Assembly (NCBI GenBank): GCA_017650925.1
Contig: JAGCDY010000132.1
Location: forward strand, 1 to 44,698
DNA from: a bacterium
GTDB lineage: Bacteria > Auribacterota > UBA3054
Length of the DNA: 44,698 bases
Direction of reading: 5' to 3'
In this document: positions 1-44,698 of the stretch, one piece after another
Position numbering within the stretch: the first letter of the stretch is position 1
How the letters are laid out: each line of letters opens with the position of its first letter
Translations under genes and position numbers: made by a program
The notes under the pieces: generated by a model
Told to the model about the DNA's origin: nothing
The model's input: only the letters and a program-made list of their open reading frames with translations
Databases searched by the model: none

Positions 1-1482
1 CATCAGTTTGAAAAGGAAGCCGTCGCGGTATCTCATCTCGGCCTGGGAGCGGCTCGTTACGGGATATGTGAAATCGTAATCCTTGTCCTTGCCGCCCATG
101 AAGAGGATCCTGGCGTGCTTAAGCCACCACGGGCTGTGGTTGATGCCCGTCGTTATGCTCTGGTGGATCTCGGGGCATAGCGATCTTTCCATATCCAAGA
201 GGGCGGCCGTTTCGCGCATATTTGCTTCCGTGCTCTGCTCTTCGGAATACAGATGCCCGTGTCCCGGGCGGCCGCAGTGGAAGTAGTTGAAGTCATGCTT
301 GAAGCACTTCACCTCGTCGACCGTTATTCTGCTTTTGATCGCCTCTCTCAGATCGTGGTTGTATTTCGGCCCGCTCAGACAGACGTAGTAATTGTTGGCA
401 AGCTCGTAGCCTGCTTCGTCCAGGGCCTTCAGATCGCACATCCTGGAGGAATAGGAAAGCCAGAGGCCAAGCCCGGAACCGTAAGGCGTGATGAGTCCGG
501 AAACCTCCGACAGGCCTTCCGGGAAGCGGCTTGCGTTCGTTTCGTAGACCGTTTCCTTCTTGAACCAGCCGTCGTCCACCACGCAGTAATCTATGGAAGC
601 TCCGAATGTCCTGAGACCGTTGCACAATTTCAAGAAAGCGTCGGCGGTGTGCTCCGTGGTAAGAGTGTCCTCGCGATAATCGCACCAGGTGTTGTAGACC
701 GTCACGAATTCAGGCGGAAGGGCAACGCTCCTTATGTAGTCCGCGAGAACTTTCCTGGCGCCCTTGACGCCTCCGCCGATGAGGGAACGGTCGGACGTCC
801 ATTTTTCATTCTTTTGGAGGAAAGCCGAAGGATGCTGGAGCAAAGTCACGGTGTTCCCTTCTCCTTTGGAATCGAACCACGGCGTTTCGCCGCTGAAGGA
901 CCAAAGGTCGTCGACAAAGACAGGCAAGCCCTTTCCGCCGGCGGTCACGCTGCCGGCGACGACCCAGTTGCCAAGTTGAGCGTCCTCAATGACGATCTCG
1001 TCTTCACCCAAATTTACCACCTCAAGATCGCGGTGGATGAAGACTTCGCCTTTCAAAAAGTAGTAGTTCAGCAGGATGGAAAGCTTCAAGCCGGGATAAT
1101 AAAGCAGAAAGCTCGTCTTCCCCTTCCCCTTACTTATCTCCACGGGCTGGCACTTGTCGGGAGTTATGACGTGGGGCGGTTTCAGGCCGAACCGGGATTT
1201 CCCATTGACTTCGAACCAGCCCAGCTTAGATTTTAATCCTGCCTTCAGGGAAAACTCTTCCCCGCTCAGATACAGTTTCTCCTTCGTCTTGCGGTTGACA
1301 AGCAGATTGGACCTGAAGTTGCCGTCGGCAACTTCCAGTTCCAGTTCAACGCTCTCATTGGCCACTACATAGAGGGAATCTTTCAGTTCGGAAACGTAGC
1401 TCTTGGAGAAGAGCAGAAAGAGCAGCGCGCAGAAAGGAACGGCCCATATGACCAGTATTATCGATGTACGGATATGACGCAT
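1..1482 (-). CDS. Alpha-galactosidase-like glycoside hydrolase (clan GH-D, GH36-like), 3' end cut by window
   Basis: The reading frame is open from an ATG at 1482 to the left edge, giving 494 residues without the C-terminus. Residues 1-25 form a basic start and a hydrophobic segment, so the enzyme is probably exported or membrane-anchored. A beta-rich N-terminal domain (about 30-220) precedes a TIM-barrel region. Motifs typical of clan GH-D are visible: an NTW segment near 260, VVDDGWF at 301-307, KHDFN at 395-399 with D397 in the position of the catalytic nucleophile, and SPWWL (450-454) followed by FMGG and DKDYD. GH27/GH36 enzymes remove terminal alpha-galactosides with retention of configuration; the substrate here is inferred only. 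The gene follows the anchored carbohydrate-binding protein ending at 1499 by 16 bp, so the two are probably co-transcribed. The acid/base residue cannot be assigned with confidence. Confidence 0.75.
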   Translation of the reverse strand, partial: MRHIRTSIILVIWAVPFCALLFLLFSKSYVSELKDSLYVVANESVELELEVADGNFRSNLLVNRKTKEKLYLSGEEFSLKAGLKSKLGWFEVNGKSRFGLKPPHVITPDKCQPVEISKGKGKTSFLLYYPGLKLSILLNYYFLKGEVFIHRDLEVVNLGEDEIVIEDAQLGNWVVAGSVTAGGKGLPVFVDDLWSFSGETPWFDSKGEGNTVTLLQHPSAFLQKNEKWTSDRSLIGGGVKGARKVLADYIRSVALPPEFVTVYNTWCDYREDTLTTEHTADAFLKLCNGLRTFGASIDYCVVDDGWFKKETVYETNASRFPEGLSEVSGLITPYGSGLGLWLSYSSRMCDLKALDEAGYELANNYYVCLSGPKYNHDLREAIKSRITVDEVKCFKHDFNYFHCGRPGHGHLYSEEQSTEANMRETAALLDMERSLCPEIHQSITTGINHSPWWLKHARILFMGGKDKDYDFTYPVTSRSQAEMRYRDGFLFKLM

Positions 1483-1498
1483 AAATAAAGCCCTTGGC

Positions 1499-2743
1499 TC
1501 ATCTCCTCTTTATGAGGGAAAGATCTTTAAACAGCGCCGTGCACGAATTGGTCGTGTAACCGGTATGGAAATATAGCGTGGCCGCGCCGGAAAAGGAGTT
1601 CGTGAAAACAAGGGTCTGCTCTTCCCAATCCTTGGTGCCGTAGGGCCACAAAAGCTGGCGCTCCTTCTGGTTGGGAGCGTAAAGCGCCACCCTCGCGCCC
1701 AAAAGCTTAGATTTGTCCTGGCTTTTAACTTTCGCGCTGAGCTTATAGACAGTCCCCGAAACAACGTTGACAGCCTGGGCCATGCCCATGAGACGTTTTC
1801 CCGGCAGCCCGTTGATAACGATGTGGCTTGAGTCGCCCTCGGAAACTCTGGTTATGAGGTTGCTGGCCTCCGCTTCCGTTATCTGCCAGAAGTTCCAGCC
1901 CTTTGTTCCTTCTTTAAAATCACCGTTGGACGAGCAGATATTTTTGCTTGGATAGGGATTTTCAGGGACAAGAGCAATCTCTTTGACTACGCAATCGGCC
2001 TTGTTAGTAGTGTAGCCGGTATGGAAAAAGAGCGTCGCCAGTCCGGAATAATCGTTCGTGAAGACTACCTCCTTCTCCTCCCAATTCTTGTTGTTGTAAA
2101 GCCAGACCACCTGCTGTTCTTTCTGATCTGGAGCGTTCAGCGCCAGTCTCGCGCCGAGATAGCTCTTCCCTTCCGAAGTCTCGGTGGAACGGACTTTGGC
2201 GCTCAGGCGGTATACCGTTCCCGGAGTTACCTTGACAGTCTGGGCAACGCCCATCAGAGTGTTGGGCTGTCCTTCCAAAGATAAACCGTAAGCGCCTGTT
2301 TTGACAAACTTCTTGCCTTTCTCTTCGTCAAGACGCCAGTACCGCCAGTTTGCCAGACCATCCTTGAAGCTGCCGTTCATGACTGCGTTGCTGTCCATTA
2401 GATAATCGTCATTGACCGGCTGAGAATCCTCTTCAGACGGTTTTTCCGAAGGCTTATCCAAATCGTCCGCTTTAGCCACGACCTTTGGCTTTTCAGCAGC
2501 CGGCTGTGCGGGAACATCGACCACCGGCTTTTCCTCCTCGGGGATCTCCGTCTTAGGAACTTCCGCCTTGGGCTTCTCGGTCTTCGCAACGGGAGCGGCC
2601 GTCACCGCCGTCTGCAGATCCTTTGTCTTCTCCATGACCGATTTCAACCTGGAATCGTCGCTTCTGTTGGAGCGGAAATGAATCAGCGCGATGATCGCCA
2701 CTGTCGCGACCGTCGCCAGTAATGCGTGGGTCTTGAGGGTCAT
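1499..2743 (-). CDS. Membrane-anchored protein with two tandem carbohydrate-binding-like domains
   Basis: This 414-residue protein has a single N-terminal transmembrane segment (about 5-22) and a Pro/Lys/Glu-rich spacer (about 45-115) that could cross the cell wall or periplasm. Two homologous beta-sandwich modules begin at N123 and N273. Each starts NGxFK-(D/E)G followed by a W-rich turn, carries LMGxAQ-V and GTVY-LSAKV motifs, and ends in a near-identical FHTGYTTN stretch. The pattern resembles CBM4/9-type carbohydrate-binding modules; no catalytic motif is visible. The close match between copies points to a recent internal duplication. It sits between gmd upstream (8-bp gap) and the alpha-galactosidase-like gene downstream. 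A scaffold or polysaccharide-binding role is inferred from the fold and the neighbours. Confidence 0.65.
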   Translation of the reverse strand: MTLKTHALLATVATVAIIALIHFRSNRSDDSRLKSVMEKTKDLQTAVTAAPVAKTEKPKAEVPKTEIPEEEKPVVDVPAQPAAEKPKVVAKADDLDKPSEKPSEEDSQPVNDDYLMDSNAVMNGSFKDGLANWRYWRLDEEKGKKFVKTGAYGLSLEGQPNTLMGVAQTVKVTPGTVYRLSAKVRSTETSEGKSYLGARLALNAPDQKEQQVVWLYNNKNWEEKEVVFTNDYSGLATLFFHTGYTTNKADCVVKEIALVPENPYPSKNICSSNGDFKEGTKGWNFWQITEAEASNLITRVSEGDSSHIVINGLPGKRLMGMAQAVNVVSGTVYKLSAKVKSQDKSKLLGARVALYAPNQKERQLLWPYGTKDWEEQTLVFTNSFSGAATLYFHTGYTTNSCTALFKDLSLIKRR

Positions 2744-2751
2744 ATTTTTTA

Positions 2752-3744
<993 letters not shown>

Positions 3745-3768
3745 AGCAGTTTGAGGTTAGGGTTAGAC

Positions 3769-4878
3769 TTAAGAATTATTGTTTGATATTTTACCAAAAA
3801 CGCCCCGCGAACGGAAAATCAGGGAGTTTTGGACAGCGAAGCTGATAAGGAAGAGCAATCCTTCCACGATGAGCTTGGCTATTATGGGATGTATGCCGAA
3901 GCGTTCCAATCCCCTTATGCCGAAATAGGAGGAGACGAAGAGGAATATGGCTAAAAGGAAGAAAAGCAGAGACTGCCTCAGCCAGTGTCCCCTGGAATTA
4001 AAAACGGCTTCTTTGTCCAGGATAAAGTTGACGGTGCAGCTTATGATCCTGGCGGTAAGCAAACTCCAAAGCACGGAGGTGTAGCCTAAAATGAGCCTGT
4101 CCCTTTCCAGAGCTAGGATCATCGCCGCGAACACGACGTTGTCCACCAGGCAGCTGATGATCGACGCGCCGATGAATTTTAAAAAGATGGCGTAGATCCT
4201 GATGGAGTCCTTTATGGGATTGAAGTGCGAGCTGGGATTGTTCTCCTCGTAAACGGTGGTTATAGGAACCTGACGCATCTTGCCAAAGCCGCAGCGGTAG
4301 TAACGCAGCAGAGCCTCCAGCTCGAATTCGTAGCGGTCGGGCTTTATGAGGAGAGCCTCTTTCATGAAGTCCTTTGGATAGACTCTCAAACCCGTCTGCG
4401 TGTCCTGAAGAGGAGTGCCGGTGAAAAACTTGAAGACTTTTTCGGTCAGGTTGTTGCCAAAACGGCTGCGCCAGGGGATCTTCACGGAAAGCGATTTGAA
4501 ATCCCTGACGCCCAGGACGTAGTCTTCGGGATTTTCCAGGAAAGCCCTGAGAACTTTCTCGATGTCGCAGGGAAGATGCTGGCCGTCCGCGTCGACCGTC
4601 ACGGCGCCCAGAAGATCCTTTTCCGTTTCCATCAGGTGGCGGAAGGCCGTCTTCATAGAAGCGCCTTTGCCCTTGTTCTGGGAATGAACGAGAAGGGTGC
4701 AGCGGTCGATCCCTTTTATTTTCGCGAAGGTCTCCCGCGTCCCCTCTTTTCGGGAGCCGTCGTCGACGACCACCACGCCTTTCAAAAGAGGGATCTTTAC
4801 GATCTCTTTTATGAGGTCCGGCAGTTCCGGCAAGGGCTCGTAGGCCGGGATTATGGCAAAGAGATCGGGCATGATCAT
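3769..4878 (-). CDS. Glycosyltransferase family 2 fused to a GtrA-like membrane domain
   Basis: Residues 1-225 form a DPM1/polyprenyl-phosphate-sugar-synthase-like GT-A domain: an IIPAYE start, VVVVDDGS at 35-42, a QNKGKGAS segment and the metal-binding D96-A97-D98 in VDADGQH. Residues from about 232 to the end hold four transmembrane helices matching the GtrA family, including the typical FILDKEAVF segment. Family knowledge suggests the first half loads a sugar onto undecaprenyl phosphate and the GtrA half helps flip it across the inner membrane. This unites two steps that are separate genes in O-antigen glucosylation cassettes. The start at 4878 is supported by an ATGA overlap with the preceding gene; a second ATG lies two codons later. 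The acceptor and sugar are unknown. Confidence 0.85.
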   Translation of the reverse strand: MIMPDLFAIIPAYEPLPELPDLIKEIVKIPLLKGVVVVDDGSRKEGTRETFAKIKGIDRCTLLVHSQNKGKGASMKTAFRHLMETEKDLLGAVTVDADGQHLPCDIEKVLRAFLENPEDYVLGVRDFKSLSVKIPWRSRFGNNLTEKVFKFFTGTPLQDTQTGLRVYPKDFMKEALLIKPDRYEFELEALLRYYRCGFGKMRQVPITTVYEENNPSSHFNPIKDSIRIYAIFLKFIGASIISCLVDNVVFAAMILALERDRLILGYTSVLWSLLTARIISCTVNFILDKEAVFNSRGHWLRQSLLFFLLAIFLFVSSYFGIRGLERFGIHPIIAKLIVEGLLFLISFAVQNSLIFRSRGVFGKISNNNS

Positions 4879-5858
4879 TTTGCTGGCGGTTCGGAAGAAA
4901 TTACCTCGTCGGCCGGAGAGACCCTGATGCCGTTGAAGTAGACCTTGCCGGGTGCTTTTCCTCTGCTGTGCTCGCAGCGCAAAGTTATGGTCAGCTTGCA
5001 GTCGGCCTTGGGAAGTATCCTGAGCGATCCTCGGATCCAGATGCCCCGGTTGGGGCTGGAAAACTTCAGATCGTTGCTGCGGTATCTGTCATCGTTGTAG
5101 GAAACGCGGATGTTGGCGACACGGTTCGCCATTCTGTTGTCGTCCATCAGGGCGTAGCCGCTTACGATGTAGGGAACGCCCTTTTTTACCTGGACGGTCT
5201 GGGAAGCTGTCAGAACGACGTTGCTGCTCTGTTCGAACATGAGAGTGGGCACGCCGCGTTTGTCGAACACATGAAGGTCATTCTCATCAGGGGATTCCCA
5301 GCCCAGAGTGCCGTCCATAAAATCGCCGTTCGTTACCAGGTTGGTGACGAGTTCGCCCTCCAGCATGGTCAGCCTGGCTTTGTGGAAAGGCACGGCGCGG
5401 CGAAAGGAAACGTCCGCCACGTCCACAGGGGAATTTTTCCCCGCCACCAGCCTGAAGGAGCGCCTGTCGGCATAATCGAAGGCCGGGAAGAGGAACCTCA
5501 CGGTCCGCCAGTCGGAATTGGTGACTGAAATTAGAGCGTAAGTGTGACTGTCCAGCCTGAAGGTCAGGCGGCCGTTGGGTTTGGCTGTCCGGCATTTGAA
5601 ACTGGCTTCGCAGACCTCGCCGGCGGCTATGCCTGAGAGGAAGAACTGGCACATCTCCCCTCCCGGGGCCAGGGCCAGGTAGGCGAATTCTCCTTCGTTT
5701 TCCGGCGAAACGCGCTCGGCATCGCCCTTCTTTGCGAACTGCCAGCCGGCGATATCTCTTGAGAACTTGCCGTTGATGAGCAGATTGGGGCGGTAAAAGA
5801 AAACATAGGCGGCGTAGATGACCGCGATGCCCAAGAGAAGAACAAGCAATTTTTTCAT
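4875..5858 (-). CDS. Membrane-anchored protein with two carbohydrate-binding-like modules
   Basis: This 327-residue protein has an N-terminal hydrophobic anchor (about 2-24) followed by two beta-sandwich-like halves. Each half opens with an N-G-(K/D)-F segment followed by GW: LLINGKFSRDIAGW near 30 and NLVTNGDFMDGTLGW near 178. This is the same layout as the protein encoded at 1499-2743, although the sequences have diverged. The family resembles CBM4/9-type carbohydrate-binding modules and no catalytic residues are recognisable. It is coupled to the GT2-GtrA gene by an ATGA overlap and lies 4 bp after the polytopic membrane protein gene. It is therefore probably made with the glycan assembly machinery and displayed outside the inner membrane. 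The substrate is unknown. Confidence 0.55.
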   Translation of the reverse strand: MKKLLVLLLGIAVIYAAYVFFYRPNLLINGKFSRDIAGWQFAKKGDAERVSPENEGEFAYLALAPGGEMCQFFLSGIAAGEVCEASFKCRTAKPNGRLTFRLDSHTYALISVTNSDWRTVRFLFPAFDYADRRSFRLVAGKNSPVDVADVSFRRAVPFHKARLTMLEGELVTNLVTNGDFMDGTLGWESPDENDLHVFDKRGVPTLMFEQSSNVVLTASQTVQVKKGVPYIVSGYALMDDNRMANRVANIRVSYNDDRYRSNDLKFSSPNRGIWIRGSLRILPKADCKLTITLRCEHSRGKAPGKVYFNGIRVSPADEVISSEPPAK

Positions 5859-5862
5859 TTCC

Positions 5863-7161
5863 TTACCTCCAGCTCCAGGTGAAGATCATACGCTGCAGGT
5901 ACAGAAGCCCCGAGTAAGCGTGAAGAAGGAAAAGCCCGACAGTGATCGCCGCCGGCCAGTTAAGTTTTTCGAAGCGCTCGTCATCTGAGAAGAAGTTGAA
6001 AAGGGAAGCTAAAAAGAGCGTCGAGACAGCCACCGGGATCTGCCAGGTGAAATTGAGATGAGTGCGGTGATCGCCGCCTTGGCTGAGAGTGTAGCCGATG
6101 GCGAAAGAGACTGCAAGCGTCAGCCAGGCGAAAAGAAGAAGCCCGTCCTTTTTCTTTTTGGAAACGAAGAAGACGGATATGGGGAAAGCCAGCCCGCAAA
6201 GCAAAGTCAAAGGCTTGTAGAAAAGGAAATACCAGAAGGTCTGCCAGCAGCCGGAGATAGCGTCGAAACTTCTGCCCAGAAGGCGCTCCGCCATGAAATT
6301 GAGGATGCGCGGGAAGTCTATGTGCATAAGGTGACTCTGGACGGCGAAGGGAAGGGAGAAGATGACGCCCTCCTTGACGCTCTTTGTGACGTACTTCATT
6401 AAAAAGATGCCGGCCAGAGCTGGAACAGCCACCGCGCAGGCTATCAAAATCCTCTTTATGCTGAAGTTCAGCGAAAAATTGTTTTCGTCGTCGATCTTTA
6501 TGAAGGCGAAGAAAAGGAAGATCGACGGGACCCAAGCCAGGATGTAACTAGGCTTGGTGAAGAAATTCAGCACCGCCACCGCCGCCAGGATCAGGAAATT
6601 CTTAAGCGTCCTCTCCTTCAGGGTCAGAAACCCGAAATAGAAGAGCAGCAATGCGAAGGGCATGACCGCCACGGTGGTGGGGTTGTGCCAGACGTTGAGC
6701 CTCAGAACATCAGCCTGCCAGTAGCCGGAAGCGAGCTGAGGGAAGGCGATGATGTGGCCCCCCAGGCACAAAAACACAATAGCCGAGCGCACTATGGGAA
6801 ATTCCGCGCGCTCCGCCCTGTCCTGCCGTGAGAAATAGTCGATAGTGATGGCTCTTATGACCACGTACTTCAGAGCCAGCATCAGGGAAAGGAAGCAAAC
6901 ATATCCGACGGAGGAGCCTTTTCTGGTCAGGAACCCCAGGAAGTACAGACCCAGTCTCGTCAGGGTATCGTAGTTCAGCCTGAAAAGCTTGCACTTGTCG
7001 AAAATGACGATAGTCATGGACCGCAAATGCCAGAACATGTCGACCTGGATGCGGTACATCTGGGTAAAGACGAAAAGCCCGAAAACGAAAAAGAGCAAGG
7101 TTATCAGAACATCGCTCCACTTCAGGCGCACTTTTTCATTGCTGAACAAATAACTTAACAT
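5863..7161 (-). CDS. Polytopic membrane protein, possible GT-C-type glycosyltransferase
   Basis: I do not recognise this 432-residue protein by family. It has about ten hydrophobic segments spread along its length, beginning at about residue 17, and an aromatic-rich first loop (MYRIQVDMFWHLRS) containing an Asp. An acidic residue in the first outer loop is seen in GT-C glycosyltransferases that use polyprenyl-linked sugars, so such a role is possible but weakly supported. A polysaccharide polymerase (Wzy-like) is the main alternative, because those are also polytopic and poorly conserved. It is the first gene of the surface-carbohydrate operon. It is divergent from the aconitase operon and has a clear promoter whose -10 box is only 8 nt before the ATG, so the transcript may be leaderless. 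Confidence 0.5.
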   Translation of the reverse strand: MLSYLFSNEKVRLKWSDVLITLLFFVFGLFVFTQMYRIQVDMFWHLRSMTIVIFDKCKLFRLNYDTLTRLGLYFLGFLTRKGSSVGYVCFLSLMLALKYVVIRAITIDYFSRQDRAERAEFPIVRSAIVFLCLGGHIIAFPQLASGYWQADVLRLNVWHNPTTVAVMPFALLLFYFGFLTLKERTLKNFLILAAVAVLNFFTKPSYILAWVPSIFLFFAFIKIDDENNFSLNFSIKRILIACAVAVPALAGIFLMKYVTKSVKEGVIFSLPFAVQSHLMHIDFPRILNFMAERLLGRSFDAISGCWQTFWYFLFYKPLTLLCGLAFPISVFFVSKKKKDGLLLFAWLTLAVSFAIGYTLSQGGDHRTHLNFTWQIPVAVSTLFLASLFNFFSDDERFEKLNWPAAITVGLFLLHAYSGLLYLQRMIFTWSWR

Positions 7162-7169
7162 ATTTGTTT

Positions 7170-7198
7170 ATTATACCAGTATTCGGCTCAAATTCCAA
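7170..7198 (-). promoter_or_regulatory. Sigma-70-type promoter of the surface-carbohydrate operon
   Basis: On the minus strand an extended -10 element TGGTATAAT occupies 7178-7170. A -35-like TTGGAA sits at 7198-7193 with an optimal 17-bp spacer. Only 8 nt separate the -10 box from the ATG at 7161, so transcription would begin at or within a base or two of the start codon and leave no room for a Shine-Dalgarno sequence. Confidence 0.65.
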
Positions 7199-7256
7199 AC
7201 CGGGAACGGAAAGAACAAGGACGCTTCGCCGCGCGGTGCGAGCCGAAGGTGAAAAT

Positions 7257-7265
7257 TGCTATAAT
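7257..7265 (+). promoter_or_regulatory. Extended -10 promoter element of the aconitase operon
   Basis: TGCTATAAT lies at 7257-7265 in the divergent intergenic region. No convincing -35 hexamer is found 16-18 bp upstream, which fits the extended -10 class. The expected leader is about 26 nt long, but there is no Shine-Dalgarno motif before the ATG at 7299. Confidence 0.55.
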
Positions 7266-7298
7266 AATAAGATTGATTTCCCATATATCACAAAGAAT

Positions 7299-9233
7299 AT
7301 GAACGTTACTGAAAAAATACTTTCCGGGCACGTCGTATCCGGCGAAAAAACGCCCGGCGCCCCCGTAGCCATAAGGATCGACCAGACCCTGACCCAGGAC
7401 GCCACGGGCACGATGGCCTACCTTGAGTTCGAGGCTCTCGGCAAGGAGAAAGTCGAGACCGAGCTCTCCGTTTCCTACATCGACCACAACACGGCGCAGA
7501 TGGGCCCAAACAACATGAACGACCATCTCTATTTGAGGTCGGTCGCGGGAAGGTTCGGGATCAAGTGCTCGCTCCCCGGGAACGGGATCTGCCACCAGGT
7601 GCATCTTGAGCGCTTCGGCAAGCCCGGCAAAACGCTTCTGGGCTCCGATTCCCACACGCCCACCGGCGGCGGCCTCGGGATGCTCGCCATAGGCGCGGGC
7701 GGTCTCGACGTCGCGCTCGCCATGGGCGGCGAACCTTTCACCATAAAATGGCCGAAAGTGATCGGCGTAAAGCTCACCGGCAGTTTGCCGAAATGGGTGG
7801 CGGCCAAGGACGTCATACTCAAACTTCTCTCCATACTGACCACCAAAGGCAACGTCGGCTGCGTGGTGGAATACTTCGGTCCCGGCGTGGCCAGCCTTTC
7901 CGTTCCGCAAAGGGCGACGATCACCAACATGGGCGCCGAACTGGGCGTTACGACCAGCGTCTTCCCCTCCGACGACCGCACCCTGGAATTTTTAGAAGCG
8001 CAGGGAAGAGCCAAAGATTTTCAGGAGATCCTATCCGACCAGGACGCCTCCTACGACAGGATAATAGAGATCGATCTGACCAAACTGGAACCTTTGGTCG
8101 CCCAGTCCCCCTCCCCGGACAACGTAAAAACCATAGGGGAAGTCGAAGGGACGAAAGTGCACCAGGTGATAATAGGCTCCTGCACCAATTCCTCCTACCG
8201 CGACCTCACCCTGGCGGCCGCCCTTCTGCGCGGGCGCAGGGTCCATCCGGACGTGAGTTTCCTGGTGGCTCCGGGAAGCAGGCAGGTGATGCAGATGATA
8301 GACCGCGACGGCTCGCTTTCAACTTTCCTGACGGCCGGCGCGAGGATATTGGAATCCGCCTGCGGACCCTGCATCGGCCAGGGACTCTCCCCCGCCGAAG
8401 GCACGGTCAGCGTCAGGACCTTCAACCGCAATTTCTCCGGGCGCACGGGAACGCCGAACGACACGGTCTTCCTGGCCAGTCCCGAGACCGCCGTCATGGC
8501 GGCCATCTGCGGCGAACTGGTGGACCCCAGGAAGCAGGACGTCATCAAGTATCCCAAGATCGAGGAGCCGGAACGCTACGACCATGACGACTGGCTCATA
8601 GTTCCCCCTCCAAGAAGAAAGCCCGAAATAAGGAGAGCCTCGACCATAGGCGAACCTCCCAAGAACTCTCCCCTGCCGGAAAACATTGAAGGCGACATAT
8701 TGATAAAGCTCGGCGACAAAATAACGACCGACCATATCATGCCGGCCGGCGCTTTCATGAAGTTCAGATCAAACATCAAGGAGTACGCGAAGTACGTCTT
8801 CAACTGCTTCAACGAAGAAGGAAAGGAAACCTTCTACGAAAGGGCCCTCAAGGTCAAGGATTCCTCACGCCACGGAATAATCCTGGCGGGACTTTCCTAC
8901 GGCCAGGGCAGCTCCAGGGAGCACGCGGCCATCTGCCCGATGTACCTTGGCGTCAAAGCGGTGATCGCCCTCTCCTTCGAAAGGATCCACACCGCCAACC
9001 TCATAAACTTCGGGATCCTGCCCCTCACCGTCAGCGCGGAAGGCCTTGAGAAACTTAAGAACTGCGAACACGTCTCCATAAGGAACGTGAGGTCCCAGCT
9101 CAAGGAAGGGCAGGACCTGACCGCGGAAACTGAGGACGGATCGAAGGTGATCCTCTCCCACGCCCTGACAAAAAAAGACATCGAAACGATATTGGCGGGC
9201 GGAAAGCTGAACCTCTTTGCCGCGAAAAAATAA
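7299..9233 (+). CDS. acn: Aconitate hydratase, Aquifex type
   Basis: This TCA-cycle enzyme isomerises citrate and isocitrate through cis-aconitate using a [4Fe-4S] cluster. The protein is 644 residues from the ATG at 7299. An in-frame ATG at 7164 would add 45 residues with no homology and would span the promoter, so I rejected it. The N-terminus (MNVTEKIL, then RIDQTLTQDATGTMA) is typical of the short Aquifex-type aconitase family. Cluster ligands are C295 in GSCTNSS and C355/C358 in ACGPCIG. SDSHTPTGGGLGMLAIGAGG is the substrate-binding signature, and the C-terminal swivel domain has SYGQGSSREHA and FERIHTANL. A related hydro-lyase such as homoaconitase is a less likely alternative. It heads a plus-strand operon with a 3-bp gap to the pterin synthase gene. 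Confidence 0.93.
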   Translation: MNVTEKILSGHVVSGEKTPGAPVAIRIDQTLTQDATGTMAYLEFEALGKEKVETELSVSYIDHNTAQMGPNNMNDHLYLRSVAGRFGIKCSLPGNGICHQVHLERFGKPGKTLLGSDSHTPTGGGLGMLAIGAGGLDVALAMGGEPFTIKWPKVIGVKLTGSLPKWVAAKDVILKLLSILTTKGNVGCVVEYFGPGVASLSVPQRATITNMGAELGVTTSVFPSDDRTLEFLEAQGRAKDFQEILSDQDASYDRIIEIDLTKLEPLVAQSPSPDNVKTIGEVEGTKVHQVIIGSCTNSSYRDLTLAAALLRGRRVHPDVSFLVAPGSRQVMQMIDRDGSLSTFLTAGARILESACGPCIGQGLSPAEGTVSVRTFNRNFSGRTGTPNDTVFLASPETAVMAAICGELVDPRKQDVIKYPKIEEPERYDHDDWLIVPPPRRKPEIRRASTIGEPPKNSPLPENIEGDILIKLGDKITTDHIMPAGAFMKFRSNIKEYAKYVFNCFNEEGKETFYERALKVKDSSRHGIILAGLSYGQGSSREHAAICPMYLGVKAVIALSFERIHTANLINFGILPLTVSAEGLEKLKNCEHVSIRNVRSQLKEGQDLTAETEDGSKVILSHALTKKDIETILAGGKLNLFAAKK

Positions 9234-9236
9234 ATC

Positions 9237-9617
9237 ATGTTCAAGCTAAAAGTCAGATCAAATTTCAGCGCGGCGCACGCGGTGACGCTTCCAGGCGGCA
9301 GAGTCGAAAACGTCCACGGCCACAACTGGCAGTTGGAAACGGTGCTCGCGGCCGAAACGCTCGACCGCTTCGGCATGGTGGCTGACTTCGAGGCTGTTAA
9401 GTGCATGATAGAAGAAATAATCGTAAAAAAACTTGATCACACTTTCCTCAACGAGACCGGCTTCTTTCCCAAAGACGCCGCCACTTGCGAGCTCGTCGCG
9501 AAATGGATCCACGATTCCCTAAGCCTAAGGATCAAGGAATTGAGGGATGACATCGTTGTCGAAAGCGTAACACTATGGGAGTCGCCCGGCTGCAGCGTCT
9601 CCTATTCCGCAAAATAA
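9237..9617 (+). CDS. 6-pyruvoyl-tetrahydropterin synthase/QueD family protein (PTPS-III-like)
   Basis: This 126-residue COG0720 protein has zinc ligands H14 (FSAAH), H27 and H29 (VHGHNW), the D67-H68 pair and the pterin-anchoring E115 (WESPG). In QueD the catalytic Cys lies four residues before the HGH motif. Here that position is Val23, followed by Glu24. An E-x-x-HGH arrangement without Cys matches the PTPS-III subgroup, in which Glu replaces Cys. Such proteins have been shown to convert dihydroneopterin triphosphate to 6-hydroxymethyl-dihydropterin, bypassing the folate enzyme FolB. Automatic annotation would probably call it queD. No queuosine genes (queC, queE) or other folate genes are in the window, so context does not decide. 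It lies between acn and gpsA in the same operon. Confidence 0.85.
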   Translation: MFKLKVRSNFSAAHAVTLPGGRVENVHGHNWQLETVLAAETLDRFGMVADFEAVKCMIEEIIVKKLDHTFLNETGFFPKDAATCELVAKWIHDSLSLRIKELRDDIVVESVTLWESPGCSVSYSAK

Positions 9618-9630
9618 AAAAGCCAAAACT

Positions 9631-10722
9631 ATGATCGATTACACCAAACCAGCTCCCGGCATGAAGATCTCCGTCATCGGCGACGGCGCCTGGGGAACAG
9701 CCATCGCGCTGACGCTTCTGGAAAACGGCTACCGCGTCATGCTCTGGGGCGCCTTCCCGGAGTACACCAGCGAAATGAAAAAGGAACGCATGAACTACAA
9801 GTTCCTGCCCGGCATCCCACTGCCGGAATCGCTGGAATTCACCAACAGCCTGGAAGAGGCCGTAAAGGACGCCAGACTCCTTGTCATGGCTTCCCCCTCC
9901 CAATTCATGCGCGACGTCTCCCGCAAGCTCGGGGAAGCAATGAAGGAGCCCTACCCCATCGTCACCGTAGCCAAAGGCATTGAGACGGACGGGATCTTCC
10001 TGAAGAGGATGAGCGAGATAATCGAGGAAGAGACGAAGTGCAAGCACGTCTCCTGCCTTTCCGGTCCCAGCCACGCCGCCCAGGTCGCCAGGAAAATGCC
10101 CGCCGCCGTGACCGTCGCCAGCAAGATACCCCAGCTCGCCACCTTCGTCCAGCAGATCTTCTCCAACGAGCATCTGAGAGTCTATACCAACAGCGACATC
10201 ATAGGCGTCGAGCTCTGCGGAACTTTGAAGAACATCATAGCGATCGCGGCCGGAGCCGTGGACGGAATGGAATTCGGCACGAACACCAAGTCCGCCCTCG
10301 TGACGAGAGGCCTTGTCGAAATGATGCGCTTCGGCGTCGCCATGGGCGCCCAGGTCGAATCCTTCATCGGGTTGGCCGGCATCGGCGACCTTATGACGAC
10401 CTGCAACCAGGGCCGCAACTACACCTTCGGCATGAACCTCGTGAAAGGCATGAGCGTCGAGGAAGCCCTCAAGGCTTCAGCCGGCGTGGTGGAAGGGTAT
10501 CGCAACGCGGAGTGCGTCTACAAGCTCGCCAAAAGATACAACATCAGCATGCCGCTCACTTCGGCCATCTACAGCGTCCTCTACGAAGGCAAGGACTTCC
10601 GCGCCATCGTTCCGGAACTGATGCTGAGAGACCTCAAGTCCGAATCCCATACCGGCAGCCCCATTCTGCGCTGGCTGAAACTGCAGGCCCTGCGCACCAG
10701 AATAACCCTGAAACTTAGCTAA
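9631..10722 (+). CDS. gpsA: Glycerol-3-phosphate dehydrogenase [NAD(P)+]
   Basis: This cytoplasmic enzyme reduces dihydroxyacetone phosphate to sn-glycerol 3-phosphate, the backbone for phospholipid synthesis. The 363-residue protein has the Rossmann loop IGDGAWGTA (G17, G19, G22), the VTVAKGIE segment, LSGPSHAAQVA and the catalytic K200 in CGTLKNIIAIAAG. AGIGDLMTTC and the G-R-N(Y)-FG segment complete the family signature. The ATG at 9631 leaves ten residues before the conserved core. An in-frame ATG at 9661 (MKISVIG) is equally plausible because neither has a Shine-Dalgarno motif. Glycerol-3-phosphate made here could feed the PlsB-like acyltransferase (27237-28370) and CdsA (34678-35592) elsewhere in the window. 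Confidence 0.96.
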   Translation: MIDYTKPAPGMKISVIGDGAWGTAIALTLLENGYRVMLWGAFPEYTSEMKKERMNYKFLPGIPLPESLEFTNSLEEAVKDARLLVMASPSQFMRDVSRKLGEAMKEPYPIVTVAKGIETDGIFLKRMSEIIEEETKCKHVSCLSGPSHAAQVARKMPAAVTVASKIPQLATFVQQIFSNEHLRVYTNSDIIGVELCGTLKNIIAIAAGAVDGMEFGTNTKSALVTRGLVEMMRFGVAMGAQVESFIGLAGIGDLMTTCNQGRNYTFGMNLVKGMSVEEALKASAGVVEGYRNAECVYKLAKRYNISMPLTSAIYSVLYEGKDFRAIVPELMLRDLKSESHTGSPILRWLKLQALRTRITLKLS

Positions 10723-10727
10723 AGAAC

Positions 10728-11483
10728 ATGTCATTCGTCATAACCACTTACGTTCCGGAAGGAATAGTCATGGCCGCCGACAGCCGTCAGGTCGCCAGAG
10801 GAAAAAGCGGGGATCTTCCCGAAGTGGAAATAGTCGTCTCCGATAATTGCGACAAGATATTTTTCCTGGAGAACCAGGGGATCGGCATCAGCTGCTTCGG
10901 CGACACTATCATGGACGGCAAGCCCATAAGCTATGCCATTCGTCTCTTTGAGGAGGAAGCCAACAACCAGGGCGACGGAATAATGGACGTCGTCAGCAAC
11001 CTGATGCGCTTCATGAGCTCCCGCTATCCCAAAGCCAACACAAGTTTCCATGTCGCCGGCTACGCCCTGGAAAACGGCATATCCGTTCCGCACGTCTACC
11101 ACTGCCAGGTTTCGCACAACATCATCCAGCGCCTCAACACCAACGAACGCACCGGCGACATAATCTACGGCACAAGTTTCGGCGGCCAGGGCGACATCAT
11201 GTCGCGCCTTCTGCAGTCCAGGGCTCTCATACCGAGCGGCCAGCCCGACAAGGACGGCAAGGTCCCGATGACCGAGCTTCCCAATTACGCGATCGGCTGG
11301 GAAGTAATGCCTCTTATCGACGCCATAGATTTCTGCGAGACCGCCGTGGACATCACCGCCAGCATGCAGCGCTTCCAGATGCGCTCCAAGAACGTGGGCG
11401 GCCCCATCGACGTCCTCCTTCTGACGCCCAAGGGTTCCGACTGGATCTCCAGGAAACAGTACGCCTATAATGACCGCGACTGA
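10728..11483 (+). CDS. Proteasome-like Ntn-hydrolase fold protein with Ser at the nucleophile position
   Basis: This 251-residue protein resembles proteasome beta, HslV and Anbu subunits. Its N-terminus (MSFVITTYVPEGIVMAADSR) has the beta-hairpin pattern ending AADSR that contains catalytic Asp17 of that superfamily. Counting back from this Asp puts Ser2 at the Thr1 position, exposed once the initiator Met is removed. K42 in NCDKIFFL matches proteasome Lys33, with a nine-residue insertion before it. A Ser nucleophile at the mature N-terminus is chemically workable but unusual for this fold. Function is unknown; self-assembled protease rings like Anbu are one model. It follows gpsA by 5 bp and overlaps the radical SAM gene by 14 bp, which hints at a joint role with that enzyme. 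Confidence 0.6.
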   Translation: MSFVITTYVPEGIVMAADSRQVARGKSGDLPEVEIVVSDNCDKIFFLENQGIGISCFGDTIMDGKPISYAIRLFEEEANNQGDGIMDVVSNLMRFMSSRYPKANTSFHVAGYALENGISVPHVYHCQVSHNIIQRLNTNERTGDIIYGTSFGGQGDIMSRLLQSRALIPSGQPDKDGKVPMTELPNYAIGWEVMPLIDAIDFCETAVDITASMQRFQMRSKNVGGPIDVLLLTPKGSDWISRKQYAYNDRD

Positions 11484-12414
11484 CCGCTTAAAAAACGCGA
11501 TAGCGAAAATAGAAGAGCTCTCCTCCCCCTGCAAGCTCTGCCCCAGGCACTGCGGCGCGAAAAGAGATAAGGGCGAACTCGGCGTCTGTGATCTCGACGA
11601 CCGCCTGAAAGTTTTCTGCTGCAACCTCCATTTCGGCGAGGAGCCTCCCCTTTCCGGCACCGGCCTCAAGGAAGACGTCCCCGCCAAAGGCTCCGGCACG
11701 GTCTTCTTTTCCGGCTGCAACCTCCGCTGCGTCTACTGCCAGAACTTCGCCTTCAGCCACAACGGCAACGGCAGATACATGACAGTTGAGGAGCTGGCCG
11801 AGGAGATGCTGAAGCTCCAGCAGAGAGGCGCCAAAAACATCAACTTCGTCACTCCCACCCCGCAGATACTGCCTGCCCTGAAAGCCCTCCTCATAGCCAG
11901 GGAAAACGGCCTGACGCTTCCCCTCCTCTACAACTGCGGAGGCTACGAGGACATGGAAGTCTTAAAAGCCCTGGAAGGCATAGTCGACATCTATCTCCCT
12001 GACGCCAAATACCAGGATCACGCTCTAGCCGCCAAATATTCCGCCGCTCCCGACTACCCTGAAAAAAACCTCATCGCGCTAAAGGAAATGTGGCGGCAGA
12101 CAAAAAACTTCGAGTACGACGAAGACGGCTACATGACTAAAGGCATGATCGTCAGGCATCTCGTCCTCCCGGGAGCCGTGGACAATTCTCTTTCCGTCCT
12201 GGACAAACTCAAAGAAGAGTTCGCCGACGACACAGGCAAGGTCCCCTTCGGACTGAGCCTCATGTGCCAGTACTTCCCGACCTTCAAAGCCAAGTCCTAT
12301 CCGGAACTGGTTGACCGCCTCACCTTCGAAGAATACTTGAAAACATTGGAAAAACTCGACACCATGGATTTCGAACTTGAGTTCGTCCAGCAGCACGACG
12401 ACTGCGCCGAGTGA
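11470..12414 (+). CDS. Radical SAM protein, PflA-like (COG1313 type)
   Basis: This 314-residue protein carries the radical SAM cluster motif C83-x3-C87-x2-C90 (CNLRCVYCQN), which binds a [4Fe-4S] cluster and S-adenosylmethionine. An extra N-terminal Cys set, C21-x2-C24-x3-C28 and C40, is characteristic of the uncharacterised PflX/YgfS-like group annotated as pyruvate formate-lyase activating enzyme homologues. FVTPTPQI and YNCGGYE are further family motifs. True glycyl-radical activases usually sit beside their target enzyme; none is here. Its start lies 14 bp inside the proteasome-like gene, so translation is coupled to it, and the two may form a functional pair. The substrate is unknown. 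Confidence 0.85.
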   Translation: MTATDRLKNAIAKIEELSSPCKLCPRHCGAKRDKGELGVCDLDDRLKVFCCNLHFGEEPPLSGTGLKEDVPAKGSGTVFFSGCNLRCVYCQNFAFSHNGNGRYMTVEELAEEMLKLQQRGAKNINFVTPTPQILPALKALLIARENGLTLPLLYNCGGYEDMEVLKALEGIVDIYLPDAKYQDHALAAKYSAAPDYPEKNLIALKEMWRQTKNFEYDEDGYMTKGMIVRHLVLPGAVDNSLSVLDKLKEEFADDTGKVPFGLSLMCQYFPTFKAKSYPELVDRLTFEEYLKTLEKLDTMDFELEFVQQHDDCAE

Positions 12415-12432
12415 TCGTTTCCAAAAATAAGC

Positions 12433-12438
12433 TAAAAT
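12433..12438 (+). promoter_or_regulatory. Possible -10 box upstream of the metallophosphoesterase gene
   Basis: TAAAAT at 12433-12438 lies 6 nt before the ATG at 12445, the same close spacing seen at stronger promoters in this window. There is no TG extension and no good -35, so it may be chance. No Shine-Dalgarno sequence is visible, so a leaderless start or translational coupling across the 30-bp gap are the alternatives. Confidence 0.3.
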
Positions 12439-12444
12439 AGAATT

Positions 12445-13551
12445 ATGTTCCCCGTCAATATATTTTCCGGGCTGGCCGCCCTCTACATCATCATAAGGGC
12501 TATCTTCCCCATGCCTTCAGGCTGGGCCGTCAAGATCCCGCTCATTATTATTGTCATAGCGGCGGCCATGAAATTTCAGATCATCCACCTCATCGGCGGT
12601 CCGCAGTTCTTTGCCCCGAAAGTCCCGGGCTTCGTCACCGCAGTTTCCGGCGTCCTCTACATCTCCGTCTACATCCTCTTTTTCCTGCTTCTCATAAGGG
12701 ATCTAATATATCTCCCCTGCTTCCTCTTCGGAGCCCGTTTCCCCATTAACGGCACAAATGCCGTGCTGACCGCGATCGCCCTCGGGATAGGCCTTCTGGG
12801 CCTTTACAACGCCCTCAAAGCACCGTATGTGAAAGAATACAAAGTCAGCATCCCCAATCTTCCCGAAGAAGCGAAAGGCCTGAGAGCCGCCGTTATCGCC
12901 GACATCCACGCCGACAGGATCACGAAAAAGAAGACGGTCAAAAAGATCGTCGACCTCACTCTGGCCGCCAAACCAGATCTCATTCTCATCCCCGGAGATT
13001 TCGCCGACGGCGAAGTCGAGGAGATTGGAAAAGAGCTGGAGCCGCTAAAGGAACTCAAGGCACCTCTGGGCGTTTTCGCCGTTCCCGGCAACCACGAATA
13101 CTACAACGGCTGGACTCCCTGGAAAGCTTACCTTGAAACGCTGAACCTTCCCTTTTTGGAAAATGAGAACAGAGAGATCATGAAAGGGCTCTTCGTTGCC
13201 GGCGTACCCGATCCCGCTGCCAACCACTTCGATGAAACAAGCCCCAACATGAGAAAAGCCCTCGAGGGAACGGAAGGCCTATGCGTCATTCTTATGGGTC
13301 ACAAGCCCAACTTCCGCCCCGAAGCCAAGGAACGCGGCGTAGCCCTTCTCGTTTCCGGCCACACCCACGGCGGCATGGTCTGGGGCCTCCACAAGATCGT
13401 GGAAAGATTCAACTGTGGCGCAGTCTCCGGACTTTACTACAACGAGGACGGCACAGCCGTCTTCGTCACCAATGGAGCCTCGCTCTGGAACGGCTTCCCG
13501 ACGAGGCTCGGAATTCCTGCCGAGATCCCGATATTGGTATTGGAACAGTGA
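12445..13551 (+). CDS. Membrane-anchored metallophosphoesterase (YaeI/YkuE-like)
   Basis: The 368-residue protein has about four N-terminal transmembrane helices (residues 5-125). A calcineurin-like phosphoesterase domain follows, with all dimetal motifs: D153-x-H155 (ADIHAD), GD185 (IPGDFAD), GN216H217E, GH in LMGHKPN and GHTHGG near 310. This architecture is shared with YaeI/YkuE-type enzymes, some of which act on UDP-2,3-diacylglucosamine or other lipid-linked phosphates. A specific substrate cannot be read from the sequence. It is the last gene of the plus-strand operon, and its TGA lies inside the left arm of the large palindrome, so that structure probably ends its transcript. Confidence 0.88.
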   Translation: MFPVNIFSGLAALYIIIRAIFPMPSGWAVKIPLIIIVIAAAMKFQIIHLIGGPQFFAPKVPGFVTAVSGVLYISVYILFFLLLIRDLIYLPCFLFGARFPINGTNAVLTAIALGIGLLGLYNALKAPYVKEYKVSIPNLPEEAKGLRAAVIADIHADRITKKKTVKKIVDLTLAAKPDLILIPGDFADGEVEEIGKELEPLKELKAPLGVFAVPGNHEYYNGWTPWKAYLETLNLPFLENENREIMKGLFVAGVPDPAANHFDETSPNMRKALEGTEGLCVILMGHKPNFRPEAKERGVALLVSGHTHGGMVWGLHKIVERFNCGAVSGLYYNEDGTAVFVTNGASLWNGFPTRLGIPAEIPILVLEQ

Positions 13552-13661
13552 CGTCGCAAAGGGCGGCGTATGCCCCTCGCTCACGGACTACGCGTGCATG
13601 GCCTTGATTAGCGTCCTCCGTGAGTTCGCTTAGGGGCATACGCCGCACTTTGCTTCGTCAC
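13548..13661. repeat. 114-bp imperfect palindrome holding both stop codons of convergent operons, likely bidirectional terminator
   Basis: The outer arms 13548-13577 and 13632-13661 pair over 30 positions with only three mismatched positions. The shared core is GCGGCGTATGCCCCT. After a short asymmetric bulge, a second block pairs CTCACGGA (about 13580-13587) with TCCGTGAG (13617-13624). The central loop has a possible ACGC/GCGT mini-stem. The TGA of the metallophosphoesterase gene (13549-13551) and the stop of the cinA-like gene (13658-13660) lie at mirror positions in the arms. There is no U-tract on either side, so classic intrinsic termination is not assured. Attenuated 3' processing, RNA protection, or a dispersed REP-like element are other options. 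Confidence 0.75.
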
Positions 13662-14392
13662 TTCTCTTTCGCTCTATCGTTTATCGCCGATAGCAGTTGG
13701 TCTCGGCAGGGCGCTATCGCCTCTTCCGAGCTGGAAGTGAACGTCAATTTACAGCGCCATTTGTTGGTCGCTTCGTCCAGTTCCGGATAGGAGCCGATCT
13801 TGACATCGGGGTATTTTTTCTGAGCTTCTTCCATCAGGTCGGCGAAAAGCGTTTCGCCTATCGGGGAAAGGTATTCCAGCGTCACGATGCTTCCCTCTGG
13901 GAGTTCGGGTTCGATCACGTCGAACATCTTGCGCATCAGTTTCGGAACGCCCGGAAAGACGTAGACGTTTTCCATGACAAAGCCGGGGGCGCCGGAAAGC
14001 TCGTTAAGGATGAGGCGACAGCCTTTGGGGAGGTCGGCCATCATGAGCCTCAGATCGTTGATCCTCTCTCCGTAGTAGCCGTTGAGCATGGCTTCGGCGT
14101 CTTTGTTTCTTTCAAGTTCGGTGCCGAAGGCTATGGCCATGGCTTCCCTAGTCAGGTCGTCCGGAGTGGCGCCGATGCCGCCGCAGGAGAAGACTACGTC
14201 GTACGTTTTTCTGTATTCGTTGACGGTCCCAACGATGGTGTCCATTTCGTCTGGGATCGTTATGATGCGCTTTAGATGAACGCCGCGTTGGTGTAGCCTG
14301 GCGGCGATGAAGTTCGCGTTTATGTCCTGGGTGCGGCCCGAGAGGATCTCGTCCCCTATTATGATTATCGCGGCGGTATGATCGTTTGACAT
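13658..14392 (-). CDS. CinA-like competence/damage-inducible protein A (MoCF-binding domain)
   Basis: This 244-residue protein is the MoaB/MogA-like molybdopterin-binding domain found at the N-terminus of CinA. It shows IIIIGDEILSGRTQD at the start, VVFSCGGIGATPDDLT near 66-81 and the NELSGAPGF and VFPGVPKLM segments. The C-terminal nicotinamide-mononucleotide deamidase domain of full CinA is absent. Stand-alone forms are common, and several are thought to hydrolyse ADP-ribose or NAD-derived compounds; the activity here is not established. It starts 2 nt after the stop of the lipoprotein-ANL fusion gene, so the two are coupled. It is the last gene of the dnaE operon and its stop codon is within the right arm of the palindrome. 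Confidence 0.9.
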   Translation of the reverse strand: MSNDHTAAIIIIGDEILSGRTQDINANFIAARLHQRGVHLKRIITIPDEMDTIVGTVNEYRKTYDVVFSCGGIGATPDDLTREAMAIAFGTELERNKDAEAMLNGYYGERINDLRLMMADLPKGCRLILNELSGAPGFVMENVYVFPGVPKLMRKMFDVIEPELPEGSIVTLEYLSPIGETLFADLMEEAQKKYPDVKIGSYPELDEATNKWRCKLTFTSSSEEAIAPCRDQLLSAINDRAKEK

Positions 14393-14394
14393 CT

Positions 14395-16374
14395 TTATCC
14401 CTGCCTTATTATCGTGACGGTGCCGTCTTTGTTTTCCCTGGCGATGGTGTCGGTTACGTACCAGCCGTTCCTGAAGACTGCGTCGTCTTTTTGGTCTTTT
14501 TTATAGAAGCTCTTGATGACGAAGGGTCCGCGGAAGGCCAGACGGCCCTCCTCGCCTTTTTTGAGAGCCTTTCCGTCTTCCCCTAGTACTTTCACCTGGA
14601 TGTCGGGAAGGGGGGCTCCCTGGGCTCCGCAGGCGTTCCTGAGGGCGCTGGACAGGAGAACAATGCCCGCGGTCTCCTTCCTGGCGTAGCCGGTCATGAT
14701 CTGGGCCCCATACATGGGAGCGAAGAAGTAATACGTCTTCTCCTTGACGTCGTCAAGAATGTAGATGCGCTTGATCTTTATGCCGGTCTTTTCCTTGAGG
14801 CCGGAAAGGAGCCTGACGTTGGGAAGATTCAGGCGCTTCATGAGCTTCGCCAGCTTCACGCGCTTAAGGCCGCCTTCCTCAAGAATGAGCTTCCTGAAGC
14901 GCGAAGCCATGGCTCTGGCAAAGCTTCTGTCGGTAAGGAGGATCGTGATGCCTTCCTTTCTCAGGGCCTCGAAGCACTGTTCGGGATCGCGGCTCTCGGC
15001 GTTGACGACGCAGGAGGCGGTCACGAGCGGCATGAAGAGCGTGAAGGAAAGCGACTCTATGCTATAAGGCGGGAAGGTCGCGAAGAGAACGTCCCTGGCG
15101 TCCGGCAGCATCGTCTGGGAAAGTGAGAACGCCTGGGAGAGTATCTGGCCGTGGGTGAGGATGACGTCCCTCTCTCCGGGAATGAGGAGCGCCGGATCTT
15201 CCCTGGTCAGAGCCTTGAGCGGCGAAGAGGTCGGCTGCTCGAGCAGATAGTCCGGAAGGATGTTTTTCTCCAGGTCGCCCCTGAGCCACAGAACGCATTC
15301 AAGAGGCAGGCTGAGGAGCAGCATCTCGCTGGCCTCGGACTGGAAGGCTTCGGAAACGATGAGGAAGCCTATTCCAAGCCTTCTCATCGTGTCGGCGAGC
15401 TTCTCGGGGCTCTCCTCGGTGTCAAGGAAAGTTATGACGCCGCCGGCGCCCGAGACGCCTAGGGCCGCGATGTGCCGCCAGCGCCCGTTGGGGACGAGCA
15501 GGGCGACTTTGTCATGCGTCCTCAAGCCCTTGGAGATGAGGTAATGGGAGACCCTGTTGGCGTTGGCCCTGAGCCAGTGGAAGCTCAGCTCTCCGCTTCC
15601 CCTTTCCGTCGCGTCCCTGACGGCCGGAAGCGTGGTGAAAAGCGAACCGGCCCTGTTCATCAGGTCGGGAATGTTGTGCACGTCTCCCGGAACGGGTGCG
15701 GGATCCCTGGGAGCCAGGCGCCTCTTGTTGCGGGCGTATCTCGCGAAGAGGAAAAACAAAAGGAAGCACAGCGCCACGTAGAGCGTTTCCTTCCAGGGCC
15801 AGCGCTCCGGGTAAACGCAGGTGGCGCTGAAAAGAAGCTGCCTGTCGCCCTGAAATTCGGAAAGCTTTATCTTCCTCTTCACCGTTCTCTGGCTGAAGGG
15901 AACGTTGGCGCTCGTTATGTTCCCTGGGAAAGTCTGGGAAAACTCGATCATCCCGTCGCAGGGCAGATTGGCGGCGCTGGTCCCGAGATCGAAACGCTGG
16001 AAGACCGTAAGCCCACTGCTTTTCGCGGAGCAATTGATGGAACGGTGGCGGAAGAAAGGCAGCTGCGCCAGTTCTGTAACGGCGCCCTTGAATTTTATGT
16101 CCAGCGCCAGATGAGAGTTGCTGCTGACAAGGGCGGACCTCAGGAGGGTGACGTTGGCCGTGAAATTGTTGCTGGCCCAGAAAGGCACTAAGAGCAGCCT
16201 TTCCTCCTCAAGGGTGATGTCGGGGTTCTTCTTTAGAAAATCCTCGCTCAGGGCGCAGACTATGTGGACCGTAGCGTTCCCTTCCCTGTCGTAGACCCAG
16301 CTTTCGCGGTAATCGAAGCAAGCGGTCAAGACCGCGGCCGCAAGGATAGCTGTGAAAGCGAGGCGCAGTTTCAT
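14395..16374 (-). CDS. Lipoprotein/transmembrane protein fused to a degenerate adenylate-forming (ANL) domain
   Basis: The 659-residue protein begins with a lipoprotein signal, lipobox L16-T-A-C19. An extracytoplasmic beta-rich domain follows (about 20-190) and then a transmembrane helix (about 196-213) ending in RYARNKRR, so the rest is cytoplasmic. Residues about 240-659 match the large subdomain of acyl-CoA synthetase-like ANL enzymes, for example the HDKVALLVPNGRWR segment and VILTHGQI. The ATP-binding P-loop (normally a Ser/Thr/Gly-rich run before VxLTH) is missing: DPALLIP runs straight into GERDVILTH. The late GWYVTDT motif lacks the usual TGD order. The protein ends at IIRQG, where the C-terminal lid with the catalytic Lys should begin. 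It is therefore probably a non-catalytic binding or sensing protein. It lies between surE and the cinA-like gene with tiny gaps. Confidence 0.7.
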   Translation of the reverse strand: MKLRLAFTAILAAAVLTACFDYRESWVYDREGNATVHIVCALSEDFLKKNPDITLEEERLLLVPFWASNNFTANVTLLRSALVSSNSHLALDIKFKGAVTELAQLPFFRHRSINCSAKSSGLTVFQRFDLGTSAANLPCDGMIEFSQTFPGNITSANVPFSQRTVKRKIKLSEFQGDRQLLFSATCVYPERWPWKETLYVALCFLLFFLFARYARNKRRLAPRDPAPVPGDVHNIPDLMNRAGSLFTTLPAVRDATERGSGELSFHWLRANANRVSHYLISKGLRTHDKVALLVPNGRWRHIAALGVSGAGGVITFLDTEESPEKLADTMRRLGIGFLIVSEAFQSEASEMLLLSLPLECVLWLRGDLEKNILPDYLLEQPTSSPLKALTREDPALLIPGERDVILTHGQILSQAFSLSQTMLPDARDVLFATFPPYSIESLSFTLFMPLVTASCVVNAESRDPEQCFEALRKEGITILLTDRSFARAMASRFRKLILEEGGLKRVKLAKLMKRLNLPNVRLLSGLKEKTGIKIKRIYILDDVKEKTYYFFAPMYGAQIMTGYARKETAGIVLLSSALRNACGAQGAPLPDIQVKVLGEDGKALKKGEEGRLAFRGPFVIKSFYKKDQKDDAVFRNGWYVTDTIARENKDGTVTIIRQG

Positions 16375-16378
16375 TTTC

Positions 16379-17149
16379 TTATTCCGCGATCAGGTCTTTC
16401 AGCCAAATCTTCACTTCTTCCCTGTCCGGGGCGGAGGCGGGATCGGTGCTCAGAGGCGTTACGGAGATGAAGTTCCGTTTTATGGCCAGATAATCGGAAT
16501 TCTCATCCTCGTCGTCCGGCAGGAGCACGCCGCTTATCCAGAAGTAGTCGTTGCCCGAGGGATCGGTCCTGTGAAGGTAGCGCTCGTGGAATTTCGTCTT
16601 GCCAAGCGTTGTAAGCCTGAACCCTTTGATCTCTGAAAAAGGCACGTTGGGAACATTGACGTTCAGGAAAACTCCCCTGGGCGCCTTTTTAAGGTCTATT
16701 TTGGAAAGAAGCTCGGTGGCCGCCTGCGCGCCCGTTTCGAAATGGAACTTGCCATCCAGGGAATCGTCCATGGAAAAGGCGAAGGCCGGAACGCTGAGCA
16801 TTCTCGCTTCGCTGGCAGCCGCGACCGTTCCGGAATAGACGATGTCGGTGCTCAGGTTGGAGCCGGGGTTCAACCCGACCAGAACGCAGTCCGGCTGGTC
16901 GCAGAAGGAAAGCAGGGCGATCTTCATGCAGTCGGCCGGCGTTCCAGTCGCGGCGTAAGCCTTGACGCCTTTTATGAGATCCTTTCGTTTCAGAAGGACC
17001 GGTTCGCGAAGCGTGATGGCGTGGCTTATGGCGCTGCGCTCCCTTTCCGGAGCTATGATCGTCACTTCGTTTTCTTTCGACAAGGTCTCCGCCAGGACCG
17101 TCAGGCCCAGGGAATCGATGCCGTCGTCATTGGAGAGGATTATTTTCAT
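16379..17149 (-). CDS. surE: 5'/3'-nucleotidase SurE
   Basis: This cytoplasmic metal-dependent phosphatase dephosphorylates nucleoside monophosphates and is linked to stationary-phase survival. The 256-residue protein has the SurE metal ligands D8-D9 (NDDG), S39 (ERSAISHA) and N94 (GLNPGSNLSTD), followed by VYSGTVAAA. The length is typical. The start at 17149 overlaps the end of yraN by 23 bp. An extended -10 promoter lies 7 nt before the ATG, inside yraN, so surE and the genes after it could also be transcribed separately as a leaderless message. The usual pcm or nlpD neighbours are absent. Confidence 0.95.
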   Translation of the reverse strand: MKIILSNDDGIDSLGLTVLAETLSKENEVTIIAPERERSAISHAITLREPVLLKRKDLIKGVKAYAATGTPADCMKIALLSFCDQPDCVLVGLNPGSNLSTDIVYSGTVAAASEARMLSVPAFAFSMDDSLDGKFHFETGAQAATELLSKIDLKKAPRGVFLNVNVPNVPFSEIKGFRLTTLGKTKFHERYLHRTDPSGNDYFWISGVLLPDDEDENSDYLAIKRNFISVTPLSTDPASAPDREEVKIWLKDLIAE

Positions 17150-17654
17150 ATGAATGATTATAGCAAATTTTTCTAGTCCTGAACGGCCTCAGATGAATTT
17201 CGGGAGTTCCGGATGCGTCAATGAGAACCAGCGAATAGACGTAGCCAGTCCTTCTTCTTTTGAGGCCGAATTCCAAAAGGAAGGCCTTCGAAGCTTCGAT
17301 TATCCTTTTTTCCTGGGGAAACGACAGCGCCCTCAGGGGGAACAAAACGTTTTTGTTCCTGGTCTTGACCTCGACGAAAAGGACGATGTCGTCCTTGGCG
17401 GCGACAAGGTCTATCTCATTCCTCGAAGAGCGATAATTGCGAGAGATTATCCGGAAGCCTCTTTTTCTCAGCTCCCTTGCGGTCAGATCCTCCCCCAGCT
17501 TTCCCCTTCTTTGCGCCTCTGTCTTCGTCGAGTCCTTCGACAAAGAAAGTTTTGCGGTGAATCGGCGAGCGACCAAGTTTTTGTAATGCTTTAAGATGGA
17601 AGGCAGTCCCATAGCCTTTGTTCTTTGCGAGATCATATCCCGGGTACTTTTCAT
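17127..17654 (-). CDS. YraN family (UPF0102) putative endonuclease
   Basis: The core, from about residue 50, matches the UPF0102 restriction-endonuclease-like fold. It has GKLGEDLTARELRKRGFRI, then RNYR, then E-IDLVA and FVEVKTR, with the D-(x)n-E-x-K nuclease triad intact. Its cellular role is not established; the family is widespread beside rnhB. The start is uncertain. The ATG at 17654 gives 175 residues but overlaps rnhB by 239 bp. ATGs at 17636 and 17612 are also available, and a TTG at 17543 would give 138 residues, nearer to the usual length of about 120. The 3' end overlaps surE by 23 bp and contains that gene's promoter. Confidence 0.85.
   Translation of the reverse strand: MKSTRDMISQRTKAMGLPSILKHYKNLVARRFTAKLSLSKDSTKTEAQRRGKLGEDLTARELRKRGFRIISRNYRSSRNEIDLVAAKDDIVLFVEVKTRNKNVLFPLRALSFPQEKRIIEASKAFLLEFGLKRRRTGYVYSLVLIDASGTPEIHLRPFRTRKICYNHSYENNPLQ
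17157..17165 (-). promoter_or_regulatory. Internal extended -10 promoter element before surE
   Basis: TGCTATAAT (minus strand, 17165-17157) ends 7 nt before the surE ATG at 17149. It lies within yraN coding sequence and has no good -35. The spacing would place the transcription start at the ATG itself. Confidence 0.45.
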
Positions 17655-18189
17655 CCAATTCCCGCATGATACGGTCCCTGGTTACCTTCGCGGCGATCGA
17701 GGCCGCCGCGACAGCTAAACACAGACTGTCCCCTTTTATGACCTTCTCCTGGGGGATCCCAAGATCAGGTATGCTCGTCCCGTCCACCAGGACGAATCCG
17801 GGAGCCTCTTTCAACCCCAGGACCGCGCTGCGCATGGCCCTGTGGGTGGCTCTCAGAATGTTCGTTTCGTCTATTTCCTCTGCGTCCGCCATGGCGATAG
17901 AGATCGTAAAAGGACTCTCATCGCTCATAAGGCGCTCGAAAACATATTCCCTTTTGCTTTCCGTCAGCTGCTTGGAATCGAAGATCTCCGCAAGCCAGGG
18001 AAATTCCTCGGCGCTCGGGAAGTCTTTTCCGTGCATGGCCGCCGCGCAGACCACGGGCCCGCACAAAGGGCCCCTGCCGGCCTCGTCCACTCCGGCCACC
18101 AGATCGAACGTGTCGAGGAGTTCCGTTTCCCTTGCGAGCAGCCTTTGGAAGCGGAGAAACTTTTTGGATTCACTTTCTGTTTTCTTCAT
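17416..18189 (-). CDS. rnhB: Ribonuclease HII with a C-terminal clamp-binding motif
   Basis: RNase HII cuts RNA in RNA/DNA hybrids and single ribonucleotides embedded in DNA. The 257-residue protein has the GVDEAGRGPLCGPV motif (catalytic D-E pair), FDSKQLTESKR, the LVDG Asp and the AAASIAAKVTRD segment. The catalytic domain ends near SPIHRKTFF. A basic, Gly-rich 40-residue tail then finishes with Q251-L-S-L-F255 followed by two Glu. QLSLF is the consensus peptide that bacterial proteins use to bind the beta sliding clamp, so this enzyme may be tethered to replication or repair forks, as archaeal RNase HII is through its PIP box. The tail is encoded where the yraN frame overlaps. The start overlaps the HEAT-protein gene by 20 bp. 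Confidence 0.95.
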   Translation of the reverse strand: MKKTESESKKFLRFQRLLARETELLDTFDLVAGVDEAGRGPLCGPVVCAAAMHGKDFPSAEEFPWLAEIFDSKQLTESKREYVFERLMSDESPFTISIAMADAEEIDETNILRATHRAMRSAVLGLKEAPGFVLVDGTSIPDLGIPQEKVIKGDSLCLAVAAASIAAKVTRDRIMRELDEKYPGYDLAKNKGYGTAFHLKALQKLGRSPIHRKTFFVEGLDEDRGAKKGKAGGGSDRKGAEKKRLPDNLSQLSLFEE

Positions 18190-19105
18190 ACCACTTGGCC
18201 CACTGCTCGTAAGTGGTGAAGTTCTGACCGGTCTGATCCTGCAGGATGGAGACCGCCATCTGCCTGACCTCGTTGTACTGGCTCAGGAGCCCCTGCTCTA
18301 TTATGGGCTGCAGGGCGTTGTGGCTTCCTTCCGTGTGCAGCTGCTCAAGCAGCGTAAGAGATGTTTCCTGAGTGTCGGCGTCGCCCTGCTTCAGAGCGTA
18401 GTCCAGAGAGGGCATCATGCAGTCGTCGACCAACATGGTCAGCATGTCGAGAGCGTTTTCCCTGACGTCCTCCGAGGAATCGTTGAGGGCCTGCATTATG
18501 ATCTCGTTCAAACTGGCTTCAGGAGTCAGCGTCGCGATGCACTCGAGGGCCTCCTCCCTGAGGTCGGGGTCGGGATCTCTCAGGGCCTTCTCGACTCCCT
18601 CTATGACCGCCGGATCGTCGATGGCCTTCATCGCCTCGACCGCCAACGTCCTGATCTCCTCATCTTTGTCATCGAGCGCTTCCAGAACGGCCGGCATGAC
18701 CATCTTGTCGCCGATCACCGCTATCTGGTTCATCAATTCCAGCTTTCTCTCAGTGGAGGCTCCGCTTCTGAAGGCCGCCGTGGTGTCGTCCACCAGACCC
18801 TTAGTGTCGAAACCTGGAATGGGGTCGCCCTCGGGCACGAACATCACCGCTCGCTCATGCCTGAGCTGCCGCATGGAGATCGTCTCCTCAGCGGCGGCGT
18901 TCGTCAAGGCCGTATCCTGCAAAACGGTGACATTCGGTTTCCGACGCGGGGTCCTGACTTTTCTTTCCGCAACGGTCGTCCTCGGACGGGGCGGTTCTTT
19001 GGTGACCGGCTTCTCACGGTTTCTTAAGCCTAAAAAGATCAAGACGCCCACTATGAGCAGCACTATGATCGTACCTGATAATTTCACACCGTCGCGAGTA
19101 GTCAT
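18170..19105 (-). CDS. Membrane-anchored HEAT-repeat protein
   Basis: This 311-residue protein has one N-terminal transmembrane helix (about 10-27) and a basic Pro/Arg linker (about 30-65). From about 115 to 295 it holds helical HEAT-like repeats with recurring D-x-(D/E)-(E/D)-(I/V/L)-R and A-L-x-A patterns, such as DDKDEEIRTLAVEAM, DPDPDLREEALE and DSSEDVRENALDML. Such solenoids mediate protein-protein contacts; no enzyme motif is visible. The anchor places the repeats on the outer side of the inner membrane if N-in. It overlaps the acyltransferase gene by ATGA and rnhB by 20 bp. The operon context gives no specific role. Confidence 0.7.
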   Translation of the reverse strand: MTTRDGVKLSGTIIVLLIVGVLIFLGLRNREKPVTKEPPRPRTTVAERKVRTPRRKPNVTVLQDTALTNAAAEETISMRQLRHERAVMFVPEGDPIPGFDTKGLVDDTTAAFRSGASTERKLELMNQIAVIGDKMVMPAVLEALDDKDEEIRTLAVEAMKAIDDPAVIEGVEKALRDPDPDLREEALECIATLTPEASLNEIIMQALNDSSEDVRENALDMLTMLVDDCMMPSLDYALKQGDADTQETSLTLLEQLHTEGSHNALQPIIEQGLLSQYNEVRQMAVSILQDQTGQNFTTYEQWAKWYEENRK

Positions 19106-19830
19106 TTGTTTTCTCCTGAATTTCTGACCTCACCTTTGCCGTCCGGCTTCATGCCGGCAAGATTGTCGCCCTGGATCGTGATCTCATCCATGATGCTCTG
19201 AAGCTTTTCACAATAAGGGGTGAGATCCTCCGCGTCCTTCGGTACAACGAAGGGCGTTCCGAAAACTATGTGCACGGTGGCGAAGGGAAGGATTATCATG
19301 CAGCGGTCCCAGGAAGAGGCCCTGTAGCTGAATTTGGCTGAAACGCCCAAAGGAAGGATAGGGATACCCGTGCGCTGGGAAATAAGCACCATGCCGGGCT
19401 CGATCCTCTGCCTCGGACCCCTGGAACCGTCCAGAGCCATGGCTGTATCTTTTCCGGAACGGGTTATTTTCAAAAGGTTCTTTAAGGCGCTGACTCCGCC
19501 TTTGTGAGCCGAGCCCCTCACGCACTCCACTTTGAGAAGATTGAAGTACGAAGCGAGGATGTCGCCGTCCTTGCTCTGCGAGACCATCATCGAAAGCTTG
19601 TCGTAGCCGAACAAGAAATGGTAAATAGCCGGCAAAAGCATCCCTCTGCCGTGCCAGGAACCGAAGATGATGTTCTCACCTCTGTTTTCCCTGTCAAGGT
19701 AGAGCTGGTAGTTCTCCTTGTTGTGGAACTTGAAGCGGCAGGTCTTCAAGTTGATCAGGGTCAGCCAGTAGGCCAGCCTCGGGATGACCTTGAAGCGCAT
19801 GAAGGGTTTTTTAAAGATATTGTCAGCCAT
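19102..19830 (-). CDS. DUF374-family lysophospholipid/lipid A-type acyltransferase
   Basis: The 242-residue protein matches the DUF374 branch of acyltransferases. It has FGSWHGRGMLLP with the active-site His, MVSQSKDGDILA, the VRGSAHKGG segment, LDGSRGPRQRIEPG, and the late SWDRCMIILPFA-VHIVFG block. Members are related to LpxL/KDO-dependent acyltransferases and are thought to act at the membrane on lipid A or lysophospholipids; the substrate is not fixed by sequence. Its ATG is 8 bp after the tatD stop, and an extended -10 box overlaps that stop, so it may have its own leaderless transcript. It is coupled to the HEAT gene by ATGA. Confidence 0.85.
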   Translation of the reverse strand: MADNIFKKPFMRFKVIPRLAYWLTLINLKTCRFKFHNKENYQLYLDRENRGENIIFGSWHGRGMLLPAIYHFLFGYDKLSMMVSQSKDGDILASYFNLLKVECVRGSAHKGGVSALKNLLKITRSGKDTAMALDGSRGPRQRIEPGMVLISQRTGIPILPLGVSAKFSYRASSWDRCMIILPFATVHIVFGTPFVVPKDAEDLTPYCEKLQSIMDEITIQGDNLAGMKPDGKGEVRNSGENK

Positions 19831-19837
19831 TTTTCTG

Positions 19838-19846
19838 ATTATAACA
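19838..19846 (-). promoter_or_regulatory. Possible internal extended -10 element before the DUF374 acyltransferase gene
   Basis: TGTTATAAT (minus strand, 19846-19838) overlaps the TAA of tatD and ends 7 nt before the ATG at 19830. No -35 is seen. Part of the match comes from the last two tatD codons and the stop, so chance is possible. Confidence 0.35.
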
Positions 19847-20600
19847 TAAAGAGCCTTTCGGCATTTGCCGTCACGGCCTCGTCAATTTCCTTATACGTAA
19901 GGTTCCTGAGCTTGGCGTGAGCAAGCGCTATCTCAACGACGTAGGAGGGTTCGTTGCGCTTCCCGCGGTTCGGTTCCGGCGCCATGTAAGGGCAGTCCGT
20001 CTCAACCAGAAGCTTATCAAGCGGCACGACCATGGAGGCGCTTCTCTGCAGCTGCCCGTTCTTGAAAGTGATGGGCCCGCAGAAAGAGATGTGATATCCG
20101 AGTTCAAGAAAATGCTCAGCGCTCTCGGCGTCGTAGGAGAAGCAGTGCACCTGACCCCTGAGCCCGGGATGCTCTTTCAGGATCGCTAAGGTGTCGTCCT
20201 TTGCGTCCCTGGAATGGATGACGACGGGCATGTCCAAGGCCTTCGCAAGTTCGAGCTGGGACGTGAAGGTCGCCCACTGCACTTCCTTTGGATGAATGTT
20301 GTTGTGGTAATCGAGGCCGATCTCGCCGATCGCCACCGCTTCCTTTTCCTTGAGGAGAAGCTTTATTTTTTCTTCGGCCGCGGGACTGTATTCACCGGCG
20401 TTCAGGGGATGGATGCCTATTACTGCTCTCAGTCTCTCGTCCTCTTTCGCCATGGAAAGCGCCTGGTCGTTCCTCTTCTCTTCCCCGCCTATGACGATGA
20501 TCCTGGAAAGGCCGCGGTCCCAGGCCCTCTTCAGCATGGCCTCCCTGTCCTCGTCGTAGACTTCAAACTGAATGTGCGCGTGGCTGTCTATCATCAGCAT
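19839..20600 (-). CDS. tatD: TatD family metal-dependent DNase
   Basis: This 253-residue TIM-barrel hydrolase has the metal-binding H7-x-H9 (DSHAH), GIHPLN, the GEIGLDYH glutamate, VVIHSRDA, VHCFSYDA and the LLVETDCPYMAP aspartate, which together define the TatD family (3'-5' DNA exonuclease/metal-dependent hydrolase). Length is typical (about 255-265). The ATG at 20600 overlaps the previous gene by 7 bp. A second ATG two codons on (20594) would give a TGATG junction. Its place among dnaE, uvrB and rnhB fits a role in DNA turnover. Confidence 0.93.
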   Translation of the reverse strand: MLMIDSHAHIQFEVYDEDREAMLKRAWDRGLSRIIVIGGEEKRNDQALSMAKEDERLRAVIGIHPLNAGEYSPAAEEKIKLLLKEKEAVAIGEIGLDYHNNIHPKEVQWATFTSQLELAKALDMPVVIHSRDAKDDTLAILKEHPGLRGQVHCFSYDAESAEHFLELGYHISFCGPITFKNGQLQRSASMVVPLDKLLVETDCPYMAPEPNRGKRNEPSYVVEIALAHAKLRNLTYKEIDEAVTANAERLFML

Positions 20601-21703
20601 TCCTCCAGGCTTTTCTGCTGAGGCGCGAGAAATTTGCCGCCCTCTTTTGTAACATACATGCAGTCCTCAAGGCGCATACCGATCTCACCCGGAATGTAGA
20701 CCCCGGGTTCGTCGCTGAAAGTCATGTTTTCCTGGAGCGGCATTTTGTTTCCCCGGCAGAGATACGGCCATTCGTGCCCGCTCAATCCTATGCCGTGGCC
20801 CAGGCGGTGGGTGAAGGTCTCATAATCATATCCGAAGCCTGCTTTCCCCAAAACTTCCCTGGCCGCCAGGTCCGGGGCCTCCAGAGGATTCCCAACTTTG
20901 GCGGCGGCTCTAGCCGCCTCCTGGGCTTCTCTTAAGACTTTGTAAACTTCCTTTTGCCTGGCGTTCGGAGCCCCGAAGACCACGCTTCTCGTGATATCGC
21001 TGGTGTAGCCTTCTATTTGGCAGCCGGCGTCGCAGAGCATAAGGTCGCCAGCTTTCAGTTTCTGCGGATATTTCGTCCCGTGGGGATAAGAGGCCGCTTC
21101 ACCAAAAAGCACGAAGCCTCCGCCTTTGCAGCCGCGCGCGAGACATTCCTTAGAAACAAGCTCCGACATTTCGTTGTTCGTCATACCTTCTTTTGCTTGG
21201 GCAAAAGCCGCTTTTACCGCCTCGCCTATCACGGCGTTGGCGTTTTGCATGATCTTAATTTCTTTTTCGCTCTTCACGGCCCGGCAGAGCCTCACGATCA
21301 TCCCGGCGTCGGCAACGCCCTGCTTGGATACTTTTTCAAACTCGCTGTAATACCAGAGCGGTATGGTGTCTTCCAACCCGATCTTTCCTTCAAGGGTTGA
21401 AAGTTTTTCCGCGATCATGGCGCAGGGATCCTGGTCTTCCTGCCAGGGCAAAACTTCCGCGTCTTCCCCGTAGGTCTCGCGCATCCTTCTTTCCTCGAAG
21501 GAAGGGCAAACGTAGAAATACGTTCCGTCGCTTTTGATGACCAGGCCGTAAAGCCGGTCGCTGTAGCCGCCCTTCGCTCCGCAGAAATAGAATAGATTCG
21601 TGGGCCCGGCTATTACGAGTCCGGAGTAGCCGTTTTCCCTAAGAAGCCCCGCGACTTTTTTTATTCTCTCTTCGTGATCTGATCTGCCTATGGCGTTCAG
21701 CAT
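20594..21703 (-). CDS. Xaa-Pro aminopeptidase (M24B family)
   Basis: The 369-residue protein has a creatinase-like N-terminal domain (with [13 protein letters not shown]) and a pita-bread M24 catalytic domain. The dimetal ligands are the two Asp in [18 protein letters not shown], the His in [15 protein letters not shown], and the two Glu in [18 protein letters not shown]. These enzymes remove N-terminal residues preceding proline from peptides in the cytoplasm. A creatinase-like hydrolase with another substrate is possible, but the motif set fits prolidase/PepQ-type peptidases. It overlaps uvrB by 7 bp and tatD by 7 bp. Confidence 0.92.
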
Positions 21704-23703
21704 ATCTCCCCTTCGGTTTCTCCTTTGATCTTGTCAAGCAATTTCTTCGATCTGGCGCGCCGCGCCAAAAATTTCCTTTTCGAATTCTTTCCCTTTTCCC
21801 CGCTGGCTTTCCTTCTGTCGCGAAGCATATTCTCGATGGCGTCTTTGGCGGGATCGATGTAGTCGGCTTCGACCATGTCGCGCAAGGGCGCGTCGATCTC
21901 TTTCCAGACCGTCCTGGGAACGATGCCGTTCTTTGCGTTGTAATCCTCCTGGATCGCACGGCGGCGCTCAGTCTCGTCTATCGCGGCTTTCAGGGCGTCT
22001 GTCATGGTGTCGGCGTAAAGGATCACGCTGCCCTTGATGTTCCTGGCGGCGCGCCCGCTCGTCTGGATAAGGGAGCGTGTGGAGCGCAGGAAGCCCTCCT
22101 GGTCGGCGTCGAAGATGGCGACGAGCGTCACTTCCGGAAGGTCCAAGCCCTCCCTCAGAAGGTTGATGCCGACAAGCACATCGACTTCGCCTTTCCTTAG
22201 GCTGTTGATCACTTCCGTCCTTTCCATCGTGTCGATGTCGGAATGGAGATACGTGACCTTGATGTCCTCTCCGATGAGGTAATCAGTCAGCTCCTCAGCC
22301 ATGCGCTTCGTCAGAACCGTGATGAGCGTGCGCTCTCCCGCTGCCACGCGTTTTCTTATTTCACCTATGACGTCAGTGACCTGCGTTTTCGAGGGCCTCA
22401 CCTCAAGCAAAGGATCAAGGAGACCGGTGGGGCGGATTACCTGCTCGACCGGGACATGGAAGGAGACTTTTTTCTCCTCCGCTTCCCTCTTTGAGAGCTC
22501 AAGCTCATATTCCCCGGGAGTGGCGGAAACGTAGATGACCTGGTTGAGCTTCCCCTTAATTTCTTCGAAGCGCAGAGGACGGTTGTCCTTGGCGGCCGGA
22601 AGCCTGAAGCCGTAGCGCACCAGCGTCTCTTTCCTGGCGGCGTCTCCCCTACTCATTCCGCCCAGCTGCGGGATGCTGATATGGCTCTCGTCAATAAGCA
22701 TCAGCCAATCCTTCGGGAAATAATCCAGAAGCGTGTAGGGCATCTCGCCTTCTTTGCGGCGGTCCAGATAGCGGGAGTAGTTCTCGATACCGGAGCAGAA
22801 GCCCATCTCCTCCATCATCTCGACGTCGTGCGTGACGCGCTGCTCGAGGCGCTGGGCTTCCAGAAGTTTTCCTTCCCGCTTGAACTCCTCAAGCCTTTTC
22901 TCCAGATCTTCCTTAATCTCCATGATGGAAACGCGCATTATCTCGGCGCTGGTGGCGTAATGGGAAGCAGGATAGATCGTAAAGGAGTCCGTATGACGGA
23001 GCGTCTGCCTCGTCAGTTCGTCGCAGAGCCTCAGGCTCTCCACCTCCTCGCCGAAAAGCGAGATGGAGAGGTATTCCTTGTCCTCGTAGGCCGGGAAGAT
23101 GTCGATGACGTCGCCCTTGACGCGGAAAGTCCCGCGGTGGAAATCGGCGTCGTTCCTCTGATACTGCATGGCAATGAGCGACTTTAAGAAGGCATGCTGA
23201 TCTATGGTGTCTCCCACCGTGACGCTTGACCTCATCTCAAGGTACGTTTCCGGTTTCGAAAGTCCGTAGATGCAGGAGACAGAGGCGACGACTATGACGT
23301 CCCTCCTCGTCAGCAGCGAGCGCGTCGCGGAAAGGCGCAGCCTGTCAAGAAGATCGTTGCGATCGCAGCTTTTCTCAATGTAAGTGTCGGAGACGGGAAT
23401 GTACGCTTCCGGCTGGAAATAGTCGTAGTAGGAAACGAAATACTCCACGGCGTTCTTGGGGAAAAGCCGCATCATCTCGCCGTACAGCTGCGCCGCCAAA
23501 GTTTTGTTGGGCGCCAAAATAAGCGTCGGCCTTCCGGCTCTCGCTATGATGTTCGCCATGGTAAAAGTCTTGCCGGAACCGGTGACGCCGAGCAGCGTCT
23601 GCGACCTGAGCCCGCGCTCAACGCCCGTTGAAAGGTCATCTATTGCCTTCACCTGGTCCCCCATGGGGGCGTAGGGCGAATTAAGTTCGAACAGCGCGCT
23701 CAT
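21697..23703 (-). CDS. uvrB: UvrABC system protein B
   Basis: UvrB is the helicase-like damage-verification subunit of nucleotide excision repair. The ATG at 23703 gives 668 residues starting [17 protein letters not shown], the family N-terminus, and overlaps the yacG stop as ATGA. A longer frame reaching 23892 has no homology and runs through yacG. Seen: Walker A GVTGSGKT (39-46), the beta-hairpin [12 protein letters not shown] (92-103), the DESH helicase box, and the motif V/VI region ending SGRAARN. The C-terminus after [10 protein letters not shown] is a basic Lys/Arg-rich stretch. I cannot find the usual coiled UVR domain that contacts UvrC, which is odd given the normal total length. 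Confidence 0.96.
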
Positions 23704-23915
23704 TCCTCTTTCTCTTCGCCTTCGGCGTTCGCCAGCTCGACTAGCTCCTCCTCTTTCAGAGGACGGCTGGTAACGTACTCCTCCTTCAGCCAGCTGCCGA
23801 GGTCCATAAGGCGGCAGCGCTCGGAGCAGAAAGGAAAATAGTCTTCCGCCTTGTTGGAAGACCTGACGTACTCTTTTTTGCAAAGAGCGCACTTGTATTT
23901 TTTTATTTCAGGCAT
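23700..23915 (-). CDS. yacG: DNA gyrase inhibitor YacG (zinc-binding)
   Basis: This 71-residue protein carries the YacG zinc-ribbon: C9-x2-C12 and C30-x3-C34, with [16 protein letters not shown] and EEY closely matching the family. YacG binds GyrB and inhibits gyrase DNA binding in E. coli. An acidic Glu-rich tail follows. The start overlaps the dnaE end by 8 bp and the stop overlaps uvrB as ATGA, so the three are translated as one coupled unit. In E. coli yacG sits elsewhere, with coaE. Confidence 0.9.
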
Positions 23916-26900
23916 TGCTTTGATCCAATAAAGTCCCGTCGGGAGAAAAACGCTTGAAAGCCGAAGCCCAGACGGAAGGAGACCTGTCGTCCCTTGCGGG
24001 CTTGACGCACCCTTTGAGGAACCAGACCTCGTTGGCTTTCGCCTTCATAAGCATTTCCTCCGCTAGGGTGTCCCAGACCATGACTTCGTACTGCCCGCCG
24101 AGATCCTCCATGCCCAGGACGAGGTAAATGCCGCCCTTGCGGTTGAAACGTTTCCTTACGCTGTTGACTATGCCTCCCATGACGACTATCCTGCCCGGCT
24201 CCTTCTCGGCCGTCTCTTTCAGCTGCTCGGAACTGAGCGTGACCTTTTCCCTAAAGAGGCCGCTCCAGGCGTTGAGAGGATGGTCGGAAACGTAAACGCC
24301 GAGGACTTCCTTTTCATAGCGCAGCTTCTCTTCCAAAGTCCACTCGATCTCTTTGCTCTTATCCTGCTTTACCGAGAAAAATGAACGCTGGAGAGAGCTT
24401 TCGTTCTTGGATTCCCAGTTGGACAAGAGATCGTTGGCCAGAAGCGTCAGTTCGGAACGGGACATGTTTGTGAAATCGAAACAGCCGGCCTTTATCATAT
24501 TCTCGACGGCCGTGGGCTGAAGCAGGCGCCTTTCCAGACGGAGGCAGAAATTGTCGAGCGAAGTGAAAGGCCCCTGGGCTCTTTCTTTGACTATCGCCTC
24601 CGCCAGTTTCTCGCCGACGTTCCTTACGCTAACGAGGCCGAAGCTCATGACCCATTTTCCGGCTTCGTCCTTAATTACGCTGTTGTAAACCGAAGAGGAA
24701 TTGACGTCCGGCGGGGCGAAACCGAAGGAAGCCGACCTCATCTCCCTCACCGTCCTGGAAGTGAATTCCTGGTCTCCCAAATGGGCGTTCAGAAGAGCGG
24801 CGCAGAAATGCGCCGGGTAGTGCGCCTTCAGATACGCCATGCGGTAGGCTATCATCGCGTAGGCCGCGGCGTGGGACTTGTTGAAGCCGTAGCCGGCGAA
24901 ACTGGCTATGTCTCCGTAAAGCTTCACCGCCACCGCCTCGTCGATCTTCTTGATCCTGGCCGCCTGCATGAATTTTTCCCGCTCTTTTTCCATCTGGGCG
25001 ACCTTCTTCTTCGACATGATCTGCCTGAAGATGTCAGCGTTGCTCATCGTGTAACCGAGGATGAGGTGCAGGGCCTGCATGACCTGTTCCTGGTAGAGCA
25101 TGATGCCGTAGGTCTCTTTTAGGACCTTGGCTAGTTTCGGATGGGCGTAGGTTATCTCCTCCTCCCCGTTGTGGCGGGCGATGAAAGAGTCGATGTGCTG
25201 CATCGGTCCCGGGCGGTAGAGCGCCAGAACGGCTATGATATCCCGGAAGTCTTTGGGCTTCAGCCTTCTCAAGACGCGCTTCATGCCCTCGCTCTCGAGC
25301 TGGAAAATGCCTATGGTGTCGCCTCTGCCGATAACGTCCAAGGCCGCGCCGTCGTCCAGCGGAATGTCCCGCCAGACAATTTTTTCGCCGGACTCTTCGC
25401 AAAGGACTTTCATGTCCTCCATGATGGTCAGCGTCCTAAGGCCTAAGACGTCCATCTTCAGAAGCCCCATACGCTCCACGGCGTACATGTCGCACTGCGT
25501 CCTTGTGTCGTTTTCACTCCCGAAGAGCGGTATCCTGCCCTTTATGGGATCGGGCGAAATGACGACCGCGGCGGCGTGCAGGGAAACGTTCCTGGGAAGG
25601 TCCTCGATCTTCTCGGCGGCATAAAGAAGCGCCAAAAGGGAGGCGTCGCCATCTCTGAGCATACGCTTCACTTCCTCGCACTTCATCCTCGCCTCCCTTA
25701 TGAGGCCGAATTTCAACCCGCTGTCCTTGGCGAAACGGTCGATGGCGACGCCGAGCTTCTCGACGGTGCCCGCGGGAGTTTTCAAAACGCGCGCGCAGTC
25801 CTGCAGGGCCGCCCTGGCTCTTAGTGTGCTGAACGTCGCGACCTGGGCGACGTTGGAGGATCCGAAACGGGACCTGATGTAGTCGATGACCTCTCCCCGC
25901 CTCCTTTCGCAGAAGTCGATGTCGATATCGGGCATCTTGCGCCGGCTGGGATTCAGGAAACGCTCGAAATAGAGGTCGTAGGCGATTGGGTCGATCTCGG
26001 TGATCCCCAGAGCGTAGGAAACGATGCTGCCGACAGCGGAGCCTCTTCCCGGGCCGACCGGGATCCCGCTTTCTTTGGCGAAACGCACGTAGTCGGCCAC
26101 GATCAGGAAATAGTCTGAGAAGCCCAGCCGCTTTATGATGTCTATCTCGTAATCGAAACGGCCCTTTATTTTAGAGGCTCTTTCCTCATCGCTTCCGTCT
26201 GAAACGCAGGGATAAAGTTTTACAAGGCCGGCGTACGCTTCCTTCTCCAAAACCTCATCGGATGATTCTCCGCTCTCGAGAGGGAATCTCGGCAGATCCG
26301 TTCTTCTCTCCGGATTGAGTTCGACGTGGCAGCTGTCGGCGATCGCGAGCGTGTTGTCGCAGGCTTCCGGAATGTCCTTGAAGAGCTGGCGCATCTCGGC
26401 TGGCGAACGGAAATAGTACTGGTTGACTTTGGGCGTGAGCTCCCTCGGGTCGTCCACCGTCCTTCCCTGGGCGATAGCCTCCAGAAGACCCAGGATGCCG
26501 GCGTCCTCTTTCTTCAGATATTTGCATTCGTTGGTAGCGACGACTGGTATCCCCAAAGTCCTGGCCAGGTCCGTCTGGCTTTTCAAAACCGACTGCTCCC
26601 CTTCCTCTCCGTGGCACTGCAGCTCAAGGAAAACGTTGCCTTTCCCGAATATCTTCAAGTATTCTCCGAGAACTTCCGTGGCCTCTAATACGGCGCCCTT
26701 CGAGAGCAGGCTTGTGATCTCGCCCTCTTTTCCCCCAGTGAGAAGAATGAGGTCGCCGCCGATATCTTTAAGCTGCTCCTTCCTGAAAACGGGCTCGGAG
26801 CCATCCGCTGCCGAGGCGTAGGCGTCGGAGAGAAGCCCGCAGAGTTTCCTGTAGCCCTCGTTGTTCTTCGCCAGGAAGACCACCGTGAAGCTTTTTTTAC

Positions 26901-27144
26901 CCACTTGATCCAAATTCGACTTCTCAAGGAAGGGCTCTATTTCCGCCTCGATGCCCAGGATGGGGAGTATGCCGGCTTCCATGCAAAAGTCGTAGAAACG
27001 CACGGCTCCCGACATGTTCATATGGTCGGTCAGGGCCAGCGCGGGCATTCTTTGCTCTTTTGCCGCAAAGATCATATCCTTCAGGCGCAAAGCGCTTCCC
27101 AGGAGGGAAAATTCCGATTCTGTATGTAAATGTACAAAAGACAT
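23908..27144 (-). CDS. dnaE: DNA polymerase III subunit alpha
   Basis: This is the catalytic replicative polymerase (DnaE1 type), 1078 residues, slightly shorter than the usual 1150. An N-terminal PHP domain begins VHLHTESEFSLLG (H5, H7). The family-C polymerase core has GPGRGSAVGSIVSY, the catalytic D406-x-D408 in PDIDIDF and D565 in KMDVLGLRTL. A helix-hairpin-helix region, an OB fold (GRIVVMGGIVNSVR) and a short tail follow. Just before the conserved EKEVLGVYVSDHPL segment is QRSFF, in the position of the internal beta-clamp-binding peptide of other DnaE proteins. It heads the 12-gene minus-strand operon; its -10 box is 11 nt before the ATG and no Shine-Dalgarno sequence is visible. Confidence 0.97.
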   Translation of the reverse strand: MSFVHLHTESEFSLLGSALRLKDMIFAAKEQRMPALALTDHMNMSGAVRFYDFCMEAGILPILGIEAEIEPFLEKSNLDQVGKKSFTVVFLAKNNEGYRKLCGLLSDAYASAADGSEPVFRKEQLKDIGGDLILLTGGKEGEITSLLSKGAVLEATEVLGEYLKIFGKGNVFLELQCHGEEGEQSVLKSQTDLARTLGIPVVATNECKYLKKEDAGILGLLEAIAQGRTVDDPRELTPKVNQYYFRSPAEMRQLFKDIPEACDNTLAIADSCHVELNPERRTDLPRFPLESGESSDEVLEKEAYAGLVKLYPCVSDGSDEERASKIKGRFDYEIDIIKRLGFSDYFLIVADYVRFAKESGIPVGPGRGSAVGSIVSYALGITEIDPIAYDLYFERFLNPSRRKMPDIDIDFCERRRGEVIDYIRSRFGSSNVAQVATFSTLRARAALQDCARVLKTPAGTVEKLGVAIDRFAKDSGLKFGLIREARMKCEEVKRMLRDGDASLLALLYAAEKIEDLPRNVSLHAAAVVISPDPIKGRIPLFGSENDTRTQCDMYAVERMGLLKMDVLGLRTLTIMEDMKVLCEESGEKIVWRDIPLDDGAALDVIGRGDTIGIFQLESEGMKRVLRRLKPKDFRDIIAVLALYRPGPMQHIDSFIARHNGEEEITYAHPKLAKVLKETYGIMLYQEQVMQALHLILGYTMSNADIFRQIMSKKKVAQMEKEREKFMQAARIKKIDEAVAVKLYGDIASFAGYGFNKSHAAAYAMIAYRMAYLKAHYPAHFCAALLNAHLGDQEFTSRTVREMRSASFGFAPPDVNSSSVYNSVIKDEAGKWVMSFGLVSVRNVGEKLAEAIVKERAQGPFTSLDNFCLRLERRLLQPTAVENMIKAGCFDFTNMSRSELTLLANDLLSNWESKNESSLQRSFFSVKQDKSKEIEWTLEEKLRYEKEVLGVYVSDHPLNAWSGLFREKVTLSSEQLKETAEKEPGRIVVMGGIVNSVRKRFNRKGGIYLVLGMEDLGGQYEVMVWDTLAEEMLMKAKANEVWFLKGCVKPARDDRSPSVWASAFKRFSPDGTLLDQSNA

Positions 27145-27155
27145 AATATGTTTAT

Positions 27156-27161
27156 ATTATA
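27156..27161 (-). promoter_or_regulatory. -10 box of the dnaE operon
   Basis: A perfect TATAAT on the minus strand (27161-27156) lies in the 92-bp divergent region between dnaE and the PlsB-like gene. It is 11 nt from the dnaE ATG, giving a leader of a few bases at most. No clear -35 and no TG extension are seen. For the divergent plus-strand gene only weak boxes occur: TAGAAT at 27212-27217 and GATAAT at 27222-27227. Confidence 0.5.
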
Positions 27162-27236
27162 CCGCAAAATGGCGCCGGCAAAAAGCCTAGCAATCGGAAG
27201 GAAAAGTTTGGTAGAATATAAGATAATCAACATTCA

Positions 27237-28370
27237 ATGAAGAAAGTGGACACGTCAAATCTTTCCAGAGAAGAGCTAGAGCAGAAATTCAGAGATGAGA
27301 TCCGCCATCACTACGATAAGAATTACTCTTATTACATCAGGCGGGTCATCCTGACCATCGCCAAGACCGGCATCAGGCACATAATGCTCCGCGGCATCGA
27401 GAATTTCAAAACAATCCCCAGGAGCGTGCCGGTCATCATAAGCGCCACTCACAAGAGCCACCTCGACTATCTTCTCATCGACTGCGTGCTGCTTGAAGCT
27501 ATCGGCTACTACCCCTGCACCATCGCCGGGAAAAATCTCTTCCACGGTTACTTCAAGAAGATGCTGCCGAAAGTTAAGGGCATCTGCCTTGACCGCGAAC
27601 GCATAAAGGAAGAGAATCTCAGGAAGAAAGAGAACATCATCTACCTCAAGACCTTCTACGATTACTTGACCGAAGAAATCTTTAAGAGATCCGAGGCCGT
27701 CCTCATATACCCCGAGGCCGGGCGCTCCTATAACGGCAAGGTCGGAAAGCTGGCCCACGGCATCTTCGGCATGGCCAAAAGAGCCATCAACGAAGACGGG
27801 CAGATGGCCATCCTTCCCATGGGCATCACCTACGAGCGCGTCACGGAGGACGAAGTCTTCCCGCAGCTTGAGAAGATCAAGGAAAAAGAAGGCATGTCGA
27901 AGCGCTACCGCGCCAAAGACCTCAGCTCCTTTAAACTCCATGCCCTTCTCCAGGCCAGAGGCAGGGTGCTCTTTTCTTTCGGCGAGCCCATTTACATCAC
28001 TATGGAAGACCTCAGGCACCTGGACGAACTGGGAGAAAAAGTCAGGAAAGCCATGATCAAAGAGACCGTCCTCACTCCTGTCTCACTAGTCTGCCATTCC
28101 TTCGGTAAAGACAAGTCTCTTAAGCTCACCGAACTCTACGAGCGGATGGAAAGGGAAAAGAACATCGCCTACAAGAACGGCTACAAGATGATCCCGGGCG
28201 TCGATCAGAACGCCAATCCCGGCTACATCTGGAAACTGGCCAAGCCGCACCTGGCCATGCCCTGGAGGCTGCGCAGCATCCTGAAAAGGAAAGGCGACAC
28301 GATCTCCGTGGTGAAACCTGAGATCGTCGAATACTACGCCAACACCGTAGAGCACATGTACGAAGATTAA
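27237..28370 (+). CDS. PlsB-like glycerol-3-phosphate/1-acyl acyltransferase
   Basis: The 377-residue protein has the acyltransferase catalytic motif H72-x4-D77 (HKSHLDYLL), which looks like the HRSHMDYLL of E. coli PlsB rather than PlsC. It also has the AGKNLF segment, ICLDRER and YPEAGRSYNGK (block III around E160-R163), then LPMGITYERV. PlsB-type enzymes place the first acyl chain on glycerol 3-phosphate at the inner membrane, although PlsB itself is over twice this length. No obvious transmembrane helix is present, so membrane association is likely peripheral. It is a monocistronic plus-strand gene; its TAA overlaps the convergent nth stop by 3 bases. Confidence 0.8.
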   Translation: MKKVDTSNLSREELEQKFRDEIRHHYDKNYSYYIRRVILTIAKTGIRHIMLRGIENFKTIPRSVPVIISATHKSHLDYLLIDCVLLEAIGYYPCTIAGKNLFHGYFKKMLPKVKGICLDRERIKEENLRKKENIIYLKTFYDYLTEEIFKRSEAVLIYPEAGRSYNGKVGKLAHGIFGMAKRAINEDGQMAILPMGITYERVTEDEVFPQLEKIKEKEGMSKRYRAKDLSSFKLHALLQARGRVLFSFGEPIYITMEDLRHLDELGEKVRKAMIKETVLTPVSLVCHSFGKDKSLKLTELYERMEREKNIAYKNGYKMIPGVDQNANPGYIWKLAKPHLAMPWRLRSILKRKGDTISVVKPEIVEYYANTVEHMYED

Positions 28371-28996
28371 AGCGCCGAAGGGCAAAAGCTGGAGAACGGA
28401 CATTCGGCGCATTTGGGAGCGCGGGCCTGGCAGACCGCGCGACCGTGGGCGATAAGCTGGTGGCTGAAATCAGTCCACTCTTCTCTTGGGACGATGCGCA
28501 TCAAGTCTTTTTCTATTTTCTCCGGCTCGGTATTTTTGGTCAGGCCCAGACGGTTTGAGAGCCTTGAGACATGCGTGTCGACCACTATGCCGTCATTGAT
28601 GCCGTAACCGGTCCCTAAAACGACGTTAGCGGTCTTTCTGGCCACTCCGGGAAGCGCCGTGAGCTCTTCCATGGTCTTAGGCACGCGCCCTTTGAATTTT
28701 TCCGCGATTATTTTCGAGGCGGCGATGAGGCTTTTGGCCTTGTTTTTATAAAAACCGCATGAGCGGATCAGTTTTTCAACGTCTTCCTGCCCGGCGTTTC
28801 CCAGATCCTTCGGCGAAGGATATGCTTTGAACAGGGAGGGAGTCGTAAGGTTGACTCTTTCATCGGTGCACTGGGCGGAGAGGATAGTCGCACACAAAAG
28901 CTGCCAGACACCTCTGTGCTTCAAAGAGCAGCCCGCTTTGGGATAAGCGGCCTTCACAGCTTTTACGAGAGTCGCCTTCCTTTCCTTTTCCGTCAT
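28367..28996 (-). CDS. nth: Endonuclease III
   Basis: This 209-residue bifunctional DNA glycosylase/AP lyase removes oxidised pyrimidines. The helix-hairpin-helix LPGVARKTANVV holds the catalytic K121. D140 is in VVDTHVSRLSNR. The [4Fe-4S] ligands C189-x6-C196-x2-C199-x5-C205 are all present. The N-terminal CATILSAQCTD motif is typical. It is the last gene of the long clpP operon, coupled to the preceding helical-protein gene by ATGA, and ends in a tail-to-tail stop overlap with the PlsB-like gene. No terminator hairpin is visible at that junction. Confidence 0.97.
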   Translation of the reverse strand: MTEKERKATLVKAVKAAYPKAGCSLKHRGVWQLLCATILSAQCTDERVNLTTPSLFKAYPSPKDLGNAGQEDVEKLIRSCGFYKNKAKSLIAASKIIAEKFKGRVPKTMEELTALPGVARKTANVVLGTGYGINDGIVVDTHVSRLSNRLGLTKNTEPEKIEKDLMRIVPREEWTDFSHQLIAHGRAVCQARAPKCAECPFSSFCPSAL

Positions 28997-30138
28997 TTTA
29001 TGAGCAGCGCTTCCTTGGCTGTTTCGGCCAAAGTTTTGTTTTCGCCTTTGACGAGCTTTTTAAGAACTTCCTTGGAACCGGCGGAGGCGTCGTAACCGAG
29101 GCGGTAGATGGCGAACTGGGCCAGCTTCATGTCCTTGTTTCTTCCGGAAAACACGGCCATGAGATTCTTGAAGAGGCCTTCCCTTATCATGGCGTCCACG
29201 ACCGCCTCTTTCGCGGTGAACGATTTGCTGACCAGGGATTTTTCGTAGAGCTGGCCCTTCTCCTTAATAGGCATGTCAAGGCGGGAGACCAGAAGGATGA
29301 GGTGCGCTTCGCCGGAGATGTTGCGGATGCTGAATTCCGGCTCGCCTTTCAAGTTCTTGGGCGCTTTGTCGACCGTCTTGTTCTTGGTCATGGCGTACGC
29401 CCTTTTATAGAACTCGAATTTCTCCTCGTCGGTTATGTCGAGATTGTAGACCGCCCGGAAGACCGCCTTCTCCCAGTAGCGGGAATCGTTGGTGCCGAGC
29501 ATCTGGTTCAGAAGAGGCAGAGCGTCCTTGGAGCGGGTCATCTCAAGAAGCGAGATCGCTTCCAGCATCCTGCGAAGGTCTTCGAAACGGATGCCCACTC
29601 CGTTGACGTCAGGGCAGTTCTTTATGATGAATTTTGTTCCCGGGATGAACTTCTCCATCATGTAGATCTCGGTGTCGCTGGAGGCGGGCGATATCGATCC
29701 GATGAGTCCGGGGATCCCTTTCTTCAGAAAACTCATAAGCGCGTTGCTCTTGGCCTGCAGAAAGGCCATTCCCAGCGTACGCGAGATCTCGGAATGTTCT
29801 TTCAGCATCTGCGCGCCGGAGGGATAAGTCGCCCCGATCCTGGCGACGGAATATAGAATGTAAGCCCTGGCGATGTAAATGTCCTCCCTGGTCGCGCTGC
29901 TGGTGTAGGGATTGGGGGCCTCCTGGCATTTTTCCCACATGAGGTTCAGGGCGTCAAGGCTCTCGCTGCAGGGATACTTTCCGAGCTCGAAGGCCAGCCT
30001 CGGGAAATGGCAGGGATCCGAGATCTCCACGACGTTGGTGGCGATCTCCTTCACATGCTTGATCTCGTCTTTGGTGACGCCAAGCGCCGAAATGGACGCG
30101 AAAATCAAAAGTAAAAAAAGCGCGCGAAACATATTCAT
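28993..30138 (-). CDS. Exported helical (HEAT-like) protein of unknown function
   Basis: I do not recognise a family. The 381-residue protein starts with a signal peptide (about 1-20, ending in SALG) and is predominantly alpha-helical, with a run of Leu/Ala-rich amphipathic helices toward the C-terminus (about 310-380) that resemble HEAT or armadillo repeats. No enzymatic motif or metal-binding cluster is seen. Two Met codons (30138 and 30132) are possible starts; the first gives an ATGA overlap with the response-regulator gene. Being coupled to a sensor kinase/regulator pair, it could act as a periplasmic partner of that system, but this is inference from position alone. Confidence 0.55.
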   Translation of the reverse strand: MNMFRALFLLLIFASISALGVTKDEIKHVKEIATNVVEISDPCHFPRLAFELGKYPCSESLDALNLMWEKCQEAPNPYTSSATREDIYIARAYILYSVARIGATYPSGAQMLKEHSEISRTLGMAFLQAKSNALMSFLKKGIPGLIGSISPASSDTEIYMMEKFIPGTKFIIKNCPDVNGVGIRFEDLRRMLEAISLLEMTRSKDALPLLNQMLGTNDSRYWEKAVFRAVYNLDITDEEKFEFYKRAYAMTKNKTVDKAPKNLKGEPEFSIRNISGEAHLILLVSRLDMPIKEKGQLYEKSLVSKSFTAKEAVVDAMIREGLFKNLMAVFSGRNKDMKLAQFAIYRLGYDASAGSKEVLKKLVKGENKTLAETAKEALLIK

Positions 30139-31466
30139 TCCTCTTTCACGTTGTAATCTTTCATTTTGTTCCTCAGCGTATGGGTGGACCAGCCGAGTTC
30201 CTCCGCGGCTTTCGTCTTGTTGCCGCCGTGCCTTTGCAAGGTGGAGATTATCAGGTCTTTCTCCCTTAATTTGCGAATGTTCAGCCCTTCGCTGGAATTC
30301 TCCTGCTTTTTCAGCTGAGCCGGCAGGGATTCCACCGTCAAGTCGTCGCCCAATGACAGTATCACGGCTCTTTCGATGCAGTTCGATAGTTCCCTGACGT
30401 TTCCGGGCCAGTCGTAACTTACGAGCGCGCTCTGGGCTTCCGGCGTGATGCGCGCCATGTGCTTGCGGTTCTTTTCCGAATGCTTCTTCATGAAGAAATC
30501 CGCCAGCGCCGGGATGTCCTCCCTTCTTTCCCTCAGGGGCGGGATATGCATCGGCACCACGCTCAGGCGGTAGTACAGGTCCTCGCGGAATTTCCCGCAG
30601 GCGACCGCGTCGGCCAGATCCTTGTTTGTCGCGGAGATCACGCGGCAGTCGGTCTTGACCGTCTGCGTTCCGCCCAGACGCTCGAAGGTGCCCTGCTGGA
30701 GGGCTCTCAAAATTTTCGCCTGCGTTTCCAGGGCCATGTCCCCTATCTCGTCGAGGAAGATCGTGCCGCCGTCCGCCAGCTCGAAGCGCCCTTTCCTCTG
30801 GGCGATCGCTCCGGTGAAGGCGCCCTTCTCATGGCCGAAGAGCTCTGACTCCAGAAGATGATCGTGCAGCGCGGCGCAGTTGACCTTGACGAAGGGTTTA
30901 TTTGCCCTGGCGCTCCTGGACTGGATGAAATTCGCCAGGACTTCCTTGCCTGTCCCGCTTTCTCCGGTCAGAAGAACGCTCGCCTCGCTTTTTGCGACTT
31001 TTTCCGCCAGCGAGAAAAGATCCTGCATGACTTTGCTCTCCGCGATGTATTCCTCGCCGTTCTGAACGTTCTCTGATCTCTCGGTATCGTCCGGCTTTTT
31101 CAGGCCGGTCCTGATGGCCTTCAAGAGAGCGCTCATGTCCAGCGGTTTCAGGATGTAGTCGTAGGCGCCCGCCTTGACCGTCTGCACGGCGTTCTCGATG
31201 GTCCCGTAAGCCGTCATTATCAGTATGGGCACGGCCTGGTCGATCTTTCTGATCTCTTTTACGGCCGTGAGGCCGTCCATCTCCGGCATGCGCATGTCCA
31301 TGAGAACAAGGTCTGGATGCTGGCTTTTGACGCATATGACAGCCTCCCTTCCGTTGGTCACCTCCATGACGGAAAATCCGGCGTGCTCAAGGTTGGCCCT
31401 CAGCATGTCGCGGTGCGCCCTGTCGTCATCGGCGACCAGTATCCAGATCTCCTGAGTCTTCATCAT
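30135..31466 (-). CDS. Sigma-54-dependent response regulator (NtrC family)
   Basis: The 443-residue protein has three domains. The receiver (about 6-122) shows the acidic pair D13-D14, phosphoacceptor D57 (VLMDMRMP), T85 and K107. The sigma-54 AAA+ activator domain has Walker A GESGTGKE (168-175), the GAFTGA loop contacting sigma-54 (215-220), Walker B with D239-E240, and a C-terminal arginine-finger region. A Fis-type helix-turn-helix (about 400-440, NKTKAAEELGWSTHTLRNK) follows. When phosphorylated by its kinase it should activate promoters of the -24/-12 class. No clear -24/-12 promoter (GG-N10-GC) was found in the gaps of this window. ATGA overlaps join it to the kinase gene and to the downstream exported protein gene. 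Confidence 0.95.
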   Translation of the reverse strand: MMKTQEIWILVADDDRAHRDMLRANLEHAGFSVMEVTNGREAVICVKSQHPDLVLMDMRMPEMDGLTAVKEIRKIDQAVPILIMTAYGTIENAVQTVKAGAYDYILKPLDMSALLKAIRTGLKKPDDTERSENVQNGEEYIAESKVMQDLFSLAEKVAKSEASVLLTGESGTGKEVLANFIQSRSARANKPFVKVNCAALHDHLLESELFGHEKGAFTGAIAQRKGRFELADGGTIFLDEIGDMALETQAKILRALQQGTFERLGGTQTVKTDCRVISATNKDLADAVACGKFREDLYYRLSVVPMHIPPLRERREDIPALADFFMKKHSEKNRKHMARITPEAQSALVSYDWPGNVRELSNCIERAVILSLGDDLTVESLPAQLKKQENSSEGLNIRKLREKDLIISTLQRHGGNKTKAAEELGWSTHTLRNKMKDYNVKEE

Positions 31467-32962
31467 TTTTTCTTAGTATCGGCGGCGGGCAGAATTATCT
31501 CGAAGATCGCCCCTCCCGTCGCGGAGTTGCGGGCGGTTATGGTTCCTTTGTGTTCGGTGACGGCCTTTTCCACGCTGGCCAGCCCCAACCCGGATCCTTC
31601 CGCTTTGGAAGTTATGAAGGGGTCGAAGAGATGCTCCATAATTTCAGGCTTGATGCCGGAACCGGAATCCTGGAAGGCTACAGAGAGATCACCATCCTTG
31701 TTGCGGCAGCGGATCCTGAGCTCCCCGCCGTAGGGCATGGCGTCGTAGGCGTTGACGCAGAGGTTGAGCGCCGCGCGCATGAAGACGGCTTCGTCTAGCA
31801 TGATTTCCGGAAGATCGGGTCCGAGATCGATCACAAGATCGACTCCCCTCGACTGCGCGTCGGAATCCTCCATGGCGACGAGCTGGTCGAGGAAATCCTT
31901 TATCTTGCAGCGCTGAAGGTTCAGGGTGTCCGGCTTGGCGAAATTCAGTATCCCGGTGATGCGGTTGTTCAGACGGTCTATTTCCCTTAGCATCACGTCG
32001 GAGTGCTTGGCGTAGACCTCGTCCTTGGTCTCCTCGGCGTGCTTCTTGAAAAGCTCTATGAAGCCCCTGATCGAGCTCAAGGGGTTCCTCAGGTCGTGAG
32101 CTATGGCCGCCGCCGCCCGTCCTATAGTCACCAGCCTGTCATTGAAGATCTTTTCCGTCTGCAGCGCGGCGTTCTGCTCCTCGGCCATCTGCAGGGACCT
32201 TTCCACGCTCGCCTTTTCCCTTGTGAAACTGACGATGAAGATGAGGAAGAAAGTTATGACAGCGAAGATCGCCAAAAAGATGAGCCCGTGGACTCTCCTG
32301 GGATTGACGAAGGCGGAATAAGTTTCGGTCGGTATGCCGATGATGGCCAGCGGCAGATCGTCCCCTTTCATGTTGAGGAGCTCGAAATGGCAGGAGCTGC
32401 CGGTCAGAAGGCGGCAGAAATAGCGGATGTCGGCCTTCCTGCGATTCTGGACCTCGATGTTCTCCTCCCACACGTTGGAATAGCTGTTGACGCCGAGATT
32501 CCTTCGCGTTCCGGAAGTGAGGTAATAGGTGAAGACCGGCGTGCAGAAAAGCACGTAACGCCCGTCGGCGCTGGTAAAGTGGAACGCCCTGAAGCCGTTC
32601 GTCGGTACGCTCTTGTCTTTGAGCTCCGCAAGGTAGCGCATCGGCAGCTCCGTCATGCCGGCGTTGAAGACCTGCATGTTCGGCATAAGGAAGGAGTAGA
32701 TGCTGGCTGAGGAATTGCGGCAAACGTACGCGGTGGCGTTTGTGAAGTCGCTCAAAGCCATGTTCCTGAACCGTCCCCTGCCGACCCAGTTGTGGAAGCC
32801 GGACAAAAGCGTGTTGCCCTCCCTTATGGCCGTCGTCCTGGCGTATTCCGTGAAAAGAGCGTGGTCACGGTAGGAATACGCGGAAGCGACGGTCACGATG
32901 AGCACCGCCAGAAAAAGCGATGAAAAAAGCGGCAGCCTTCTCACTAAACGGGGATTGGTCAT
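31463..32962 (-). CDS. Membrane sensor histidine kinase
   Basis: The 499-residue protein has a first transmembrane helix (about 13-30), an extracytoplasmic sensor domain (about 31-224) of no recognised family, a second helix (about 226-246) and a short coiled linker. The HisKA domain has H289 in IAHDLRNPLSS, and the HATPase domain has N-box, GSGI-type and GLGL motifs near the C-terminus. It is the cognate kinase of the adjacent sigma-54 regulator (ATGA overlap). Its place after hldD, cdsA and the Clp/Lon genes suggests it senses an envelope condition, which is inference. The start at 32962 is 3 bp after the preceding gene. Confidence 0.93.
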   Translation of the reverse strand: MTNPRLVRRLPLFSSLFLAVLIVTVASAYSYRDHALFTEYARTTAIREGNTLLSGFHNWVGRGRFRNMALSDFTNATAYVCRNSSASIYSFLMPNMQVFNAGMTELPMRYLAELKDKSVPTNGFRAFHFTSADGRYVLFCTPVFTYYLTSGTRRNLGVNSYSNVWEENIEVQNRRKADIRYFCRLLTGSSCHFELLNMKGDDLPLAIIGIPTETYSAFVNPRRVHGLIFLAIFAVITFFLIFIVSFTREKASVERSLQMAEEQNAALQTEKIFNDRLVTIGRAAAAIAHDLRNPLSSIRGFIELFKKHAEETKDEVYAKHSDVMLREIDRLNNRITGILNFAKPDTLNLQRCKIKDFLDQLVAMEDSDAQSRGVDLVIDLGPDLPEIMLDEAVFMRAALNLCVNAYDAMPYGGELRIRCRNKDGDLSVAFQDSGSGIKPEIMEHLFDPFITSKAEGSGLGLASVEKAVTEHKGTITARNSATGGAIFEIILPAADTKKK

Positions 32963-32965
32963 AAT

Positions 32966-33688
32966 TTATTCGGACTTTTCTTCCTTGTCTTCTTCCTTTG
33001 CAGCGGGCTCCAGGGGCCTGCCGTCGGAGCCGAAGCCTATGCTGCGGCGGATGAGCTCGGCCCTGGCCTTGGGAACGTTCGTTATCCCGAGGCTCTCCAG
33101 GATCTTTCTTTCCATGTAATTCAGATGGAAGCGGAAATACCACTGGGTGTAATCGTAGACGTTGGTCTCGCCTTCCACCACGTCGTAGTAGTTGCTGACG
33201 CAGTTCAGGACGACCTTTTCATAGGAGTTGCTCAGGGCGTCCAATTCCGTTTTCACCACGGTGTTGGAAGTGACGACCCAGAAATTAGTCCAGGGCTTTT
33301 CCTTCTCGATGCTGAAGTCGCCTATCTTAGCAACCTTCAGGACCGGTATGGGAATCCAGCGGGCCACGCCGGGCTCCATGCCGCGGGAACTGATGATCAG
33401 GGAATAATGGCCGCCGACCTGCAGCCCGTCGATTATGAAATTGCCGTCCTTGTCAGCCGTCGTCTCGAGATCTTTCGAGTGGACTTTCACCTTGGCGAAA
33501 GGAATAGGCTTCATGTGCTTATCGATGACGCGCCCCGTTATGCTGCCGTCCCATTCTCCCCAGTAGAGCTCGCCGTCCGCGATGTCGTCGTAGCTGGCGG
33601 GATTGACGTGCAGAGGCTTTTTTACCTCCTCCGCGCCGAAGGAAGAAAAGGCGAAGAAAGCGATCAGCAAAAGAATCGGCAGTCTCAT
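32966..33688 (-). CDS. Exported protein with a carboxypeptidase-regulatory-like domain
   Basis: The 240-residue protein has a signal peptide (about 1-18, ending FGA). A beta-sandwich domain (about 50-110) has the pattern GRVIDKHMKPIPFAKVKV...ADKDGNFIIDGL...YSLIISSRG, typical of CarboxypepD_reg/transthyretin-like modules. The remaining 120 residues have no recognised family and end in an acidic/Lys tail. Such modules often bind surface partners or stabilise secreted proteins. It is coupled to hldD by ATGA and to the sensor kinase gene by a 3-bp gap. A role as a periplasmic ligand-binding partner of that kinase is possible but not shown. Confidence 0.65.
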   Translation of the reverse strand: MRLPILLLIAFFAFSSFGAEEVKKPLHVNPASYDDIADGELYWGEWDGSITGRVIDKHMKPIPFAKVKVHSKDLETTADKDGNFIIDGLQVGGHYSLIISSRGMEPGVARWIPIPVLKVAKIGDFSIEKEKPWTNFWVVTSNTVVKTELDALSNSYEKVVLNCVSNYYDVVEGETNVYDYTQWYFRFHLNYMERKILESLGITNVPKARAELIRRSIGFGSDGRPLEPAAKEEDKEEKSE

Positions 33689-34650
33689 AGGTAGTTTTCC
33701 TTCAGAAGATAATTTCTGACGTAATCTCCGACGGACTGCTCAAGCGTCATGAACTGGTGCTTGCATCCCGCCTTTCTCAGTTTCGTCAGATCGGCTTCCG
33801 TGAAATACTGGTATTTTCCCTTCAGGATATCGGGCATCTCGACGTACTCTATCTCGCCCTTGACGTCCAGGGCCTTGAACATGGCGTTGGCCACTTCGTT
33901 CCAGCTCTGGGCCTTCCCGGTCCCGATGTTGTAGATGCCGCCCACTTTCGGATGTTTGTAGAAATACATGATGACTTCCACAACGTCTTTGACATAGACG
34001 AAATCGCGCTTCTGCTCGCCGTCCTTGTAGTCGGGACGGTCGGAAGCGAATAGCGAGATCTTATGTTCGTCCCTGGCCTTCGGGAAAGCTTTCAGGATCA
34101 TGGAGCGCATGGATTCCTTGTGATATTCGTTGGGGCCGAAAACATTGAAGAAGCGGAAGCCCGTCAACTTGTCCTGGCATTTGTTCTTTATGAGCCATTC
34201 GTCGAAAAGCTGCTTGGAGTAGCCGTACATGTTGAGAGGCCTCAGTTTCGGCGTCAGGGCGTCGGCGTCGCTGTAACCCAAAGATCCGTCTCCGTAAGTG
34301 GCGGCGCTCGAAGCGTACCACATCTTCTTGCCGTTTTTGAGGCACCAGGCCGCCAGGGCTTTCGTATAGTTCAGGTTGTTTGCCATCAGGTAGTCGGCGT
34401 TCTTTTCCGTCGTGCTGCTGCAGGCGCCCAGATGGATGACAGCGTCGATCTTGTCGATCTTGCCCTGGGACAAAAGCATCAGAAATTCCTGTTTCTGCAG
34501 ATACATCTCATACTTTTTCCCGACCAGATTCTTCCACTTCTCGGTGCTGGCCAGATTGTCGACCACTATGATGTCCTTGACTCCGTTTTCGTTCAGTTTC
34601 GCCAAAAGACAGCTTCCTATGAAGCCCGCTCCGCCTGTTAAGACCAACAT
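33685..34650 (-). CDS. hldD: ADP-L-glycero-D-manno-heptose-6-epimerase
   Basis: HldD (RfaD) makes ADP-L-glycero-D-manno-heptose, the activated sugar for the LPS inner core, which marks a Gram-negative envelope. The 321-residue short-chain dehydrogenase/reductase protein has the NAD(P) loop GGAGFIG (6-12), the diagnostic GACSSTTE, S115/S116 in YASSAATYG and catalytic Y142-x3-K146. FRFFNVFGPNEYHK is the family substrate-loop signature. An AAGGAG Shine-Dalgarno sequence sits 7 nt before the ATG (34663-34658), one of the few strong ones here. The rest of the heptose pathway (hldE, gmhA/B) is not in the window. Confidence 0.95.
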   Translation of the reverse strand: MLVLTGGAGFIGSCLLAKLNENGVKDIIVVDNLASTEKWKNLVGKKYEMYLQKQEFLMLLSQGKIDKIDAVIHLGACSSTTEKNADYLMANNLNYTKALAAWCLKNGKKMWYASSAATYGDGSLGYSDADALTPKLRPLNMYGYSKQLFDEWLIKNKCQDKLTGFRFFNVFGPNEYHKESMRSMILKAFPKARDEHKISLFASDRPDYKDGEQKRDFVYVKDVVEVIMYFYKHPKVGGIYNIGTGKAQSWNEVANAMFKALDVKGEIEYVEMPDILKGKYQYFTEADLTKLRKAGCKHQFMTLEQSVGDYVRNYLLKENYL

Positions 34651-34677
34651 AAAGTTACTCCTTGTATTTGCAAAAAG

Positions 34678-35592
34678 TTAAAAGCGACTCAAGGTCAGGG
34701 TTATCGCGTACATAAAAGGCGCCGCCAAAATTAGGCTGTCCGCCACATCCAGTATTCCGCCCATTCCCGGAACGTAGCTCGCGGAATCCTTAAGCCCGCA
34801 GTCGCGTTTCCAGATCGACTCGACCAGATCTCCCACGATGCTGAGAAGACAGAGGATGAGGGAGATCACGGCCGCTCCCAGGATCCTTCCCACGGAAGCG
34901 GACTCCGTTATTCTCGAACCGAGAAGAAGCATGGCTTCGGAAACGCTCGGCAGATACAGGGAACCAAGGATGCCGACCGCAAGCGAGAGACAGACGCCGC
35001 CCACTATCCCCTCGATGCTCTTGTTGGGGCTTATTTCAGGCACGAACTTGTGGCTGCCCAAAGGGGACCTGGCAAAAAGCGTTCCGACAAAATACGCGCC
35101 AATGTCAGCGCTCTTGACTACGGCCACGAAATAAGGGAGAAACCATCTTCCGTCGAGTTTGGAGCAGCTGAATCCGATCAGGGCGACGCCGAGCAGCATG
35201 GCGAACGGCACGGGAATGTAAAGGAGCGTCAGGAAAGACGCGGAGACCGACTGCAGGGCGCCCTCGAAACTGTTTTTGACCAGTGGGATGAGGAAGGTCG
35301 CGGTGAAGACCAAAAGGGCGATGAAACCTAAGACCACCTTGATCCTCTGAAAATTGGGATAGCGGAAGAAAAAGTAGCCTCCCAAAAGGACCAACTGCGC
35401 CGCGATGACCGTCCAGGCCTTGTAGATGCCTTTCGTTTTGGTCATGTTCAGCATTTCCATGCTCGCCGCAAAGACCAAAACGCAGGCCCACAGAGGCAGA
35501 AGCCAGAAAAGATAGGGTTTGTATATCCCCCAGATCGCCAGAGCGAAAAAGGCTATGAGCGCCAGCGCGCTCGGGATGCGGAATTTCAACAT
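34678..35592 (-). CDS. cdsA: Phosphatidate cytidylyltransferase
   Basis: CdsA makes CDP-diacylglycerol from phosphatidate and CTP at the inner membrane. The 304-residue protein has about eight hydrophobic segments and the C-terminal signature around KDSASYVPGMGGILDVADSL. The usual PGHGG is PGMGG, a His-to-Met variant. Conserved D residues of the motif remain. The internal PxKSIEG segment (SPNKSIEG) and K-SADIGAY match the family. It overlaps uppS by 7 bp, the common uppS-cdsA pairing. The usual next genes dxr and rseP are replaced by hldD. Confidence 0.93.
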   Translation of the reverse strand: MLKFRIPSALALIAFFALAIWGIYKPYLFWLLPLWACVLVFAASMEMLNMTKTKGIYKAWTVIAAQLVLLGGYFFFRYPNFQRIKVVLGFIALLVFTATFLIPLVKNSFEGALQSVSASFLTLLYIPVPFAMLLGVALIGFSCSKLDGRWFLPYFVAVVKSADIGAYFVGTLFARSPLGSHKFVPEISPNKSIEGIVGGVCLSLAVGILGSLYLPSVSEAMLLLGSRITESASVGRILGAAVISLILCLLSIVGDLVESIWKRDCGLKDSASYVPGMGGILDVADSLILAAPFMYAITLTLSRF

Positions 35593-36317
35593 GTTTTCAC
35601 TTCTCCAAAACGCCTGTCGCGTTTCTGATAGGCGGCCACAGCCGCGATTATATCCTCAACCTCGAGATCGGGCCAGTATTTTTGCGTAACGTAAAGCTCG
35701 CTGTAGGAAAGCTGCCACAAGAGGAAATTGGAAAGGCGCATCTCCCCTCCCGTCCTGATCATCAGTTCGGGATCCGGCACGTCCGGCAGATAGAGTTCGG
35801 CCGCAAGTTTCTCTTCGGTTATCTCTTCAGGGGACAACTCTCCCGCTCTTACCTTTCGGGCAAGTTTTCTGGCCGCCGAGGCGATCTCCGTGCGCGAACC
35901 GTAATTCAGAGCCAGTATGAGGTCGAGCTTCTTGTTTTCCTTTGTCATTTCGCAGACGCCGTCCAGTTTCGCGAGCAACGGCTCGGGAAGAGGATATCTC
36001 TCCCCCATCGCCCGAAGCCTTATGCCCTTTTCCAAAAGCTCTTCCTTGTGCGCGTCTAAAAAACGCGAAAGGAGCGCCATGAGTCCATCAACTTCCGCTT
36101 TTGGGCGCTTCCAGTTTTCTGTTGAGAAGGTGTAGAGCGTAAGATAGCGTATGCCCAGCTCGTCGCAGGCTTTGAGAGCGCGCCTCACGGTCTGGGCTCC
36201 GGCCTCGTGGCCTTTCAGCCTGGTCGCGAGCGAATGCTCCTTGGCCCAGCGGCCGTTGCCGTCCATGATTATGGCTAGATGCCTGGGCACGCGGGTCATG
36301 TCGATATCTGGTCTCAT
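35586..36317 (-). CDS. uppS: Isoprenyl transferase (undecaprenyl diphosphate synthase)
   Basis: UppS extends farnesyl diphosphate with isopentenyl units to C55 undecaprenyl diphosphate, the carrier for cell-wall and polysaccharide precursors. The 243-residue protein has the catalytic D19 in IIMDGNGRWA, GHEAGA, TLYTFSTENW-RP and, near the end, the RTGGEMRLSNFLLWQ motif. The ATG at 36317 overlaps the lon stop as ATGA. IPP for this step would come from the MEP pathway that includes ispE in this window. Confidence 0.96.
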   Translation of the reverse strand: MRPDIDMTRVPRHLAIIMDGNGRWAKEHSLATRLKGHEAGAQTVRRALKACDELGIRYLTLYTFSTENWKRPKAEVDGLMALLSRFLDAHKEELLEKGIRLRAMGERYPLPEPLLAKLDGVCEMTKENKKLDLILALNYGSRTEIASAARKLARKVRAGELSPEEITEEKLAAELYLPDVPDPELMIRTGGEMRLSNFLLWQLSYSELYVTQKYWPDLEVEDIIAAVAAYQKRDRRFGEVKTC

Positions 36318-38716
36318 TTCTTGGCGCCTTTGGCTTTGCTTTTCCTTTTCAGTTTCAAGCCTTCCGGAAAGGCTATGGCGATCACTTCGTCCATGGTCTC
36401 GACCTTATGCACGGTAAGGTCCTTCAGCACTTCCTCCGGCACGTCGTCCAATTCCGCTTCCGAACGCTTGGGAAGGATCACTTCCCTGACTCCTGCCCTG
36501 TGGGCCGCCAGGAATTTTTCCTTCACACCGCCGATCGGCAGGACGGAGCCTCCGAGCGTTATCTCGCCGGTCATCGCCAGCCGCTCCTTCAGGGGAACGC
36601 CGGTAATGACGGAATAGACCGCGCACGCCAGCGTGATGCCGGCGGAAGGCCCGTCCTTGGGTATCGCGCCTTCCGGAACATGGATGTGGATGTCGTGCTG
36701 CACGAAAAATTTCTCGTCCTCTTCGTTTTTGGACAAGATCTTCCTGACGTACGTCAGGGCCGCCCTGGCGGACTCCTGCATAACGTCGCCCAACTGTCCG
36801 GTCAATATAAGCTCGCCTTTGCCTTTTATGGCCAGGGCTTCGATCTTAAGGATCGCGCCGCCCACTTCGGTCCAGGCTAAGCCTACGGCCACGCCGGGCA
36901 AGGGCTTCGGAAGTTCGAGATCCGGGAATTCCTTGGGCGTTCCCAGAAGCCTTCTGATGGAGGCCTCGTTGAGGACGGGCGTTTTCTCTTCGCCTTTCGT
37001 CACCATTTCCAAAACCAGTTTGCGCATGGCCTGGGAAAGCATCCTGTCGAGCTGCCTGACGCCGGATTCGCAGGTGTAGTCCCGGATGATCCTGAGTATC
37101 GCGGCGTCGCTGGTCGCGGGGATCTCCTTGAGACCGTTTATCCTTCTCTGCTTTTCCAGAAGATAATTTTTGGCGATCTCGAGCTTCTCTCTCTCGGTGT
37201 AGCTCGTCAGGGCGATCTTTTCCATGCGATCCCTGAGGGTCGGATGGATGGCGTCCTCGATGTTGGCGGTGCAGATGAATATCACTTTGGAAAGGTCGAG
37301 GTCGACTTCAAGGAAGTGGTCGTTGAAAGCGGTGTTCTGCTCGGGATCAAGAACTTCCAGCAGCGCGGCGGTGGGATCTCCGTGGAAGCTGGAGGTCATC
37401 TTGTCCACCTCGTCGAGCAGTATGACGGGGTTCATGGTCCCGGCTTTCTTCAGAGCCTGCACGATCCTGCCCGGCATGGAGCCGATATACGTCCTGCGGT
37501 GTCCGCGGATCTCTGATTCATCGGAGACGCCGCCCAAAGATATGCGCACGAAATTCCTGCCCAGGGCTTCCGCCACCGATTTGGCCAGTGTCGTTTTACC
37601 AACGCCCGGAGGCCCTGTCAGACAAAGGACGGTGCCGTCCTCGCCGTTCTTAAAGACGATCTTCTCCTTTTCCCTCTGGACCTTGACCGCCAAAAATTCC
37701 ATGACGCGCGCCTTGGCTTCCTTCAGTCCGTAATGGGTGCGGTCCAGGATAGCCCTGGCCTCCGCAAGGTCCGTCTTGTCCTGGGAATATTTGCCCCAGG
37801 GCAGATCGAAGATCCAGTCAAGGTAGTTCCTGGCCACCGTGCTTTCCGGCGAGAAGGGAGCCATGTGGTCCAGTTTCGTCAGCTCCTTGTCGACGGCCTT
37901 GGCGACTTCCTTGGGGAATTTCATTTTCGGCAAACGCTTGACGTACTCGTCAGCTTCGCTGTAGCTTCTTTTGCCGAGCTCCTTTTCTATCGCCTTGATC
38001 TGCTCGTTCAAAAAATAGGATTTCTGCTGGTCGTCGATGCGGTGCTTTACGTCGTCGAGGATCTTGTGCTCCATGGTTAGAAGCTCGGTCTCCCTCGACA
38101 ATATCTCGAGAAGCTTTCGGAAACCCTCCTTCAATTGGGAGCATTCCAAAAGTTTCATCTTCTCCTCGTTTTTGATGAAAAGGTTGCCGACCACAAGATA
38201 GAAGAATTTCACGTCGTCGCTCTCCGATCCCAGGGAACGCATCAGCTCCTCCGAGAGCCTCGGGTTCTTGGAAACGTATTCGGAATAGAGCTTGAAGACA
38301 GCCCGGCGCATGGCGCCGCACTCCAAGCTGGTCATGTCCTTTTCGAGCGCGTGCTCTTTTACGGTCGCCAGGGTGAAAAACTTGCCCGAAGTCTTTAAGA
38401 TATCTGCGCTGGCCAAGCCCTCCACCAGGACGCTGACGGTCTCTTCCTGCCTCAGGAGCTGGAGTATCCTCGCCACCGTGCCGACGGGATAGAGGTCCTT
38501 CTGCTTGGGATCGTCAGTCTGCTCCTTCCTCTGGGTGGCAATGAAAATAAGTTTGCCGTGGTCCTGGGCTTCTTCCAAAGCCCTGATGGAGGAAGGCCGG
38601 CCAACCAGGATCGGACTGACCAGATAAGGGCAGGCGACCATGTCCCTTACCGGGATCATCGGTATCGTCAGCGGAAATTCTATCTTCTCTGCGCGTTTCG
38701 CTTTGTTCTGTTCCAT
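36314..38716 (-). CDS. lon: ATP-dependent protease Lon
   Basis: The 800-residue protein starts at 38716 (MEQNKAKRAEK), two bases after the clpX stop. A longer frame reaching 38881 runs antisense-free through clpX but has no homology. The N-terminal substrate-recognition domain begins IPMIPVRDMVACPY. The AAA+ module has GPPGVGKTTLAKSVAEALGR and DEVDK. The protease domain carries the Ser-Lys dyad S691 (DGPSAGIT) and K734 (GGVKEKFLAAHRAG). Lon degrades damaged and regulatory proteins in the cytoplasm. The length is that of a standard bacterial LonA. Confidence 0.97.
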   Translation of the reverse strand: MEQNKAKRAEKIEFPLTIPMIPVRDMVACPYLVSPILVGRPSSIRALEEAQDHGKLIFIATQRKEQTDDPKQKDLYPVGTVARILQLLRQEETVSVLVEGLASADILKTSGKFFTLATVKEHALEKDMTSLECGAMRRAVFKLYSEYVSKNPRLSEELMRSLGSESDDVKFFYLVVGNLFIKNEEKMKLLECSQLKEGFRKLLEILSRETELLTMEHKILDDVKHRIDDQQKSYFLNEQIKAIEKELGKRSYSEADEYVKRLPKMKFPKEVAKAVDKELTKLDHMAPFSPESTVARNYLDWIFDLPWGKYSQDKTDLAEARAILDRTHYGLKEAKARVMEFLAVKVQREKEKIVFKNGEDGTVLCLTGPPGVGKTTLAKSVAEALGRNFVRISLGGVSDESEIRGHRRTYIGSMPGRIVQALKKAGTMNPVILLDEVDKMTSSFHGDPTAALLEVLDPEQNTAFNDHFLEVDLDLSKVIFICTANIEDAIHPTLRDRMEKIALTSYTEREKLEIAKNYLLEKQRRINGLKEIPATSDAAILRIIRDYTCESGVRQLDRMLSQAMRKLVLEMVTKGEEKTPVLNEASIRRLLGTPKEFPDLELPKPLPGVAVGLAWTEVGGAILKIEALAIKGKGELILTGQLGDVMQESARAALTYVRKILSKNEEDEKFFVQHDIHIHVPEGAIPKDGPSAGITLACAVYSVITGVPLKERLAMTGEITLGGSVLPIGGVKEKFLAAHRAGVREVILPKRSEAELDDVPEEVLKDLTVHKVETMDEVIAIAFPEGLKLKRKSKAKGAKK

Positions 38717-38718
38717 AC

Positions 38719-39990
38719 TCAAATTGCTGTTCCTTTCTTTAGATCCTCGACTCCGACGACGAACTCCTTCTTCTGGTCCGCTTCCGGGAGCGAGTAGAGA
38801 AGACCGGTCATGAACTTTTCGATTATGGCCCTGAGGCCCCGGGCGCCGGTCTTTTTTTCTATGGCCCTTTCGGCTATCCATTCCAGCGCTTCACGCTCGA
38901 AGGAAAGCGTCTTCCCGCTCATGGCGAAGATCGCCTGGTACTGGCGGATGATGGCGTTTTTAGGCTCCGTCAGTATCCTTATGAGATCCTCTTTTTTCAG
39001 ATCGTTGAGAGGCGTGACGACGGGAAGCCTGCCGATAAATTCCGGTATCATTCCGTAGGCGATGAGATCCTCCTGGTCAACTTTTGAGAGGATGCCGTCG
39101 CTTCCCTCCGTGAGGTTTTTGCCGCCTTCGAAACCGACCTTGCCTTTCCCCAGCCTTCTGGCGACGATCTTGTCCAGGCCGTTGAAGGCGCCGCCGCAGA
39201 TGAAGAGGATGTTGGTGGTGTTGACCTTGATGTATTCCTCAAGGGGATGTTTCCTTCCCCCCTTCGGCGGAACGTTGCACATCGTCCCCTCCATGATCTT
39301 GAGAAGCGCCTGCTGGACGCCCTCGCCGGAAACGTCCCTCGTAATGGAGACGTTGTCGCCGGTCTTCCTGATCTTGTCGATCTCGTCGATGTAGACTATC
39401 CCCCATTCCGCCCTGGCCACGTTGAAATTGGCGTTCTGAAGCAGCTGGAGGATAACGTTCTCAACGTCCTCGCCGACGTAGCCGGCCTGGGTGAGAGTCG
39501 TGGCGTCCGTGATGGCGAAGGGAACGTTCATCATCCTGGCAAGCGTTTTGGCCAAAAGCGTCTTGCCGGTGCCGGTCGAACCAATGACGAGCATGTTGCT
39601 CTTGTCAAGCTCGATCTCTTCCTGCTTTTTCGGGGCGGCGTCCTTTATAGACTTTATCAATTCCGGCTTGCCGACGGAGCTGAGATGAGACATGAGCCTG
39701 AGGTAATGGGTGTAGACCGCCACGGCTATCGCCCTCTTGGCGCTGTCCTGTCCTATGACGTATTCGTCCAGATATTCCTTAATTTCCCTGGGCGTCCTGA
39801 GTTTCACTTCCTCGTCGAAAGTCGCGTTCTCGCTGACAATGGAAGTGCAGGAGCGAGCGCAGGAACCGCAGATGAAAACGTTGTCATCGTAGATGCCGGA
39901 TATCAGGGGATTCTCCTTTGTCGCCTCCCTTCCGCAAAAAGAGCAGCAGGGAGCGCTTTGCGCCGTTCTCTTCACGTAACGGGCGCTCAT
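38719..39990 (-). CDS. clpX: ATP-dependent Clp protease ATP-binding subunit ClpX
   Basis: ClpX unfolds substrates and feeds them to ClpP. The 423-residue protein has an N-terminal zinc-binding domain, C16-x2-C19 and C41-x2-C44, the AAA+ Walker A GSTGTGKT, Walker B IDEIDKI, the pore loop GYVGED and GGRKHP. The ClpP-docking loop is V-G-F (KGKVGFEGG) in place of the usual I-G-F. It overlaps clpP by ATGA. Both partners being in one operon supports normal ClpXP assembly. Confidence 0.97.
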
Positions 39991-40583
39991 TTTTCCTCCC
40001 CGGCTTTCTCCACCACGCTGTCAATGAGGCCGTATTCCAGCGCTTCCTGGGCAGTCATGAAGTTGTCGCGTTCGGTGTCCTTTCCGACCTGCTCCGGAGT
40101 CTTGCCGCAGCAGGATGACAAAATGGCGTTGAGCTTGTCCCTCAGGCCGAGGAGCTCCTTGGCTTGGACGGAAACGTCGGGAGCCGAGCCCTCAAAACCG
40201 CCCAGGACCTGGTGGATCATGACCCTGGAATTGGGGAGCGCGAAACGCTTGCCCTTCTTTCCGGCAGCCAACAGCACGGCGCCCATGCTGGCGGCCTGGC
40301 CTATGCAGTAAGTCCTGACGTCGCAGGGAATAAAGCGCATGGTGTCCAGGATCGCCAGGCCGGCGGTCACGCTGCCGCCGGGAGAGTTGATATACAAACT
40401 GATGTCTTTTTCCGCGTCCTGGGAACTAAGGAAGAGGAGCTGGGCCACGATGAGATTGGCCACCTCGTCGGTCACGGGGCTCCCTAAGAAAATGATACGG
40501 TCCATCAAAAGGCGCGAATAAATGTCGTACTGCCTTTCGCCGTTGCCGTTGTTCTCGATCACTATGGGGGAATAATAATTCAT
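39987..40583 (-). CDS. clpP: ATP-dependent Clp protease proteolytic subunit
   Basis: This 198-residue serine protease subunit forms the double-heptameric chamber used by ClpX. The catalytic triad is S99 ([11 protein letters not shown]), H124 (NSRVMIHQ) and D173 (ERDNFM). The NSPGGSV segment near 66-72 is the family hallmark. It heads the 11-gene minus-strand operon. An AAGGAG Shine-Dalgarno sequence lies 5 nt before the ATG (40594-40589), and a TATAAT -10 box at 40614-40609 gives a leader of about 20 nt. This contrasts with the leaderless-looking promoters elsewhere in the window. Confidence 0.97.
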
Positions 40584-40588
40584 AACTA

Positions 40589-40614
40589 CTCCTTAAACGT
40601 TATTTATTATTATA
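40589..40614 (-). promoter_or_regulatory. Promoter -10 box and ribosome binding site of the clpP operon
   Basis: TATAAT at 40614-40609 and AAGGAG at 40594-40589 (minus strand) precede the clpP ATG at 40583. No convincing -35 is found. An 8-bp palindrome GAGCGCTC lies upstream at 40631-40638 and could be a regulator site or part of the 3' end of the upstream operon. No terminator with a T-run is visible there. Confidence 0.5.
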
Positions 40615-40640
40615 CCCTATTTTTAGTCAGGAGCGCTCTT

Positions 40641-41255
40641 TCACCATTTTTCCAATTTCGACCTGAGCCAGCGTCCGTTGTGATAGATGTAGATATAGTC
40701 GTCGTCGCTGGCCAGCTCTCCCTCTTTTCCGGGAGAATCCATATTCTCGGGAACAGAGGCGCGGCTCAGGAAGCGGGCTCCGCTCTCGTCGAAAAGAAGA
40801 TCCCTTTCCAGCCCTTTGAGCTCGTCGCCGTCATAGATCCGGCGCTCCAAGTAGAGGCCCCAGTCTCCACGGCCTTCTATCGGCTTTTCCTCGTCTTTGG
40901 CGGCGTCCTCTTTCATCATCGGGCGCAGTTTCAGCATGCTGCGGATCCCCTTCCTAGAAGTCGTGAAACTGAGGCTGTCCTCGCCTATCATCTCTATGCC
41001 GCCGCCCGGAACGACTCTCACGGCCTTTTCCCAACGATTGGAGGCTTCGTCTCCCCTGGCGACCAAAAGTTCGTTCCTGACCAACATAAGAGCGCTCTTC
41101 TCGTCCCCGGTCAGATAATGGCGTCCGTCGTAAAGGTATTTCGGGCGGTTGAAGGCGATCTTCAATTGTTCGCTGTAGTAGAGCTTGATGCCAAAAAGGA
41201 TCAACGCTATCAGAATCAGCGTTCCCAGAAATATTTTTTTCATGGTCATTTTCAT
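40641..41255 (-). CDS. Anchored protein of unknown function
   Basis: I do not recognise this 204-residue protein. It has a basic N-terminus and one transmembrane helix (about 7-25), then a mixed alpha/beta soluble part with acidic stretches (for example near 115-125) and a C-terminal run YIYIYHNGRWLRSKLEKW. No catalytic motif is visible. The ATG at 41255 overlaps the YdbH-like gene as ATGA; a second ATG at 41243 (MKKIFL) gives a cleaner signal-anchor start. It is the last gene of the ispE unit. Coupling to an AsmA-superfamily gene resembles ydbH with its small partners ynbE/ydbL, but there is no sequence similarity that I can see. Confidence 0.5.
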   Translation of the reverse strand: MKMTMKKIFLGTLILIALILFGIKLYYSEQLKIAFNRPKYLYDGRHYLTGDEKSALMLVRNELLVARGDEASNRWEKAVRVVPGGGIEMIGEDSLSFTTSRKGIRSMLKLRPMMKEDAAKDEEKPIEGRGDWGLYLERRIYDGDELKGLERDLLFDESGARFLSRASVPENMDSPGKEGELASDDDYIYIYHNGRWLRSKLEKW

Positions 41256-42778
41256 TTGAATTGTTTCGCCAGATCCAATAGCTCCAACCAGGAGGAATGG
41301 ATGCTTATCGGCAGTTTAATGTGGCTGTTGTCGTTGGCTCCTTCCAGGTCTATCGTCACCTTCGTCACCTTGTTCTCATAGCCGAGCTCAACGGAGGCCT
41401 TTTTGTATGGGTACTTTTTCAGACGTTCGGCCAGGATGCCGACGAGATCTTTGCTATAACCTTCCTCCATCCCCTGCAGGTATGACTCCGCTTTGCCAAG
41501 GGTGAAAGTCCCCTTGTCGGACGCGTAGAATTTTCCGTTCAGGGCCTTGACGTATTTCCCGAAGATCGCGGTGTGCAATTCTCCGTTCAGCTGCCCGTCC
41601 ATGCGGTTTTGCTTCAGGTCGAAAAGGTCGCAGAAAAGCCCGACGTCCAGCCCGGCCGTCTTCAGATCGAACTCCACCCAGGGCAGGTAATCGTCCTGGC
41701 CTTTTATTTTGCGCGAAGAGATCTCGGACCAGCCGCTCAACTGTCCGCGCAGGGTGTTGAGGACAAGGTTGCTCAGCACCAATCCGTTGCTCTTCATGTA
41801 AGTCTGGGCCTTTGAGGGACCGAATTCGATAACGTGGGGAGCCAGGTCATTGAGCTCTATGGCGCTGCAGGCGCAGTCGAAGCCGCCCTTGAAAGCGTGG
41901 AAAAGCCAGGAAGCCGAACTGGAGTAGCTGCTCCTCTCCCTTAAGAAATTTTCCGTCACAAGATCGGCGCGCAGCGTAAGGTTCGTTATGGCGATCTTGC
42001 CGGAAAGCGCGTCCAGATTCCTGATGCGTCCCCGCACTTCCGAGCGCACGTTGGTAATGGCTTCCGGGATCTCGGAAGCATAGGCGTTCCTCAGTTTTTT
42101 CCAATCCAGACGCGAGGTGAAATCAAGTGAGAGCGTCGTGCCGTCCAGCACGACAGTCTCGCTCTTCAAGCCCAAAAAAGGCAGGAATTCCCGGCCTATG
42201 TCGCCTTTCACGCGAAAATCCAGCACGTTCCCTTTTATCCCGCCTTCAAGATCGACGGCCGCGCCTTCCAAAACGGTGTGGAACGCGCCGGTCAGGGAAT
42301 AGTGGTTGCCTTCGTAGGCGTTGGAAAGTCGTCCGCTGAGACTGAGCTCCGGAATATCGCCTCCCAGATCGGTCTTGAGGCCGTCCACCTGGGCCTTGAA
42401 AAGGAAGGGTACCCTTATGAGCTCCTCCCAATTCTTTTTCTCCGCTTCGCCTCCTTCCTCTTCCTCTCTTGAGATCCTTATGAAAGCGTTGGAAAGAAAA
42501 AGATCCAAAAAGAGGGCCTCGGGATCTTTTTCCCTGAGCCCCTTGAAAGAACTGACGGTCGCCCTGACTACCGCGCTCTCGGCGCTTATGGACAAGGCCT
42601 CGTTCGTGTAGGCGGCTTCCGAGATCCTGATGCCAAGAGGCTTTATAGAAAGGGACAGCTCCCCAACTTCCAGTCCCTCGACGTTCTTCAGAAAGAACTT
42701 GGGGTTCTTGAAAGCCCAGTAAACGCCGGCGGAAAGCAGGATGACGAGGAACAGGAATATAATCAAAAGTTTCTTCAT
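41252..42778 (-). CDS. YdbH-like AsmA-superfamily envelope protein
   Basis: The 508-residue protein has an N-terminal transmembrane anchor (about 2-22) and a long beta-rich periplasmic body. The C-terminal region (about 410-500) has the pattern LNGKFYASDKGTF...LAERLKKYPYKKASVELGY...VTIDLEGAND...PI, which resembles the C-terminal repeat of YdbH/TamB/AsmA-type proteins. Those proteins form hydrophobic grooves bridging inner and outer membranes for phospholipid transport. Assignment is by pattern only and the central part is unrecognised. It starts 3 bp after ispE and is coupled to the following small anchored protein gene. Confidence 0.6.
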   Translation of the reverse strand: MKKLLIIFLFLVILLSAGVYWAFKNPKFFLKNVEGLEVGELSLSIKPLGIRISEAAYTNEALSISAESAVVRATVSSFKGLREKDPEALFLDLFLSNAFIRISREEEEGGEAEKKNWEELIRVPFLFKAQVDGLKTDLGGDIPELSLSGRLSNAYEGNHYSLTGAFHTVLEGAAVDLEGGIKGNVLDFRVKGDIGREFLPFLGLKSETVVLDGTTLSLDFTSRLDWKKLRNAYASEIPEAITNVRSEVRGRIRNLDALSGKIAITNLTLRADLVTENFLRERSSYSSSASWLFHAFKGGFDCACSAIELNDLAPHVIEFGPSKAQTYMKSNGLVLSNLVLNTLRGQLSGWSEISSRKIKGQDDYLPWVEFDLKTAGLDVGLFCDLFDLKQNRMDGQLNGELHTAIFGKYVKALNGKFYASDKGTFTLGKAESYLQGMEEGYSKDLVGILAERLKKYPYKKASVELGYENKVTKVTIDLEGANDNSHIKLPISIHSSWLELLDLAKQFK

Positions 42779-42781
42779 ATT

Positions 42782-43630
42782 CTAAACGAGCGTTTTGGTG
42801 GCGCAGACCGTAAGGTCGGGATAAGCGTTCTTCAGGCTGGATCCGGCTTCCGCGGCGGCGCCAAGGTTTGGAAAAAGGCCGAAAAAAGCGCTGCCGCTGC
42901 CGCTCATGGAAACATAGGGCGTTAAGGATTGCAGGCGCTCTTTCATTTCTCTCGCGGCCTCGCACAGTTCCATCGCCGGAGCCTCAAGGGAGTTTTTCAA
43001 AAGTCCGCCCACTTCTTCCCATGAACCTTTTTCATAGGCCTTCAGGAAAGGGGCCGCTTCCAGCCTTTCCCGCCCGGTCTCGTCGTACTTAAGGTAGACA
43101 TCCTTTGTCGGCAAGCTTTCCGGCGGCTTGGCCAAAAGAAGGCAAAGTTCCCTGGGTTCCAGCTTTTCCAGTATTTCTCCCCTGCCGCGGCAAAAGGAAG
43201 CCGGAGGACCAAGAAAGAAGGGAACGTCCGAACCGATGGATGCGGCCAGAGACATAAGCTCCTCCCTTTTCAGATCAAGCTTCCAAAGGCGGTTGAGAAG
43301 CTCTAGCGTTCCCGCGGCGTCGGAAGAGCCTCCACCCAGCCCAGCGCCTGTCGGGATCCGCTTTTTCAGAAGAAGCCTGGCTCCCAGTTCCGGTCTTTTT
43401 ACGTATTCCCTGAGACGTTTGGCGCTGATCATGACCAGATCGGTCTCAGGATCGGAAGTGGCCGGTATGTCCCTTCCGAGCTCCAGCTTGCCGTCAAGGG
43501 AGACCACCGCTTCCAGCTCGTCGCACAAGCCGATCTTCTGCATGACGGTGGAAAGGGCATGGTAGCCGCCGGGCAACGGCCCGTCGATCGAAAGGAAGAG
43601 GTTGACTTTGGCTGGGCAGCAGAAAGGCAT
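42782..43630 (-). CDS. ispE: 4-diphosphocytidyl-2-C-methyl-D-erythritol kinase
   Basis: IspE phosphorylates CDP-methylerythritol in the MEP pathway to isoprenoids. The GHMP-kinase protein is 282 residues from the ATG at 43630. An ATG at 43660 would add ten residues but lies inside a terminator stem, and the family starts close to PAKVNLFL, so I chose 43630. K8 and N10 (CCPAKVN), the ATP loop PTGAGLGGGSSDAA (93-106) with D104, and MSGSGSAFFG near the end are all present. There is no Shine-Dalgarno sequence: the bases before the ATG are the U-tract of the upstream gene's terminator. How transcription reaches it is therefore unclear. Confidence 0.95.
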   Translation of the reverse strand: MPFCCPAKVNLFLSIDGPLPGGYHALSTVMQKIGLCDELEAVVSLDGKLELGRDIPATSDPETDLVMISAKRLREYVKRPELGARLLLKKRIPTGAGLGGGSSDAAGTLELLNRLWKLDLKREELMSLAASIGSDVPFFLGPPASFCRGRGEILEKLEPRELCLLLAKPPESLPTKDVYLKYDETGRERLEAAPFLKAYEKGSWEEVGGLLKNSLEAPAMELCEAAREMKERLQSLTPYVSMSGSGSAFFGLFPNLGAAAEAGSSLKNAYPDLTVCATKTLV

Positions 43631-43633
43631 AAT

Positions 43634-43666
43634 AAAAAAAGAAGCCGCGCTTTCAAGCACGGCTTC
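43634..43666 (-). terminator. Rho-independent terminator of the small ribosomal-protein gene
   Basis: On the minus strand a 10-bp stem (43666-43657 with 43650-43641, one G-T pair) encloses the loop TTGAAA and is followed directly by seven T at 43640-43634. This is a textbook intrinsic terminator 45 bp after the 29-codon gene. Its T-run ends 3 bp before the ispE start codon. A second weak hairpin, CCTATA/TATAGG with a 6-nt loop, lies at 43673-43690. Confidence 0.85.
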
Positions 43667-43711
43667 AAGTATCCTATACTAGCCTATAGGCAGGCGAACC
43701 AAAAACCGGCC

Positions 43712-43801
43712 TCATTTGTTCTTCTGGCGGTTCTTGCGTAAGCGTTTTTTACGCTTATGCTTGTTCATTTTGGATTTGCGCATCTTGCGTCCACAAGGCA
43801 T
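43712..43801 (-). CDS. AURKAIP1/COX24-domain small ribosomal protein (bS22/mS38-like), 29 aa
   Basis: This 29-residue peptide begins MPCGRKMRKSKMNKHKRKK and continues RLRKNRQKNK; more than half its residues are Lys or Arg. The HKRKKRLRKNR core matches the bacterial AURKAIP1/COX24-domain proteins, whose actinobacterial member is ribosomal protein bS22 and whose mitochondrial relative is mS38. A role in the small ribosomal subunit is family-based inference. Expression signals are strong: AGGAG at 43813-43809, seven bases before the ATG, a sigma-70-type promoter at 43854-43881 and an intrinsic terminator at 43634-43666. It is therefore a real monocistronic gene despite its size. Confidence 0.85.
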   Translation of the reverse strand: MPCGRKMRKSKMNKHKRKKRLRKNRQKNK

Positions 43802-43853
43802 AGCTAAACTCCTGTTTAGGTTTAAAATTTACGAATCAATTAAGTTAGGGGCT

Positions 43854-43881
43854 ATTATAGCATAATCCCCCTCAAAATCAA
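43854..43881 (-). promoter_or_regulatory. Promoter of the small ribosomal-protein gene
   Basis: On the minus strand a -35-like TTGATT (43881-43876), a 16-bp spacer and TATAAT (43859-43854) preceded by TGC give an extended -10 promoter. The predicted leader is about 45 nt, AT-rich, and ends in the AGGAG ribosome binding site. It lies in the 87-bp gap after the gene that runs off the right edge. Confidence 0.65.
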
Positions 43882-43888
43882 ATAAGGG

Positions 43889-44698
43889 TCAACGGGCGCC
43901 TTTGTAATGGGGGATGTACTCCCTGTTCCAATTGTATTTCCTCTTATGGTCAAACCAGATAAGATCCACGTTGCTGTAGTCGTTGATGTTGAGGAAAAAG
44001 CGCACCCTGCTGTAATCCTGGAGGTATTGCTTGGCGATGCCCTGGAGGTTCACCACGCCGGTCCTGCAGTTGACCTTGGCCTTGGTGTTGCCGGCTTTGA
44101 TGGAGAGCTGCCGGAGGTTTTTGGAGACCTTCATGTTGTTCAGGAACGTCAGGGCCTGCCAGCGGATCACGTCGTCGTTGAAAGCGAAGGAAGCGTAGAC
44201 CGCGTTGGTCTTGGGCTGAATGACTTTGGCCAGGTCGTCGGGATCGATGACGCACTTCATTTTGACGTAGTAATTTTTGTTCTGGGAAGCGTTCACCACC
44301 TGCATCCCAAGATTCTTCTTGGCGGGAAGGATGCCCAGAAGCTCTATGCTGTTGGCTTCCAGCGTCCCTTCGTACACCCCGGTCTCCACTCCCGGCCAGC
44401 TGTTCACGACAACGTAAGTATCCACCGCGTTGGTCTCGGCGTTCACGGCATAGAGCGCGTAGACGCCCTCGTCCCTCAGATCCCTTGCCACTATGGCCTG
44501 CATCCCCGCCAGGGAGGAATTCAAGTACTGGGGGTCATCCGTTGTCAGGCCCTTGCAGCCCCAGTCCGGATTCGGGTCGGCTTCGGGGAAGTCCGGCACG
44601 TGGAAGGAGCGGCTGCAGATGACGCGCTCGCTGGCGTTGGTGTCGCTGGCGACGTGCACCAGAGCCATGTATACGCCGTCCTTAAGCGGCATCGCCAG
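43889..44698 (-). CDS. Unrecognised protein, 5' end beyond window
   Basis: The frame is open from the right edge to a TGA at 43889 (269 residues in the window). An internal ATG at 44692 exists, but the frame continues to the edge, so the true start is probably outside. The visible part alternates beta-rich and turn-rich stretches with many Asn, Asp and Tyr (for example DVINGxxx-type turns near NDYSNVDLIWFDHKRKYNW). It has two Cys in the N-terminal third (CSRSF, WGCKG) and no transmembrane helix in this portion. No family is recognised; an exported or surface protein is plausible from composition. It ends 7 bp upstream of the next gene's -35 element, with no clear terminator. Confidence 0.5.
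   Translation of the reverse strand: MAMPLKDGVYMALVHVASDTNASERVICSRSFHVPDFPEADPNPDWGCKGLTTDDPQYLNSSLAGMQAIVARDLRDEGVYALYAVNAETNAVDTYVVVNSWPGVETGVYEGTLEANSIELLGILPAKKNLGMQVVNASQNKNYYVKMKCVIDPDDLAKVIQPKTNAVYASFAFNDDVIRWQALTFLNNMKVSKNLRQLSIKAGNTKAKVNCRTGVVNLQGIAKQYLQDYSRVRFFLNINDYSNVDLIWFDHKRKYNWNREYIPHYKGAR

Follow-up and report, generated by a model that had tools for sequence, protein, structure and literature searches.

The closest described systems to the gene analysed here are the long-chain acyl-CoA/acyl-ACP synthetases of the ANL superfamily (PRK06187; FACL13/FadD13, PDB 3t5c and 5zrn) and LppM (Rv2171, PDB 2nc8), a mycobacterial lipoprotein reported to bind phosphatidylinositol mannoside (phosphatidylmyoinositol mannoside) (PMC6151718). 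A limited literature search returned neither a described ANL/acyl-CoA-synthetase pseudoenzyme nor a described fusion of a lipoprotein with an acyl-CoA synthetase. In the window, which is the whole 44,698-nucleotide stretch of DNA that was analysed, a lipoprotein and the large domain of an ANL protein are encoded by one open frame of 659 aa (Table 1). surE, the fused gene and a CinA/MoCF-type gene are all encoded on the minus strand in this order, separated by just a few bases, and the cinA-type gene begins so close to the fused stop that there is no space for a C-terminal lid. A scan for promoters and terminators gave signals at or near chance level. Four genes upstream of surE, in the order of transcription, lies a DUF374 lysophospholipid-acyltransferase-like gene (window 19102-19830, minus strand).

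In six species of the genus the same frame, fused and lidless, lies with surE on one side and the cinA-type gene on the other; it is a true gene, not an artefact. Identity to the protein of the window is 89, 81, 58, 60 and 57% in the five further species where the locus is complete, and a sixth further copy is cut by a contig end. All complete copies have the P-loop deletion in common and end within a few residues of each other. One genus member (G003) gave no match to the fused gene, which is uninformative because surE and cinA were also without a match there. Outside the phylum, a pattern-based genome scan, which a distant fusion could escape, returned genus members. The earlier note had described a lipoprotein and an ANL fold on one chain and had suggested looking for the same fusion in related genomes; this architecture holds across the genus, with P-loop and lid lost in all six fused species, and can now be refined to a fusion of genes that are adjacent elsewhere in the order.

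Table 1. Coordinates in the window of the fused gene, its parts and its two neighbours.
Feature	Positions	Strand	Basis or remark
Fused gene, 659 aa, ATG start, TAA stop	14395..16374	-	same frame in six species of genus
Signal peptide, residues 1-18, lipobox VLTA	16321..16374	-	sequence and hydropathy
C19, predicted lipid-modified cysteine	16318..16320	-	invariant in 13/13 homologues
Extracytoplasmic domain, residues 20-190, predicted LppM-like fold	15805..16317	-	AlphaFold2 model, Foldseek
Transmembrane segment, residues ~196-214, predicted N-out/C-in	15733..15789	-	hydropathy, positive charges
Basic linker and fusion junction, residues 215-232	15679..15732	-	alignment with unfused relatives
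ANL N-terminal large domain, residues 226-656, catalytically degenerate	14407..15699	-	PF00501, Foldseek
Deleted P-loop site, residues 399-403, PGERD replaces TSGTTGxPKG	15166..15180	-	deleted in 6/6 fused proteins
LDDV, residues 540-543, at GGAP motif position	14746..14757	-	alignment
A5 motif TGYARKE, residues 561-567, Glu567 kept, Thr lost	14674..14694	-	alignment
VTDT, residues 640-643, replaces KTGD, catalytic Asp lost	14446..14457	-	alignment
surE, upstream neighbour	16379..17149	-	kept across genus and in three other genomes of order
CinA/MoCF-type gene (PF00994), downstream neighbour	13658..14392	-	starts 2 bases past fused stop

By its sequence the N-terminal half is a predicted bacterial lipoprotein, with a signal peptide and a lipobox that is present in all six fused proteins and in all unfused homologues. 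Residues 196-214 reach the hydropathy threshold (1.63 over 19 residues), and the AlphaFold2 models predict a helix at residues 194-220. The 15 residues before this segment contain two K/R and the 15 after it contain five, directly after it comes a basic stretch (RYARNKRR), and the charge difference therefore predicts an N-out/C-in orientation. The segment is short and its hydropathy is just borderline in some members; in the unfused relatives its aligned counterpart is the C-terminal helix, which is stronger (2.2-3.2). At the junction, the intact ANL begins with MPIP and its fused counterpart reads APVP. These results agree with the earlier note, which had proposed a lipobox signal at C19, a transmembrane helix near residues 196-213 and an ANL subdomain facing the cytoplasm.

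The outer domain likely adopts the LppM fold, as judged from a predicted model. Modelled alone, the outer half reached a pLDDT of 80 with AlphaFold2, and the best PDB match of its model was LppM (2nc8; Foldseek E 5.5e-8, probability 1.00, TM 0.46/0.57). In Pfam, LppM (PF21946) was the sole family matched by several members, 6 of 13, with a best E of 0.039 and all scores below the 27-bit cut-off, and a search of the lipoprotein profile against PDB sequences gave no significant match. The search of residues 20-190 against lipoprotein families, as proposed in the earlier note, thus stays below threshold by sequence and finds its match through the model. Within the phylum, the lipoprotein profile matches at strong E-values only in this order. 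A second protein of about 487-493 aa also has sub-threshold LppM matches (E 0.005-0.08) in G000 (G000:C7:19229-19576, L071), G001, G002, G003, G005 and G006.

The C-terminal half has the ANL superfamily fold. Residues 258-624 score 112.4 bits against Pfam AMP-binding (PF00501; E 2.9e-32, cut-off 29.9), and in the whole-protein AlphaFold2 model (mean pLDDT 82, from a shallow alignment of 18 rows) the cytoplasmic half matches ANL large domains in Foldseek, the best when ranked by target length being the N-terminal domain of FACL13 (3t5c/5zrn, TM by target 0.87-0.88). None of the parts expected of an active ANL, that is the P-loop, the Asp of the TGD motif and a lid with hinge and catalytic Lys, was found. 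The P-loop is shrunk to its short remnant ahead of VILTHG, the TGD site reads T-D-T (641-643) with T, V or I at the Asp position in 6/6 fused proteins, and the Pfam scan of the 659-aa protein gave no AMP-binding_C (PF13193) lid match; all six fused proteins stop at the hinge, so that hinge, lid and catalytic Lys are missing. The GGAP motif, the histidine of A4 (LPLNH) and the A5 Thr are lost in all of them as well. Over the large domain, 127 positions are invariant in six intact ANLs; 28 of these are retained, and 75 are missing, in every one of the six fused proteins. Residues kept in every fused member include LTHG His408, A5 Glu567, R615 and T641, in addition to several structural glycines and PN..W. 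The earlier note had read a deleted P-loop before VxLTH, a scrambled TGD and a stop where the lid should begin from a single sequence, and each of these now holds for the whole set of fused proteins. Its view of the domain as a pseudoenzyme is borne out as far as sequence goes, since catalytic residues are lost under purifying selection (see below).

Outside the genus, the two halves are separate genes. Seven genomes from three families of the order (f2, f3 and f4) have a lipoprotein gene with an ANL gene immediately downstream (7/7), and in several of them the two genes overlap or nearly abut. The unfused lipoprotein gene has about 235-267 codons and encodes a C-terminal hydrophobic helix. 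The paired ANL is full length in 6/7, with TSGTTGxPKG, GGAP, GYG.TE, TGD, the hinge and the C-terminal lysine, and the three that were scanned each matched PF00501 and PF13193 above cut-off. Among profile models, those for long-chain acyl-CoA ligases (PRK06187 and others) come closest to the intact ANL, with scores below their own cut-offs. In the remaining genome (G013) two frames together encode the ANL (L081:2921-4596), possibly because of an assembly frameshift. Three of the seven genomes (G011, G008 and G010) have surE beside the pair, and G011 keeps cinA too, past a thioesterase gene. This gene, of the 4HBT type (L008:3900-4307), lies between the intact ANL and cinA and has no counterpart at the corresponding place of the window. 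In family f3 the pair stays together although surE and cinA do not adjoin it, which argues for a functional link between its members. A TPR-repeat protein is encoded after the pair in f3 (L078-L081) and after cinA in G011 (L082); every genome of the order has a homologue of it, in this genus on another contig.

The two-gene state is likely ancestral, a polarity suggested by its spread over three families and by the intact catalytic motifs found there. In the tree, fused and paired ANLs form one group (support 91/84) to which no other ANL of the phylum sample belongs, and the stem that leads to the fused clade (100/100) measures 2.83 changes per site; this placement is moderately supported and, with so long a stem, some attraction is possible. 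No intact paralogue of the paired ANL that could have replaced it was found in the genus, and the other two ANLs of the genome fall outside the paired/fused group. Two separate genes in homologues had been named in the earlier note as evidence against its reading, as a sign of a sequencing frameshift or an assembly fusion. Such homologues do exist, in seven relatives, and they represent the likely ancestral arrangement and not a sequencing or assembly error.

All these data suggest that the gene is probably an inner-membrane fusion of adjacent genes, in which a dead ANL half serves as a cytoplasmic binding or docking module tied to an outer lipid-binding domain. The starting point would have been two adjacent, probably translationally coupled genes, encoding an LppM-like lipoprotein and a cytosolic ANL of the long-chain acyl-CoA/acyl-ACP-synthetase type. 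As separate proteins the two may cooperate: on the outer face of the inner membrane the lipoprotein would bind lipid, and on the inner face it would recruit the acyl-activating enzyme or gate it. The likely ancestral role would be to activate fatty acids at this membrane, where the lipoprotein would act as the enzyme's envelope partner. After fusion, the chemistry would have been lost and the ANL fold retained as a fixed cytoplasmic module for a fatty-acyl ligand or a partner protein. Binding or docking is the simplest reading of a fold that is kept when its chemistry is lost; ATP-free chemistry or a cryptic site would also be compatible with the sequence evidence.

The ANL half is under purifying selection that is somewhat weaker than on the intact enzyme. 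Between species of the genus its dN/dS ranges from 0.13 to 0.37 (Nei-Gojobori); the neighbouring genes span 0.05-0.41, and the intact paired ANLs lie at about 0.11. These ratios are rough given that dS is near or above 1 in many pairs; the closer pairs (ANL-half dS 0.34 and 0.57) gave 0.13 and 0.17. In most pairs no part of the protein has a lower dN/dS than the transmembrane/linker residues 191-232 (0.02-0.15). This constraint, together with the predicted placement of a domain on either side of the membrane and two folds that bind lipids in known families, would fit the signalling between cytoplasm and envelope that the earlier note had proposed, in the form of a one-piece trans-envelope lipid sensor, whose outer LppM-like domain senses an envelope lipid and whose dead acyl-CoA-synthetase fold, across a single helix, binds acyl ligands, nucleotide or partners, the state being relayed in either direction. 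However, no signalling output domain, regulator or regulated partner was seen in the protein or in its conserved neighbourhood, and the motifs by which an ANL holds nucleotide are lost, so we regard such a sensor as possible but rather unlikely.

The same ratios bear on whether the ANL half is a decaying remnant of a read-through fusion in which the lipoprotein part alone matters. The long stem, the loss of most catalytic residues and a dN/dS somewhat above that of intact ANLs are what decay would produce, but the ANL half is free of stops and frameshifts in six species, down to 57-60% identity, the range of dN/dS stays low across it and especially at the junction, and the C-terminal end point is near-identical among members, where an unselected tail of 430 residues would be expected to be truncated. 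The open frames, the selection and the common end point largely refute this explanation, and we hold it to be improbable.

Retention of a binding or docking module also has to be weighed against an enzyme that is still active in some other chemistry, with the ANL large domain working on its own or together with a lid provided in trans. H408, E567, R615 and T641, near the old site, are indeed kept in all members, but the P-loop, the TGD Asp, GGAP, the A4 His and the A5 Thr are gone from all of them, and neither of the two lid domains (PF13193) in the genome is free-standing. One belongs to an ordinary ANL of 553 aa (contig C42) and the other to a frame of 405 aa on C6 that begins at a contig edge but has a YTSGTTG P-loop, a TGD motif and a hinge of its own, and is therefore an ANL cut by the contig and not a free lid. 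A separate lid protein, which the earlier note had considered in combination with an intact ATP site, can thus be rejected, the lid count covering the assembled part of a genome that is about 90% complete, and continued catalysis is very improbable. Lastly, that two genes were joined by a frameshift error or a chimaera, as the two genes of relatives within the order might suggest, has practically no probability left, being refuted by agreement in fusion, deletion and end point among six homologues from separately assembled genomes, whose named records are metagenome assemblies of the ruminant gut, with animal and gut site differing between them.

Among known systems, the fused protein has the large-domain fold in common with the long-chain acyl-CoA/acyl-ACP synthetases and keeps their PN.RW, LTHG and G.L..RG motifs; it differs from them in having no P-loop, GGAP, TGD Asp, hinge or lid, and in being carried on a lipoprotein with a transmembrane segment. 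With LppM it shares a lipoprotein signal and, as far as the predicted model goes, probably the fold of the outer domain, although that domain has no significant sequence match to LppM, and to our knowledge no fusion or pairing of LppM with an ANL enzyme has been reported. Aas-like fusions of ANL, carrier and acyltransferase domains in other families of the phylum (L015, L017 and L024) are relatives of the intact ANL and resemble this locus in a membrane-lipid context, as far as domain content indicates, but they combine a catalytic ANL with carrier and acyltransferase domains and have no lipoprotein part. The nearest likeness is the unfused pair of the same order (L008-L014), which has orthologous halves in the same gene order and differs in consisting of two genes with an intact ANL (split in the one genome mentioned above). 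Side by side, pair and fusion form a series of states within one order, from two genes with a seemingly working enzyme to a single gene in which catalysis is lost and the fold retained. This series suggests that an LppM-like lipoprotein of the envelope and an acyl-activating enzyme of the cytosol are physical partners, in which case the LppM fold, itself poorly understood, would acquire both a partner and a biochemical setting.
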